Below are positions 1-42,356 of a stretch of 42,356 nt of DNA, piece after piece. Location: the IMG/VR virus record IMGVR_UViG_3300044798_000128, positions 1 to 42,356 of that record. One strand, written 5' to 3'. Positions within the stretch are counted from its first letter, which is position 1; the number at the start of each line of letters is the position of its first letter. A program made the position numbers and the translations under genes. The stretch is from a virus. The notes below the pieces were generated by a model, which saw only the letters and a list, made by a program, of their open reading frames with translations, was not told where the DNA came from and did no database searches.

Positions 1-127
1 GCCGAGCGCTCCAGCGGTACCTGACCGATTTCGGCAAGACGCAGGCCGAAGCCGGCGAGCGGCTCAACCTGACGCAATCGGCAGTCTCGCATTTGCTGCG
101 GCTGCTCGACCTGCCCGAGCCGGTGCA
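1..127. repeat. Terminal direct repeat, left copy (identical to 42230-42356)
   Basis: Bases 1-127 are identical to the last 127 bases of the window. A 127-base exact overlap is what an assembler using k=127 leaves at the ends of a circular contig, so this is more likely a circularity mark than a biological terminal repeat. The reading frame of the ParB gene continues correctly when one copy is removed, which supports this. Confidence 0.95.
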
Positions 128-1442
128 GGACTTGGTGAATCAGGGAGCGCTGCCGGAGCGATTCGCGCGGCAACTCGTGAGTCTGGCCAAGGTCGCGCCA
201 GAGGATGTGGTCCAGGCGGCGCAGGTGATCGCCGAGGCGCCAGCGGATGAACGTGACGAGACCGCCGACCGGCAGATTGGCAACTTGCTCGACGAGCATG
301 GGCGCAGTCTGAGTCCGCGATCAGGTTCTCATTGGCCGATGGATTGGCGACCTGAAGCGGATCCGGAGGCGGCGTCGCCAACGTCGTCCTCGACGCTTAC
401 GACAGGGCTGGGCCTGACGTGCCAGAGTTGCCCGGCGCGTGTGGTGACGCAAGGGGAATCCACATGCACCAGCCTGTTGTGTTTTGAGGCGCGCAAGGCG
501 GCCTGGTTGCAGCGCGAATTAGAGCGCGTCGCGGCCAAGTTCAAAGTTGCGATCGCGGCGCCGGGGGAATCGGTCAAGACGCTGGAGGTGGGCTATGGAA
601 ATGAGAGCGATATCAAAGTGTTACTCAAGCGCAAAAGCAAGCCGGATTGTTTGCGCGTGATGCCGATCACCGAGGATGGCTACAGTTACAAGTATTCGTA
701 TCACTCTGATGTGCTGGGGAGCAGGGTCATTGCGCTGGGCTCGACCGATCCGACTGTTCTCAGGCGCGAACAAGCGGCCAAAGAGGCCAGGGCGAAGGGA
801 GTTGATCTGCCGGCAGATGACGAGATCCGCGGCCAGGCGGCCGATCAGGAGGAAGCGGAGCGTGAGGAGCGGCGCGAGGCCAGGGCGGCTGTCCGCCGGG
901 CGATGCACGATATTCCGTGGCTGATCTTTCACACGGCAGAGGCATGTGGCGAGCAGTTGCAGGTGAGTGGGATGACGCTCAGATGGATGTACGAGCTCGT
1001 CGAGGATCACTATCATACGCCGAACGGCTGGCTGCAATTCGACGAGCTTTTTGATCCACTGGACGATCAGATGCCTTCCGTGCTCAGCAAGAAAAAGGCA
1101 CCGGATTCCCTCGTGCGGCAAATGTTGCTCGTACATCGTTTCTCGTCTGAGATTTGGACGGGTTTCGATCCGAAGCAGTCCTATGATTGGCCCCGCACGC
1201 TCGAAATGGTCCAGAAAACTTGCGAGGAGTTGGATCTCAAGCCTGGCACGGGTTGGAACGAGCCGCCGATCTGGACGACGGAAACGAATTGCCACGTATG
1301 CGGCAAATTCACGAGCATGGATCACGTGACGAAACGCGACGAGGAGGAGGGCTGGGCGGCGGGCGAGCGCGTGACGTGCTCGGAGGAATGCCGCTCGCAG
1401 GTTGCCAAGTCGCCGGCCAAGCCGAAGGCGAAGCGGAAATAG
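1..1442 (+). CDS. parB: ParB/Spo0J-family protein, C-terminal part (continues from 41869-42356)
   Basis: This is the 3' part of a gene that starts at 41869 and crosses the circle junction; the window enters at the second base of a codon. Complete from 41869, it is 600 residues. This part holds the helix-turn-helix region (TQAEAGERLNLTQSAVSHLL, about residues 134-153), then a long C-terminal half with a cysteine cluster (CQSCPAR ... CTSLLCFEARK) and a final zinc-finger-like pair (CHVCGKF ... CSEEC). ParB proteins bind centromere-like DNA sites, and phage versions may serve partition, regulation or anti-restriction. No ParA ATPase is seen in the genome, so classical partition is doubtful. The family is clear; the role is inferred. 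Confidence 0.9.
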   Translation, partial: RALQRYLTDFGKTQAEAGERLNLTQSAVSHLLRLLDLPEPVQDLVNQGALPERFARQLVSLAKVAPEDVVQAAQVIAEAPADERDETADRQIGNLLDEHGRSLSPRSGSHWPMDWRPEADPEAASPTSSSTLTTGLGLTCQSCPARVVTQGESTCTSLLCFEARKAAWLQRELERVAAKFKVAIAAPGESVKTLEVGYGNESDIKVLLKRKSKPDCLRVMPITEDGYSYKYSYHSDVLGSRVIALGSTDPTVLRREQAAKEARAKGVDLPADDEIRGQAADQEEAEREERREARAAVRRAMHDIPWLIFHTAEACGEQLQVSGMTLRWMYELVEDHYHTPNGWLQFDELFDPLDDQMPSVLSKKKAPDSLVRQMLLVHRFSSEIWTGFDPKQSYDWPRTLEMVQKTCEELDLKPGTGWNEPPIWTTETNCHVCGKFTSMDHVTKRDEEEGWAAGERVTCSEECRSQVAKSPAKPKAKRK

Positions 1443-1450
1443 TCCCCAGG

Positions 1451-1467
1451 ACACCCTTGAGGGGTGT
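1451..1467 (+). other. Small hairpin after ParB
   Basis: ACACCC and GGGTGT form a 6-bp stem around a five-base loop directly after the ParB stop. No T-run follows, so it is not a clear intrinsic terminator. Its right arm overlaps the first bases of the dispersed 21-bp box at 1466. Confidence 0.4.
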
Positions 1468-1486
1468 ATCAGTAATGGGAATTATC
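1466..1486 (-). repeat. Dispersed 21-bp box, copy 1
   Basis: Reverse-strand reading: left block GATAAT, spacer TCCC, right block ATTACTGATAC (the invariant half). It lies between ParB and the beta-helix gene, ending 22 bases before the ATG at 1509. Confidence 0.85.
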
Positions 1487-1508
1487 TGACTATACTAAAG
1501 GAGTGAAA

Positions 1509-2765
1509 ATGCCAACCTACTATATCAGCCCGACGGGGAACGACAATGCCGACGGCCAGTCAGCAGCAATGGCATGGAAAACATTGAGCCGTCTTGATAC
1601 CGCGTTCGAAAGCAGGATGATTCGCGGAGGGGATTCAATTTTGCTGGAGCGCGGTGGAGCGTGGAAGGCGTCGGCGACCAATCGCATCCGAGTTCGAAAT
1701 GTCCCTACGACTGCTGCCGCGCGGCTGATCTTCGGTGCTTATGGCAACGGGGTATATCCTCTTATTACTGGGACGGGTTATTCTGCGTATCTGTTTGGCA
1801 CGGGCATTGACGATGCGCCTGTCCATTTTGTCTCCATTTCGAGCTTGGATATTCGGTACACTTCTGAGGCACAAGTCTGTTATCTCCATGACTGCCATGA
1901 CTGGGATATTCGCGCGAACTATTTCGATGGACTCGTGCTCATCGAGGGCGCGGCGGCGACTGCCTTGACGTTCATCGGCAATGACTTTGCACAGACTAAA
2001 GCAATAGTGCCTTGCTCGACCATCTACATCGGCCACTGGACGGACATGCCGGCCAGCGGGCCGCATGACATCCTATTCGCGGGGAACAGCATTCACGACA
2101 TTCTAGGTATCTGGGATGACTACCCGGACGCAGAGACAGAAGGCATTGACGTGAAGAATGGGACGAGGGGACTCGTCATCCGAGGGAACGCCTTCCGAAA
2201 CATTCAAGGTGGAAATTTCATCACGTTGCGCGGCTCTAACCACCAAGTCTATGACAATGTTATGGATGGGGCGAAGGGCGCTGGTGTGTGCGGTTGGCTC
2301 AACAGTGGCGAGAGCGGATGGGATGTTTCCGGGAACACAATCTCCAACTGCAAATGGGGAGTGCGCTTGGAAGGGCCGGGGAATAAGATTCACGACAACC
2401 ATTTCATCAACTGTGCTACTCCGATGGTGTATGCTGTGGGAACAGATGTCGGCGGAAACATTATCGGGGATGAGCCGGTTCCGCCTGCGCCACCTGCGCC
2501 ACCTACACCACCTACACCACCGACGCCAGCGCCGACGGCAACCATTTCAGCCAGCGTCAAGCGCTACTGGTGGTGGTGGAAAGTCACTCTGACGTGGAAG
2601 TGCGAGAACGCGAAAAGCGCAAGCCTGGGCGGGATCGGCTCGGTTGCTCTGTCAGGAACCAAGACCGTCACGGTCTCAAAGCGTGGAACGTACGTTTACA
2701 TCATCACGGCAACGGCGGTGGATGATAGAACGGCGCCGGCATCCGTGACCGTAACAATCAAATGA
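1509..2765 (+). CDS. Right-handed beta-helix surface or fibre protein with Ig-like C-terminus
   Basis: 418 residues. The start (MPTYYISPTGNDNADG) matches the N-terminus common in parallel beta-helix proteins, followed by repeated turns such as NSIHDI, NAFRNI and NTISNC typical of pectate-lyase-like folds. A proline-rich linker (PAPPAPPTPPTPPTP, about residue 330) joins a C-terminal domain with an Ig/PKD-like strand pattern. AAGGAG sits 5 bases before the ATG at 1509, preferred to the GTG at 1503. Phage beta-helix proteins bind or degrade surface polysaccharide. It is odd that this one sits beside ParB rather than with the tail genes; it may be a moron or a second receptor-binding protein. The catalytic role is not shown. 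Confidence 0.75.
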   Translation: MPTYYISPTGNDNADGQSAAMAWKTLSRLDTAFESRMIRGGDSILLERGGAWKASATNRIRVRNVPTTAAARLIFGAYGNGVYPLITGTGYSAYLFGTGIDDAPVHFVSISSLDIRYTSEAQVCYLHDCHDWDIRANYFDGLVLIEGAAATALTFIGNDFAQTKAIVPCSTIYIGHWTDMPASGPHDILFAGNSIHDILGIWDDYPDAETEGIDVKNGTRGLVIRGNAFRNIQGGNFITLRGSNHQVYDNVMDGAKGAGVCGWLNSGESGWDVSGNTISNCKWGVRLEGPGNKIHDNHFINCATPMVYAVGTDVGGNIIGDEPVPPAPPAPPTPPTPPTPAPTATISASVKRYWWWWKVTLTWKCENAKSASLGGIGSVALSGTKTVTVSKRGTYVYIITATAVDDRTAPASVTVTIK

Positions 2766-2959
2766 TGCCTGTTCCCTATCTGCCGGCATGGGATGGTCAC
2801 CAGGGGTGGGATCGGCGACCCATCTCGGTAAAGATCGAGGACTTGGCCGAATTCAAGCGAGGCAATCGAGTGCGAGTGCTGCGATCACGGTGGATGGATG
2901 GGGCTGGTGATCCAGTCCTGGAGGTGGTGACGGATGACAACTTACGCGCGCGGGACTAA
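2762..2959 (+). CDS. Small hypothetical protein
   Basis: 65 residues (MMPVPYLPAWDGHQGW...), overlapping the previous stop by four bases (ATGA), which suggests translational coupling. No known domain is recognised. Its end overlaps the start of the next, broken gene by 26 bases. Confidence 0.6.
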   Translation: MMPVPYLPAWDGHQGWDRRPISVKIEDLAEFKRGNRVRVLRSRWMDGAGDPVLEVVTDDNLRARD

Positions 2960-3398
2960 TGTCTCGACGATGGCCAGCCGGGTCGAGATCGAGCGAACCT
3001 TGAAATGATTCGGGGTCTCTGACGTTCTCTGCCTGGAATGGCGAGGCAAGGCTGCGGTCGTTTTCGAGTTTCAGGGCAAACGCATCCGATTGATGGCGGA
3101 CTTGCCGGATGAAGTCCGCACGCCCAAAGGACGCAAACCCCTGCACCCGGAGAAGGCGCTCGAACAGGAAACCCGCGAGCGCTGGCGGGCGCTTCTGGTG
3201 AGCATCAAGGGCAGCATGAGCGCGGTCGAGGCCGGGATCAAGACTTTTGAGCAGGCGTTCATCGGCGACATTCTCTTGCCGAATGGCAAGACCGTTTCCG
3301 AGTGGGCTTTGCCGCAGGTCGAACAGGCATACGAATCCGGCCGGATGCCGCCCTTGTTGTTTTTGCCGGAAACAACAGAGATCGTCGAGAATGGATAG
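2934..3398 (+). pseudogene. Conserved phage hypothetical gene interrupted by in-frame TGA at 3006-3008
   Basis: From ATG 2934 (GGAGG nine bases upstream) the frame reads MTTYARGTNVSTMASR and 8 more residues, meets TGA at 3006, then continues in the same frame with FGVSDVLCLEWRGKAAVVFE and on to 3398. Both sides match what I recall of one phage family whose members begin MTTYA..T.VS...SR.EIERTL.R(Y/F)G and later have RWRALALVVKAKLE-like sequence, so the stop stands where a sense codon (often Arg) is expected. Translation could restart at ATG 3090, giving 102 residues. Either a nonsense mutation, an assembly error or recoding; other genes here end normally with TGA. Function unknown. Confidence 0.7.
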
Positions 3399-3821
3399 AT
3401 GAACCATACAATAAACAGGGACTTTGGGCTATTCGGTGAGGAATACGTGATGCACCTGTTACACGGTCTGGGGATACATTGCGAGCACAGTCACCAGGCA
3501 GATTTGAAAACGGGGCAGGTCACAATCGAAGTGAAAGCCAGCCATTTGACTCAGTGCGACCGCCACCATGGCAAGCGTTTCCAGTTTTGCCTATGGCGCG
3601 AGGGTCACACCGACTTTGACGCTGATTTTCTGGTCTGCCTGTGCTGCCCCGACGGGCAGCTTGTCACCGACACTTACATCATTCCCCGCGCACATGTTGA
3701 CCATAAGCACAAATTGATAATTTGGCCGGGAGACTACCAGGGGAAATGGTTGCCCTTTCACGATGCGTGGAACCTCATCATTGCGCATTCTGGTGTAGTG
3801 TGGAGGGGGAATGATGACTAG
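3399..3821 (+). CDS. PD-(D/E)XK nuclease-like protein
   Basis: 140 residues. The N-terminus FGLFGEEYVMHLLHGLG, then AD at 34-35 and IEVKAS at 43-48, gives the E14 / D35 / E44-x-K46 pattern of PD-(D/E)XK nucleases, as in restriction enzymes and resolvase-like proteins. The start follows the preceding stop directly and the next gene starts immediately after its own stop. It may process phage DNA or cut foreign DNA; the substrate cannot be told. The fold is inferred from motif order. Confidence 0.65.
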   Translation: MNHTINRDFGLFGEEYVMHLLHGLGIHCEHSHQADLKTGQVTIEVKASHLTQCDRHHGKRFQFCLWREGHTDFDADFLVCLCCPDGQLVTDTYIIPRAHVDHKHKLIIWPGDYQGKWLPFHDAWNLIIAHSGVVWRGNDD

Positions 3822-4145
3822 ATGAACAATGCAACCTTGGCAATGTTTCTCGTAGGGGCTTTCATCACCGGGGTTGGGATTGCCGGCTTGTATCTCGTGC
3901 TCCGACGTCCTACGCTCAATCTCAAAGTTATCCGCAAGGTTGAGACGATGGATGTGACGCACATTGTCCCCTTGATTATCTTGTTTGAGCATAGCGCCCC
4001 CGGCAGTGATAAGAGCCGACTGTACCTGGCAAGGTTGGCCGATTTGATTGGGAAAAACCCGGAGGATGCGGTGGCTCGTCTGGATGCGATCTCGGTGTTT
4101 CGGCGCAAGAAACTTTGGGGCGGAATGCTCAAAAAAGTGCTTTAG
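3822..4145 (+). CDS. Small membrane protein
   Basis: 107 residues. Residues 5-27 (TLAMFLVGAFITGVGIAGLY) form one hydrophobic helix, followed by a basic cytoplasmic-looking tail ending FRRKKLWGGMLKKVL. Its ATG abuts the stop of the nuclease gene. Function not recognised. Confidence 0.65.
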   Translation: MNNATLAMFLVGAFITGVGIAGLYLVLRRPTLNLKVIRKVETMDVTHIVPLIILFEHSAPGSDKSRLYLARLADLIGKNPEDAVARLDAISVFRRKKLWGGMLKKVL

Positions 4146-4229
4146 TTTGCGCTTCGCGTAACCAATGCAATGAACGCGCGCCGAGTAGCGCCTGTCCCAA
4201 TTCATCCTCACCTCCGCACACTCTAAAAG

Positions 4230-5030
4230 ATGAATGACAAAGTAGACAATTTGACGCCTAATCAGATCTGGCAGGCTGCGCTCGGCGATTTGCAGTTGCA
4301 GTTGACTGGGGCCACGTTCGACCAGTGGCTCCTCCGGACCCGCTGTGTTTCGTGCAACGGCGATGGATTTGTGATCGCCGTGCATAACGAGTCTGCCCGA
4401 GAATGGATTGAGGCGCGCCTGGCGGGGATGATCCAGCGGACGCTGGCGGCCAGGGTCGGGCAGCCGGTGCAGATAAGATTCATTACTGATACACCCAAGG
4501 CGAGCTCAGTCGAGCCGGAGCCTGTGAATCCAGCCCTTCAGATCGAGCCACGGGGATTTATTCTACCGGACTATGATCCCAAAGAGGCAGGTTGGTTCGA
4601 TGTGAGCGAATACGCCTCGACCTTTTGGTCCCCCCTGCTGGGGCGTATCGCCTGGCGAGTATGGGAGATTGTTCGTGAGACGGATCATCGCCCAAAAGAA
4701 AGAAAGACTGAATGGACGCCGGCCAAGCGCTGGACAGCACCGCGCCTGGCCGAGTTGGTGCCCTGCGGTCGCCAGGCATTGACTGGCAGGATGCGTAACG
4801 ATAATCGGGAAATCGGGGCATTCGGCCGGCTGGAGGAGATGGAAGTTGCCCAGGTGCAGCGCCAGGGCATTGATCCGCACATCATCTATACGCTGAGCGC
4901 GCGGACCAGGTTGGCGCTCTTGATGCCGGCCCAGGTGCAGCAACTCTCGGAGAATATGCGGGTGAAACATGATCACTGGCTCGAAGAACATGGATTCGAT
5001 CCCAAGGCATGGTTTCTGTCTAGTACATAA
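4230..5030 (+). CDS. Replication-initiator-like protein with DnaA domain I
   Basis: 266 residues. Residues 12-85 (IWQAALGDLQLQLTGATFDQ through VQIRFITDT) match the N-terminal domain I of DnaA, which recruits helicase and other partners. The AAA+ and DNA-binding domains of DnaA are absent; instead the C-terminal half has a helical segment with WTAPRLAELVPCGRQALTGR that could be a helix-turn-helix. I infer a phage replication or loader protein that copies the host DnaA recruiting surface. A copy of the 21-bp box lies inside the gene (4472-4492). The palindrome-rich region 5840-6190 is near and could be its target. Confidence 0.75.
   Translation: MNDKVDNLTPNQIWQAALGDLQLQLTGATFDQWLLRTRCVSCNGDGFVIAVHNESAREWIEARLAGMIQRTLAARVGQPVQIRFITDTPKASSVEPEPVNPALQIEPRGFILPDYDPKEAGWFDVSEYASTFWSPLLGRIAWRVWEIVRETDHRPKERKTEWTPAKRWTAPRLAELVPCGRQALTGRMRNDNREIGAFGRLEEMEVAQVQRQGIDPHIIYTLSARTRLALLMPAQVQQLSENMRVKHDHWLEEHGFDPKAWFLSST
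4472..4492 (+). repeat. Dispersed 21-bp box, copy 2 (inside a gene)
   Basis: Left block GATAAG, spacer ATTC, right block ATTACTGATAC. It lies fully inside the DnaA-domain-I gene, where it encodes IRFITDT at the end of the domain. It is the only exact copy lying wholly inside a gene. Confidence 0.8.
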
Positions 5031-5059
5031 ACAGGCCGCTTGCCTACCAAAGGAGTAAG

Positions 5060-5248
5060 ATGGATAAAAAGTACAGTCTCAATCAATTGCGTGGAGCATG
5101 GGGAGCGGGAAGACATGCGGCAGAAGAGGCTGGCGAGGTTGATCACGCAGCGGACAAGCAGATGCGATGGCCATCAGAGCCGATAGCCTCAATGGATGAC
5201 ATAAGGAAGGCAATAGAGCTTCAAGAATTTGTAGGAGGTAGGAGATGA
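5060..5248 (+). CDS. Small hypothetical protein
   Basis: 62 residues (MDKKYSLNQLRGAWGAGRHA...). AAAGGAG stands five bases before the ATG. No known domain. It overlaps the next gene by four bases, so the small genes 5060-5839 form one overlapping string. Confidence 0.65.
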   Translation: MDKKYSLNQLRGAWGAGRHAAEEAGEVDHAADKQMRWPSEPIASMDDIRKAIELQEFVGGRR

Positions 5249-5433
5249 GCGATATTTTGATCAGGTTCAGACTTTTTGGCAATGAGGCCGAAGCTTTTCG
5301 GAAATTGTCGAGTAAGGAATTTCGCAGCCCACGCGAACAGGCGCACTACATTATTCGCCAGGAATTGGCCCGGCGCGGCCTACTGCCCGCCGATTCGCAA
5401 CCCCCGCTTTCCGGCGAGGTGACGGCGCCATGA
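5245..5433 (+). CDS. Small hypothetical protein, possibly ribbon-helix-helix-like
   Basis: 62 residues. GGAGGTAGGAG gives a strong ribosome site. The pattern ILIRFRLFGNEAEAFRKL ... REQAHYIIRQELARRGLL (strand, then two helices) is like short phage ribbon-helix-helix proteins, but no clear family match is claimed. Confidence 0.6.
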   Translation: MSDILIRFRLFGNEAEAFRKLSSKEFRSPREQAHYIIRQELARRGLLPADSQPPLSGEVTAP

Positions 5434-5591
5434 CCACGTCAACGCATGACCGCCGTGATGAAAATGCGCCTGGCAATTTGGGCAAGGCGCTGGCGCTTTT
5501 GATTGCCTGGGGGCGCGAGCAAGACCAGCCCGCCGACGATCCGTGCGGCGACGATGCGCCCCAGCTCGAGACGGCAGAATCCGCGCAATGA
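5430..5591 (+). CDS. Very small hypothetical protein
   Basis: 53 residues (MTTSTHDRRDENAPGNLGKA...), acidic C-terminus. ATGA overlap with the gene before and with the gene after supports it being a real member of the string despite its length. Function unknown. Confidence 0.5.
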   Translation: MTTSTHDRRDENAPGNLGKALALLIAWGREQDQPADDPCGDDAPQLETAESAQ

Positions 5592-5839
5592 CCACACCGA
5601 GCAACGATATCGCCTGGATGTTTGAAGTGATTCCTCACGAGAGGAACGTTATTGGAATCGTTCTGGTTGAAACTGGAATTCCAGAACTGAGAAAGAGACA
5701 GCACGAGTTGTGTGAACAAGCCAGAAAAGCTGAAGAAGATGGCAACGATGAATTTGCTCGTCAGCTTGGAGAAGAAATATATCAGATCTCTCTTGAGATC
5801 AATAAGAAGCAAAAAGAACTTCACATCGGCCTGGCCTAA
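5588..5839 (+). CDS. Small coiled-coil protein
   Basis: 83 residues from ATG 5588, which overlaps the preceding stop. Residues 35-75 are charged and helical (RKRQHELCEQARKAEEDG ... EIYQISLEINKKQKEL), typical of a short coiled coil. Last gene before the noncoding palindrome region. Function unknown. Confidence 0.6.
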   Translation: MTTPSNDIAWMFEVIPHERNVIGIVLVETGIPELRKRQHELCEQARKAEEDGNDEFARQLGEEIYQISLEINKKQKELHIGLA

Positions 5840-5980
5840 TTCCAACACAACTTTACTTTTCCCGAAATAGTTATACCGATGCCAAGTCATATGCTTTGGC
5901 ACCAGTAAAACATCAGCAGCGCCTTCCAGGCGCTTTTTTAATGCCAGAACTACCGAGGATTTGCGGAACGCCGTCACCGG

Positions 5981-5996
5981 CATGTCTATGGACATG
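5981..5996. promoter_or_regulatory. 16-bp palindrome, copy A
   Basis: CATGTC, centre TATG, GACATG. One of four copies of a palindrome with invariant arms. This copy lies in the noncoding candidate origin region. Confidence 0.65.
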
Positions 5997-6009
5997 TGCG
6001 CGGTTATCC

Positions 6010-6053
6010 TCGGCCTACTGGTGCCTTGGCATCGGCCTACTGATGCCAAGGCA
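6010..6053 (+). repeat. Direct repeat pair plus perfect 12-bp inverted repeat
   Basis: TCGGCCTACTGGTGCC (6010-6025) recurs with one change at 6032-6047. The second unit also completes a perfect inverted repeat: TGCCTTGGCATC (6022-6033) and GATGCCAAGGCA (6042-6053) with an 8-base loop. Could be iteron-like sites, an operator, or an RNA hairpin. Confidence 0.6.
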
Positions 6054-6137
6054 TGCACCCAGAGGGTTAAGAAAAGAAAAAGAAAGAATTTAAAGAGAAG
6101 AAGGGATATCCCGTGGAAGAAAAGGGGAGTCATTCGC

Positions 6138-6166
6138 TTGACGGCAGGCAGGGATTATGATAACAT
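6138..6166 (+). promoter_or_regulatory. Possible sigma70 promoter before the late block
   Basis: TTGACG (6138-6143), 17-base spacer, TAACAT (6161-6166). Five of six match the -35 and four of six the -10. A transcript from here would meet the terminator at 6200 within about 30 bases, an arrangement like lambda pR' and its terminator. Weak on sequence alone. Confidence 0.35.
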
Positions 6167-6199
6167 AAGCGCGTAAACCTTTCGCCACGTGCTTTGCCG

Positions 6200-6235
6200 C
6201 GGCGCACCTCCTTAGAGGAGATGCGCCGTTTTTTA
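6200..6235 (+). terminator. Intrinsic terminator before the late gene block
   Basis: CGGCGCA-C-CTCCT pairs with AGGAG-A-TGCGCCG (one mismatch, three-base loop), followed by TTTTTT. It separates the early string and the palindrome region from the genes that begin at 6257. Confidence 0.85.
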
Positions 6236-6256
6236 TTTCCTATCCCAAGGGGGATC

Positions 6257-6541
6257 ATGCTAACTCCAACCGGAAATCCTACTCACGATTCTATTCCCGA
6301 CACTGCCACGGCGATCCAGTTGGCCGTTCTCAATGAACGATTGCTGCCACTGATCGAATTGACCAAACAACACGAGATTACTTTGCGCGGCGAAAAAGGC
6401 ACTGGCGGCCTGATCGCAGACGTCAATGATCTCAAGCGCGGAATGGATACGATCCGCAGATTGTCCTGGTTGGCCATTGGATCGGGGATTGGAACGTTGG
6501 TGATGTGGTTTGCTACCTACATCAAATTGCAAGTGCATTGA
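6257..6541 (+). CDS. Coiled-coil, single-span membrane protein (XhlA- or holin-like)
   Basis: 94 residues from ATG 6257 (AAGGGGG upstream); an upstream start at 6194 is rejected because it would run through the terminator. A helical segment (LNERLLPLIELTKQHEITLR ... VNDLKRGMDTIRRLSWL) leads into a transmembrane helix near the C-terminus (LAIGSGIGTLVMWFATYIKL). Haemolysin XhlA-type phage proteins have this order and work with holins in lysis. It would be the first gene read after the terminator. Lysis role is inference. Confidence 0.6.
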   Translation: MLTPTGNPTHDSIPDTATAIQLAVLNERLLPLIELTKQHEITLRGEKGTGGLIADVNDLKRGMDTIRRLSWLAIGSGIGTLVMWFATYIKLQVH

Positions 6542-6551
6542 AAGGGGATCC

Positions 6552-6797
6552 ATGGGTGATTTGATCGAAGGGATTATCACCGGCCTCGTCGAGGATGAGA
6601 GTTGGCAGGGCAATCTCACGGATGGCGAGCGCACCCAATTGATCGAAGCGGTCCAGCGGCGATTGGAAAAAGCGCTCAAGACTGAGCGTGCTCAACTTGT
6701 GGGTTGCCTGCGAACGATCAATCAATCCATGTCGTGGCTTCAAGGCTCCCAGCGCGCCGACGTGTTCAATTCGTTGATCACCGGATTCGGATTGTGA
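6552..6797 (+). CDS. Small hypothetical protein
   Basis: 81 residues from ATG 6552 with AAAGGGG upstream. Mostly helical and charged (LTDGERTQLIEAVQRRLEKA...). No known domain recognised. Lies 10 bases after the membrane protein gene, likely the same transcript. Confidence 0.6.
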   Translation: MGDLIEGIITGLVEDESWQGNLTDGERTQLIEAVQRRLEKALKTERAQLVGCLRTINQSMSWLQGSQRADVFNSLITGFGL

Positions 6798-6806
6798 AGC
6801 CGGACA

Positions 6807-6827
6807 GATAATCTCCATTATCCCTAC
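6807..6827 (+). repeat. Possible degenerate 21-bp box
   Basis: Left block GATAAT and spacer CTCC fit; the right block ATTATCCCTAC keeps 7 of 11 bases. It also forms GATAAT / ATTATC, a perfect dyad. It ends three bases before the ATG at 6831, the usual place for these boxes. Confidence 0.35.
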
Positions 6828-6830
6828 AAG

Positions 6831-7433
6831 ATGAAAACCAAGAGCCAACCGGATCAGATCATTAACAAATGTATACCGCTGGCGACGCTGAGGCCACATC
6901 CGCGCAATTATAATCAGCATGATGAGGCGCAGATCGGCGACTTGCGCTTGAGTTTGCGGACATTCGGGCAGGTGCGCTCAATCGTGGTGCAGGCTCTGAC
7001 GCGGGGCCGCAATAGTTTTTTGACGGTGGCCGGGCACGGGCTGGTTGCGGCAGCACGGCTGGAGGGGTTCACCGAATTGCGTGCCGACGTGATCCCGGCC
7101 AAGTGGGATGAGACGCTGGTGCTGGCTTACCTGGCGGCGGACAATGAATTGGCAAAACGCGCAAATCCCGACGAGGCCCAACTTGCCAAACTGGCAGAGG
7201 ACGTGGAGCGCGAGCGCGGCGCGGGCTTGGCGGCGCTGGCGGCGGGTTCCGAGGAGCGGCTGAAGGAATTGCGGGCAAGTCTGGCTCAAGCTGAGACGGA
7301 TGGCAAGGTGAGTAACGATGAAATTCCAGAACAATGGATGATCGTCATCGAATGTTCATCCGAACAGCATCAAAAGCAGTTGTTGGAGCAATTCATGTCG
7401 GAAGGATTGAAATGCAGAGCGTTGATCAGTTGA
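6831..7433 (+). CDS. ParB/Srx-domain protein (second ParB-like)
   Basis: 200 residues. The N-terminal half (PLATLRPHPRNYNQHDEAQI ... SIVVQ ... TVAGHGLVAAARLEG ... LRADVIPAKWDE) is a ParB/sulfiredoxin-type domain with the G-H-G variant of its motif. It lacks the ParB DNA-binding helix-turn-helix; the C-terminal tail (EQWMIVIECSSEQHQKQLLE) is a short mixed domain. In phages such domains sit next to DNA methylases and other modification genes; some cut or hydrolyse NTPs. The following ABC-GNAT gene overlaps it by 22 bases, so both are probably made together. Substrate unknown. Confidence 0.75.
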   Translation: MKTKSQPDQIINKCIPLATLRPHPRNYNQHDEAQIGDLRLSLRTFGQVRSIVVQALTRGRNSFLTVAGHGLVAAARLEGFTELRADVIPAKWDETLVLAYLAADNELAKRANPDEAQLAKLAEDVERERGAGLAALAAGSEERLKELRASLAQAETDGKVSNDEIPEQWMIVIECSSEQHQKQLLEQFMSEGLKCRALIS

Positions 7434-8548
7434 AAGCAACCATCGTCAGGGATTCGCCCATCATCCAGACAGCGCGCGTGATGCAGATTTCCGGCATCTT
7501 TGACGTGCCTCCCTGCGAGCACAGCGCGGAGCGATGGGAAGTTTCCTTGCCACTAGATTTTGAGTGGAACATCGGCCTGATCATCGGTCCGTCTGGCTGT
7601 GGCAAGACGACCATCGCGCGTGAATTATTTGGCACATCGGTTTGTTCCGGCTTTGAATGGCCGGATGACAAATCGTTATTGGATGGTTTTCCGCCCGAGA
7701 TGGGCATCAAGGACATCACAGAGATTTTATCGAGCGTCGGTTTTTCATCTCCTCCACTGTGGCTGCGGCCTTTCCGAGTTCTATCTACCGGTCAGCAGAT
7801 GCGCGTTAATGTGGCACGATTGCTGTCAGAGAACAACGACCTGGCCGTGATGGATGAATTCACTTCGGTGGTAGACAGAACGGTCGCTCAAATCGGAAGT
7901 GCCGCGATTGCCAAGACGGTCCGGCGCAGAGGTCAAAAGTTCATCGCGGTGACATGTCATTACGATGTTGAGGAATGGCTGCAGCCGGATTGGGTATACC
8001 AACCGCATACCAACGAGTTCTTGCGGAGGTGTCTTCAATGTCGCCCAAAGATCGAACTTGAGGTTAGCCGCGTGCATCACTCGTGTTGGGGCTTGTTCCA
8101 ACCGTATCATTATTTGAACCAGTCCTTTAACAAAAGTGCCCGATGCTTTGTGGCATTTTTGAAAGGCGAGCCGGTGGCTTTGCAAGCAGTCTTGCCCTCA
8201 CCACATCCGATTGCCAAGAATGTGTACCGGGGACATCGCGCGGTTTGCTTGCCAGATTATCAGGGTGTCGGGATTGGCAATGCGCTGATCACTCATGTGG
8301 CGAGTGCCTATCATGGTATCGGACGGCGCACTTTGATCACGACCGCATCGCCCACACTGATAATCCGTTGGTCGCGTGATGCAAAGTGGCAATGTATTCG
8401 AAAACCGCATCTTGCAGCGTCGAGAGGAAAAACGACGGGAAAGGCAATGCGCGCCTGGATACCTGCCATCAATCGTCTGACGAGCACTTGGGAATATATC
8501 GGCCCTGCGATGGATGAGCAGACAGCAAGAAACTTGATTTATGAATAG
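7412..8548 (+). CDS. ABC-type ATPase fused to GNAT acyltransferase
   Basis: 378 residues. ATPase part: Walker A GPSGCGKTT (59-67), signature LSTGQQ (124-129), Walker B LAVMDE (144-149), H-loop VTCHYD (H184). No membrane segments, so not a transporter. GNAT part: from HHSCWGLFQPYHYLNQ to the end, with the acyl-CoA loop DYQGVGIGNAL (about 285). Start 7412 is chosen for GGAAGG six bases upstream. Mu Mom, a DNA base-modifying enzyme, has a GNAT fold, and this fusion beside a ParB/Srx protein fits a DNA-modification role; that is inference. The chemical group and target are unknown. Confidence 0.8.
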   Translation: MQSVDQLKATIVRDSPIIQTARVMQISGIFDVPPCEHSAERWEVSLPLDFEWNIGLIIGPSGCGKTTIARELFGTSVCSGFEWPDDKSLLDGFPPEMGIKDITEILSSVGFSSPPLWLRPFRVLSTGQQMRVNVARLLSENNDLAVMDEFTSVVDRTVAQIGSAAIAKTVRRRGQKFIAVTCHYDVEEWLQPDWVYQPHTNEFLRRCLQCRPKIELEVSRVHHSCWGLFQPYHYLNQSFNKSARCFVAFLKGEPVALQAVLPSPHPIAKNVYRGHRAVCLPDYQGVGIGNALITHVASAYHGIGRRTLITTASPTLIIRWSRDAKWQCIRKPHLAASRGKTTGKAMRAWIPAINRLTSTWEYIGPAMDEQTARNLIYE

Positions 8549-8563
8549 AGGACGTGAAAGGAG

Positions 8564-8980
8564 CTAATCTGTAGCAAGATGAGCCATTGGGAAATTTGAC
8601 ACCCAAGCAGATTGAATGCCTCTGGGAGTTGCTGATGCAGGAAATTCAATTGGCGTCACATCAATCAAACCAATGATGACAGCGTATCGCGATTTCGATT
8701 TGTGCGTGAAATATGCACTGGTTTCAGCGCCGCTGAAGGGCTGAACAAGCTCGGCGAGGGATTGAATGTCAGTCGGGGTAAGCGATTCAAATTTGAGCAC
8801 ATACTCGACACGCGCGCGCAGTTTGATCTCGCCACCGGTTTCCTTGAACAAAATAAAATCGCCCGGCTGAGTATTCCAGGCGAGCGGGCGATTGACTGAC
8901 AATCGGCACTCGACTGTTTTCATCCCGCTCTTGATGCGCGCGAGCGGCTCTGACTGAATGAAGGCGACGTGTGTTTTCAT
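8564..8980 (-). CDS. ASCH-domain (PUA-like) protein
   Basis: 138 residues starting MKTHVAFIQSEPLARIKSGM, then KTVECRLSVNRP, QPGDFILFKETGGEIKLRAR and a closing beta region: the order of an ASCH domain (signature around G-x-K-x-x-E-x-R). ASCH and related PUA-like folds bind RNA or modified bases. It is transcribed against its neighbours and ends 15 bases from the ABC-GNAT gene. The start is set by the near-consensus promoter at 8988-9015, whose transcript would begin at or just before the ATG, so it may be leaderless. Possibly a lysogenic moron or a reader of a DNA mark (inference). Confidence 0.75.
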   Translation of the reverse strand: MKTHVAFIQSEPLARIKSGMKTVECRLSVNRPLAWNTQPGDFILFKETGGEIKLRARVEYVLKFESLTPTDIQSLAELVQPFSGAETSAYFTHKSKSRYAVIIGLIDVTPIEFPASATPRGIQSAWVSNFPMAHLATD

Positions 8981-8987
8981 ATCTCTA

Positions 8988-9015
8988 ATTCTACGGAGAA
9001 TGGTGGCGTTGTCAA
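8988..9015 (-). promoter_or_regulatory. Sigma70 promoter for the ASCH gene
   Basis: On the minus strand: TTGACA (9015-9010), 16-base spacer, TAGAAT (8993-8988). The -35 is perfect and the -10 has five of six. The -10 is covered by a near-palindrome ATTCTACGGAGAAT (8988-9001), a possible operator. The expected start of transcription is about at the ATG (8980). Confidence 0.7.
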
Positions 9016-9081
9016 GAGAAACGTTTGTGCGGAGAATTATGTCACTCCAACTAACTTTGCTGGATTTTGCGATTGAGCGGA

Positions 9082-9102
9082 AATAATGGCGATTACTGAT
9101 AC
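9082..9102 (+). repeat. Dispersed 21-bp box, copy 3 (covers the terS start codon)
   Basis: Left block AATAAT, spacer GGCG, right block ATTACTGATAC. The start codon of terS (9086-9088) is inside the box, so a protein bound to the DNA, or structure in the RNA, would sit on the translation start. Confidence 0.85.
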
Positions 9103-9664
9103 TGCCAAAACCGAAGCACATAACAAGAAATCGCGCCAGGAGCTCGAGGCGTGGCTTGATTCTCTGCCGGACAAACTCAAGGCGCCATGGATCGAGGGCT
9201 ATCTGTATCTCCGCAGCGTTTGCAAGGCCAGTCCGCATGATGCGATGTTGGCGGTGTGGCTTTCGGTGGCATCATACGACCGGGGCAATCTCAAATCACG
9301 CGACGACTTTAGCGCGTTCATCGGCGTGAGCCGGGCGGTGACGTATCAATGGGAGCGCCGCCGGCCGCAGATCAGGGAGTGGGTCGAGGAGTTGCAATTC
9401 ATGCGGCTGCATGGTGCGCACCTGGCTGAGGTGGACGAACGCACTTATCTGGCCGCCATCGGCAAGGAAGGATCGGCCTCGGATCGCAAACTTTATTATG
9501 AGCGGGCCGGCGTACTCAAGACTGAGGGCAAACTCAAATTGGTGGGCGGCGACAAGGATGATGGCGATGCGCCTATTGAATTCAGGCGAGCGGAAGAGTT
9601 GCCCGACGATGAACTTGCAACCATCGCCGCAGGAGGCCGCCCAGGAGCTGCTGAGGCGGCGTGA
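9086..9664 (+). CDS. terS: Terminase small subunit
   Basis: 192 residues, directly before the large terminase. A helical N-terminus with a helix-turn-helix-like stretch (SRDDFSAFIGVSRAVTYQWERR, about 72-93) fits DNA recognition by a small terminase. No strong ribosome site precedes the ATG (GAGCGG only), and the 21-bp box covers the start codon. It overlaps terL by 56 bases. Identification rests on position and the helix-turn-helix. Confidence 0.75.
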   Translation: MAITDTAKTEAHNKKSRQELEAWLDSLPDKLKAPWIEGYLYLRSVCKASPHDAMLAVWLSVASYDRGNLKSRDDFSAFIGVSRAVTYQWERRRPQIREWVEELQFMRLHGAHLAEVDERTYLAAIGKEGSASDRKLYYERAGVLKTEGKLKLVGGDKDDGDAPIEFRRAEELPDDELATIAAGGRPGAAEAA

Positions 9665-11054
9665 GGCGCGCAAGCGCCTGGTGAACTTTACCAACTATAC
9701 ATTCCCGCAGTACATTGCGGAACCGGCGCACGCATTTTTGGCGGGCGTGCTCGACCAGGTCGCCGAGTTGAAACTGCGGCGGGTGATGATTTTTGCGCCG
9801 CCCCAACATGGCAAGAGCGAGCTGGTGAGCGTGCGGCTGCCCGCCTTTTGGCTGGGCCGGCATCCCGACGATCCGATCATCCTGACGAGTTACGCGGCTG
9901 GCCTGGCGGAAACCAAGTCGCGCGAATCACGCCGGGTGGTCGAGAGCGCAGAGTACAAAGCACTCTTTGCCGTGGGCACGCCGCGCGATTCGCGCGCGGT
10001 GGCGCACTGGGGGATCGCAGGCCGGCGCGGCGGGATGCTCGCCGCGGGCGTCGGCGGTCCAATCACGGGCCACGGGGCGCTGCTCGGCCTGGTGGATGAT
10101 CCCTTTGAGAATTGGGAGCAGGCGCAAAGCCAGACCTACCGCGATCGCGTGTGGGATTGGTGGAAGTCCACTTTCCGCACGCGCATCTGGGAAGGCGGCG
10201 CCGTGGTGCTGGTGATGACACGCTGGCATGAGGACGACCTGGCCGGTCGCCTCATCGGCGATCAGGGCGGCGAGTGGACGATCGTGCGCCTGCCCGCGCT
10301 GGCGGAATCGCAGGACGAGCGCGACGATAGCAACAAGCGGCTGGGATTGCCGGACGGATTACCCGATCTGCTAGGGCGCGCGCCCGGCGAGCCGCTTTGC
10401 CCGCGACGTTTCAGCCGCGACGCGCTCGACTCGATCAAGCGCGATGTGGGCAGCCAGGTGTGGAACGCCGAGTACCAGGGCGTGCCTCGGGCGCCGGAAG
10501 GCAACCGGTTCAAGCGGGCTTGGTTTGAGATTGTCGAGGTGGCCCCGTCCAAGGCGCGGCGTGTGCGCTACTGGGACAAGGCGGGCAGCATGGGCAGAGG
10601 GGCCTACTCGGCGGGCGTTCTGATTGCAGAGGCGCGCGGCATTTACTATATCGAGGATGTGGTGCGCGGGCAATGGTCGGCGCTGGAGCGCGAGACGAAT
10701 ATCAAACAAACGGCGCAACTCGATCAGGCGCGCGGGCGCGTGGATATCTGGCATGAGCAAGAGCCTGGGAGCGGTGGCAAAGAATCGGCAGAATCCACGA
10801 CGCGCAACCTGGCCGGTTTCATCGTTCACGCCGACCGGCCCACCGGCAACAAGGACGTCCGGATGGAGCCATTCGCGGCTCAGGCGGAAGCGGGAAATGT
10901 AAAGTTGGTGCGGGGTACGTGGAACCAGGCCTGGGTTGAGGAGATCTGCGCGATCCCCAGCGGGACGTATCGAGATCAAGGCGACGCCAGCTCAGGCGCG
11001 TTCAACAAGTTGGCCGGCGCGGCCAACCAACGGGGCTTTGCATACGAGTACTGA
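9609..11054 (+). CDS. terL: Terminase large subunit
   Basis: 481 residues from ATG 9609. ATPase: Walker A APPQHGKS (63-70), Walker B LLGLVDDP (158-165), coupling motif TRWHED (204-209). Nuclease: YWDKAG with D323, EQEPGSGG (383-390) and GDASSGAF with D459, the acidic set of the RNase H-like terminase nuclease. It pumps DNA into the prohead at the portal and cuts it. Full length and intact. Confidence 0.95.
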   Translation: MNLQPSPQEAAQELLRRREARKRLVNFTNYTFPQYIAEPAHAFLAGVLDQVAELKLRRVMIFAPPQHGKSELVSVRLPAFWLGRHPDDPIILTSYAAGLAETKSRESRRVVESAEYKALFAVGTPRDSRAVAHWGIAGRRGGMLAAGVGGPITGHGALLGLVDDPFENWEQAQSQTYRDRVWDWWKSTFRTRIWEGGAVVLVMTRWHEDDLAGRLIGDQGGEWTIVRLPALAESQDERDDSNKRLGLPDGLPDLLGRAPGEPLCPRRFSRDALDSIKRDVGSQVWNAEYQGVPRAPEGNRFKRAWFEIVEVAPSKARRVRYWDKAGSMGRGAYSAGVLIAEARGIYYIEDVVRGQWSALERETNIKQTAQLDQARGRVDIWHEQEPGSGGKESAESTTRNLAGFIVHADRPTGNKDVRMEPFAAQAEAGNVKLVRGTWNQAWVEEICAIPSGTYRDQGDASSGAFNKLAGAANQRGFAYEY

Positions 11055-11073
11055 TAATGAATATTACTCTCAC
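11053..11073 (+). repeat. Possible degenerate 21-bp box at the portal start
   Basis: Left block GATAAT, spacer GAAT, right half ATTACTCTCAC (8 of 11 match). Like copy 3 it overlaps the start codon (11057). Upstream TACTGATA (11049-11056) repeats part of the core. May be chance. Confidence 0.3.
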
Positions 11074-12478
11074 TGAACTGGCGTATCTGCAGTGGCTGGA
11101 AGGCGAGGAAAAGACTCGCCAGCAAAACATTCTGATGGCGCGCGAATACTATGACGGCGATCAGGATGTTCGGTTGACTGACCGCCAGCGCCAGTACCTC
11201 GGATTCGAGCAGGGCGGCAAATTTTGCCTCAATTATTGCGGCGACGTGGTGGATGCTGTCGAAGAGCGATTGCAGATCAAATCATTCACCTGTCAGGCAC
11301 CGGCGGTGGGGCAGTGGATCGCCGAGACTTTTGCCAGCAATCGGATGGATGCCGGCCAGCGGAATGTACATTCCGGCGCCGTCCTGGATGGCGAGCATTT
11401 TGTGATCGTAGACTGGGATCAGAAAGCAAAGCGCATCCATTTCTATCCTCATCCGCGCTATACCGATCCGAGCCTCGGCGGGACCGGGTTCGGATGCAGG
11501 GCGCACTATCCAGATGACGACGCCAGCCAGGCGATGCTGTTTGTGAGTAAACGCTGGACAGAGACGATAACCGACGACGCCGGCCGGCGGCAGACACTGC
11601 AACGGATGACGCTTTACTATGCCGACCGCATCGAGAAATATGTGATGGGCAAAGGCGGAGAATGGGCCGAGTTCCAGGAGGAAGGCCAGGCCTGGCCAGT
11701 GCGGTGGGTTGATATTGGCGGGAAGCCATTGGGGATCCCGGCGATTCATTTTCAGAATCCAGCTCTGCGTACCGAACTCTGGCATGCCTTCGACGTGCAG
11801 GACATGATCAACAAAACGGCGCTAGATCTGGCCGCGGCCAGTGATACGGCGGGCTTTCGCATTCTCTTTGCGCATGGTTGGATTCCGACGACAGACGGCA
11901 AGGAGCCGGCAGAGGATGGCAGCAACCTGCTCAAGATCGCACCAGGGCAGATCATTGGCTCGTCGAGCGAGAGTGCCGGACTGGACCCGATTGAGCCGGC
12001 TCCCCTTTCGGGGCTGGAGAGTGTGCTCGACGGGTGGATCATGCGCCTGGCGGGGGTGACGGGAACGCCGGTCAGCCGATTCCAGATGACCAAACAGATC
12101 GCCGCCGAGGGGACGCTCAAAGAGCAGAACAGCAAATTGGTGTCCAAGGTAGAGGCCAGGCAAATCACTTTCGGGAATGCCTGGGAGGATTGCCTGGGCA
12201 TGGCGCGCCGGCTGGCTAACACGTTCGGCGGCGCCGGCCTCGACGAGGAACCGGCGATTGAGACGCAATGGAATCCGGCGGCCGTGCGCGATGAGACGGC
12301 GGAGCTGGAGCGGATAGCCCTGAAGCGAGAAAAGTTGCAGGTGCCACTCTTCCAGATCTGGGCCGAGGCAGGCTACAGCCAGGAGCAAATTGACAAGATG
12401 ATGGCGGCTCCCGAGATCCGGAACTTGACGTTCGCCACCTATCCGGGCGCGGCGACTGCGGGAGGCAGCGGTGGCTGA
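11057..12478 (+). CDS. Portal protein
   Basis: 473 residues, two bases after terL. Start (LAYLQWLEGEEKTRQQNILM), a central VVDAVEERL region, ALDLAAASDTAGF, and LAGVTGTPVSRF followed by a long C-terminal helix region (EQNSKLVSKVEARQITFGNA) match SPP1 gp6-type portals. It forms the ring where DNA enters the head. The order terS-terL-portal-minor head supports this. Confidence 0.9.
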   Translation: MNITLTELAYLQWLEGEEKTRQQNILMAREYYDGDQDVRLTDRQRQYLGFEQGGKFCLNYCGDVVDAVEERLQIKSFTCQAPAVGQWIAETFASNRMDAGQRNVHSGAVLDGEHFVIVDWDQKAKRIHFYPHPRYTDPSLGGTGFGCRAHYPDDDASQAMLFVSKRWTETITDDAGRRQTLQRMTLYYADRIEKYVMGKGGEWAEFQEEGQAWPVRWVDIGGKPLGIPAIHFQNPALRTELWHAFDVQDMINKTALDLAAASDTAGFRILFAHGWIPTTDGKEPAEDGSNLLKIAPGQIIGSSSESAGLDPIEPAPLSGLESVLDGWIMRLAGVTGTPVSRFQMTKQIAAEGTLKEQNSKLVSKVEARQITFGNAWEDCLGMARRLANTFGGAGLDEEPAIETQWNPAAVRDETAELERIALKREKLQVPLFQIWAEAGYSQEQIDKMMAAPEIRNLTFATYPGAATAGGSGG

Positions 12479-13193
12479 CTTGAGCGACCGCGCGGCGTGG
12501 GAGGCACGACTCCAAGCGGCGGTGGCCGGGCTGCAGCCGAGCCAGTTGCAGCGACTCGTGGCCGAGATGAAACTGCAGGCGGATCTCGAGGGCGTGACGG
12601 TGACCGAGTCGCTCTGGGAGCAATTCAACCAGGAGACGCAGGCGGCCATCCGCCCGATCCTGGAGGGGATTTTTATCGCCTCGGCCCGCGAGGCGGCGGC
12701 GCAGTATCCGACGTTGGCAGTGAATTGGACGTTGGTCAATACGCAGGCAGCCGACTGGGCGAGCGGATATTCATTCGACCTGGTGCGGCTGATTGACAGC
12801 ACTACGCGGGAGGGGCTGCAAACGGCGGTCAGCATCTATTTCAAAACGGCTGAAACGATGGGCGATCTGCGAGCAGCCCTTGCCCAGTTCGTGCCGACGA
12901 TCCAGGACACGCTCGGGCGGACACTCTACGCGACGACACGGGCGAGCATGATTGCGACGACCGAGGTGACGCGGGCGGCCACGCAGGGCGAGTTGCAGTG
13001 GGTGGAAATCATCAAGGACGAGAATCCTGACATCCGCGTCGCCGAGATTTGGCAGACCAATCGAGACGAGTTGGTGTGCCCGCAATGTGGGCCGCGCCAG
13101 GGGAAACGGATTCGAGGCGATGCGTTTCCGCCGGCGCATCCGCGCTGCCGATGCTGGACGAATACCGAGATCGTTTTACCAGAGGGCGCATGA
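12471..13193 (+). CDS. Minor head protein, SPP1 gp7 / Mu F-like
   Basis: 240 residues with a GTG start at 12471; GGAGG stands five bases before it inside the end of the portal gene. The C-terminal part IWQTNRDELVCPQCGPRQG followed by FPPAHPRCRCW is the Cys/His pattern of the gp7/Mu F domain. These proteins are packaged with the portal and may be ejected with DNA. It overlaps the portal gene by eight bases and the next gene by four. Confidence 0.88.
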   Translation: MADLSDRAAWEARLQAAVAGLQPSQLQRLVAEMKLQADLEGVTVTESLWEQFNQETQAAIRPILEGIFIASAREAAAQYPTLAVNWTLVNTQAADWASGYSFDLVRLIDSTTREGLQTAVSIYFKTAETMGDLRAALAQFVPTIQDTLGRTLYATTRASMIATTEVTRAATQGELQWVEIIKDENPDIRVAEIWQTNRDELVCPQCGPRQGKRIRGDAFPPAHPRCRCWTNTEIVLPEGA

Positions 13194-13681
13194 GCGACAC
13201 GATCCGCATCGAGGGCATTGAGCCGCTGCTGGCCAAGATCAAGAGCTTGCAGGAATTAAGGATGGTGACGGGCGCGGTCAAGGCGGCCGCGCTGCACGTC
13301 AAGGGCAAGATTGACGTCTATCCAGAGGCGAAGCGGCCGACGCGGGCGAGTGTGTACGGCAAGGCGTTCAAGAGCGACAAGCAGCGCCGGTACTTTTTCT
13401 GGGCGTTGCGCGAGGGCAAAATAGAGGTGCCCTACCGTCGGGGCGAATCGCCCGGCAGCCAGACCTTTGGCCGGCGCTGGACGATCGCCACCAGCAACGC
13501 GGGTCTGACGGCAGAGATCGGGAACAATGCGAGTTATGGGCCGCTGCTGATGGATTCAGGGCGACAATCGCTATATGCCAAAGCGGTGGGATGGCACACG
13601 ACCGATGCGGTCCTGGACGAGGAAACCGAGACGGTGACGCGGATGGTCACGGATGAGATCGAGCGGGTGCTTGAGGAATAA
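13190..13681 (+). CDS. Neck/tail-completion-like protein
   Basis: 163 residues from ATG 13190 (ATGA overlap). Contains LLAKIKSLQELRMVTGAVKA, KRPTRASVYGK and ASYGPLLMDSGRQS, a pattern seen in HK97 gp10-like and virion morphogenesis proteins. Probably involved in head-tail joining. Moderate certainty from position and motif. Confidence 0.6.
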   Translation: MSDTIRIEGIEPLLAKIKSLQELRMVTGAVKAAALHVKGKIDVYPEAKRPTRASVYGKAFKSDKQRRYFFWALREGKIEVPYRRGESPGSQTFGRRWTIATSNAGLTAEIGNNASYGPLLMDSGRQSLYAKAVGWHTTDAVLDEETETVTRMVTDEIERVLEE

Positions 13682-13697
13682 TCACGATTACTGATAC
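13677..13697 (+). repeat. Dispersed 21-bp box, copy 4
   Basis: Left block AATAAT, spacer CACG, right block ATTACTGATAC. It overlaps the last bases of the preceding gene including its TAA stop and ends 23 bases before ATG 13721. Confidence 0.85.
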
Positions 13698-13720
13698 TGA
13701 ATAAGTTACGGAAATAGGCG

Positions 13721-14455
13721 ATGACGCAACTCTGCAACATGACATTTGACGACAATACGCTGACTGGATCGGCGCTCAGTTTCGATTCCGCTGTTACAGA
13801 TGGCGGCGATTTGAGCGTGGCGGCTGCGGCGAAGCTGGCGGGGACAGTCTATGGCGTCAGCGTCAATGTGGATGATGCGAACGACATCTATGGAGTCAAG
13901 TCGTTCAGCGCAGACAAGACTCGTTGCCGACTACGCTTGTATTACAAAAACAGCACTCTATCCGCGACGGACGGGAATGACATCTGCCTGATGAACTGTT
14001 CGTACAGTTCAGGCACGGGCAATTTCAAACTGTGGCTATGGTATCGGTCGGCAAATAGCACGTGGAACATTTATGCAACTGTGCGCGACGATGCTGGAAC
14101 GTACCTCAACACAAGTTATTACTGTGCAGTTTCCGCCGGAGAGCACTACATCGAGATTGACTGGAAGGCGTCAAGCGCGGCGGGCGCTAACAACGGGTTT
14201 CTATCTTTGTACCTTGACGGCACTCTAAAGGAGACAATTTCAAACGTAGACAATGACACTCGTCTGGCGCGTGAGTTGCAGTTCGGCGCTCTCTCGATTT
14301 TGAGTGCGGATCGGGGAGTCTATTACCTGGATGAAATTGTCATCAATGACGACGGTGGGGTGATTGGGGCATACGTGCCGCCAGGACAACCCGCCATTCT
14401 GCGAACATGGGGGATTCCAACGAGCAGGCGCGCTCGCGCTGGAGGGTGGAACTAG
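13721..14455 (+). CDS. Structural protein with concanavalin/LamG-like domain
   Basis: 244 residues. A beta-rich fold with CRLRLYYKNSTL, GEHYIEIDWKASS, GFLSLYLDGTLKETI and YYLDEIVIND looks like the jelly-roll LamG/laminin family that binds sugars or proteins. The end (ILRTWGIPTS) shares RTWGIPT with the product of 15998-16225. Possibly a virion surface protein between neck and scaffold genes. Confidence 0.6.
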   Translation: MTQLCNMTFDDNTLTGSALSFDSAVTDGGDLSVAAAAKLAGTVYGVSVNVDDANDIYGVKSFSADKTRCRLRLYYKNSTLSATDGNDICLMNCSYSSGTGNFKLWLWYRSANSTWNIYATVRDDAGTYLNTSYYCAVSAGEHYIEIDWKASSAAGANNGFLSLYLDGTLKETISNVDNDTRLARELQFGALSILSADRGVYYLDEIVINDDGGVIGAYVPPGQPAILRTWGIPTSRRARAGGWN

Positions 14456-14832
14456 TGGACAAAGAATTGACCATCGGCAAGGTGTACGCAATCGGGCACA
14501 GGCGCAAAGGCGACTTTCGAGCGCAACTGGTGGACATCGTGCCGGGCGATGAGGCCGACCCGTTTTTCCTCATGTTCAAGATTGACACGCGAGAGGGGAG
14601 TGGGCAAGAGAAGTTGGCTCGCGCTCGCAGTGCCAAGATCACGGTCACGAACTTGCGCCCCAGCCTCATCACGCGCATAGAGGAAATGACGGACGGTGAC
14701 GACTGGCTGTGTACACAGCATATCGTGGAAGAGGAGCAGAGGCGGCGGCGGTTGGAACAGCAGCCTGAAAAGAGAGCGAGTCGTATAGATAGAATCAAGG
14801 AACTGATCGCCCGCATCGGCGGAAGCAACTAG
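14455..14832 (+). CDS. Hypothetical protein
   Basis: 125 residues from GTG 14455, which overlaps the previous TAG; GGAGG at 14441-14445 gives good spacing. An in-frame ATG at 14407 has no ribosome site. Mixed N-terminal domain (LTIGKVYAIGHRRKGDFRAQ ...), then a charged helical tail (EEEQRRRRLEQQPEKRASRI). Not recognised. Confidence 0.6.
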   Translation: MDKELTIGKVYAIGHRRKGDFRAQLVDIVPGDEADPFFLMFKIDTREGSGQEKLARARSAKITVTNLRPSLITRIEEMTDGDDWLCTQHIVEEEQRRRRLEQQPEKRASRIDRIKELIARIGGSN

Positions 14833-14842
14833 GAGGTGAGGC

Positions 14843-15481
14843 ATGGCAGATTGGCCGAGTAAGAAGAACGCAGCGTTCAATGTTCATTTTCCGATCTATG
14901 ACAATGACGGCGACCTGGTGACGGGGGCGGCGGGCCTAGACTCTGAGGTGTCCATAGATCACGGCACGTTCACCGATTGCACGAACGAGGCGACTGAGAT
15001 CGCCACGTCGTCGGGCGTCTACTATCTCACGCTGACCCAGGCAGAGATGAACGGCGACATCATCACGACGATCACCAAGACCAGCACGGCCAATGCCAAG
15101 ACCGCTGTCAATGTGATGTACACGGTGGTAGATCAGTTGGCCGATATTCACGCGGACCTGGCTGATGTTCACACAGATGTCGGTACAGCCGTCACCGACA
15201 TTGCAGCAGTTCACGTCCACGTGGCAGACATCCACGATACGGATTTGCCGGCCGTCAAGGCTGACACGGCGGCAATTCTTATTGATACTGCTGTGATCGG
15301 TGCTTTGGGCGCTGGATTGACGGGTATCCCGTGGAACGCGGCGTGGGATGCGGAAGTACAGAGTGAGGCACAGGACGCCATAACTGCATCGGCGCTGGCA
15401 ACGGCGGCGAATCTGGCAACGGTTGACACGGTAGTAGATGGGATCGCCACCGACGTGGCAGCGGTTCATGTGCATGCTTAA
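14843..15481 (+). CDS. Fibre/neck protein with repeats, N-terminal piece (ends at in-frame TAA)
   Basis: 212 residues. Starts MADWPSKKNAAFNVHFPIYD ... GDLVTGAAGLDSEVS, a phage beta-domain family often at the head of fibre proteins, then repeats such as DIAAVHVHVADIHDTDLPAV. It stops at TAA 15479-15481, but the same frame goes on to 15994 with another repeat unit (AAVHTHIADIHDTDLPAVKA). The complete gene would be 14843-15994, about 382 residues. The TAA is one base from Lys, Gln or Glu codons. Strong ribosome site (AGGAGGTGAGGC). Confidence 0.75.
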   Translation: MADWPSKKNAAFNVHFPIYDNDGDLVTGAAGLDSEVSIDHGTFTDCTNEATEIATSSGVYYLTLTQAEMNGDIITTITKTSTANAKTAVNVMYTVVDQLADIHADLADVHTDVGTAVTDIAAVHVHVADIHDTDLPAVKADTAAILIDTAVIGALGAGLTGIPWNAAWDAEVQSEAQDAITASALATAANLATVDTVVDGIATDVAAVHVHA

Positions 15482-15496
15482 ACCATTGAGACTGAC

Positions 15497-15994
15497 GTGG
15501 CGGCTGTGCATACCCACATTGCCGACATCCACGACACCGACCTGCCCGCTGTCAAAGCAGACACAGCGGCAATCCTGGAGGACACGGGAACGACTCTTCC
15601 AGCTACTCTTGCCACGATTGACGGGATTGTGGATGACATTCTGGTGGACACCGGCACGACGCTCGATGGGCGCATTCCTGCGGCACTGGTCAGTGGACGC
15701 ATGGACGTCTCAGTTGGCGCGATGGCAAATAATGTGATGACGGCAGCGGCGCTGGCAGCGGACGCGGCGACCGAGATTGCCGACGCGATCCTCAGCCGGG
15801 ACATTGACCAGGTGGAGGCGACGGCGGCGCTGGACTCGCTGTGTACCGCGATCCTGAAAGCGGTTAGCCGCGTGAAGGACAACGCGGGCACTTTGGAAGT
15901 CTACCGCACGAACGGAACGACGGTGCACATGAGCCAGGCCGTCTCGACCAACGCGGCACTGGATGCGATCTCTGAGCTGGCGGTAGGGGTGTAA
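15497..15994 (+). CDS. Fibre/neck protein with repeats, C-terminal piece
   Basis: 165 residues if begun at GTG 15497, in the same frame as 14843-15481 and separated from it only by the TAA at 15479 and a few codons. It holds further HIADIHDTD repeat, GTTL repeats and an Ala-rich helical stretch ending AALDAISELAVGV. Probably the C-terminal half of one broken or recoded gene; there is no good ribosome site for separate translation. Confidence 0.65.
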   Translation: MAAVHTHIADIHDTDLPAVKADTAAILEDTGTTLPATLATIDGIVDDILVDTGTTLDGRIPAALVSGRMDVSVGAMANNVMTAAALAADAATEIADAILSRDIDQVEATAALDSLCTAILKAVSRVKDNAGTLEVYRTNGTTVHMSQAVSTNAALDAISELAVGV

Positions 15995-15997
15995 CGC

Positions 15998-16225
15998 ATG
16001 GCAAACAAACGCGGACGCGGACGCAGCGTCATGGGTCAGGCTTTCACACCCTTCATGGTAGATGGTGGGCCTTCCACTGGCAATCCTACTCGTGTTAGAA
16101 CGTGGGGTATTCCAACTGGGCCGGGATGGTTTGATCGGCCCGGAAAGTGGAACGTGCTTATTCCGCCCATCGTGATGGGCGCGTTGGAACTGGCGCGGCG
16201 CATCCTGGGGCATGTGAGGGCGTAA
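15998..16225 (+). CDS. Small structural-region protein
   Basis: 75 residues (MANKRGRGRSVMGQAFTPFM...). Its N-terminus is like that of the next gene product (MASKRGRGLSDLGGFFTPFN), so the two are paralogs. It shares RTWGIPT with the 13721 gene product. Function unknown. Confidence 0.55.
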   Translation: MANKRGRGRSVMGQAFTPFMVDGGPSTGNPTRVRTWGIPTGPGWFDRPGKWNVLIPPIVMGALELARRILGHVRA

Positions 16226-16226
16226 T

Positions 16227-16475
16227 GTGGCAAGCAAGCGCGGGCGCGGTTTATCAGACCTGGGTGGATTCTTTACACCATTCAACGTCGCGGCTCCGCG
16301 TCCGTGGCCATCCGATGGAACAATACTTGCGCCCGCATTGACAGGAAAAATAGCGGGGCCGTCTGCAAGCGGCGAAGCGTTTGGGCCGCCATTAGTCGGA
16401 ACTAGTCTAGCACCAGCACTAATTGGAACGGTAGACGCACCCAGCGAGTTTGTAACTATCACGGGGACTGTCTAA
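16227..16475 (+). CDS. Small structural-region protein, paralog of previous
   Basis: 82 residues from GTG 16227; an ATG at 16225 is in another frame. N-terminal K-RGRG ... FTPF motif as in the preceding gene, then Pro/Ala/Gly-rich repeats (ALTGKIAGPSASGEAFGPPL). Function unknown. Confidence 0.5.
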   Translation: MASKRGRGLSDLGGFFTPFNVAAPRPWPSDGTILAPALTGKIAGPSASGEAFGPPLVGTSLAPALIGTVDAPSEFVTITGTV

Positions 16476-16792
16476 TGGCACTGGCGAATGCGGTACAGAA
16501 TGCACGGCATACCGGGCAAACGATCACATGGTTGCGTGACGACGGAACTCCGGTTGACCTGACCGACGCGACTTTGACCGGGCATATTCGCTCGCAACTG
16601 AACGGGGCGACTCGTGACATCACCGGGACTTTGACAATCGTAACGGCGGCATCGGGCATATTTATGTGGGCTTACTCAGTCGCAGACGTGGCAACAGACG
16701 GGATATTTGATGTGCAAATTTATGCCACATTCCCCGACACGTTGAAAGATACATCTTACTCTGGGTACTGGACTGTTGAGGAAGAAATCTAG
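16475..16792 (+). CDS. Ig-like fold, baseplate/fibre-associated (BppU-type) protein
   Basis: 105 residues; start overlaps the previous TAA. The sequence GQTITWLRDDGTPVDLTDAT ... LTGHIRS ... GIFMWAYSVADVATDGIFDV ... GYWTVEEE follows the beta pattern of the N-terminal domain of upper baseplate and other phage Ig-like proteins. Probably virion structural; placed oddly before the scaffold gene. Confidence 0.6.
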   Translation: MALANAVQNARHTGQTITWLRDDGTPVDLTDATLTGHIRSQLNGATRDITGTLTIVTAASGIFMWAYSVADVATDGIFDVQIYATFPDTLKDTSYSGYWTVEEEI

Positions 16793-16807
16793 CATGATTC
16801 AGTGCAG

Positions 16808-16828
16808 AATAACACACATTACTGATAC
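16808..16828 (+). repeat. Dispersed 21-bp box, copy 5
   Basis: Left block AATAAC, spacer ACAC, right block ATTACTGATAC. The preceding bases CAGTGCAG also occur before copy 9 and nearly before copy 8. It ends 53 bases before the scaffold ATG. Confidence 0.85.
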
Positions 16829-16881
16829 CGAGTGATTTCCAGGCGTGATGCCTGACAATTTCAGAAACAGGAGATGGCGAG

Positions 16882-17493
16882 ATGCCAGACGAAGCTATAG
16901 GAACAACACCGGGCGGGACGCCCGCAGGGACAGTCGGCCAGGAGCCGGCGGTCGAAACGACAGTGACTTTCGAGGCCTGGCTGGAGAAGCAGCCGGCTGA
17001 GGCCAAGACATTGTACGAGGCACATACAAGTGGGCTGAAATCGGCGCTGCAAAAGGAACGCGATGCCCGCAAGAGGCAAACTGACGAGATCGGGGCTGCC
17101 GAAGCCAAGCGCAGGCAGGCGGAATTATCCGAGGTGGAGCAACTCAAAGCCAAGATCGCCGAATCCGAGAAAGCAAAGGCGGACGCTGAGGCCAGGGTCA
17201 ATGATGCTCTCATCCGACACGCCGTTGAGATGGCGGCGAACAAGCTAAAGTTCCACCGGCCCGAGGTGGCGTACCAGTTGCTTGACCTGGCCGAAGTCTC
17301 GATTGACGAGGACGGCAAGGTGTCGGGTGTGGACGAGGCGCTCAAGAAACTGGTGAAAGAGAACGCCTACCTGGTGAACACCGGCGCCGAGGCATTGCAG
17401 CAAGAGACTGACGCCAGCAAGCGCGGGCAAGGCAAACCTGATCCCAAGGCGAAGCAAGAAGAGCTTCGCCGCCGATACAGACTACCAGCATAA
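16882..17493 (+). CDS. Scaffold protein
   Basis: 203 residues. Acidic N-terminus, then a long charged coiled coil (RDARKRQTDEIGAAEAKRRQ ... LKAKIAESEKAKADAEARVN) and a basic C-terminus (PKAKQEELRRRYRLPA), the plan of gp20-type scaffolds. It lies before the capsid genes. CAGGAG upstream. It would guide prohead assembly and then leave. Confidence 0.8.
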   Translation: MPDEAIGTTPGGTPAGTVGQEPAVETTVTFEAWLEKQPAEAKTLYEAHTSGLKSALQKERDARKRQTDEIGAAEAKRRQAELSEVEQLKAKIAESEKAKADAEARVNDALIRHAVEMAANKLKFHRPEVAYQLLDLAEVSIDEDGKVSGVDEALKKLVKENAYLVNTGAEALQQETDASKRGQGKPDPKAKQEELRRRYRLPA

Positions 17494-17509
17494 GCATAAG
17501 GAGGCCACG

Positions 17510-17935
17510 ATGGCCAATGAAGTTACTTGCGTCACGGCAGACGTGCGTCCCCTGGAGGGCGCGATGATTCGCCGGGCGTGCGCTGCGGCTGCGCTCGATT
17601 TCGGGATGGCTGTCTATATCTCGAGCGCGACGGGCAACATTCCGAACGTGAGCAAATGCGCGCCAGGCGCTCTGGCGACGGGTCACATGTTCGGCATCGT
17701 CGTGTCAGGATCACTGGGCGGGACGAGCGTCGCATCGGGCGAGCCGTGCGACGTGGTCGTGCTCGGGCCGGTCACGGGTTATACCGGCATGACGCCCGGC
17801 GCGACGATCTGGGCCAGCAGCGACACGGCCGGCGCGCTCTCGACCGTTGTGGGAGCAAAATCTACTATCGTGGGTCTGGCGGAAAGCGCCACGACTGTTC
17901 TCGTGCGACCGGCTCAGGTCGTGCGAGCGACTTGA
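17510..17935 (+). CDS. Capsid decoration/stabilisation-like protein, copy 1
   Basis: 141 residues (MANEVTCVTADVRPLEGAMI...), all-beta, Gly/Ala/Val-rich with VVSGSLGGTSVASGEPCDVV and LGPVTGYTGMTPGATIW. Located directly before the major capsid gene, where head decoration or DUF2190-like proteins sit. It is a tandem paralog of the next gene (shared VRPL-GA, PNVSK, GIVVSG, CDVVVLGPVTGYT). Confidence 0.7.
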   Translation: MANEVTCVTADVRPLEGAMIRRACAAAALDFGMAVYISSATGNIPNVSKCAPGALATGHMFGIVVSGSLGGTSVASGEPCDVVVLGPVTGYTGMTPGATIWASSDTAGALSTVVGAKSTIVGLAESATTVLVRPAQVVRAT

Positions 17936-17945
17936 GAGGTGAAGC

Positions 17946-18365
17946 ATGGCAAACATTACGGTTACTCTTGCAGATGTGCGTCCCCTGGCGGGCGCGGTGA
18001 TCCGGCGCGCCAAGGCGACTGAGGCGCTGGCGTTCGGCGATATCGTCTACATTGACAGCGCCACCGGCGCGATCCCGAACGTGAGCAAGGCGGTCGGCAC
18101 CAACCTGGACACGGCCCACGCTTACGGCATCGTCGTGTCGGGCGCGCTGGGCGGGTCCAGTGTTGCGCTCGGCGAGGCGTGCGACGTGGTCGTGCTCGGG
18201 CCGGTGACGGGCTATACCGACCTGACGGCCGGCGGGACGGTCTGGGTCAGCGATACGGCGGGCCGGCTCAGCAACGCCGTGGGGACTTGTTCGTGCATCC
18301 TGGGCGTGGCGGAAAGCGTTGCGACCGTTCTCGTGCGGCCGATCGAGGCCGTGCGATCCACCTAA
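17946..18365 (+). CDS. Capsid decoration/stabilisation-like protein, copy 2
   Basis: 139 residues, a paralog of the product of 17510-17935 along its full length, with stretches such as CDVVVLGPVTGYT and TVLVRP identical. Duplication and divergence, perhaps giving two subunits for different positions on the head. GAGGTGAAGC upstream. Confidence 0.7.
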   Translation: MANITVTLADVRPLAGAVIRRAKATEALAFGDIVYIDSATGAIPNVSKAVGTNLDTAHAYGIVVSGALGGSSVALGEACDVVVLGPVTGYTDLTAGGTVWVSDTAGRLSNAVGTCSCILGVAESVATVLVRPIEAVRST

Positions 18366-18376
18366 TGAGGTGATTC

Positions 18377-19477
18377 ATGGCAACTTTGGGACCAAACGAT
18401 CTGAAGCAATGGGCGCTTCCGGCTGGTTGGGATGCGGCCCGTTTGATGCAAGTCTCGCTGCAGTCCGGCGAGACCTATGAGCAGCTCATCGGCGACATCA
18501 CGCAGGGCCTGGCGATGGCCAATGCTGCGCTGCTCAGTGACCCGCTGGTGGCGGGGTTGATCTCCACCACGACCGAACCGGCTATCGAATATGCTTGCGG
18601 CGTCAGCAACGGGTTCGAGGACCACACCGAATACGGGACGCCGGATGCCAAGCGCGGCTCAACCACCGGCCACATGTTGCCGCTCAACGCATACGATCGC
18701 AAGCTCGGCTGGACGTGGGACTTTTTGCGCAAGGCGCGCCGGGCGCAGATTGACAATGATGTCGCATCCGGGATGCTCGATCTCAGCGACGCCTGGCAGA
18801 AGAAGGTCCTGACGCGGCTGTTCAAATCCACCTACGATACGGTGGGCAGCGCGGGCAAATCCATGCCGTTCGCGGACGGCGGGACGGCGGACGCCACGTG
18901 GGTTCCGCCATCACGACCGAATCGCGCCGGAACGTTCGCCTATACGCACAATCACTTTCTCCGCCTCGACGGCATCACCCAGGCCAACCTGGAATCTGCC
19001 GTGGCCCTTCTATGGGAACATGGGCACGATGGGCCCTACGATCTGTTGATGGCGCAAGCCGACATTGCCGCGTGGACGGCCGTGGCAACGGTGACGGGTT
19101 GGGTCAAGCGGCCCGATGCGGCGATCCGCTACGGAACGCTGACCGACCTGGCGAACGTGGCCGGGGACTATCTGGGCGTGGTCGAGACCAGTTTCGGCGC
19201 GTGCCGTATGCGCGCGACCGGGCGCGTGCCAACCAAGTATTGGTCGGTGTACAAGAGCGCTGGGAACCTCGATCAGCGCAATCCGTTGCGCGTCTACGAG
19301 AGCCCGAGCTATGGACTGGGCTGCATCTTGCTGGCCGGCGATCATATTCGCCAGTTCCCGCTGGAGCAGGCCATCCTGTTCTTCGAATTCGGCGTGGGGG
19401 TGGGCGAGGACCGCACGGCGGCCGTGTGCGTCTACAACCACGACGACAATCTGTACGTGATCCCGACGATCAGTTGA
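18377..19477 (+). CDS. Major capsid protein
   Basis: 366 residues directly after scaffold and decoration genes. Features include a long N-terminal helix region, EDHTEYGTPDAKRGSTTGH, FLRKARRAQIDNDV and a C-terminal RVYESPSYGLGCILLAGDHI ... AVCVYNHDDNLYVIPTI with the mixed pattern of an HK97-fold coat protein. Strong ribosome site (TGAGGTG) and best position for the coat gene. Fold inferred. Confidence 0.82.
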   Translation: MATLGPNDLKQWALPAGWDAARLMQVSLQSGETYEQLIGDITQGLAMANAALLSDPLVAGLISTTTEPAIEYACGVSNGFEDHTEYGTPDAKRGSTTGHMLPLNAYDRKLGWTWDFLRKARRAQIDNDVASGMLDLSDAWQKKVLTRLFKSTYDTVGSAGKSMPFADGGTADATWVPPSRPNRAGTFAYTHNHFLRLDGITQANLESAVALLWEHGHDGPYDLLMAQADIAAWTAVATVTGWVKRPDAAIRYGTLTDLANVAGDYLGVVETSFGACRMRATGRVPTKYWSVYKSAGNLDQRNPLRVYESPSYGLGCILLAGDHIRQFPLEQAILFFEFGVGVGEDRTAAVCVYNHDDNLYVIPTIS

Positions 19478-19483
19478 GCGTCG

Positions 19484-19504
19484 GATAACTTCCATTACTG
19501 ATAC
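19484..19504 (+). repeat. Dispersed 21-bp box, copy 6
   Basis: Left block GATAAC, spacer TTCC, right block ATTACTGATAC, directly after the capsid gene. Its last base is the first base of the strong hairpin at 19504-19531. Confidence 0.85.
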
Positions 19505-19531
19505 TGGGGCCGGGCGAGGGTCCGGCCCCAG
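19504..19531 (+). terminator. Strong GC hairpin after the capsid gene
   Basis: CTGGGGCCGG and CCGGCCCCAG form a perfect 10-bp stem with an eight-base loop, followed by TTGCAGG rather than a T-run. It may slow or partly end transcription, or protect the 3' end of the capsid message. Partial terminator at best. Confidence 0.5.
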
Positions 19532-19547
19532 TTGCAGGAGAAGAAAG

Positions 19548-20258
19548 ATGAATATCACCAGGGATCAGTGGATCCAGATCGGAAAGGTCATGCTAGTAGC
19601 CGTCCTGGCTATTCTGGCTGTGTTTGGCTACGACCTCGGCGTGATCCAGCCGAGGTACGCCGATATCGTCAAGACGGCGCCGGAGCCGGTGATTAGCCAG
19701 GGGCTGGGCTTTATACAGTTCCAGAACATGCGTGTCAATGGACAAAGCGCGTTCGTCGGGGCTGAGTCGCATGCCGGCGCGGCAACTTTTGTGACCGTCA
19801 CGACCACCAGCCTGATCAGTCAGAGCGTAGGATTCAATGCGACTGGATCGTCTGCTTTCCTGACGACTACTCTCAATGGACCGGTGACCCTGAGTGGCAC
19901 TGCGGCCTTAGTAGGAGCGACGACCGCGACTGGTGCGACGGCGCTGAACGGCGGTCTGACAATGGACACGTCGGCGTTTTCCGTCGCGGACACGACCGGC
20001 AATACGGTCGTGAGCGGCACGCTGAATATTACCAGTACTCTATCACAGGGAGGGGTCTCGTTTACCGGGCCACTTAAATATGGCACCGCGGCGACCTATG
20101 CGAGTGGAGCGCGTATCGCGCATGGATTTGCTACTACGCCAACCATGTGCATGTTGTGGCCGGCTGAAATCACTGCGACGCTGACTATCACGACGACCGG
20201 ATTTTCATCAGACACAGCGGTGCACTCTACGCCGATCATGTGGATGTGCGGCAAATAG
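19548..20258 (+). CDS. Membrane-anchored-looking, beta-repeat structural protein
   Basis: 236 residues. One hydrophobic helix near the N-terminus (VMLVAVLAILAVFGYDLGVI), then Thr/Ser/Val-rich repeats (LNGPVTLSGTAALVGATTAT, TLNITSTLSQGGVSF) like the shaft of a fibre, and a C-terminal HGFATTPTMCMLWPAEITAT ending like host-recognition fibre tips. GGAGAAG upstream. Function not sure: head fibre or infection-related. Confidence 0.55.
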   Translation: MNITRDQWIQIGKVMLVAVLAILAVFGYDLGVIQPRYADIVKTAPEPVISQGLGFIQFQNMRVNGQSAFVGAESHAGAATFVTVTTTSLISQSVGFNATGSSAFLTTTLNGPVTLSGTAALVGATTATGATALNGGLTMDTSAFSVADTTGNTVVSGTLNITSTLSQGGVSFTGPLKYGTAATYASGARIAHGFATTPTMCMLWPAEITATLTITTTGFSSDTAVHSTPIMWMCGK

Positions 20259-20277
20259 CAGCAGGGGGAGGCGCCAG

Positions 20278-20511
20278 ATGATTCAGACATCTATCGGCTT
20301 GCCCAACACGTGCGCCAAATGCGGAAAGCCTTGCACTGGCCAGTGGTGGGCTGAGAACGTTGATGCTGCACACGCCGGCGATGGGCGCTGTGAAGCCTGC
20401 GTGGCTCTGCGGCTGGAGCCGACTGATCAATCCGGCTTAAGCCGGACGCCGCCGGTCGTTCCATCCGTCACGGCGCCGGTCAAGCGGCGCAGGAAACGAG
20501 GCGGAGCGTGA
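20278..20511 (+). CDS. Zinc-ribbon-like small protein
   Basis: 77 residues. C12-x2-C15 (CAKCGKPC) and C38-x2-C41 (CEAC) make a likely zinc site, followed by a basic tail (VKRRRKRGGA). It overlaps the next gene by four bases, within the head-tail connector string. Function unknown. Confidence 0.6.
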   Translation: MIQTSIGLPNTCAKCGKPCTGQWWAENVDAAHAGDGRCEACVALRLEPTDQSGLSRTPPVVPSVTAPVKRRRKRGGA

Positions 20512-20963
20512 GCTTTACCTACGACACTACGACCGACATCGGCAAGGTTCGTTTCGCCATCGGCGACGTGACGAGCGGCGCCGGCATAAAACCCGACGGG
20601 ACGAATTTCACCGACGAGGAGCTCCAACTGCTGCTGACCCGCGAGGGGAGTTGGGGCGCGGCCGCGGCGGCCTGCTGTGAGACGATGTCGGTATGGTACG
20701 CACGTGTCGTCAATATCTCGGTGGGACCGCGCCGCGAGGACCTGGGCGCGATCCGCCAGGCCTACGTGGACCTGGCGGTGCAGCTCCGCAATCAGTACGG
20801 CGGCGGCAGCCTGGCTCGGGCGCGCGGATTCAGCGCCGGCGTGGTGCGCGTGGATGGCTATAGCCAGGATGTGGCCTCGGATGCGGTCACGCCCGAATAC
20901 GACACGGTGAACGTCGGCCAGCCAACGGAATACGGCGGGCGCGTGATCTATATCATTTCCTGA
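20508..20963 (+). CDS. Head-tail connector (adaptor)-like protein
   Basis: 151 residues from GTG 20508. Helical; starts like connector proteins (IGKVRFAIGD ... FTDEELQLLL), which in many phages carry a D-x(n)-FTDEE pattern. Sits between capsid and tail genes, the place of the ring that plugs the portal. Confidence 0.7.
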   Translation: MSFTYDTTTDIGKVRFAIGDVTSGAGIKPDGTNFTDEELQLLLTREGSWGAAAAACCETMSVWYARVVNISVGPRREDLGAIRQAYVDLAVQLRNQYGGGSLARARGFSAGVVRVDGYSQDVASDAVTPEYDTVNVGQPTEYGGRVIYIIS

Positions 20964-20976
20964 TCGGGGATGAGTG

Positions 20977-21309
20977 ATGGCTCTGGACATTCTGAACGGT
21001 GACATTCTGGTCGTGGGCAGCACCGAGTATCCGATCCGCGCGGTGGCGGTGCAGGCTTTCCGGGTGGACGTGGGCGCGACCTTCCCGATCCTGGCGACGG
21101 TGACGGCGAGCACCAAGCGCCCGCCGGCGATGAGCGGCGGCAAGCGCGGCGCGCCCGTGGCGCAGATCGCCAGCATGAAATGCACGCCACTGGATACGGT
21201 CAATGCTGAGGTGGCCAAGCGGGCGGGGCTGGATACGCCAATGAACCTGCTGCAGACTTTTTGCGATGGCGGGCGGATTCAACTCGTCGTGGAAAGGTTG
21301 CTGGTATGA
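20977..21309 (+). CDS. Head closure-like protein
   Basis: 110 residues from ATG 20977 (GTG 20974 also possible). Small beta protein (DILNGDILVVGSTEYPIRAV ...) in the connector string. Assigned by position between the adaptor and the tail terminator candidate; no firm motif. Confidence 0.5.
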   Translation: MALDILNGDILVVGSTEYPIRAVAVQAFRVDVGATFPILATVTASTKRPPAMSGGKRGAPVAQIASMKCTPLDTVNAEVAKRAGLDTPMNLLQTFCDGGRIQLVVERLLV

Positions 21310-21761
21310 GTGCGAATTCAGTGAACCGCGAGACGAGCCGCGATGCGTTGGCGGTACTGTTGCAAACGGCGCTGGTGGGGTCTGGGTTGCCAGCAGGCGC
21401 GGTTTTCAACTATCGCCCGGCAACATTCAGCGCCGTGCCGGCGGTCGTGGTATCGAGTGGCGGATCCAAGCGGCTCACCGAGACACTGGATAATACGTAT
21501 GACGATCGTTTCTCCTTGCAGGTGTTCGTGTTTGTGCCCTACGCGGTCGCCGGCAGCACCTGGGGGCCGGATAATGCCGAGGATGCAATTGATCTGATCG
21601 AGAAGATGATCGCCGATGTGATCATGGACAACCGCGAAACCGTGAACTGGAACTATATCGAGTTGGAGGACAGCGGTTCGACGGTTGATGATATCGTGAT
21701 CGGGAGCGAGGAATTCAAGCGCGAGACGATCCCGGTCAAGGTCACCCGGTACCAGGGGTAG
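21306..21761 (+). CDS. Tail terminator/neck-like protein
   Basis: 151 residues, ATGA overlap with the gene before. RDALAVLLQTALVG ... VVVSSGGSKRLTETLDNTYD ... FSLQVFVFVPYA has the alternating helix and strand plan of tail terminator proteins that cap the tail tube. Position supports it; the family match is not firm. Confidence 0.55.
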   Translation: MSANSVNRETSRDALAVLLQTALVGSGLPAGAVFNYRPATFSAVPAVVVSSGGSKRLTETLDNTYDDRFSLQVFVFVPYAVAGSTWGPDNAEDAIDLIEKMIADVIMDNRETVNWNYIELEDSGSTVDDIVIGSEEFKRETIPVKVTRYQG

Positions 21762-21763
21762 CA

Positions 21764-21784
21764 AATAAGCGTCATTACTGATAC
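21764..21784 (+). repeat. Dispersed 21-bp box, copy 7
   Basis: Left block AATAAG, spacer CGTC, right block ATTACTGATAC. It lies two bases after a tail gene stop and just outside the terminator of the reverse cassette. Confidence 0.85.
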
Positions 21785-21794
21785 TGTCACGAAA

Positions 21795-21821
21795 CGAAAA
21801 AGCCGCGCTTGCGAGCGCGGC
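21795..21821 (-). terminator. Intrinsic terminator of the reverse cassette
   Basis: Read on the minus strand, GCCGCGCT and AGCGCGGC make an 8-bp stem with a four-base loop, followed by TTTTTCG. It ends the two minus-strand genes 21846-22413. On the plus strand only an A-run precedes the stem and no T-run follows. Confidence 0.8.
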
Positions 21822-21845
21822 GTGGAACTTTGAAAACTGAATCAG

Positions 21846-22157
21846 CTACGGATTGCGTTTCATGGCGCGATCAACCATCGCGCAGATGGCGGGTTGTAGG
21901 CCACCATGCGATTTGAGCCAGGCGCGGCGCTCGTCTCCCAAAAAAAGGGAAGTGTCGGGAGGCGTGCCGGGAATCGATGGTACTTTGGCGATTTCGTCAA
22001 CGATATCGCGCACGCCGTCCGGGCATTCATGGATTTGGAATTTGTTGCCGGGATAGACGTTTACGGGGAGAAATTGTTTGTCAATGGATTCCGCGATTTC
22101 AACCATTATATCATTGGCGCGTTGTTCGTCACCCTTAATTGTGATTGTGACAGCCAT
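21846..22157 (-). CDS. Moron candidate 1, hypothetical
   Basis: 103 residues (MAVTITIKGDEQRANDIMVE...). Acidic to neutral, soluble, with IAESIDKQFLPVNVYPGNKF and a Trp-containing ERRAWLKSHGG; no known domain. AAAGG upstream of its ATG. Second gene after the consensus promoter at 22442-22470 and followed by its own terminator, so it is likely made in the lysogen. Confidence 0.7.
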   Translation of the reverse strand: MAVTITIKGDEQRANDIMVEIAESIDKQFLPVNVYPGNKFQIHECPDGVRDIVDEIAKVPSIPGTPPDTSLFLGDERRAWLKSHGGLQPAICAMVDRAMKRNP

Positions 22158-22209
22158 TTTTTTTGGCCTTTCTGCTGGTGTATCGCCCCGCCAGCAGGGC
22201 TTTGTCGGG

Positions 22210-22413
22210 CTACTTGCGACTTACATCAATGTCCCATTTCGATACGGCAGCGGGGATGTCAGCGGATAACTCGTTGCATATTTCTTGCGCTTGTTCATCG
22301 TTACTGGCAAAAACTAGGTATCTGAGCGGCGTGATTTTGTCACTGCGCTCAATCTGGTACAAGTTTTTGGTTCCGTCATAGTTTTTCTTGCTTATGATCT
22401 TGAAGGTTTTCAT
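22210..22413 (-). CDS. Moron candidate 2, hypothetical
   Basis: 67 residues (MKTFKIISKKNYDGTKNLYQ...), rich in Lys and Asp, mixed strand-helix. Strong ribosome site GAGGAG. First gene of a two-gene reverse unit inserted between tail genes, AT-richer than its neighbours, which suggests later acquisition. Function unknown; superinfection exclusion or host benefit are possibilities. Confidence 0.7.
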   Translation of the reverse strand: MKTFKIISKKNYDGTKNLYQIERSDKITPLRYLVFASNDEQAQEICNELSADIPAAVSKWDIDVSRK

Positions 22414-22441
22414 TTTTATCTCCTCTTGATTTCTTGATATG

Positions 22442-22470
22442 ATTATATGCTATATAGCGTAGGATGTCAA
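22442..22470 (-). promoter_or_regulatory. Consensus sigma70 promoter for the reverse cassette
   Basis: On the minus strand: TTGACA (22470-22465), 17-base spacer, TATAAT (22447-22442); both hexamers are perfect. The spacer contains the perfect palindrome GCTATATAGC (22449-22458), a good place for a repressor. The start of transcription would be about 20 bases before the ATG at 22413. Confidence 0.88.
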
Positions 22471-22541
22471 TGGGTGAGAAAATCTGTAACTTTGCGTGCT
22501 AAAGCGTTCTAATTGTCATAATCGTAGCTGATCCAGTGCTG

Positions 22542-22562
22542 AATAACAAGGATTACTGATAC
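22542..22562 (+). repeat. Dispersed 21-bp box, copy 8
   Basis: Left block AATAAC, spacer AAGG, right block ATTACTGATAC, preceded by CAGTGCTG as in copies 5 and 9. It ends seven bases before ATG 22570, leaving almost no room for a ribosome site. Confidence 0.85.
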
Positions 22563-22569
22563 TGAAACC

Positions 22570-23205
22570 ATGCAAATCTTTTGTTTCACTCCCGTCAGGA
22601 ATCTATATCTCAACACCCTGGTGGCCATCCACCAACTGGTCTGGCCCGGGCCGCTGGCCTGGATGCAATGGCGCTCGAATTCCAGCCCGGACGGCCGGGT
22701 GAATGTGCTCAATGCGTACAGGCTCGGGCGGGCATTGTGCCTGACCGGAGAATGGGATGCGATGCTGTGTGTCGAGAATGACATCGTCCCGCCCCGCGAC
22801 GCGCTCCAGCGCCTGGCGGCCGTCGAGGCCGACGTGGCCTATGGTCTCTATTGTTACCGCCAGCCCGGCCACGTCTGGAACGCCTACTGCAATGGATATC
22901 AGCTCTCAGGCAAGCCGGCGGAGGCGCGCGCGGCGTGGGGCAACGTGTGCGAGGTCGAGGGCTATGGTTTGGGCTGCACGCTGATTCACCGGCGCGTGCT
23001 GGAGAAAATAGAGTTCCGCATCAAGCCGGGTGATGCGCTGCATTGCGACTCGCACTTTGCCGAGGACGTGAAAAAGGCGGGCTTCCGTCAGATGTGCGAC
23101 CTGGGCGTGCGCTGCGGCCACGTCGTCAATCACTATCGAATCGTGTGGCCGGACATCGAGCAACCCAAGCTGTATCGCTACAGCTTTGAGGAGGTGCGGC
23201 ATTGA
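22570..23205 (+). CDS. Glycosyltransferase-like protein (GT-A)
   Basis: 211 residues. MQIFCFTPVRNLYLNTLVAI, then LCVENDIVPPRDALQRL (metal and sugar-binding acidic motif), GYGLGCTLIHRRVLEKI and CDSHFAEDVKKAGF are the order of GT-A glycosyltransferases found in phages. It could glycosylate virion proteins or DNA bases. It lies between connector and tail tube genes. No ribosome site is seen. Confidence 0.7.
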   Translation: MQIFCFTPVRNLYLNTLVAIHQLVWPGPLAWMQWRSNSSPDGRVNVLNAYRLGRALCLTGEWDAMLCVENDIVPPRDALQRLAAVEADVAYGLYCYRQPGHVWNAYCNGYQLSGKPAEARAAWGNVCEVEGYGLGCTLIHRRVLEKIEFRIKPGDALHCDSHFAEDVKKAGFRQMCDLGVRCGHVVNHYRIVWPDIEQPKLYRYSFEEVRH

Positions 23206-23483
23206 GCACAATACTGCGTTACATTGGGAATCCCGGCCAGTTCATCGTCGGTGTGCCGGCGCGAGACATGCTCGAGGATGAGGCTGGACAACACGGCGGG
23301 GTAGAGGCGCTGCTGGCGAGTCGTCTCTATATCAAAGACAATGCGCCAGGCGAACCCATTGTACCGATCGAAGAAGCGACGCTCACCGGTGTGATCAACC
23401 TGGCCGACGGCGTTGACGATTCAGAAGCAGAACTTGCAGGGCGCGCCCTGCAGAAGAGGAGAAGGAAACATGGCACAGATTAG
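23202..23483 (+). CDS. Small tail-region protein
   Basis: 93 residues with TTG start at 23202; GAGGAGG lies seven bases upstream within the preceding gene. VGVPARDMLEDEAGQHGGVE ... SRLYIKDN ... then an acidic and a basic tail. Directly before the tail tube gene. Function unknown. Confidence 0.6.
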   Translation: MSTILRYIGNPGQFIVGVPARDMLEDEAGQHGGVEALLASRLYIKDNAPGEPIVPIEEATLTGVINLADGVDDSEAELAGRALQKRRRKHGTD

Positions 23484-24465
23484 GGCATTAACTCACATCG
23501 AGCACGTGTTCCAGACGGCGTTTATCACGGCGGTCACGCCGCCCACGGTCAAACTGGCGATCGTGGATGCGTCGCCGGAATTCGACGCCGGCAACGACGT
23601 CCAGTTGGTGCCGGAGGAACGCGGGGCGGCGGCTAACTTTACAGCCTACCAGGCCGGCGCAAATCCCTCCGGCTCGATCCCGATGAGGGCGAGTTACGAG
23701 CACATCCATTATCCGCTCGAGTGGCTGTTCGGGACGGTGACACCAAGTGGAACGACCGCGCCGTACACGCGCGCGTACGACGGGTTCTTGCTGACGCAAT
23801 TGACGCCGCACTGGGGCACGCTGATGTACGGCGACGGGCTGGGCGTCTACAAGTTCACCGGCGCGGTCGCCACCAAACTCGCGCTGACGCAGGACAACCG
23901 GGCCGCGCCGCTCAAAGTTGTGACGACGCTGGGCGGGTATTCGATCACGGGAGGCGGCGCGTTTGCTTCCGCGCCGGCTCTGACCGATGACTCGGTCACG
24001 ATGATCCAGGGCACGCATTGTACTGTCAAGCTCGACGCATTCGGCGGGACGATGGGCAATACTGCCCTAACGGCGACGGTGGATTCGCTGAGCATGGAGA
24101 TTGATCCCGGCGTCAAGTACAGCGACTATATCGGCAATCTATATCACGGCGACGTCTACCAGTTGCCGTGGAAGGTCACACTCAAGCTGAGCTGTGAATT
24201 CAACGCCGGCATGAAGACTTTTGCCGATGCCTGGGTCAACACGGTCTGGCAAAAACTCGTCCGGGTCAAATACACGACGGGCAGCACGTCGGCGCTCAAG
24301 CTCTTCCAGATTGACTTTGCTGGGACGATGCTTAAGACGCCCAAGTTTTTCAGCGAGAAGGATGGCCGGCTGACCTTTGATGTGGAGCTGACCGACACCT
24401 ATGATTCCGTGTTCGCGCACTATTTGAAGATCCAGACCCAGTGCGCTCTGGCCACGCTGACCTAA
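23470..24465 (+). CDS. Major tail (tube) protein
   Basis: 331 residues from ATG 23470 (AAGGAAAC upstream). All-beta, with VTPPTVKLAIVDASPEFDAG, VDSLSMEIDPGVKYSDYIGN, TLKLSCEFNA and FFSEKDGRLTFDVELTDTYD. Size, position just before the two chaperone genes and the tape measure, and fold support the tail tube role. Confidence 0.82.
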   Translation: MAQIRALTHIEHVFQTAFITAVTPPTVKLAIVDASPEFDAGNDVQLVPEERGAAANFTAYQAGANPSGSIPMRASYEHIHYPLEWLFGTVTPSGTTAPYTRAYDGFLLTQLTPHWGTLMYGDGLGVYKFTGAVATKLALTQDNRAAPLKVVTTLGGYSITGGGAFASAPALTDDSVTMIQGTHCTVKLDAFGGTMGNTALTATVDSLSMEIDPGVKYSDYIGNLYHGDVYQLPWKVTLKLSCEFNAGMKTFADAWVNTVWQKLVRVKYTTGSTSALKLFQIDFAGTMLKTPKFFSEKDGRLTFDVELTDTYDSVFAHYLKIQTQCALATLT

Positions 24466-24466
24466 C

Positions 24467-24745
24467 ATGCGATACGAACACAAAAAATTGAATCTGACGC
24501 TGGTCTTGCCCGACGCGGATGAGCTGACGCAGGGCGAGGTGGAGCGGTACATGGCCGAATACCGCCGGTTGTCGGGGGCCGACAATGCCGGCAAGGTGCT
24601 GCGCGCGGCGATCGTGGCCGGTTGGGTGCGGGAGCCGGACATGTCCGTGGACATGGTCGAGGCGATGAAGCCGGCGGCCGTGCGGTGGTGCGCGGCCCAG
24701 ATTGACGCTCTGTACGTGGAGGTGATCACCATCCCCCCGGAATGA
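24467..24745 (+). CDS. Tail assembly chaperone-like protein 1
   Basis: 92 residues (MRYEHKKLNLTLVLPDADEL...). Small, helical, between tube and tape measure genes, where gpG-like chaperones sit. The 16-bp palindrome copy B lies in it and encodes DMSVDM. Ends in an ATGA overlap with the next gene. Confidence 0.65.
   Translation: MRYEHKKLNLTLVLPDADELTQGEVERYMAEYRRLSGADNAGKVLRAAIVAGWVREPDMSVDMVEAMKPAAVRWCAAQIDALYVEVITIPPE
24640..24655. promoter_or_regulatory. 16-bp palindrome, copy B
   Basis: CATGTC, centre CGTG, GACATG: a perfect dyad apart from its central two bases, identical to copy D at 41731. It lies within the tail chaperone gene. Confidence 0.6.
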
Positions 24746-25035
24746 TCCTCGCGGCGGCGGCGTGTGCTGAGGATCACGGCGATGCGCCGCGAGAATTGCG
24801 CTGGGTGTTCGAGCACGACCGGTGGGGGGCGCTGCCCAACGCGGGCGGGCTGCTCGACCAGCCGGCGGGCGCCGTGCAGCGCATGACGGCGTGCGAAAAC
24901 GTCTACCGAGCGCTGCGGTTTTACGCTGAGCATGGCCCGGAGCCGGGCCAGTTGGCCGCCTGGCGCGAATCCCACACCGATATCTGGACGATCGTGCGCC
25001 ACGTCGAGGAACTGCGCGAGCGCAGTGCAGAATAA
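24742..25035 (+). CDS. Tail assembly chaperone-like protein 2
   Basis: 97 residues. LRWVFEHDRWGALPNAGGLL DQPAG is a pattern of the second chaperone (gpT-like). Unlike lambda G/GT, there is no clear -1 slippery site; the ATGA overlap suggests restart instead of frameshift. Position directly before the tape measure. Confidence 0.65.
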   Translation: MILAAAACAEDHGDAPRELRWVFEHDRWGALPNAGGLLDQPAGAVQRMTACENVYRALRFYAEHGPEPGQLAAWRESHTDIWTIVRHVEELRERSAE

Positions 25036-25051
25036 CGTTCATTACTGATAC
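25031..25051 (+). repeat. Dispersed 21-bp box, copy 9
   Basis: Left block AATAAC, spacer GTTC, right block ATTACTGATAC, preceded by CAGTGCAG as in copy 5. It overlaps the stop of the chaperone gene and ends 34 bases before the tape measure ATG. Confidence 0.85.
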
Positions 25052-25085
25052 GGCATGGGGATGCCGCACGACAGGATAAATCCAC

Positions 25086-27461
25086 ATGGCGAATGATGCG
25101 CGACTGAAAATAATCATAGATGCTCTCAACCAGGGCAAGAGCGAACTGGGTGGAGTAGCCCAGGATATCCTCAAGGCCGGGAATTCTGCCACAGAAGCAT
25201 CCGCAGCTCACAACAAACTGGGCCTGGCGCAGTTCAATCAACAGCAGGCCGCAATGAAACTTGCAGAGGCGGAGCATGCCTTGCAATCAGCAGAGGGAAA
25301 GGGTGACGGTGTTTTAGAGGCATTGACTGGCGAAGTTTTGAGAGCGAAAGTTGCACTTGACCAAGAGACAGAATCTGTCAAAAAGGCAGAGGCGGCAACA
25401 ACGGACTTGAGCAAAAATCTCTCAAATGTAGAAGGCGCAACCAAGAACGGGGCAAGCGGATTCAATGTGCTCAAGGGCAGTCTTACAGAAATTCAGTCCG
25501 GGATAGGATTGGCAAAAGAGGCCTGGGCCACGTATCAGATCGTGCAAGATGCGACGCTGGGCGAAACGGTCAGATTCGCCGGAGAGGTGCGAGAGCTATC
25601 TCGCACGATTGGCGCAAGTGCCGAGCAAGCCTCTATGCTCATTCAAGCGGCCGATGACGTGGGCATAAGCGCGCAATCCGTTCAAGGCTCGCTAGAGGCC
25701 GCAATCAAAAAGGGCGTGTCACCGACGATTGAGGGGATCGGGAAACTCGCAGATGAATATAACCTGATTCAAGACCCGATTGCTAAAACGGATTTTCTGT
25801 TCAATAAATTCGGGCGTTCCGGGGCTGACCTTGCACCCTTGATGAAATTGGGCGCACGGGGAATACGAGAGGCGGGCGAGGCGGCACGCGAAACAGGACA
25901 GGTATTGAGCCAGGAGGCGGTTGATGCAGCTCGTAAATATGAGGTCGCAACGGATGATTTGAGCGATAGCGTCGAGGGATTGAAAATAAAACTCGGCACA
26001 GCATTATTACCTGCTGTAACAGCAACGATTGACCGTCAATCCGATTCTATCACGACCCTTCGATTATTGCAGCAAGGCTATGCAACAGGAAGATTATCGG
26101 CTGGTGATTACACCACCGCGCTTGTCGAAATGTACAAAACCGGAATGACCGGGGCCGTCACTGGCGCGAACCTGGCGAGCACGATAGAAAATCTCAAAGA
26201 GAAAATGACAGTTGCAACCGTGGCGACTGGTGACTATGCCGACAAATGGGAGAGAGCGTCTAGCACTATGGCGCAATCCATTCTGTCAGAAGCGCAAGCC
26301 ACAGCGCAAATGAATGACGCCGCCGACCTGTACGCAGAAAAGCACCAGATGATGGCGGATTCAACCGCCACCTCGCGGCAAGCCATCCAGGATACGATCA
26401 CCGCCTATTCCATGCTCAGCATCTCAATGGCCGGCCCGGTCAGCAAGGAAAATGACGCCTACAGCAGCAAGCAAACAGAACTCGCGGCGAAGGCCGCCAA
26501 ACTGAAAGCGGAACTGGACAAACTAGAAGGATCGCAGGGCGCGGTAGCAAAATCGGAAGCAAAGAATGTCATGAGTGCGAATGACCTTGCCCTGGCACAT
26601 GCTAAAGTCACACAAGCGACCGAGGACTTGAATACCGCCACGCGCAAGATTTCAACAACTAAAGGGCAAGCGTCAGAAACGGATGCTGAGTTTGCCGTCA
26701 GAGTGGCACAATTGCGCAGCGAGATCGAGGGGCAAACCGACAAGTTGGGCAAGGCCAATCAGTCGGTTACGAGCTATGTGGACAACAGTAAGAAAATTGC
26801 AGAGGTCAAAAAGGCTTACGATGAAGCGAATGTAGCCATAGAACAGAATGCGCAGGCGCATGACGATGCAGCCAAGCGCATCATGTTTGACCTGTTGCAG
26901 CAACGCGCCGCTGTGGGCGGGTTGACCTCAGATGAAATGAAGGCGCTGAACGACGTCGCGCTGAAATGGGGACTGGTAGATCAAAGCACGCATGACGCAG
27001 TAGTCGGGATCGATACTGCCCTGGCTGGACTGGCGACGGGCACGAGTGTGGATGCGTTCATTTCGCAGATTGACGGGATTGCGGCGGCGGCCAATAATGC
27101 GAACACGGCCTTTCAAGCCCTGATGTTGCAGCAAGCTGGCCTGCATGGGGGGCCAGGGACGACGGCGCCCTCTTCCACACCGGCTGCGTCACCGGCATAC
27201 GCCTTATCATCCGCACCCATTCACCAGGCTGGCGGCGGCGATTGGATGGTCAATCGCCCGACGGTGTTCGTGGCCGGCGATGATGGGCCGGAACGGGCGA
27301 CCTTCACGCCGCTGCGTGGAGGGAATAATACCCATTATCAGTACAACACGACGAATCGAGCCGGGGACACGTATATCATTGACGACCGCCACACGGGCGC
27401 ACTCCTCCTAGAGATGCAGCGCCGGGAACGGCGAGCTGCCGTCGAACAGAGCATGGGGTAA
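25086..27461 (+). CDS. Tail tape measure protein
   Basis: 791 residues, the longest gene. Long helical and coiled-coil stretches (KLAEAEHALQSAEGK, KQTELAAKAAKLKAELDKLE, EIEGQTDKLGKANQSV), a central FAGEVRELSRTIGASAEQAS ... ADDVGI region typical of phage tape measures, and a C-terminal GGGDWMVNRPTVFVAGDDGP, as seen at tape-measure ends. It sets tail length and helps DNA delivery. Its length suggests a tail of roughly 110-120 nm (about 0.15 nm per residue), an estimate only. Confidence 0.92.
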   Translation: MANDARLKIIIDALNQGKSELGGVAQDILKAGNSATEASAAHNKLGLAQFNQQQAAMKLAEAEHALQSAEGKGDGVLEALTGEVLRAKVALDQETESVKKAEAATTDLSKNLSNVEGATKNGASGFNVLKGSLTEIQSGIGLAKEAWATYQIVQDATLGETVRFAGEVRELSRTIGASAEQASMLIQAADDVGISAQSVQGSLEAAIKKGVSPTIEGIGKLADEYNLIQDPIAKTDFLFNKFGRSGADLAPLMKLGARGIREAGEAARETGQVLSQEAVDAARKYEVATDDLSDSVEGLKIKLGTALLPAVTATIDRQSDSITTLRLLQQGYATGRLSAGDYTTALVEMYKTGMTGAVTGANLASTIENLKEKMTVATVATGDYADKWERASSTMAQSILSEAQATAQMNDAADLYAEKHQMMADSTATSRQAIQDTITAYSMLSISMAGPVSKENDAYSSKQTELAAKAAKLKAELDKLEGSQGAVAKSEAKNVMSANDLALAHAKVTQATEDLNTATRKISTTKGQASETDAEFAVRVAQLRSEIEGQTDKLGKANQSVTSYVDNSKKIAEVKKAYDEANVAIEQNAQAHDDAAKRIMFDLLQQRAAVGGLTSDEMKALNDVALKWGLVDQSTHDAVVGIDTALAGLATGTSVDAFISQIDGIAAAANNANTAFQALMLQQAGLHGGPGTTAPSSTPAASPAYALSSAPIHQAGGGDWMVNRPTVFVAGDDGPERATFTPLRGGNNTHYQYNTTNRAGDTYIIDDRHTGALLLEMQRRERRAAVEQSMG

Positions 27462-27467
27462 ACCATC

Positions 27468-29036
27468 ATGGCCATGACACTTTCTCTCGTGATCGGGGGC
27501 GACTTTGTTAGCGATGTCAAATTGCTGAGTCTGCTGGCCAATACCGCCGGTTTTGCGCTCAAACGCGGCGGCTATCTGCCCGGCATGGCGCTGGACGGCA
27601 GGGTGTCCGACGTCCTGACGGTGGACGTGATCGGGACAAGCCACAATGACCTTGCAACAAAATTGATAGCTCTTGAGGATTATTTTCAGCGCGCGCGATG
27701 GGCAGGTGAAACACCTGAGCGGTATCAAATCTGGTTGCGCGCTCAGATGACGAATGAAACCAATGCGCGCCAGTCACTTGTGTTGGGCGGCTCGCACGGG
27801 GACAAGGCCGGCTTTTATTCTCCGCCTGCCTCACCGGGCAATCGCATCGTCGACTATCCTATCGTGATAGACCGCCTTCCCGTTTGGGAAGCCATCGCGG
27901 CAACGACGATCTCGCTATCAAACATTTCCAGTGTGGGAGGGCATACTACCGTTGGAAACGCTATAGATAGTGTTAACCCTGATCCTGGAATTCGCGCCCT
28001 GTCTCACACAAACATTGTGCCTGGCTCCGTCTGGGGAGAATTAAGTTCAGAAACGGGCGTACAAATGTACGATAATGGAGTAGGAGCTTTTATTGATAGT
28101 GGATGGACCTATGCAACCATTGATTATATCGCGGGAACCGTTCAAATTATGGACGCGGGCTGGACAGTAGCACAATTCACCTACAATTATTCCATCGGCG
28201 ATTTTCCGGGCAGAATGGGCTATACCTCTCTCGTTCCCCACAGTGGCAGTGGGGCATTAACTGAATACTGGTTGGGATTCAGGTCAAACCGATTAGGACA
28301 TGCAGCTAATTTCGTCAGTCCGTGGGAGTGCGAGAGCGGCACGCCAGTGTTCGCAGACACGACGGCAGAATCGGGGGGACTCGTTTGCACGTTTGCAAAC
28401 GGGATCAACATGCGAGGGCTTTTCACCCTGACGCCCTATCAGATTAGCTCCTCATATTACGAGGACTTGCGCGGCACGTTCAATATCGTGGCTCGCCTGA
28501 AATGCGACGCGGGCGTAACGTGTCTCGTGAGGGTGATCTATGGACTGGGTGCGCTAACCTATACCTGCAATGATGCAGTGATCGTGACTGGCACAGACTG
28601 GAAACTGTACGACCTGGGCCGCGTCACATTTCCCTGCGGTGGTCAAGTATCATCCTACTACTCTGCCATGAAAAATAGCAATATTAGGCTCCAGGCGCAG
28701 CGCACAGCGGGAACAGGTACAGATGGCCTTCACATGGATTGTCTGATACCGATTCCAGTCAACGAAGGCTACGCCCACATTGCGAATGGAACCGGCGTCA
28801 AAAATGAGTTGTTCGTCAATCCGTTCGGAAAAATCTCTTGCTACGACTACACCAGCACAGACATCACCGGGCTTGCCGATGCTACCGGCACAAATCCTGA
28901 CGATTACTTTTTGCCCACGGGCGGCGGCATCGTCGTCGTGGCGGCGCAACGGGCGGCCGGCAGCACGGCAGCGGATGCGGTTGACATTGGATTAAAAGTG
29001 TTTCCGCGCTGGCGCACTCTGCGAGGTGCGGCATGA
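27468..29036 (+). CDS. Distal tail-like protein with inserted carbohydrate-binding-type domain
   Basis: 522 residues, after the tape measure. The N-terminus (MTLSLVIGGDFVSDVKLLSL ... ALEDYFQRARWAG) resembles distal tail/tube-end proteins; the middle (FNIVARLKCDAGVTCLVRVI, WKLYDLGRVTFPCGG) has the jelly-roll pattern of sugar-binding modules. Likely part of the tail tip that contacts the host. Confidence 0.72.
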   Translation: MAMTLSLVIGGDFVSDVKLLSLLANTAGFALKRGGYLPGMALDGRVSDVLTVDVIGTSHNDLATKLIALEDYFQRARWAGETPERYQIWLRAQMTNETNARQSLVLGGSHGDKAGFYSPPASPGNRIVDYPIVIDRLPVWEAIAATTISLSNISSVGGHTTVGNAIDSVNPDPGIRALSHTNIVPGSVWGELSSETGVQMYDNGVGAFIDSGWTYATIDYIAGTVQIMDAGWTVAQFTYNYSIGDFPGRMGYTSLVPHSGSGALTEYWLGFRSNRLGHAANFVSPWECESGTPVFADTTAESGGLVCTFANGINMRGLFTLTPYQISSSYYEDLRGTFNIVARLKCDAGVTCLVRVIYGLGALTYTCNDAVIVTGTDWKLYDLGRVTFPCGGQVSSYYSAMKNSNIRLQAQRTAGTGTDGLHMDCLIPIPVNEGYAHIANGTGVKNELFVNPFGKISCYDYTSTDITGLADATGTNPDDYFLPTGGGIVVVAAQRAAGSTAADAVDIGLKVFPRWRTLRGAA

Positions 29037-29064
29037 TCATTAGTCTGTCTCACGCTGTGCATCA

Positions 29065-29085
29065 GTATCAGTAATCGGAGTTATT
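29065..29085 (-). repeat. Dispersed 21-bp box, copy 10
   Basis: Reverse-strand reading: left block AATAAC, spacer TCCG, right block ATTACTGATAC. It lies five bases before ATG 29091 of a plus-strand gene, in the opposite orientation to most neighbours. Confidence 0.85.
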
Positions 29086-29090
29086 CTCAC

Positions 29091-30680
29091 ATGATGACTC
29101 TCACAATGGGCGACAACATCAAGCGAAATACCGCAGGTCTCACGCCCTTCAACATCACCCGGCAAATGCGCGGCTACCGGCGACGCACCCGTGACATCGG
29201 CGGTTTCTGGACAGCGGAGGGGACCTTCTGGACCGGCAAGGATGACCCGATCGTATCCAGGCAGGAGGCGGAAACGCTTTTCCTGACCGGCATCGGGAAT
29301 CACGTCATAGAGGCGTTCGGCAGTACCCCGGTGTTCGAGGGACTCATCACGGCGATGACCTACACGCACAATGGAACATCGACGCGCCGCGATCTAGGCG
29401 GCATCGTCAACTCGCTCAAGGTGAACTATAGCCACTTTACGGGCAATCTGCTGCTGAACGGCTCTGCCGAGATTGGCACGATCAGCGCGTACCAGGCTGA
29501 ACCCAACGCACAAACTCAGTCCGGGACGGGGGTCTATTCGGCGCGCGGGTGGATGGGAGCGAGCGGGTATGTAGATCACAACTATCCGGTGCTGAGCATT
29601 GAAACGTCGTGGTGTTCCCATGGAACAAAGTCATTTTACCTGGACTGCTCTCCGTGTATCCACAACATGACAACCTACGACGGAGAGATTTTTCTAACAA
29701 CTGGCATCGCGGTTGTGCCCGGCGGAAAGTACAAGGTCAGTGGATTTATCAATTATGCTCACTTTAGGCCGGAGGATCCAGGGCGGTTTGTCAGGATGCA
29801 GGTGTCGGCCGGGACGGATGTTTTGTATACCTACGAAACTCCTGCGGCAGAAGGAATTTACTATTTCTCTGGCATGTTTGAAGCGCCTGACGACGCAGCG
29901 GGCGACCTTGGCATCATTTTCAATGCCTACTACGGAACGTTATTTTATGTGGACGGCATCACGCTGCAAGAGGTCGGCTCGCACAAAGAGACGCCCTACG
30001 CATCCAACGCCGACTCGATTGCATTGTACGGACTGAGCGAGGACGTGATCGTGTGCGGCAGCTTGGGGGATGACGAAGCGATCACGCGGCGCGACAACCT
30101 TTTGAGCGAGCTGGCCTGGCCGCGCTCGATACCAGAGAAGCCAGGATCGAGCGACGGGTTGACCGTCGAGATGAGCGGGTATGTGTTCAAGCTGGAAACG
30201 CAGAGCGCTTCTATTGGCGGATTGCTGGCCGCTTCCACGCACATCAATAATCTGATTCCCCTTTCGAGTTTTGTCTCGCTGGGCTATGTCGCAACCAATG
30301 CACTGCTGACTTACGTGGCGGAAGACAAGCCCACGAAAATTTGGGAAGCCGTGCAAAAGGTCACAGAGAGCGGCGGGGTAAGCGAAGCAAAATACATTTG
30401 CGGCTGCGGGCCAGGGCGCACATTCAACTATCAGCCGCGCAGCACGACGGCGCGGTACAAACTCAGGCGAGGCAAGTGGTACAACATGGACAACTCGCTT
30501 GCCGACGCGCAGGCGATGCAACCCGCTATCGTGTTCTTTGAGGACTTGCCTGCCGGGCCGGGGATTCCCCCCAACGCCACATTGATTGACGACCCACGCT
30601 ACATGTGGGTGTACGAGTGGGAGTATGACGCAGACACCGACACGGCCACACCGACCGACTGGCGGAGTGTGTGGGAATGA
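29091..30680 (+). CDS. Tail tip/hub-like protein with carbohydrate-binding-type domain
   Basis: 529 residues. A hub-like N-terminus (GLTPFNITRQMRGYRRRTRD), an inserted jelly-roll module at about 120-300 (NLLLNGSAEIG ... FYLDCSP ... GGKYKVSGFINYAHF ... YFSGMFEAP), then GLSEDVIVCGSLGDDEAITR and a Trp-rich end. Together with the gene before it forms the tail tip. No enzyme motif seen. Confidence 0.68.
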   Translation: MMTLTMGDNIKRNTAGLTPFNITRQMRGYRRRTRDIGGFWTAEGTFWTGKDDPIVSRQEAETLFLTGIGNHVIEAFGSTPVFEGLITAMTYTHNGTSTRRDLGGIVNSLKVNYSHFTGNLLLNGSAEIGTISAYQAEPNAQTQSGTGVYSARGWMGASGYVDHNYPVLSIETSWCSHGTKSFYLDCSPCIHNMTTYDGEIFLTTGIAVVPGGKYKVSGFINYAHFRPEDPGRFVRMQVSAGTDVLYTYETPAAEGIYYFSGMFEAPDDAAGDLGIIFNAYYGTLFYVDGITLQEVGSHKETPYASNADSIALYGLSEDVIVCGSLGDDEAITRRDNLLSELAWPRSIPEKPGSSDGLTVEMSGYVFKLETQSASIGGLLAASTHINNLIPLSSFVSLGYVATNALLTYVAEDKPTKIWEAVQKVTESGGVSEAKYICGCGPGRTFNYQPRSTTARYKLRRGKWYNMDNSLADAQAMQPAIVFFEDLPAGPGIPPNATLIDDPRYMWVYEWEYDADTDTATPTDWRSVWE

Positions 30681-32071
30681 AACGAAATCAAGTGGGGCGC
30701 AAGCCTCTCGGCTGGGAAGCGCAAATCCTGGCGACCGAGATTCAAAACGTCAACCTGGAGGGTGGTTCGTCGGGAAGCGCGGTACACAACCTGGTCGGCT
30801 CGACACACGTCGTTAGCGGCCTGGACGCCGGGCCACCTTCTGAGTTTTTGGGAGCACTGACGCCGACCACATATGGATTTAAGGTTGTCGCGGACGCTGA
30901 TTTGCCCGCGACGATTGCGCGCACAGGCGACATTCCAACTGCCGGCCACATCATCAAGGATGAGGGCGGCGCCGGACTGACGCAGCGCGCAAATCTGAAT
31001 TTTGCCGGGGCGGGCGTCACGGCGACGGATGACGCTGGAAACGACGCGACGATGGTGACGATTCCGGGCGGCGGCGCTTCGATTACGATGTTGCTCGGCG
31101 ACGGTTCTGACGGTGACGTGACGATTGCTGTGGACACAGAACTAGTACGCCCGATGTACTACAACACGCTCGTCGTGAACGTTGGAATCAAACTCATCAC
31201 GAACGGGTATTCGATTTTCGTGCGCAATCCGCCGTTGGAGAATAACGGCGGCATTTACGAGGTTGACCCGGCGACGATTGACGGGTCGGCGGGCGGGGCA
31301 GGCACGGACGTGGCGGGCGGATTAGGTGGCACAGCTTGCACAAATGCGCTACTTCCAATGACGGTTCTATATCTCCCGGTACGGAATGGACCAGCGGGTG
31401 TAGATGGCGGATTCAATGCGGTGGGTGCTGACGGCCAACCGGGCGCGGCAACAGATGTTCTTTCTACTTACGTGGATGCGGCCAGCGGTCTAATCGGCGC
31501 GGCAGGTGGCGCGGGTGATTCAGCAGGCGGGGCAGCAGGTTTTGCGGATAACTGTGCTGGACAGGCTGCCGGCTACGCATACTCTGGATTTTTGAACAGT
31601 TCATTCTACAAATCGCTTCCGAGCGCTGTAACAGTCGGGACCATCATCATATTTGTGCAGAATGTCATTGCTTATTTTTTGATCTATGGCAACAACGGAG
31701 GCGCAGCTGGTGGCGGAGGAGGCGCGGGTTGCGGCGGTGGCGGCGGCGGCGGGTCGGGTTGGAATGCAACCCACCTTAAAGTATTTGCCAACACGATCAC
31801 TGGCAGCGGGTGCTTTTACTGCAATGGCGGTAACGGTGGAGATGGCGGCGCGGGGTATGGTGGCGGGGCTGGCACAGCAGGCGGCGGCGGCGGCGGGCCG
31901 GGCGGGAATGGCGGAATCATTCTGCTAGGCTATGGAAGCAAGGCCGGGACATGGACGACGGATGTCACAGGCGGCACGGGCGGCGACGGTGGCGCAGGCG
32001 GCAATGGTGGAGATCCGGGCGGAGATGGCCCGGATGGTCAGACGGGTGTGGTGATTGAATTGAGTGCGTGA
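30677..32071 (+). CDS. Glycine-rich tail fibre/adhesin
   Basis: 464 residues; ATGA overlap with the gene before. N-terminal part has GSAVHNLVGSTHVVSGL and FKVVADADLP, common at the attachment ends of fibres. The C-terminal third has long Gly runs (GGNGGDGGAGYGGGAGTAGG and more), like the polyglycine helix sandwiches in T-even gp38-type adhesins, with hydrophobic breaks between. Probably the receptor-binding tip. Confidence 0.78.
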   Translation: MKRNQVGRKPLGWEAQILATEIQNVNLEGGSSGSAVHNLVGSTHVVSGLDAGPPSEFLGALTPTTYGFKVVADADLPATIARTGDIPTAGHIIKDEGGAGLTQRANLNFAGAGVTATDDAGNDATMVTIPGGGASITMLLGDGSDGDVTIAVDTELVRPMYYNTLVVNVGIKLITNGYSIFVRNPPLENNGGIYEVDPATIDGSAGGAGTDVAGGLGGTACTNALLPMTVLYLPVRNGPAGVDGGFNAVGADGQPGAATDVLSTYVDAASGLIGAAGGAGDSAGGAAGFADNCAGQAAGYAYSGFLNSSFYKSLPSAVTVGTIIIFVQNVIAYFLIYGNNGGAAGGGGGAGCGGGGGGGSGWNATHLKVFANTITGSGCFYCNGGNGGDGGAGYGGGAGTAGGGGGGPGGNGGIILLGYGSKAGTWTTDVTGGTGGDGGAGGNGGDPGGDGPDGQTGVVIELSA

Positions 32072-32091
32072 ATAATGCCGATTACTGATAC
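32071..32091 (+). repeat. Dispersed 21-bp box, copy 11
   Basis: Left block AATAAT, spacer GCCG, right block ATTACTGATAC. It starts at the last base of the fibre gene stop and lies just before the terminator at 32093. Confidence 0.85.
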
Positions 32092-32092
32092 T

Positions 32093-32119
32093 AAAAGGCG
32101 AGCATGTGCTCGCCTTTTT
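32093..32119. terminator. Intrinsic terminator, both directions
   Basis: AAAAGGCGAGCA and TGCTCGCCTTTT form a perfect 12-bp stem with a two-base centre, with T-runs on both strands. It ends the late block from the left and integrase transcripts from the right. Confidence 0.92.
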
Positions 32120-32135
32120 GATTGGCGTAGCCAAT

Positions 32136-32151
32136 CATGTCTGCGGACATG
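32136..32151. promoter_or_regulatory. 16-bp palindrome, copy C
   Basis: CATGTC, centre TGCG, GACATG. It lies directly between the terminator and the integrase stop codon, next to a second inverted repeat GATTGGC / GCCAATC (32120-32136). Confidence 0.6.
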
Positions 32152-33081
32152 TCAGAGTCGCCAATTGGCGACCGGCGAGGCGATCCGATGGGCCGCCTCG
32201 ATGTCGGTCTGGGCGATGGCGAGATAGCGGCGCACCATGTCCAGCGTGGTGTGGCCCAGGATAGCCTGGAGCGTGTAGACATCGCCCTTGTTGCGCAGAT
32301 ATTGGATGGCGAATGTGTGACGGAAACGATGGGGATGGACGTCGGCGACGCCGGCGCGCCGGCCGATGCGCGACACGACGTGCCACAACTCGCGGGGCGG
32401 GAGCTCCCGGCCCGTGCGCGCGCTGGGGAACAGGACCGCGTTGACCGTTTCGTCTTTGCGCAGGGCGATGTAGCGCCATAGGATTTGACCGGTCTGCGCG
32501 GAGAACGGGATCAGGCGCTCTTTGCTCCCCTTGCCCATCACCTTGACGTGCCGGGCTTTGAGATCCACGTCGTTGATGTGCAGCCCGCAGAGCTCAGCCG
32601 CCCGCATCCCGGTGTCGAGCAGCACGAACAACAAGGCCCGGTTGCGCGCCGCGGTGGCAATGGTGTGTTGGCACTCGCGTTTGCCTGGACGTTTGTAGAA
32701 CTTTGACTTGTCCACGGCGGCCAGGATCGCCTTGACCTCGGCCTCCGTGAAAGGGCTGACGATCCGCTCCTCCGGATGGGGCTGTTGAATCTCGCGGATG
32801 ATGTTGCTCGCGGTCAGCTTTTCTTTGGCCGCCCAACGCCAGAGAGAGGACAAGCCGGCGTGATGGCCCAGGAGGGATTTCTTGGACAGCGTGGTGAGAC
32901 TGGCCAGGAACTGCTCGACCTGGCCGGTCGTGATGTCGCCGATGTCGGGATCGCCGGGGAAGAAGCGCTGGAGCTTTTTGAAGATGTTGATGTAGAAGTC
33001 CACGGTGTTGGGACTGAGCCGGCGAGCTGCGGCGTTGATCAGGAAACCTTCGATGGCTTTAGATAAAGGCAGGGAATTCAT
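32152..33081 (-). CDS. int: Tyrosine integrase (XerC/D-like)
   Basis: 309 residues. N-terminal SAM-like core-binding domain (LSPNTVDFYINIFKKLQRFF ...) and catalytic domain with R160 (TGMRAAEL), K in GKGSKER (184-187), H251-x2-R254 (HRFRH), H277 (LGH) and nucleophile Y286 (RRYLAIA): complete. GGAGGA upstream. It faces away from attP, which lies about 190 bases upstream of its start, the usual arrangement for an integrase. It would insert the phage into a host proline tRNA gene. Confidence 0.93.
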   Translation of the reverse strand: MNSLPLSKAIEGFLINAAARRLSPNTVDFYINIFKKLQRFFPGDPDIGDITTGQVEQFLASLTTLSKKSLLGHHAGLSSLWRWAAKEKLTASNIIREIQQPHPEERIVSPFTEAEVKAILAAVDKSKFYKRPGKRECQHTIATAARNRALLFVLLDTGMRAAELCGLHINDVDLKARHVKVMGKGSKERLIPFSAQTGQILWRYIALRKDETVNAVLFPSARTGRELPPRELWHVVSRIGRRAGVADVHPHRFRHTFAIQYLRNKGDVYTLQAILGHTTLDMVRRYLAIAQTDIEAAHRIASPVANWRL

Positions 33082-33105
33082 GTGTCCTCCGGTTCGAGTT
33101 GGCCT

Positions 33106-33126
33106 GTATCAATAATGTGAATCCAG
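33106..33126 (-). repeat. Possible degenerate 21-bp box upstream of integrase
   Basis: On the minus strand the right block is ATTATTGATAC (10 of 11), while the left block CTGGAT fits only 2 of 6. It ends 24 bases before the integrase ATG and points the same way as the gene, as in other copies. Possibly a decayed site. Confidence 0.4.
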
Positions 33127-33217
33127 TAGCATGTAATTTGAAACAGGCTTTTTTTGAAACGAGACACACGAATTATGTGAGCAGCAGCCGGGGGACTTGA
33201 CCCGATCGCGGCGACCT

Positions 33218-33257
33218 ATGGACACATGAATCGTGAAATGCTTATTCAGGTGTCCAT
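33218..33257. repeat. Inverted repeat left of the att core
   Basis: ATGGACACATGAAT (33218-33231) and ATTCAGGTGTCCAT (33244-33257) are inverted copies with one mismatch. Possible binding sites for integrase or an accessory protein. Confidence 0.6.
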
Positions 33258-33264
33258 CGGTTTG

Positions 33265-33311
<47 letters not shown>

Positions 33312-33337
33312 CTAGCAAAATTGAAATTGCCAACCTC

Positions 33338-33400
33338 TGCCCACTTGATTATGCGATCTGAGTAGCTTGGTGCGCACCGGTTCAAAAAATCAAGTGGGCA
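33338..33400. repeat. Inverted repeat right of the att core
   Basis: TGCCCACTTGATT (33338-33350) and AATCAAGTGGGCA (33388-33400) are perfect 13-bp inverted copies. They share CACTTGA with the att core (33297-33303) and may be integrase arm sites. Confidence 0.65.
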
Positions 33401-33454
33401 CTGGTTGGCCTTCTTTGCTCCTCTTTCGGTGCCTTCGTTTCCTCCGTTTTGCCA

Positions 33455-33475
33455 GTATCAGTAATCGAGGTTATT
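33455..33475 (-). repeat. Dispersed 21-bp box, copy 12
   Basis: Reverse-strand reading: left block AATAAC, spacer CTCG, right block ATTACTGATAC. It lies seven bases beyond the stop of the minus-strand gene 33483-33836 and points along that transcription. Confidence 0.85.
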
Positions 33476-33482
33476 CGTCTCA

Positions 33483-33836
33483 CTAGAGCATAGCCAGCAG
33501 CGCGCGTTTCTCGGCCAATTTGCCACGCAAATCAGCAATGGCGGGGCTGATGGTCTTCTTCTCTCTCTCAGCCCAATTTTTAGCAGATAGGGCCACGAAG
33601 AAGGTCGGCAAACCAATCAAGCCTACAAACCCCCAGACATACCAAAGACTGGATAAAAACAAGAATCCTAAAATCGCAATCAGCAAAGCGATAATGCCGG
33701 CCATGCGATTGCCTTTTGCCGACAGCCATTGGCTATCCAATTCCTTGAGCGTCATTTCCTTTTGGGCAAGCTCTGATTCCATGTGCCCGATCTCGGCGGC
33801 AAATTCGGGCTTGTTGAATTGTGGCGTTTGTTCCAT
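33483..33836 (-). CDS. Two-span membrane protein with coiled-coil flanks
   Basis: 117 residues. A helical N-terminus (IGHMESELAQKEMTLKELDS), two adjacent membrane spans (MAGIIALLIAILGFLFLSSL and WGFVGLIGLPTFFVALS) and a charged helical tail. AAAGGAG upstream. Probably transcribed with the repressor and lipoprotein genes in the lysogen; a superinfection-exclusion role is possible but not shown. Confidence 0.7.
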   Translation of the reverse strand: MEQTPQFNKPEFAAEIGHMESELAQKEMTLKELDSQWLSAKGNRMAGIIALLIAILGFLFLSSLWYVWGFVGLIGLPTFFVALSAKNWAEREKKTISPAIADLRGKLAEKRALLAML

Positions 33837-33875
33837 TGGATCTCCTTTCTATTCCTCCTTCGCGGCTTTTTCCGT

Positions 33876-34313
33876 TTATTTCAGCGCCCAGGCCGGCGTC
33901 GGCGTCTCTTTTGCGCCTTCGGCAACGGCGACCACTTGACTGATCCCATCCATCAACTTACTCATCCCCGTATTCAAGTCCCGTGATACCGAATTCGTAT
34001 CCTGATTTGCCATGAAGTGCATGTAGCCATTCACAACCATATCGCTTCCATCCGCAAGCAATGTAGTGGAAGTCTTCACACACTCCGGGGCAGGCACGGC
34101 CAGCAAGTCACGCCGGATAGTCTGAAGGTTGCTTATGATCGGGGGCAGGCTCATACGCGGCGTGGAATCGGCTAGCTTGAGCGTGTCTGAAAATTTGGTG
34201 ACAAGGGGCGCTATCTTTACTCGATAATCTTTTGCTTGTGCCTGGCATGACTTGGGAAAAGCAGAACACCCGGCCAGCAAGGCCACCATGACGAACAATA
34301 CGATGCCTCGCAT
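33876..34313 (-). CDS. Lipoprotein
   Basis: 145 residues. Signal peptide MRGIVLFVMVALLAGCSAF with lipobox LLAGC (Cys16), then a helical, secreted domain of unknown family. AAAGGAGG upstream. Made next to the repressor, it may be a lysogenic surface protein, as in phages whose lipoproteins block superinfection. Function is inferred from context only. Confidence 0.75.
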   Translation of the reverse strand: MRGIVLFVMVALLAGCSAFPKSCQAQAKDYRVKIAPLVTKFSDTLKLADSTPRMSLPPIISNLQTIRRDLLAVPAPECVKTSTTLLADGSDMVVNGYMHFMANQDTNSVSRDLNTGMSKLMDGISQVVAVAEGAKETPTPAWALK

Positions 34314-34324
34314 CTATTCCTCCT

Positions 34325-34516
34325 TTAGACCCTACAGAAGGCTTTCTCGAACGCTTGTCTCGCCTGGCTAGGCTCTATCAGGATGTGCAAGCGGCGCTCG
34401 ACAGTGCGCCATGGCCGGCTGCGCTGGGCATTGAGACATATGAGAATGCTGAACCAATCCTCACGCGGAATCTGAAGCAGCGCCAGATCAAAGTGTAGTG
34501 TCTGCAACACCCGCAT
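34325..34516 (-). CDS. Small hypothetical protein, uncertain
   Basis: 63 residues from ATG 34516 (MRVLQTLHFDLALLQIPRED...); an earlier in-frame ATG is at 34552. It overlaps the 3' end of the repressor gene by about 29 bases and a GGGGATC precedes it. No known domain. It fills the gap between repressor and lipoprotein genes. Confidence 0.4.
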   Translation of the reverse strand: MRVLQTLHFDLALLQIPREDWFSILICLNAQRSRPWRTVERRLHILIEPSQARQAFEKAFCRV

Positions 34517-34862
34517 GATAGGATCCCCGCCGATCTGCCACATAGTTTTCAAGCATCCTCAGCCAATTCTGTCGTTCCTCGGTAGTGAGATAGGCAAACG
34601 CCTCATTCATCTCGCGGAGGTTGGGCGTGTCCGTCGGTGGGGGGGGCCGAAGCACACCCATCTGTTCGAGAATCTCGATGCGCGGAATCGAGAGTGCATC
34701 GGCGATCTTGATGGCCACATCCAGGCCTAATCCCCGATTCCCATTGATGATGTTTGAGATTGTTACTTGATTTATATTAGCTCGACGGGCTAACTCGCTT
34801 TGAGTCCAGCCTTTTCGTTCCAGATGTTCAAGCAGCCAACGAGATAAATCTTCCATAGTCAT
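34488..34862 (-). CDS. XRE-family repressor
   Basis: 124 residues from ATG 34862 (GGAGG upstream); the ATG at 34895 lacks a ribosome site. Helix-turn-helix at about 18-60 (GWTQSELARRANINQVTISN IINGNRG), then IADALSIPRIEILEQMG and a helical C-terminal tail, without a RecA-cleavage peptidase domain. Divergent from the early genes starting at 35016, the place of a CI-like immunity repressor. It probably binds the palindromes in 34928-34982. Confidence 0.8.
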   Translation of the reverse strand: MTMEDLSRWLLEHLERKGWTQSELARRANINQVTISNIINGNRGLGLDVAIKIADALSIPRIEILEQMGVLRPPPPTDTPNLREMNEAFAYLTTEERQNWLRMLENYVADRRGSYHAGVADTTL

Positions 34863-34927
34863 AATGATAGCCTCCAAGCTGTAGTTTTGGGTCATTTGAT
34901 TCGATTTCTCAAGACTAAAAAAGGATA

Positions 34928-34940
34928 TTTGTCATACAAA
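34928..34940. promoter_or_regulatory. Candidate operator in the genetic switch
   Basis: TTTGTCATACAAA is a dyad (TTTG / CAAA) between the divergent repressor and early genes. Could be bound by the XRE repressor. Not matched elsewhere in the window as far as I can see. Confidence 0.35.
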
Positions 34941-34969
34941 ACCAGTGACTTTAGGTACGGTTATTTTGT

Positions 34970-34986
34970 TAGCTTTCAGCTATAAT
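34970..34986 (+). promoter_or_regulatory. Early promoter -10 with overlapping operator-like dyad
   Basis: TATAAT (34981-34986) lies about 30 bases before ATG 35016; no good -35 is seen at 16-18 bases upstream. The dyad TAGCT-TTC-AGCTA (34970-34982) overlaps its first bases, a natural position for repression. Confidence 0.5.
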
Positions 34987-35015
34987 TTCAATGTCTGTAG
35001 ATATAAGAGGTGCGA

Positions 35016-35210
35016 ATGCTAGAGAAACGATTGCCGAGACAAGTCCGAGTTCGGCTGACTGAAGAGATGGCGGCAGCGCTGTATGACTTGTCGGTCCGTG
35101 AGAAGCGAGTTGCAACGGATCAGGCGGCGATTTTGTTGCGCGATCGGCTGATCGAGTTGGGATATTTGAACGTCGGCGAGATCGGCAAGCGCATCCTGGA
35201 GCCGGCATGA
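35016..35210 (+). CDS. First early gene; small DNA-binding-like protein
   Basis: 64 residues from ATG 35016 (AAGAGG five bases upstream). LPRQVRVRLTEEMAAALYDL SVREKR ... AILLRDRLIELG has the strand-helix-helix plan of ribbon-helix-helix regulators. It stands where Cro would be. Overlaps the next gene by four bases. Confidence 0.65.
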   Translation: MLEKRLPRQVRVRLTEEMAAALYDLSVREKRVATDQAAILLRDRLIELGYLNVGEIGKRILEPA

Positions 35211-35341
35211 TCATCACCTATTTGCTCTACACGGATGAGTGGCGCGTCGAGTGGGAAGGGCGGGTCGCAGTTCGACATGATCTGGCTACCGCAATCTCGC
35301 GGGTGATGGACCTGGTTGCGCCGGCTATCCCGGAGGTGTGA
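35207..35341 (+). CDS. Very small hypothetical protein
   Basis: 44 residues (MIITYLLYTDEWRVEWEGRV...). ATGA overlap with the previous gene, and the next gene starts directly after its stop, so it fits a coupled string. Function unknown. Confidence 0.5.
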   Translation: MIITYLLYTDEWRVEWEGRVAVRHDLATAISRVMDLVAPAIPEV

Positions 35342-35569
35342 ATGGCAAAAGTTCTCCCTGGTGAGCTCGTATCAGTCACGAATTTGATGAAGGGGTTTCT
35401 AGAGGACCTCACCCCAGAGCCCGACGGGGCTGAACCCGTGGAGGTTTCTGTTGAGGTGCTATCCGCATTGGAGAACCTGGCGCGCACCTTCGTGACGAAG
35501 AACGAACACGACGAAGCCGAGATCTCCTACATTCTCGATTGCCTGCGGGCATTCAGAGCGGAGGGATGA
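35342..35569 (+). CDS. Small hypothetical protein
   Basis: 75 residues, acidic and helical (MAKVLPGELVSVTNLMKGFL ... VLSALENLARTFVTKNEHDE). GGAGGTG upstream. No domain recognised. Confidence 0.6.
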   Translation: MAKVLPGELVSVTNLMKGFLEDLTPEPDGAEPVEVSVEVLSALENLARTFVTKNEHDEAEISYILDCLRAFRAEG

Positions 35570-35570
35570 G

Positions 35571-36008
35571 ATGACGATCGTGATGAACGCTTTGGTGATA
35601 TTCGCCTTATTACTGATGCTGGGCTATACCCCGGCAATGGCTCTGTCCCACGCACGCGCGGGAACCTTGACCGACAAGGATTTGCAAAGTCTCGACGCTG
35701 CGGGATTGCCCTTGTCCGATCATGCGCTCCAGAGCCACACCAATCAAAAGTATAACACCCAGGTGATTCAGGAAATGCTGCGGATGGGGATCTGCAGCCC
35801 GAAAGTGTACTATACGAACTGCGCCGAGAGCCGAATCATTCTGGGATGCAAAGCCTCCGCCGGGGGCCATACCTGGGCGATGCTCGTGATCAGCTTCAAG
35901 AACTTTTTCCGCCCAATCATCGTGACAGGGTACGCACTGCCTCAGAAGGATCTCGACAAGACCGCTGCACGTTACAGGTGCAGCCTTCCGGGACTCTATA
36001 TGCCATAG
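35571..36008 (+). CDS. Secreted or membrane-anchored hypothetical protein
   Basis: 145 residues. N-terminal hydrophobic segment with a signal-peptide-like end (MNALVIFALLLMLGYTPAMA LSHA), then cysteines (GICSP, TNCAESRIILGCKAS, RYRCS) that could form disulfides outside the cell. GGAGGGATGAG upstream. No known family. Could affect the host surface. Confidence 0.6.
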   Translation: MTIVMNALVIFALLLMLGYTPAMALSHARAGTLTDKDLQSLDAAGLPLSDHALQSHTNQKYNTQVIQEMLRMGICSPKVYYTNCAESRIILGCKASAGGHTWAMLVISFKNFFRPIIVTGYALPQKDLDKTAARYRCSLPGLYMP

Positions 36009-36039
36009 ATGGATCCTCTCCGCATCTCCTGCCTGACCA

Positions 36040-36125
36040 GCAGGTCCCCTACCTCCGGGGTTTGGATGCGGATGTCCCCGCTCTCGTTCTACCACGAGAG
36101 CGGGGAACCTCGGAGGCCAGTCCAT
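36040..36125 (+). other. Structured leader/hairpin before the zinc-finger gene
   Basis: TCCCCGCTCTCG (36075-36086) and CGAGAGCGGGGA (36095-36106) form a perfect 12-bp stem with an eight-base loop; outside it CCTCCG (36052-36057) and CGGAGG (36112-36117) can pair too. No T-run follows directly. It could be a transcript-end hairpin, an attenuator or an RNA element upstream of the gene at 36143. Confidence 0.55.
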
Positions 36126-36142
36126 ATTTTTGAGGAGACAAG

Positions 36143-36505
36143 ATGCAAACGAATGTAGAGACTCGAGTGGAGCATACCATTTCGGTCCGCATGACCGAGA
36201 CCGAATGGCGCGAAGTGCTGGACGATCCCAAGAAATTCTTTGCCGAGATCCGCAAAGAATTGCAGGACTTGCAGTTCGCCAGTCCAGAAAAGATCAAGCG
36301 CACATCAAAAAAAGTGCGCAAGGTAGCGGGTCCGTGGACATGCCCAGGCTGTGGTCAGATGTTCAAAAGCAGTGTCGTATCTGGCCGGCACCTAAAATCG
36401 TGCGAAGCTGCCAAGTCCGGTGCCCTCGTTGCGGCCTTGTCCTCGAGGCCGGAAACCGCATCGCCGACGGGCGAGGGCATTGTCAACTCTGCGAGTGGGA
36501 GCTGA
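36143..36505 (+). CDS. Zinc-finger protein
   Basis: 120 residues; GAGGAG upstream. Helical N-terminal half (MTETEWREVLDDPKKFFAEI), then a C2HC finger: C67, C70 (WTCPGCGQMF), H83, C87 (GRHLKSC). The Ser/Ala-rich end from about 90 overlaps another gene in a different frame and may be unstructured. Confidence 0.7.
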   Translation: MQTNVETRVEHTISVRMTETEWREVLDDPKKFFAEIRKELQDLQFASPEKIKRTSKKVRKVAGPWTCPGCGQMFKSSVVSGRHLKSCEAAKSGALVAALSSRPETASPTGEGIVNSASGS

Positions 36506-36579
36506 CCCACTCGGTGCGCGAGCGCGTGCACATGATCACTGAGGGCTTGGTGCCGGTCCGGTTGACCGGTAGCCAATAA
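36400..36579 (+). CDS. Overlapping small zinc-ribbon protein
   Basis: 59 residues from GTG 36400 in a frame different from the gene it overlaps by 106 bases. It has two knuckles, C8-x2-C11 (CPRCG) and C28-x2-C31 (CQLCEW), a proper zinc-ribbon spacing, followed by a helical VRERVHMITEGLVPVRL. No strong ribosome site; probably translationally coupled. The motif argues for a real gene. Confidence 0.5.
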   Translation: MRSCQVRCPRCGLVLEAGNRIADGRGHCQLCEWELTHSVRERVHMITEGLVPVRLTGSQ

Positions 36580-36595
36580 CAGCGATTACTGATAC
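36575..36595 (+). repeat. Dispersed 21-bp box, copy 13
   Basis: Left block AATAAC, spacer AGCG, right block ATTACTGATAC. It overlaps the stop of the zinc-ribbon gene and ends 24 bases before the GTG at 36620. Confidence 0.85.
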
Positions 36596-36619
36596 TGCTT
36601 ACCACAACAGGAGGTCATC

Positions 36620-37009
36620 GTGATAAAAAGAATTTCCGTATTCTGCTTCTGCATCCTCGCCGCGGCGCTAACGGTGGCCGCGACGACTGCTCCCAGGCCG
36701 GCGACGTTCACCAGTCCGCTGCCCCCATGGTGCGAGGACAATGGCGTCCAGCAACCTTGCCTTCCCTGGCGCCCTACACCCGCGCCTCTGGCCACTTCCG
36801 CGCCAATGCGCCAATCCGAGCAAGGCCAATCGTCCAAGACGCCAGGCGCGATGCCGACCCTGCAGCCCAGCGCGATGCCGCCCGTGACGCTGCCTGTTGC
36901 CGGCGGCGAGTCTGGCGTTCCACTGATTCCAATCGCCATGCTGCTGGTGGGGATCGGCATGGTATTGGTGACCTATCGCGGAAGTCTATCTCGACGGAGG
37001 CAAAGATGA
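36620..37009 (+). CDS. Surface protein with signal peptide and LPxTG-like anchor
   Basis: 129 residues from GTG 36620 (AGGAGG upstream). Signal peptide (RISVFCFCILAAALTVAATT), a Pro/Thr/Ser-rich middle, then LPVAG (91-95), a membrane helix (VPLIPIAMLLVGIGMVLVTY) and a basic end RRRQR: the plan of sortase-anchored or similar surface proteins. It may be displayed by the infected host cell. Role unknown. Confidence 0.65.
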   Translation: MIKRISVFCFCILAAALTVAATTAPRPATFTSPLPPWCEDNGVQQPCLPWRPTPAPLATSAPMRQSEQGQSSKTPGAMPTLQPSAMPPVTLPVAGGESGVPLIPIAMLLVGIGMVLVTYRGSLSRRRQR

Positions 37010-37074
37010 TTTTCATGGTTGTAGCTGGCTTATTTATTCTGGTCGTGGCTATTGTCATAGGGGCCGACTTGTGA
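37006..37074 (+). CDS. Tiny membrane peptide 1
   Basis: 22 residues (MIFMVVAGLFILVVAIVIGADL), nearly all membrane helix. GGAGG upstream and ATGA overlap with the gene before. Part of a chain of three overlapping tiny genes. Confidence 0.5.
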   Translation: MIFMVVAGLFILVVAIVIGADL

Positions 37075-37184
37075 GCACACGGGATTGGATTGCCCTCCTG
37101 GCTTGTTTTGAGATGGTTCTTTTCGTCGTGGCCTTGATTTTGGCGATGATGGATTCCCGTTCACGGAAGGCTCGGCATGAGTGA
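37071..37184 (+). CDS. Tiny membrane peptide 2
   Basis: 37 residues from GTG 37071 (GTGA overlap). MSTRDWIALLACFEMVLFVV followed by ALILAMMDSRSRKARHE: one membrane helix with a basic C-terminus. Function unknown. Confidence 0.5.
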   Translation: MSTRDWIALLACFEMVLFVVALILAMMDSRSRKARHE

Positions 37185-37263
37185 GCCACGCTGGACACGC
37201 TTGGATTGGTGGGCGCTGGTGTTTGGAGCATTGGCGCTGGCTGCCGCACGACTGTTGAGATAG
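37177..37263 (+). CDS. Tiny membrane peptide 3
   Basis: 28 residues (MSEPRWTRLDWWALVFGALA LAAARLLR), amphipathic to hydrophobic helix with basic ends. It overlaps peptide 2 by eight bases and is followed eight bases later by the recombinase start. Confidence 0.45.
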   Translation: MSEPRWTRLDWWALVFGALALAAARLLR

Positions 37264-37271
37264 GAGGTTCC

Positions 37272-38396
37272 ATGCCAGTGGTGATCGTTGACACACCCCC
37301 GACGACGAAATTGCTACCTGCCTGGATTGTCGCCCCGGAGGCGCCTCTACAACCCAGCATCGGGATTGACGACCGCGACGACGAGGCGGTCAAGGATCAG
37401 GTGTGGCCGATTGCGTATGAGCAATGGCTTGCCTCGTGCAGTAAAACCAACAGCCAGAACACGCTGGGCGGCTACAAACAGGCGATCAAATCATTCTTCA
37501 AGTACACGGGCGGGATTCGGCCCTGGCGTGTCATGTCCAGCCATGTGATCGGCTGGCAGAACGAGATGCGCTCGCGGGGTCTGAAGGATTCGACGATCAA
37601 TCTGCGCCTGTCTGGATTGTCCTCGTTGTTCAATTTCCTGGGGACTTTGTTCCCCTATCCCGATCCACGCACGCGGAAGGAGGCCTTCCTCGTTTCGCGC
37701 AACCCGGTGGATTCGGCAAAACGAGCCAAGGTTGATCCCTATGCCAACGCGGGGGCGCTCAGCGTGGAGGAAACGACGGCATTACTGCGCAAAATTGACC
37801 GCAGCACCGTGATCGGCCTGCGTGACTTTGCATTGATTCATACGCTCATCTACACCGGCTGCCGCATACATGAGATTCTCCGTCTCAGATGGGGCGACAT
37901 TACGGAGAATAATGGGCATTTTTTTTATGCCTGGCAGGGCAAGGGTGGCAAGGGTGGCAAGAGCGATGATATTGGCGCTGGCTTCAAATTCGAGCTGCCT
38001 GGCGTATCATACCTGGCAATCCATGGATATTTGAAAGCGGCCGGCAAGCTCGAGATGGCGCCGGACCAGTATATCTTTGTCGCGCACAGTGATGCGGCCC
38101 TGCACCTGCCCAATGTGAAATCGGTGGGCCAGAACAAGCCATTGAGTACTGCCTCTGCCGGCAGACTCTTGCGGCGCTGGGCCGCCAAGGCGGGCCTCGA
38201 TCCCAAGCGGATCCATCCACATTTATTGCGTCATACCGCTGGTGGCTTTATAGCCATGAAATCGGGTGATAACTTGAAGGCGGTACAGGAATTTCTCCAT
38301 CATAGCAACCCAGCGACAACGCAGATTTATCTGTCCCATCTAAAGAATAATCTAAACCCATACTGGATGGCGATCGAGCAGATGCTAGGGCTATAG
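37272..38396 (+). CDS. Second tyrosine recombinase
   Basis: 374 residues from ATG 37272 (TAGGAGG upstream). SAM-like N-terminal domain at about 45-125 and a catalytic domain with R198 (TGCRIHEIL), H317-x2-R320 (HLLRHTAGG), H344 and Y353 (QIYLSHL): complete. It differs clearly from the integrase at 32152. It may resolve multimers of a circular form, serve another attachment site, or control gene inversion. No partner site is identified. Confidence 0.88.
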   Translation: MPVVIVDTPPTTKLLPAWIVAPEAPLQPSIGIDDRDDEAVKDQVWPIAYEQWLASCSKTNSQNTLGGYKQAIKSFFKYTGGIRPWRVMSSHVIGWQNEMRSRGLKDSTINLRLSGLSSLFNFLGTLFPYPDPRTRKEAFLVSRNPVDSAKRAKVDPYANAGALSVEETTALLRKIDRSTVIGLRDFALIHTLIYTGCRIHEILRLRWGDITENNGHFFYAWQGKGGKGGKSDDIGAGFKFELPGVSYLAIHGYLKAAGKLEMAPDQYIFVAHSDAALHLPNVKSVGQNKPLSTASAGRLLRRWAAKAGLDPKRIHPHLLRHTAGGFIAMKSGDNLKAVQEFLHHSNPATTQIYLSHLKNNLNPYWMAIEQMLGL

Positions 38397-38398
38397 CG

Positions 38399-39298
38399 AT
38401 GAAAGCACCTTTTCCGTATTTTGGTGGGAAGCACAAGATAGTCGACTTGATCTGGGAACGTTTCGGCCACGTGGCCAATTACGTGGAACCGTTTTTCGGC
38501 TCGGGCGCCGTGCTGTTGGGACGCCCGCGCCTCTACGGCACAGAGACGGTCAACGACAAGGATTGCTACCTGGCGAATTTCTGGCGGGCGATTCAGGCTG
38601 AGCCAGGCCGAGTAGCTGAGTGGGCCGACTGGCCGGTGAATGAGGCCGACCTCCAGGCGCGGCACGTCTGGCTATTGAACCAGGTCGAGTTCCGTCAGCG
38701 CGTGTTGGATAATCCACATTACTATGACTGCCAGGTAGCCGGCTGGTGGGTGTGGGGGCTTTGTCAATGGATCGGCGGGGCCTGGTGCGATCAGAGCATG
38801 CCGATGGACGATGAGCACCGGCCACCGCGCCGGATGCCCCGTCCCTTTACGCCGGGCGTATGGATTCGAGGCTACGCTGATGTCTATGATTATTTTGAGG
38901 CGCTGGCGGAGCGATTGCGCAGCGTGCGGGTGTTGTGTGGCGAGTGGCATCGCGTGCTGGGGCCCTCGCAAACGACGGCGCTGGGATTGACGGGTGTCCT
39001 GCTCGATCCTCCCTACAGCATCCGGCGCTGTGCGGAGGCCGTCTACGGCCAGGAGGATCGGGATGTGGCGCACCAGGTCCGCGAATGGGCGATCACGAAT
39101 GGACTGAATCGCCTGCTGCGGATCGCCCTGTGCGGATATGAGGGCGAACACCAGATGCCGGCGGATTGGACGTCGGTGATGTGGGAGCACTCGATGGGAT
39201 ACAGCGAGCATGGCGGGGGCCAGGGACGCAAACGTGAGGTGATTTGGTTCAGCCCGTATTGCCTGCAAGCGATCCAGATCAGCGCGTTCGGCGAATAG
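38399..39298 (+). CDS. dam: DNA adenine N6-methyltransferase, D12 class
   Basis: 299 residues. PYFGGK (6-11) is the AdoMet site, EPFFGSG (30-36) and DPPY (203-206) the catalytic motif of N6-adenine methylases such as Dam. An inserted Trp-rich part (GWWVWGLCQWIGGAWCDQSM) is longer than in Dam. Starts three bases after the recombinase stop. It would mark phage DNA against host restriction; no cognate nuclease is adjacent, so it is probably an orphan. Confidence 0.9.
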   Translation: MKAPFPYFGGKHKIVDLIWERFGHVANYVEPFFGSGAVLLGRPRLYGTETVNDKDCYLANFWRAIQAEPGRVAEWADWPVNEADLQARHVWLLNQVEFRQRVLDNPHYYDCQVAGWWVWGLCQWIGGAWCDQSMPMDDEHRPPRRMPRPFTPGVWIRGYADVYDYFEALAERLRSVRVLCGEWHRVLGPSQTTALGLTGVLLDPPYSIRRCAEAVYGQEDRDVAHQVREWAITNGLNRLLRIALCGYEGEHQMPADWTSVMWEHSMGYSEHGGGQGRKREVIWFSPYCLQAIQISAFGE

Positions 39299-39299
39299 A

Positions 39300-39389
39300 A
39301 TGACCGGGTCGGCCAAGCGCCTGTGGGCAGCAGGCGGGGCGGCTAAGTGTGACGCTCTGCATCGTGGGGTGGTGCAGGGTAGAGGGTGA
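39300..39389 (+). CDS. Doubtful tiny gene
   Basis: 29 residues (MTGSAKRLWAAGGAAKCDAL HRGVVQGRG). Starts directly after the methylase stop. Without ribosome site or known motif; listed only to describe the 165-base gap 39299-39463. Confidence 0.2.
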   Translation: MTGSAKRLWAAGGAAKCDALHRGVVQGRG

Positions 39390-39463
39390 GCCTGGGACTG
39401 CAGTCACTGCTGAAGGTCCCCGAGGGGTGGCGCCCTCGCCCGGTCTATGTCAAAAGGAGATCT

Positions 39464-40045
39464 ATGAAACCAGACATTTTGAGGCGCCAGCTCGAAGATG
39501 TACTGACAGAGTTTGAGGATCGGCCCTATCTGGGCATGAGCACGATCGGCAAATGCCCGCGCTACCTCTACGAGACGATGGTGCACGGCCGGTCGTCGCC
39601 GAATCTGCAAACGAAACGCTATTGCCATGAGGGCTATGTGCACGAGGCTGACATCCTGGAGCGCATGTGCCTGGCTGGCCTGGACGTGCGGGATCACAAC
39701 CTGGAGCTGGTGGCGCCCTTCGACGATCGTTTCCGGGGGCATATTGATGGGCGATTGGAGGATTGGTTGCTCGAAATCAAATCCGTGGATGATGACCGGT
39801 TCTCCAAAGTCCTCGATCGCGGGGCATTTTTCGAGCACATGGATCAATGCCAGATGTATATGCGGTACGGAGAGTTGCAGCAATCGCTCATCATCTACAA
39901 GTGCCGGAACACGGGCGAACTGTACCTCTATACCTTGCACCGCTCGGAGGAGCACGGCCAGCGCCTGGAACAAAAGGCGAAGGATGTCCTGGCCGCGGTG
40001 GATGCCGGGCAGCTACCGGCCTGCCTGTGTGGAAGATGCCGATGA
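39464..40045 (+). CDS. Cas4/RecB-like PD-(D/E)XK nuclease with Fe-S-type cysteines
   Basis: 193 residues from ATG 39464 (AAAGGAG upstream). Catalytic set: D95 (GHIDGR), E104-x-K106 (LLEIKSV), Q128/Q130 and Y132 (QCQMYMRY). C31 (GKCPR) together with C187, C189, C192 (CLCGRC) is the four-cysteine plan of Cas4-type iron-sulfur nucleases. Stand-alone phage Cas4-like enzymes act in replication or recombination; there is no CRISPR array here. Confidence 0.82.
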   Translation: MKPDILRRQLEDVLTEFEDRPYLGMSTIGKCPRYLYETMVHGRSSPNLQTKRYCHEGYVHEADILERMCLAGLDVRDHNLELVAPFDDRFRGHIDGRLEDWLLEIKSVDDDRFSKVLDRGAFFEHMDQCQMYMRYGELQQSLIIYKCRNTGELYLYTLHRSEEHGQRLEQKAKDVLAAVDAGQLPACLCGRCR

Positions 40046-40377
40046 CGATTGTTTCTGCGGTTGTTCTGGCGGCGTTGCGGGTGCATCCCGCGCGGAAGGT
40101 GAGCCGGTGCGAATTGTGCGCGCTGTCCGGTTGTTCGGATCGAGCAATCCGGGCGGCCATCTCGGAACTGCGCCGGGCCGGCTGGCTGATCGTCGGCGAC
40201 GAGTCCGGGTATTGGTTCGCTCGGAGTGTGGAGGAGGTGAACCAGGTCATCATGAATCTGGAGCGCCAGGAGCGCTCATTGCATGAGATCATCGAGGCGA
40301 TGCGGGGGGCGGCTATGTTTTGGTTTGGGGAATTCCCCTGTTTACCTACACCTACTCGCCCAGGTGAGTATCAGTAA
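40042..40377 (+). CDS. Winged-helix DNA-binding protein
   Basis: 111 residues from ATG 40042 (ATGA overlap; ATG 40036 also possible). CELCALSGCSDRAIRAAISE LRRAGWLIVGDESGYWFARS is a winged helix: recognition helix and beta wing. The stop TAA lies within the 21-bp box copy 14, so this regulator gene is tied to a box; it is one candidate for the box-binding protein. Confidence 0.7.
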   Translation: MTIVSAVVLAALRVHPARKVSRCELCALSGCSDRAIRAAISELRRAGWLIVGDESGYWFARSVEEVNQVIMNLERQERSLHEIIEAMRGAAMFWFGEFPCLPTPTRPGEYQ

Positions 40378-40388
40378 TCGGCGTTATT
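40368..40388 (-). repeat. Dispersed 21-bp box, copy 14
   Basis: Reverse-strand reading: left block AATAAC, spacer GCCG, right block ATTACTGATAC. It contains the TAA stop of the winged-helix gene and ends 21 bases before ATG 40410. Confidence 0.85.
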
Positions 40389-40409
40389 GTTCACAGAAGG
40401 AGGCGCAAG

Positions 40410-40562
40410 ATGAGTGATATGTTGGGCGGAAATGATGTACCGAGCGGGAGTGAGATAAGCGGTTGTAAGAGCATCATGTTCGGAATATTGCTCGTGGTCA
40501 TCGCCGTGGCGGTCGTGATCATTATTGCTATGGCGGCTTTGGGCGGGCGGCCTGTGGGGTGA
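40410..40562 (+). CDS. Small single-span membrane protein
   Basis: 50 residues; AAGGAGG upstream. MSDMLGGNDVPSGSEISGCK then one long membrane helix (SIMFGILLVVIAVAVVIIIA MAALG). Function unknown; could be holin-like. Confidence 0.6.
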   Translation: MSDMLGGNDVPSGSEISGCKSIMFGILLVVIAVAVVIIIAMAALGGRPVG

Positions 40563-40566
40563 TGTG

Positions 40567-40845
40567 ATGGCAACATTGGCAAAGACAATGAGATGTCCCG
40601 GCTCGCAGGTGCTCCGCCGGCAGTCGATCGCAACTAACATTGACAAGGTGATCCAGTTCATGTTGGGAGAGCAAATCATGGAGCGGCGGTTGGTCTTGAC
40701 CGCCTTTGGGCCGACCGAGATCAGTACGGCCAGCCCGGTCGGGCATAAACTGGGCGATGCCAAACCGGGCGACACATTCACGGTGTCCATTCCCGAAGGC
40801 TATTTAGTTGTTAAGGTACTGTCGGTAGGCGTTTCGCCTGCCTGA
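40567..40845 (+). CDS. Small hypothetical protein
   Basis: 92 residues from ATG 40567. C-terminal half looks like a small beta domain (LGDAKPGDTFTVSIPEGYLV VKVLSVG). No strong ribosome site. Not recognised. Confidence 0.5.
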   Translation: MATLAKTMRCPGSQVLRRQSIATNIDKVIQFMLGEQIMERRLVLTAFGPTEISTASPVGHKLGDAKPGDTFTVSIPEGYLVVKVLSVGVSPA

Positions 40846-40890
40846 TTGAATTGTACGCCCGGAATGACGTTTTTCGTCCAATGAGTTTAG

Positions 40891-41121
40891 ATGAAAACTC
40901 AATATCAATATATCCATTTTGTGAAGGTGGCAGACAAACCCAAGACATCGGTTTGGAGTTGCCGCAATACCCATCGTGGTGATGAATTGGGCGAGGTTCA
41001 CTGGTATCCTGCATGGCGGCAATATTGTTACTTTCCTACTCAGCCAGCAATCTATAGCATTGGTTGCCTTGCTGACATCGAAGATTTTATAAGGCATCTA
41101 TCTAATGAGTTGGGAGTCTAA
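40891..41121 (+). CDS. Conserved small hypothetical protein
   Basis: 76 residues. YIHFVKVADKPKTSVWSCRN ... LGEVHWYPAWRQYCYFPTQP ... IGCLADIEDFIRHL matches a family of short phage and bacterial proteins of unknown role that I recall by its WR(Q)YC(F)FP core. Weak ribosome site. Its codon use is AT-richer than its neighbours. Confidence 0.65.
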   Translation: MKTQYQYIHFVKVADKPKTSVWSCRNTHRGDELGEVHWYPAWRQYCYFPTQPAIYSIGCLADIEDFIRHLSNELGV

Positions 41122-41122
41122 C

Positions 41123-41449
41123 ATGCAGATTGATCCGGTTGTATGGACCTGGGCGACGTTGATCGCCGGCGCGCTGCTGACGGCGCTGGTGTTGGCCGTG
41201 GGGCATTGGTTTCCCTGGCCGCAGAAGTTAGATCGCATCTCGGCGTATGTCTACGGTGTGCTCTCGATCCTGGCCGGCTTTGCGCTTTGGCGGCTGCTCA
41301 ATGCAGACTGGCAAGTGGTCGTGGGGTTGGTGATCATTTGTTGCGCTGGCGGTTTGACTGTTATTCTGGCGTACCGGATTGATGGCTGGGTGCTTGCAAT
41401 TCGCAAGGCGCAGAAGGCTGAGGCGACGGATGCTGAGCTCGCGGGATGA
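41123..41449 (+). CDS. Three-span membrane protein
   Basis: 108 residues from ATG 41123 (TTGGGAG upstream; ATG 41105 also in frame). Three membrane helices (WATLIAGALLTALVLAVGHW; ISAYVYGVLSILAGFALWRL; VVVGLVIICCAGGLTVILAY) and a charged tail. Holin-like topology, but other roles are possible. Confidence 0.6.
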   Translation: MQIDPVVWTWATLIAGALLTALVLAVGHWFPWPQKLDRISAYVYGVLSILAGFALWRLLNADWQVVVGLVIICCAGGLTVILAYRIDGWVLAIRKAQKAEATDAELAG

Positions 41450-41660
41450 AGCCTGGGATCGGGTGCGATCGCTGGAGACGCTGCTGGCGTTGCTGAGCGT
41501 TATTGAGGATCGCCGCCGGGTGATCCGTGCACACGCCTGGCGCGAAGGCAGTTGGCAGCAGGTCTTTGAAGAGGCGACAGCGATGGGGCACGATCTCAAA
41601 TTGTTTCGAGATACGCTCTCGGAGCGATGGCATGAATTGATGGACGATGCCCAAGTGTAA
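41430..41660 (+). CDS. Small helical hypothetical protein
   Basis: 76 residues from ATG 41430, overlapping the membrane protein gene by 20 bases. Charged helices throughout (SSRDEAWDRVRSLETLLALL SVIEDRRRVIRAHAWREGSW). Not recognised. Confidence 0.5.
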   Translation: MLSSRDEAWDRVRSLETLLALLSVIEDRRRVIRAHAWREGSWQQVFEEATAMGHDLKLFRDTLSERWHELMDDAQV

Positions 41661-41868
41661 CTGCTGCGGGCGCGCGCTGCGTTCGCCGGAAAGTGTGGCG
41701 AAGGGCATCGGCCCGGAGTGTGAGGGCCGGCATGTCCGTGGACATGGCCGGCAGAGTGCCAGCAGCGCCGGCGGCGTACGCCGGAAGCGTATGCCTGAAC
41801 TCGAGGCTATCGGGAACCCGGCCACGTCGCCGGCTTTGGCCTGGCCCATTTGGAAAGGAAAGTGTGAG
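41647..41868 (+). CDS. DUF6011-like zinc-binding module, in frame with ParB
   Basis: From ATG 41647 the frame reads MPKCNCCGRALRSPESVAKG IGPEC, a cysteine pattern of DUF6011-type small phage proteins, and runs without a stop for 74 codons into the ParB start at 41869. So either ParB is 674 residues with this module fused, or translation starts again at 41869 (AAGGA about ten bases upstream). The 16-bp palindrome copy D lies in it. It overlaps the previous gene by 14 bases. Confidence 0.55.
41731..41746. promoter_or_regulatory. 16-bp palindrome, copy D; parS-like candidate
   Basis: CATGTC, centre CGTG, GACATG, identical to copy B and flanked by CCGG on both sides. It lies 122 bases upstream of ATG 41869 of ParB. 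ParB proteins often bind a 16-bp palindrome near their own gene, so this is the best parS candidate. Confidence 0.6.
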
Positions 41869-42356
41869 ATGGAGAATATCTGGATTCCTGAGCTGGTTCC
41901 GCTCGATCAGTGCGGCCCGAATCCTTGGCAAGTGCGGGCCGAGGATGCGGCGCACGTCATGGACGTGGCGCGCAGCATCGCCGAGCACGATCTGATCCAG
42001 CCCGGCACGGGACGCCGGGTGGACGGGCGCGTGCAACTGGCGGTCGCGCACACGAGATTGGCAGCATTTCGGTACCTCAACGAGCAGTTCGGGGTACCTG
42101 GCAATGGCCAGGCCGGGGACAAGTACACGGCGTTCCCGGTGATCGTGCGCGAGCTGAGCGACGAGCAGATGGCGGCGTACGCCATCGAAGAAAATTTCAA
42201 GCGCAAGGATTTGAGCGCGATCGAGAAGGGCCGAGCGCTCCAGCGGTACCTGACCGATTTCGGCAAGACGCAGGCCGAAGCCGGCGAGCGGCTCAACCTG
42301 ACGCAATCGGCAGTCTCGCATTTGCTGCGGCTGCTCGACCTGCCCGAGCCGGTGCA
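41869..42356 (+). CDS. parB: ParB/Spo0J-family protein, N-terminal part (continues at 1-1442)
   Basis: Residues 1-162 of the 600-residue protein; the gene runs off the window end and continues at 1. The ParB N-terminal domain is seen in LVPLDQCGPNPWQVR, VAHTRLAAFRYL (the G-x-R-R-like box has AHTR here) and AIEENFKRKDLSAIEKG, the helix leading to the DNA-binding domain. The AHTR variant may change the CTP-binding motif. See the entry at 1-1442. Confidence 0.9.
   Translation, partial: MENIWIPELVPLDQCGPNPWQVRAEDAAHVMDVARSIAEHDLIQPGTGRRVDGRVQLAVAHTRLAAFRYLNEQFGVPGNGQAGDKYTAFPVIVRELSDEQMAAYAIEENFKRKDLSAIEKGRALQRYLTDFGKTQAEAGERLNLTQSAVSHLLRLLDLPEPV
42230..42356. repeat. Terminal direct repeat, right copy (identical to 1-127)
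   Basis: Last 127 bases equal the first 127. See the left copy for interpretation. Confidence 0.95.

Follow-up and report, generated by a model that had tools for sequence, protein, structure and literature searches.

A ParB, ABC-GNAT and ASCH-like gene block of a temperate phage as a probable equivalent of mom

What is the function of a block of three genes, encoding a ParB/Srx-domain protein, a soluble ABC ATPase fused to a GNAT acyltransferase (ABC-GNAT below) and an ASCH-like (PUA-like) protein, which lies directly before the TerS gene of a phage? The block is carried by a 42,356-bp IMG/VR virus record, the whole of which was analysed and is here termed the window, and the presence of an integrase (37206–38396) and a Cro/CI-type repressor (34488–34895, minus strand) identifies the phage as temperate. 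An earlier note on this DNA had proposed a multi-step hypermodification of phage DNA, in which a Dam-type methylase and a glycosyltransferase-like enzyme from the same genome would act alongside the block. The methylase is indeed encoded (D12/Dam-type MTase, 38399–39298; PF02086, E 2e-10), but it lies 30 kb away from the cassette, beside the integrase, and is therefore treated as separate; a Pfam scan of 39 window ORFs gave no glycosyltransferase. A multi-step scheme that draws on these two is thus not supported, and the question becomes one of what the block does by itself.

The block is an optional cassette, extending approximately from 6798 to 9085, between a gene at 6510–6797 and TerS at 9086. 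The nearest relatives of the window by terminase, L187 and L188 (TerL 76–78% and portal 79% identical), both lack it and keep homologues of the 6510–6797 gene and of TerS. There are zero genes between these two homologues in L188, and a peptidase M23 gene (PF01551, 1e-19) takes the place of the cassette in L187.

At the centre of the cassette is ABC-GNAT, a protein of 378 aa (7412..8548, plus strand; PHROG 11143, E 1e-101). Although its open frame extends back to 7334, the start was corrected to the ATG at 7412, which fits the family alignment and has a GGAAGG site upstream; the longer start has no support from the alignment and was rejected. From 7412 the gene shares 22 nt with the ParB/Srx gene before it, such that the overlapping plus-strand pair described in the earlier note is borne out, as it is by the PHROG and Pfam matches (ABC_tran, E 3e-9; Acetyltransf_1, PF00583, 25.3 bits, above the cut-off of 20.7). 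The ABC ATPase domain (7412..8038) contains a Walker A motif GPSGCGKT, a signature LSTGQ, a Walker B motif DEFTSVVDR and the H-loop histidine H183, and there is no transmembrane partner for it in the block. The GNAT domain (8048..8545) has an HY(L) motif after its first helix and the CoA-site motif R-x-V-x-x-P-x-x-Q-G-x-G. Indeed, Walker A, signature, Walker B, D-loop, H-loop, HY motif and CoA-site motif are all conserved across 53 relatives, and the window protein keeps the key residues of both halves, which are K65, S125/G127, D148/E149 and H183 in the ATPase and H233-Y234, R276 and Q284-G285-x-G287 in the GNAT domain. Judged by these residues, the window enzyme is intact; it has the layout of the PHROG 11143 family, namely an ABC ATPase with all its catalytic motifs and a GNAT domain directly after it, with a ParB/Srx gene (in some members the tail alone) directly upstream. 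An AlphaFold2 model (pLDDT 91, pTM 0.85) aligns in its ABC half, model residues 1–206, to ABC transporter ATPases (VIA-align, Z 15.6). In Foldseek the hits are likewise ABC ATPases, joined at rank 16 by TmcA (2zpa, E 6e-8), for which the 428 aligned columns span both domains. The ATPase itself is of the ABC class, with an LSxGQ signature, and this places the protein outside the TmcA/NAT10 class.

The ABC-GNAT class is widespread. Relatives occur in 57 phage records found by tblastn, ranging from Lactococcus P335 phages to T4-like Aeromonas phages, and number at least 595 in IMG/VR and 425 in GTDB species genomes; from these a survey set of 155 loci, non-redundant at 85%, was used. Firmicute phages have ABC and GNAT as two genes side by side. 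TerL lies at most 3.5 kb downstream of ABC-GNAT in 65 of 116 loci; one clade of Mu-like phages, termed the com clade below, has the gene among tail genes at the genome end, away from the terminase, and its enzyme is ~34% identical to that of the window.

The ParB/Srx-domain protein (200 aa, 6831..7433, plus strand) combines a ParB-like N-terminal domain with a conserved C-terminal tail. It matches PHROGs 620 and 723 (ParB-like; E 2e-16 and 1e-11) and 498 (E 5e-18), and a profile built from the window protein and 11 relatives finds Noc/Spo0J ParB (3e-14) and sulfiredoxin (5e-7) in the PDB; the single sequence is sub-threshold for Pfam ParB_N (E 0.03). On these profile matches the protein is assigned a ParB N-terminal fold. 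The nucleotide-contact arginine of the GxxR motif in CTP-binding ParB proteins is a leucine in the window (GHGL) and variable in relatives, and the loss of this arginine makes the use of CTP doubtful. The linkage to ABC-GNAT is close, in that a ParB gene stands directly upstream on the same strand in 129 of the 137 loci with enough upstream sequence, in a survey of the kind proposed in the earlier note, and is fused to ABC-GNAT in one ORF in two (L115 and L167); seven of the 137 have neither ParB nor tail. The final ~40 residues vary least in the ParB protein, and this tail is conserved in 129/137 loci. In the window it is EQWMIVIECSSEQHQKQLLEQFMSEGLKCRALIS (7329..7430). In Komp_PAO1_1 and in the P. 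gingivalis phage 011a the tail forms its own gene, overlapping ABC-GNAT. Moreover, a stand-alone short tail gene without the ParB-N domain is found directly upstream of ABC-GNAT, and nowhere else, in 74/80 loci of the com (Komp) clade, as counted at E≤0.01 with an HMM built without any stand-alone tail copies. No tail domain was found near mom. From this distribution we infer that the tail binds ABC-GNAT, to which the ParB domain would add a contact with DNA.

An indication of function comes from the neighbourhood of the relatives. The Mu-like Komp_PAO1_1 contains an unannotated com gene (PF10122, E 9e-21) that overlaps the tail gene before ABC-GNAT, and the Mu database record gives Com as the translational regulator of Mom. 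A com gene is upstream of ABC-GNAT in 69/80 IMG/VR com-clade loci (40/46 clusters at 85% identity). The DNA of this com leader is 71–87% identical to that before mom in other Mu-like phages; between L275, which has ABC-GNAT, and L219, which has mom, the com region is 86.7% identical over 278 nt. A direct exchange is seen in the P. gingivalis phages 011a and 015a, where one and the same locus holds tail, ABC-GNAT and a formyltransferase in one phage and mom (PF25680, 4e-56) in the other, between flanks with a DNA identity of 88.8% on the left (2.9 kb) and 81% on the right (91 nt). Furthermore, in L271 a Mom homologue (PF25680, 5e-45) and ABC-GNAT overlap by 4 nt in one operon, and mom has a ParB gene beside it in Microbacterium phages as well as in L244 and L249.

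This occupancy of mom loci and exchange with mom is seen in relatives of the window ABC-GNAT; a pattern scan found no com near the window gene, and the window protein has no match to Pfam Mom (PF25680). The window GNAT domain was also considered as a direct homologue of Mom and rejected in that role, in that hhalign of the GNAT profile with Mom profiles of 5 and 76 sequences is not significant (P 0.04–0.05, probability about 1%) and only the HY[S/L] motif is common to the two. Since the GNAT and Mom profiles have no detectable homology, the equivalence is one of context and not of sequence. In other words, a contextual case exists that ABC-GNAT and Mom function alike, and ABC-GNAT is not claimed to be a Mom.

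In some relatives the genes that follow ABC-GNAT also suggest what might be transferred. In Gordonia phage Jace, L069, L126 and L140, ABC-GNAT is succeeded at once by PanD (PF02261, 2e-33) and then by a CoA-transferase of family III (PF02515, above cut-off); further loci have only one of the two nearby. PanD, aspartate 1-decarboxylase, produces beta-alanine, and family III CoA-transferases shuttle CoA among acids, such that the simplest reading of the PanD loci is that beta-alanyl-CoA would be the donor. Alternatively, PanD may feed CoA synthesis. A formyltransferase gene (PF00551) follows ABC-GNAT in 57/80 com-clade loci, and likewise in the P. gingivalis phages and Gordonia phage Sisko, which may point to other donor chemistry. 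With the window cassette no PanD, CoA-transferase or formyltransferase was found, and its enzyme would therefore take a CoA thioester from the host.

The third gene, for the ASCH-like protein (138 aa, 8564..8980, minus strand, with the start best placed at 8980), is convergent with ABC-GNAT. The facing arrangement at a distance of 15 bases in the earlier note is exact as to spacing, the gap between the ABC-GNAT stop (8548) and the ASCH stop codon (beginning at 8564) being exactly 15 nt; the name given to the gene is less secure, as the direct match to ASCH (PF04266, E 0.02) is weak at 16.0 bits, below the cut-off of 21.2. The gap shows no particular RNA structure, in that shuffles score as well. 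Taken by itself, the ASCH assignment of the window protein is a weak one, as its other matches are to PH0355 in the PDB (2z0t, E 0.014) and to cyanobacterial plasmid proteins (E 3e-3 to 9e-2, two of the four annotated ASCH), and no close homologues were found in phages or IMG/VR. The protein does carry the core motif GxKxxExR (K21, E24, R26); its structure model (pLDDT 54) is too poor for a fold search. The assignment nevertheless becomes credible because ASCH genes recur at that position beside ABC-GNAT.

Of the 130 loci eligible for the count, 25 have an ASCH gene beside ABC-GNAT, as a rule on the minus strand and convergent, and drawn from several ASCH subfamilies; it is a minority partner, being absent from the remaining 105, and was found in 0/80 mom loci and 0/80 com-clade loci. 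Within the same loci the ASCH motif is 27-fold enriched in the convergent slot as compared with elsewhere (19/1220 vs 6/10592 ORFs), and on the tree (FastTree, unrooted) the gene must have been gained or lost at least 12 times, gains being counted together with losses. The association with the cassette is thus repeated and independent, such that the membership of ASCH proposed earlier is supported as that of a recurrent convergent neighbour, albeit one missing from 80% of loci. The neighbouring ASCH proteins in relatives pass the Pfam cut-off, and one subfamily matches human ASC-1 structures (E 3e-25); in phage MismyG, ParB, ABC-GNAT, ASCH and TerL are all on one strand. As to activity, the ASCH protein YqfB hydrolyses N4-acetylcytidine (PMC6972931) by means of a Lys21-Thr24-Glu74 triad; the window and neighbouring ASCH proteins have Glu at the position of its nucleophile, Thr24. 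With this nucleophile missing, a role in binding is likelier than one in hydrolysis, and a YqfB-like deacylase was set behind a reader. The gene may also have its own strong promoter, as proposed before, in that a candidate sigma-70 promoter (8988..9015, minus strand; TTGACA-16-TAGAAT, 11/12, a consensus match only) lies just before the ASCH ATG, with a score equalled in 8/4226 hundred-nt stretches of the window. Transcription from it would give a leaderless or very-short-leader mRNA.

The overall picture that emerges is that the block is probably an optional mom-equivalent cassette for the ATP-gated acylation of phage DNA against restriction, with a ParB partner and an ASCH accessory. ABC-GNAT, probably as an ABC dimer, would spend ATP on opening or bending phage DNA, whereupon the GNAT domain would acylate the exocyclic amine of a base, with a CoA thioester as donor. 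The obligate partner of the enzyme would be the ParB/Srx protein, with the C-terminal tail docked on ABC-GNAT and the ParB-like domain touching DNA, and the resulting mark may shield phage DNA from host restriction. The ASCH-like gene would be a separately transcribed accessory, the product of which most likely binds the marked base or nucleoside as reader, eraser or regulator. The DNA-base-modifying cassette with an ATP-driven GNAT step that the earlier note envisaged is in this respect well supported by the mom swaps, the com–ABC-GNAT operon and the donor-gene neighbours. The Foldseek match to TmcA, a base-acetylating enzyme built of ATPase and GNAT, also speaks for it, as do the optional nature of the cassette and an earlier prediction for this protein family. 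The window enzyme may have a different substrate, since the com-clade enzyme is only ~34% identical to it; com, PanD, CoA-transferase and formyltransferase are absent from the window cassette. A bolder form of the reading, held tentatively, is that ABC-GNAT writes a new, ATP-gated class of acylated base, in some phages with a phage-built donor made from aspartate via beta-alanine (PanD) and loaded onto CoA by the CoA-transferase, or with a formylated variant, and that the ASCH proteins are dedicated readers or erasers.

Other functions have to be weighed against this one. The complex could acylate host or phage RNA (tRNA or rRNA) in the manner of TmcA, and thereby steer translation or evade tRNA-cleaving defences. 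TmcA is the closest structural match over the full architecture, domains of the ASCH/PUA-like type occur often in RNA biology, and it is N4-acetylcytidine that the ASCH protein YqfB hydrolyses (PMC6972931); that ABC-GNAT trades places with mom at one locus and lies under com, however, speaks for DNA modification, as does a partner with a DNA-binding fold of the ParB type, and an RNA substrate is accordingly judged unlikely. Slightly less probable again is a moron for host takeover, defence or superinfection exclusion, the GNAT domain of which would acylate a host protein, much as Rac acylates RNA polymerase, or act as a toxin curbed by ASCH. The optional nature of the cassette and the convergent ASCH gene with its own candidate promoter would suit such a moron. 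The PADLOC match to MADS mad3 (5e-10) would also do so, were it not confined to residues 135–186 of the ABC domain and generic to ABC ATPases, for which reason MADS membership was rejected. A toxin without antitoxin would be intolerable, yet ASCH is missing in 80% of loci, and com control and mom swaps would be left unexplained.

A service in DNA packaging or segregation, with a regulatory GNAT, is suggested by the ParB and ABC ATPase genes beside TerS/TerL (TerL within 3.5 kb downstream in those 65/116 loci) and by the cooperation of ParB with SMC-like ABC proteins in segregation. It is nonetheless very improbable, as the com clade is among tail genes, away from the terminase and without the ParB-N domain, the GNAT active-site motifs are conserved as much as those of the ATPase, and packaging goes on without the cassette in relatives of the window phage. 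As regards the ASCH gene alone, its minority presence, its several unrelated subfamilies and the weak match of the window copy would fit an unrelated neighbour at a tolerant site; set against the 27-fold enrichment in the convergent slot and the 12 or more gains or losses on the tree, this is a doubtful but more serious contender than those above.

Acylation by such enzymes is not a new idea. Iyer and Aravind predicted that ABC-ATPase-coupled GNAT proteins carry out an uncharacterised acyl modification of DNA bases, and named Tenacibaculum phage pT24 (PMC7824862, section 3.4.7); the passage in that section mentions no ParB, tail, com, ASCH, PanD/CoA-transferase or mom swaps. The window ABC-GNAT matches pT24 once (8e-57), and the two systems share protein family and predicted function, differing in that pT24, like Firmicute phages, has two ORFs and the window the fused form. 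In the literature searched, which covers few subscription papers, no experimental test of ABC-GNAT acylation was found, nor any text that ties com, the tail, PanD or mom swaps to ABC-GNAT; priority is accordingly not claimed. A separate primary paper is reportedly the source of the acylation prediction, and is said also to propose ASCH proteins as readers of modified bases. The window thus contributes a further member, one accompanied by ASCH, to a predicted class, which the survey of genomic context makes a well-supported mom-equivalent. What was a one-sentence prediction on a family in hundreds of phages and prophages now has strong contextual support and is testable in isolated phages. If it is true, there would be an ATP-coupled class of DNA acyltransferases beside Mom, with a named partner in the ParB tail, an indicated donor in CoA thioesters, with one branch for beta-alanine or another for formyl, and, in PUA-like proteins, possible readers or erasers of the mark; it would help to explain anti-restriction and offer tools to write and read acylated DNA.

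Among known systems, E. coli YqfB and human ASC-1 have the GxKxxExR core in common with the window ASCH protein, but the Glu in place of the Thr24 nucleophile means that YqfB-type hydrolysis is not expected. TmcA/NAT10, in which a P-loop ATPase and a GNAT domain form N4-acetylcytidine in RNA in an ATP-dependent manner, resembles ABC-GNAT in having ATPase and GNAT in one chain, and Foldseek aligns both domains; it differs in its RecD-type helicase core, its RNA substrate and its domain arrangement (rmsd 13.7). The Mom/Com system of phage Mu produces an N6-modified adenine and is anti-restriction. Mom has neither ATPase domain nor ParB tail, and the window cassette differs from that of Mu in that no Com was found adjacent; like ABC-GNAT, however, Mom is a GNAT enzyme with an HY motif after its first helix, and com, genome position and leader are common to mom and to those relatives of ABC-GNAT that swap with it.

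A gene for PanD (aspartate 1-decarboxylase), for a CoA-transferase of family III, or for each of the two lies beside the ABC-GNAT gene in surveyed loci L006 (5197-6308), L069 (1796-2826), L126 and L140, as well as in L120, L122 and L127. These neighbours possibly represent a phage-encoded supply of aminoacyl-CoA. Mom and ABC-GNAT, moreover, lie in a single operon in L271 (4974-6772) and within the same genome in Aeromonas phage PX29 (L012); therefore, the two marks may coexist, or may be placed on different bases.

The ParB/Srx partner is doubled upstream of the ABC(-GNAT) gene in L019, L021, L065, L073, L083 and L122; in L019 and L021, which are large phages of Stenotrophomonas and Rhizobium, the match is restricted to the ABC half. 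In P. gingivalis phage011a (L011), the ORF at 3897-4025 labelled as an 'acr candidate' is a stand-alone ParB tail, and the anti-CRISPR label is therefore probably wrong. Komp_PAO1_1 (L013) contains a com gene at 3647-3971 which is not annotated in its record.

Elsewhere in the window, the gene at 4230-5030 encodes a phage protein whose match is to the DnaA N-terminal domain (PF11638, 1.5e-9); it is conserved in the nearest terminase kin L187 and L188, and could be a helicase loader or an initiator decoy. A 449-aa ORF (93-1442) has an HTH_ParB match at its extreme N-terminus (PF17762, E 3.5e-5), and a D12 (Dam-type) adenine methyltransferase gene (38399-39298) immediately follows the integrase gene (37206-38396).

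In the segment 8980-9015, the candidate -10 hexamer of the window's ASCH gene ends 8 nt upstream of the ATG. Judged from sequence, the transcript from this candidate promoter would likely be leaderless, akin to the leaderless transcripts of some prophage maintenance genes.
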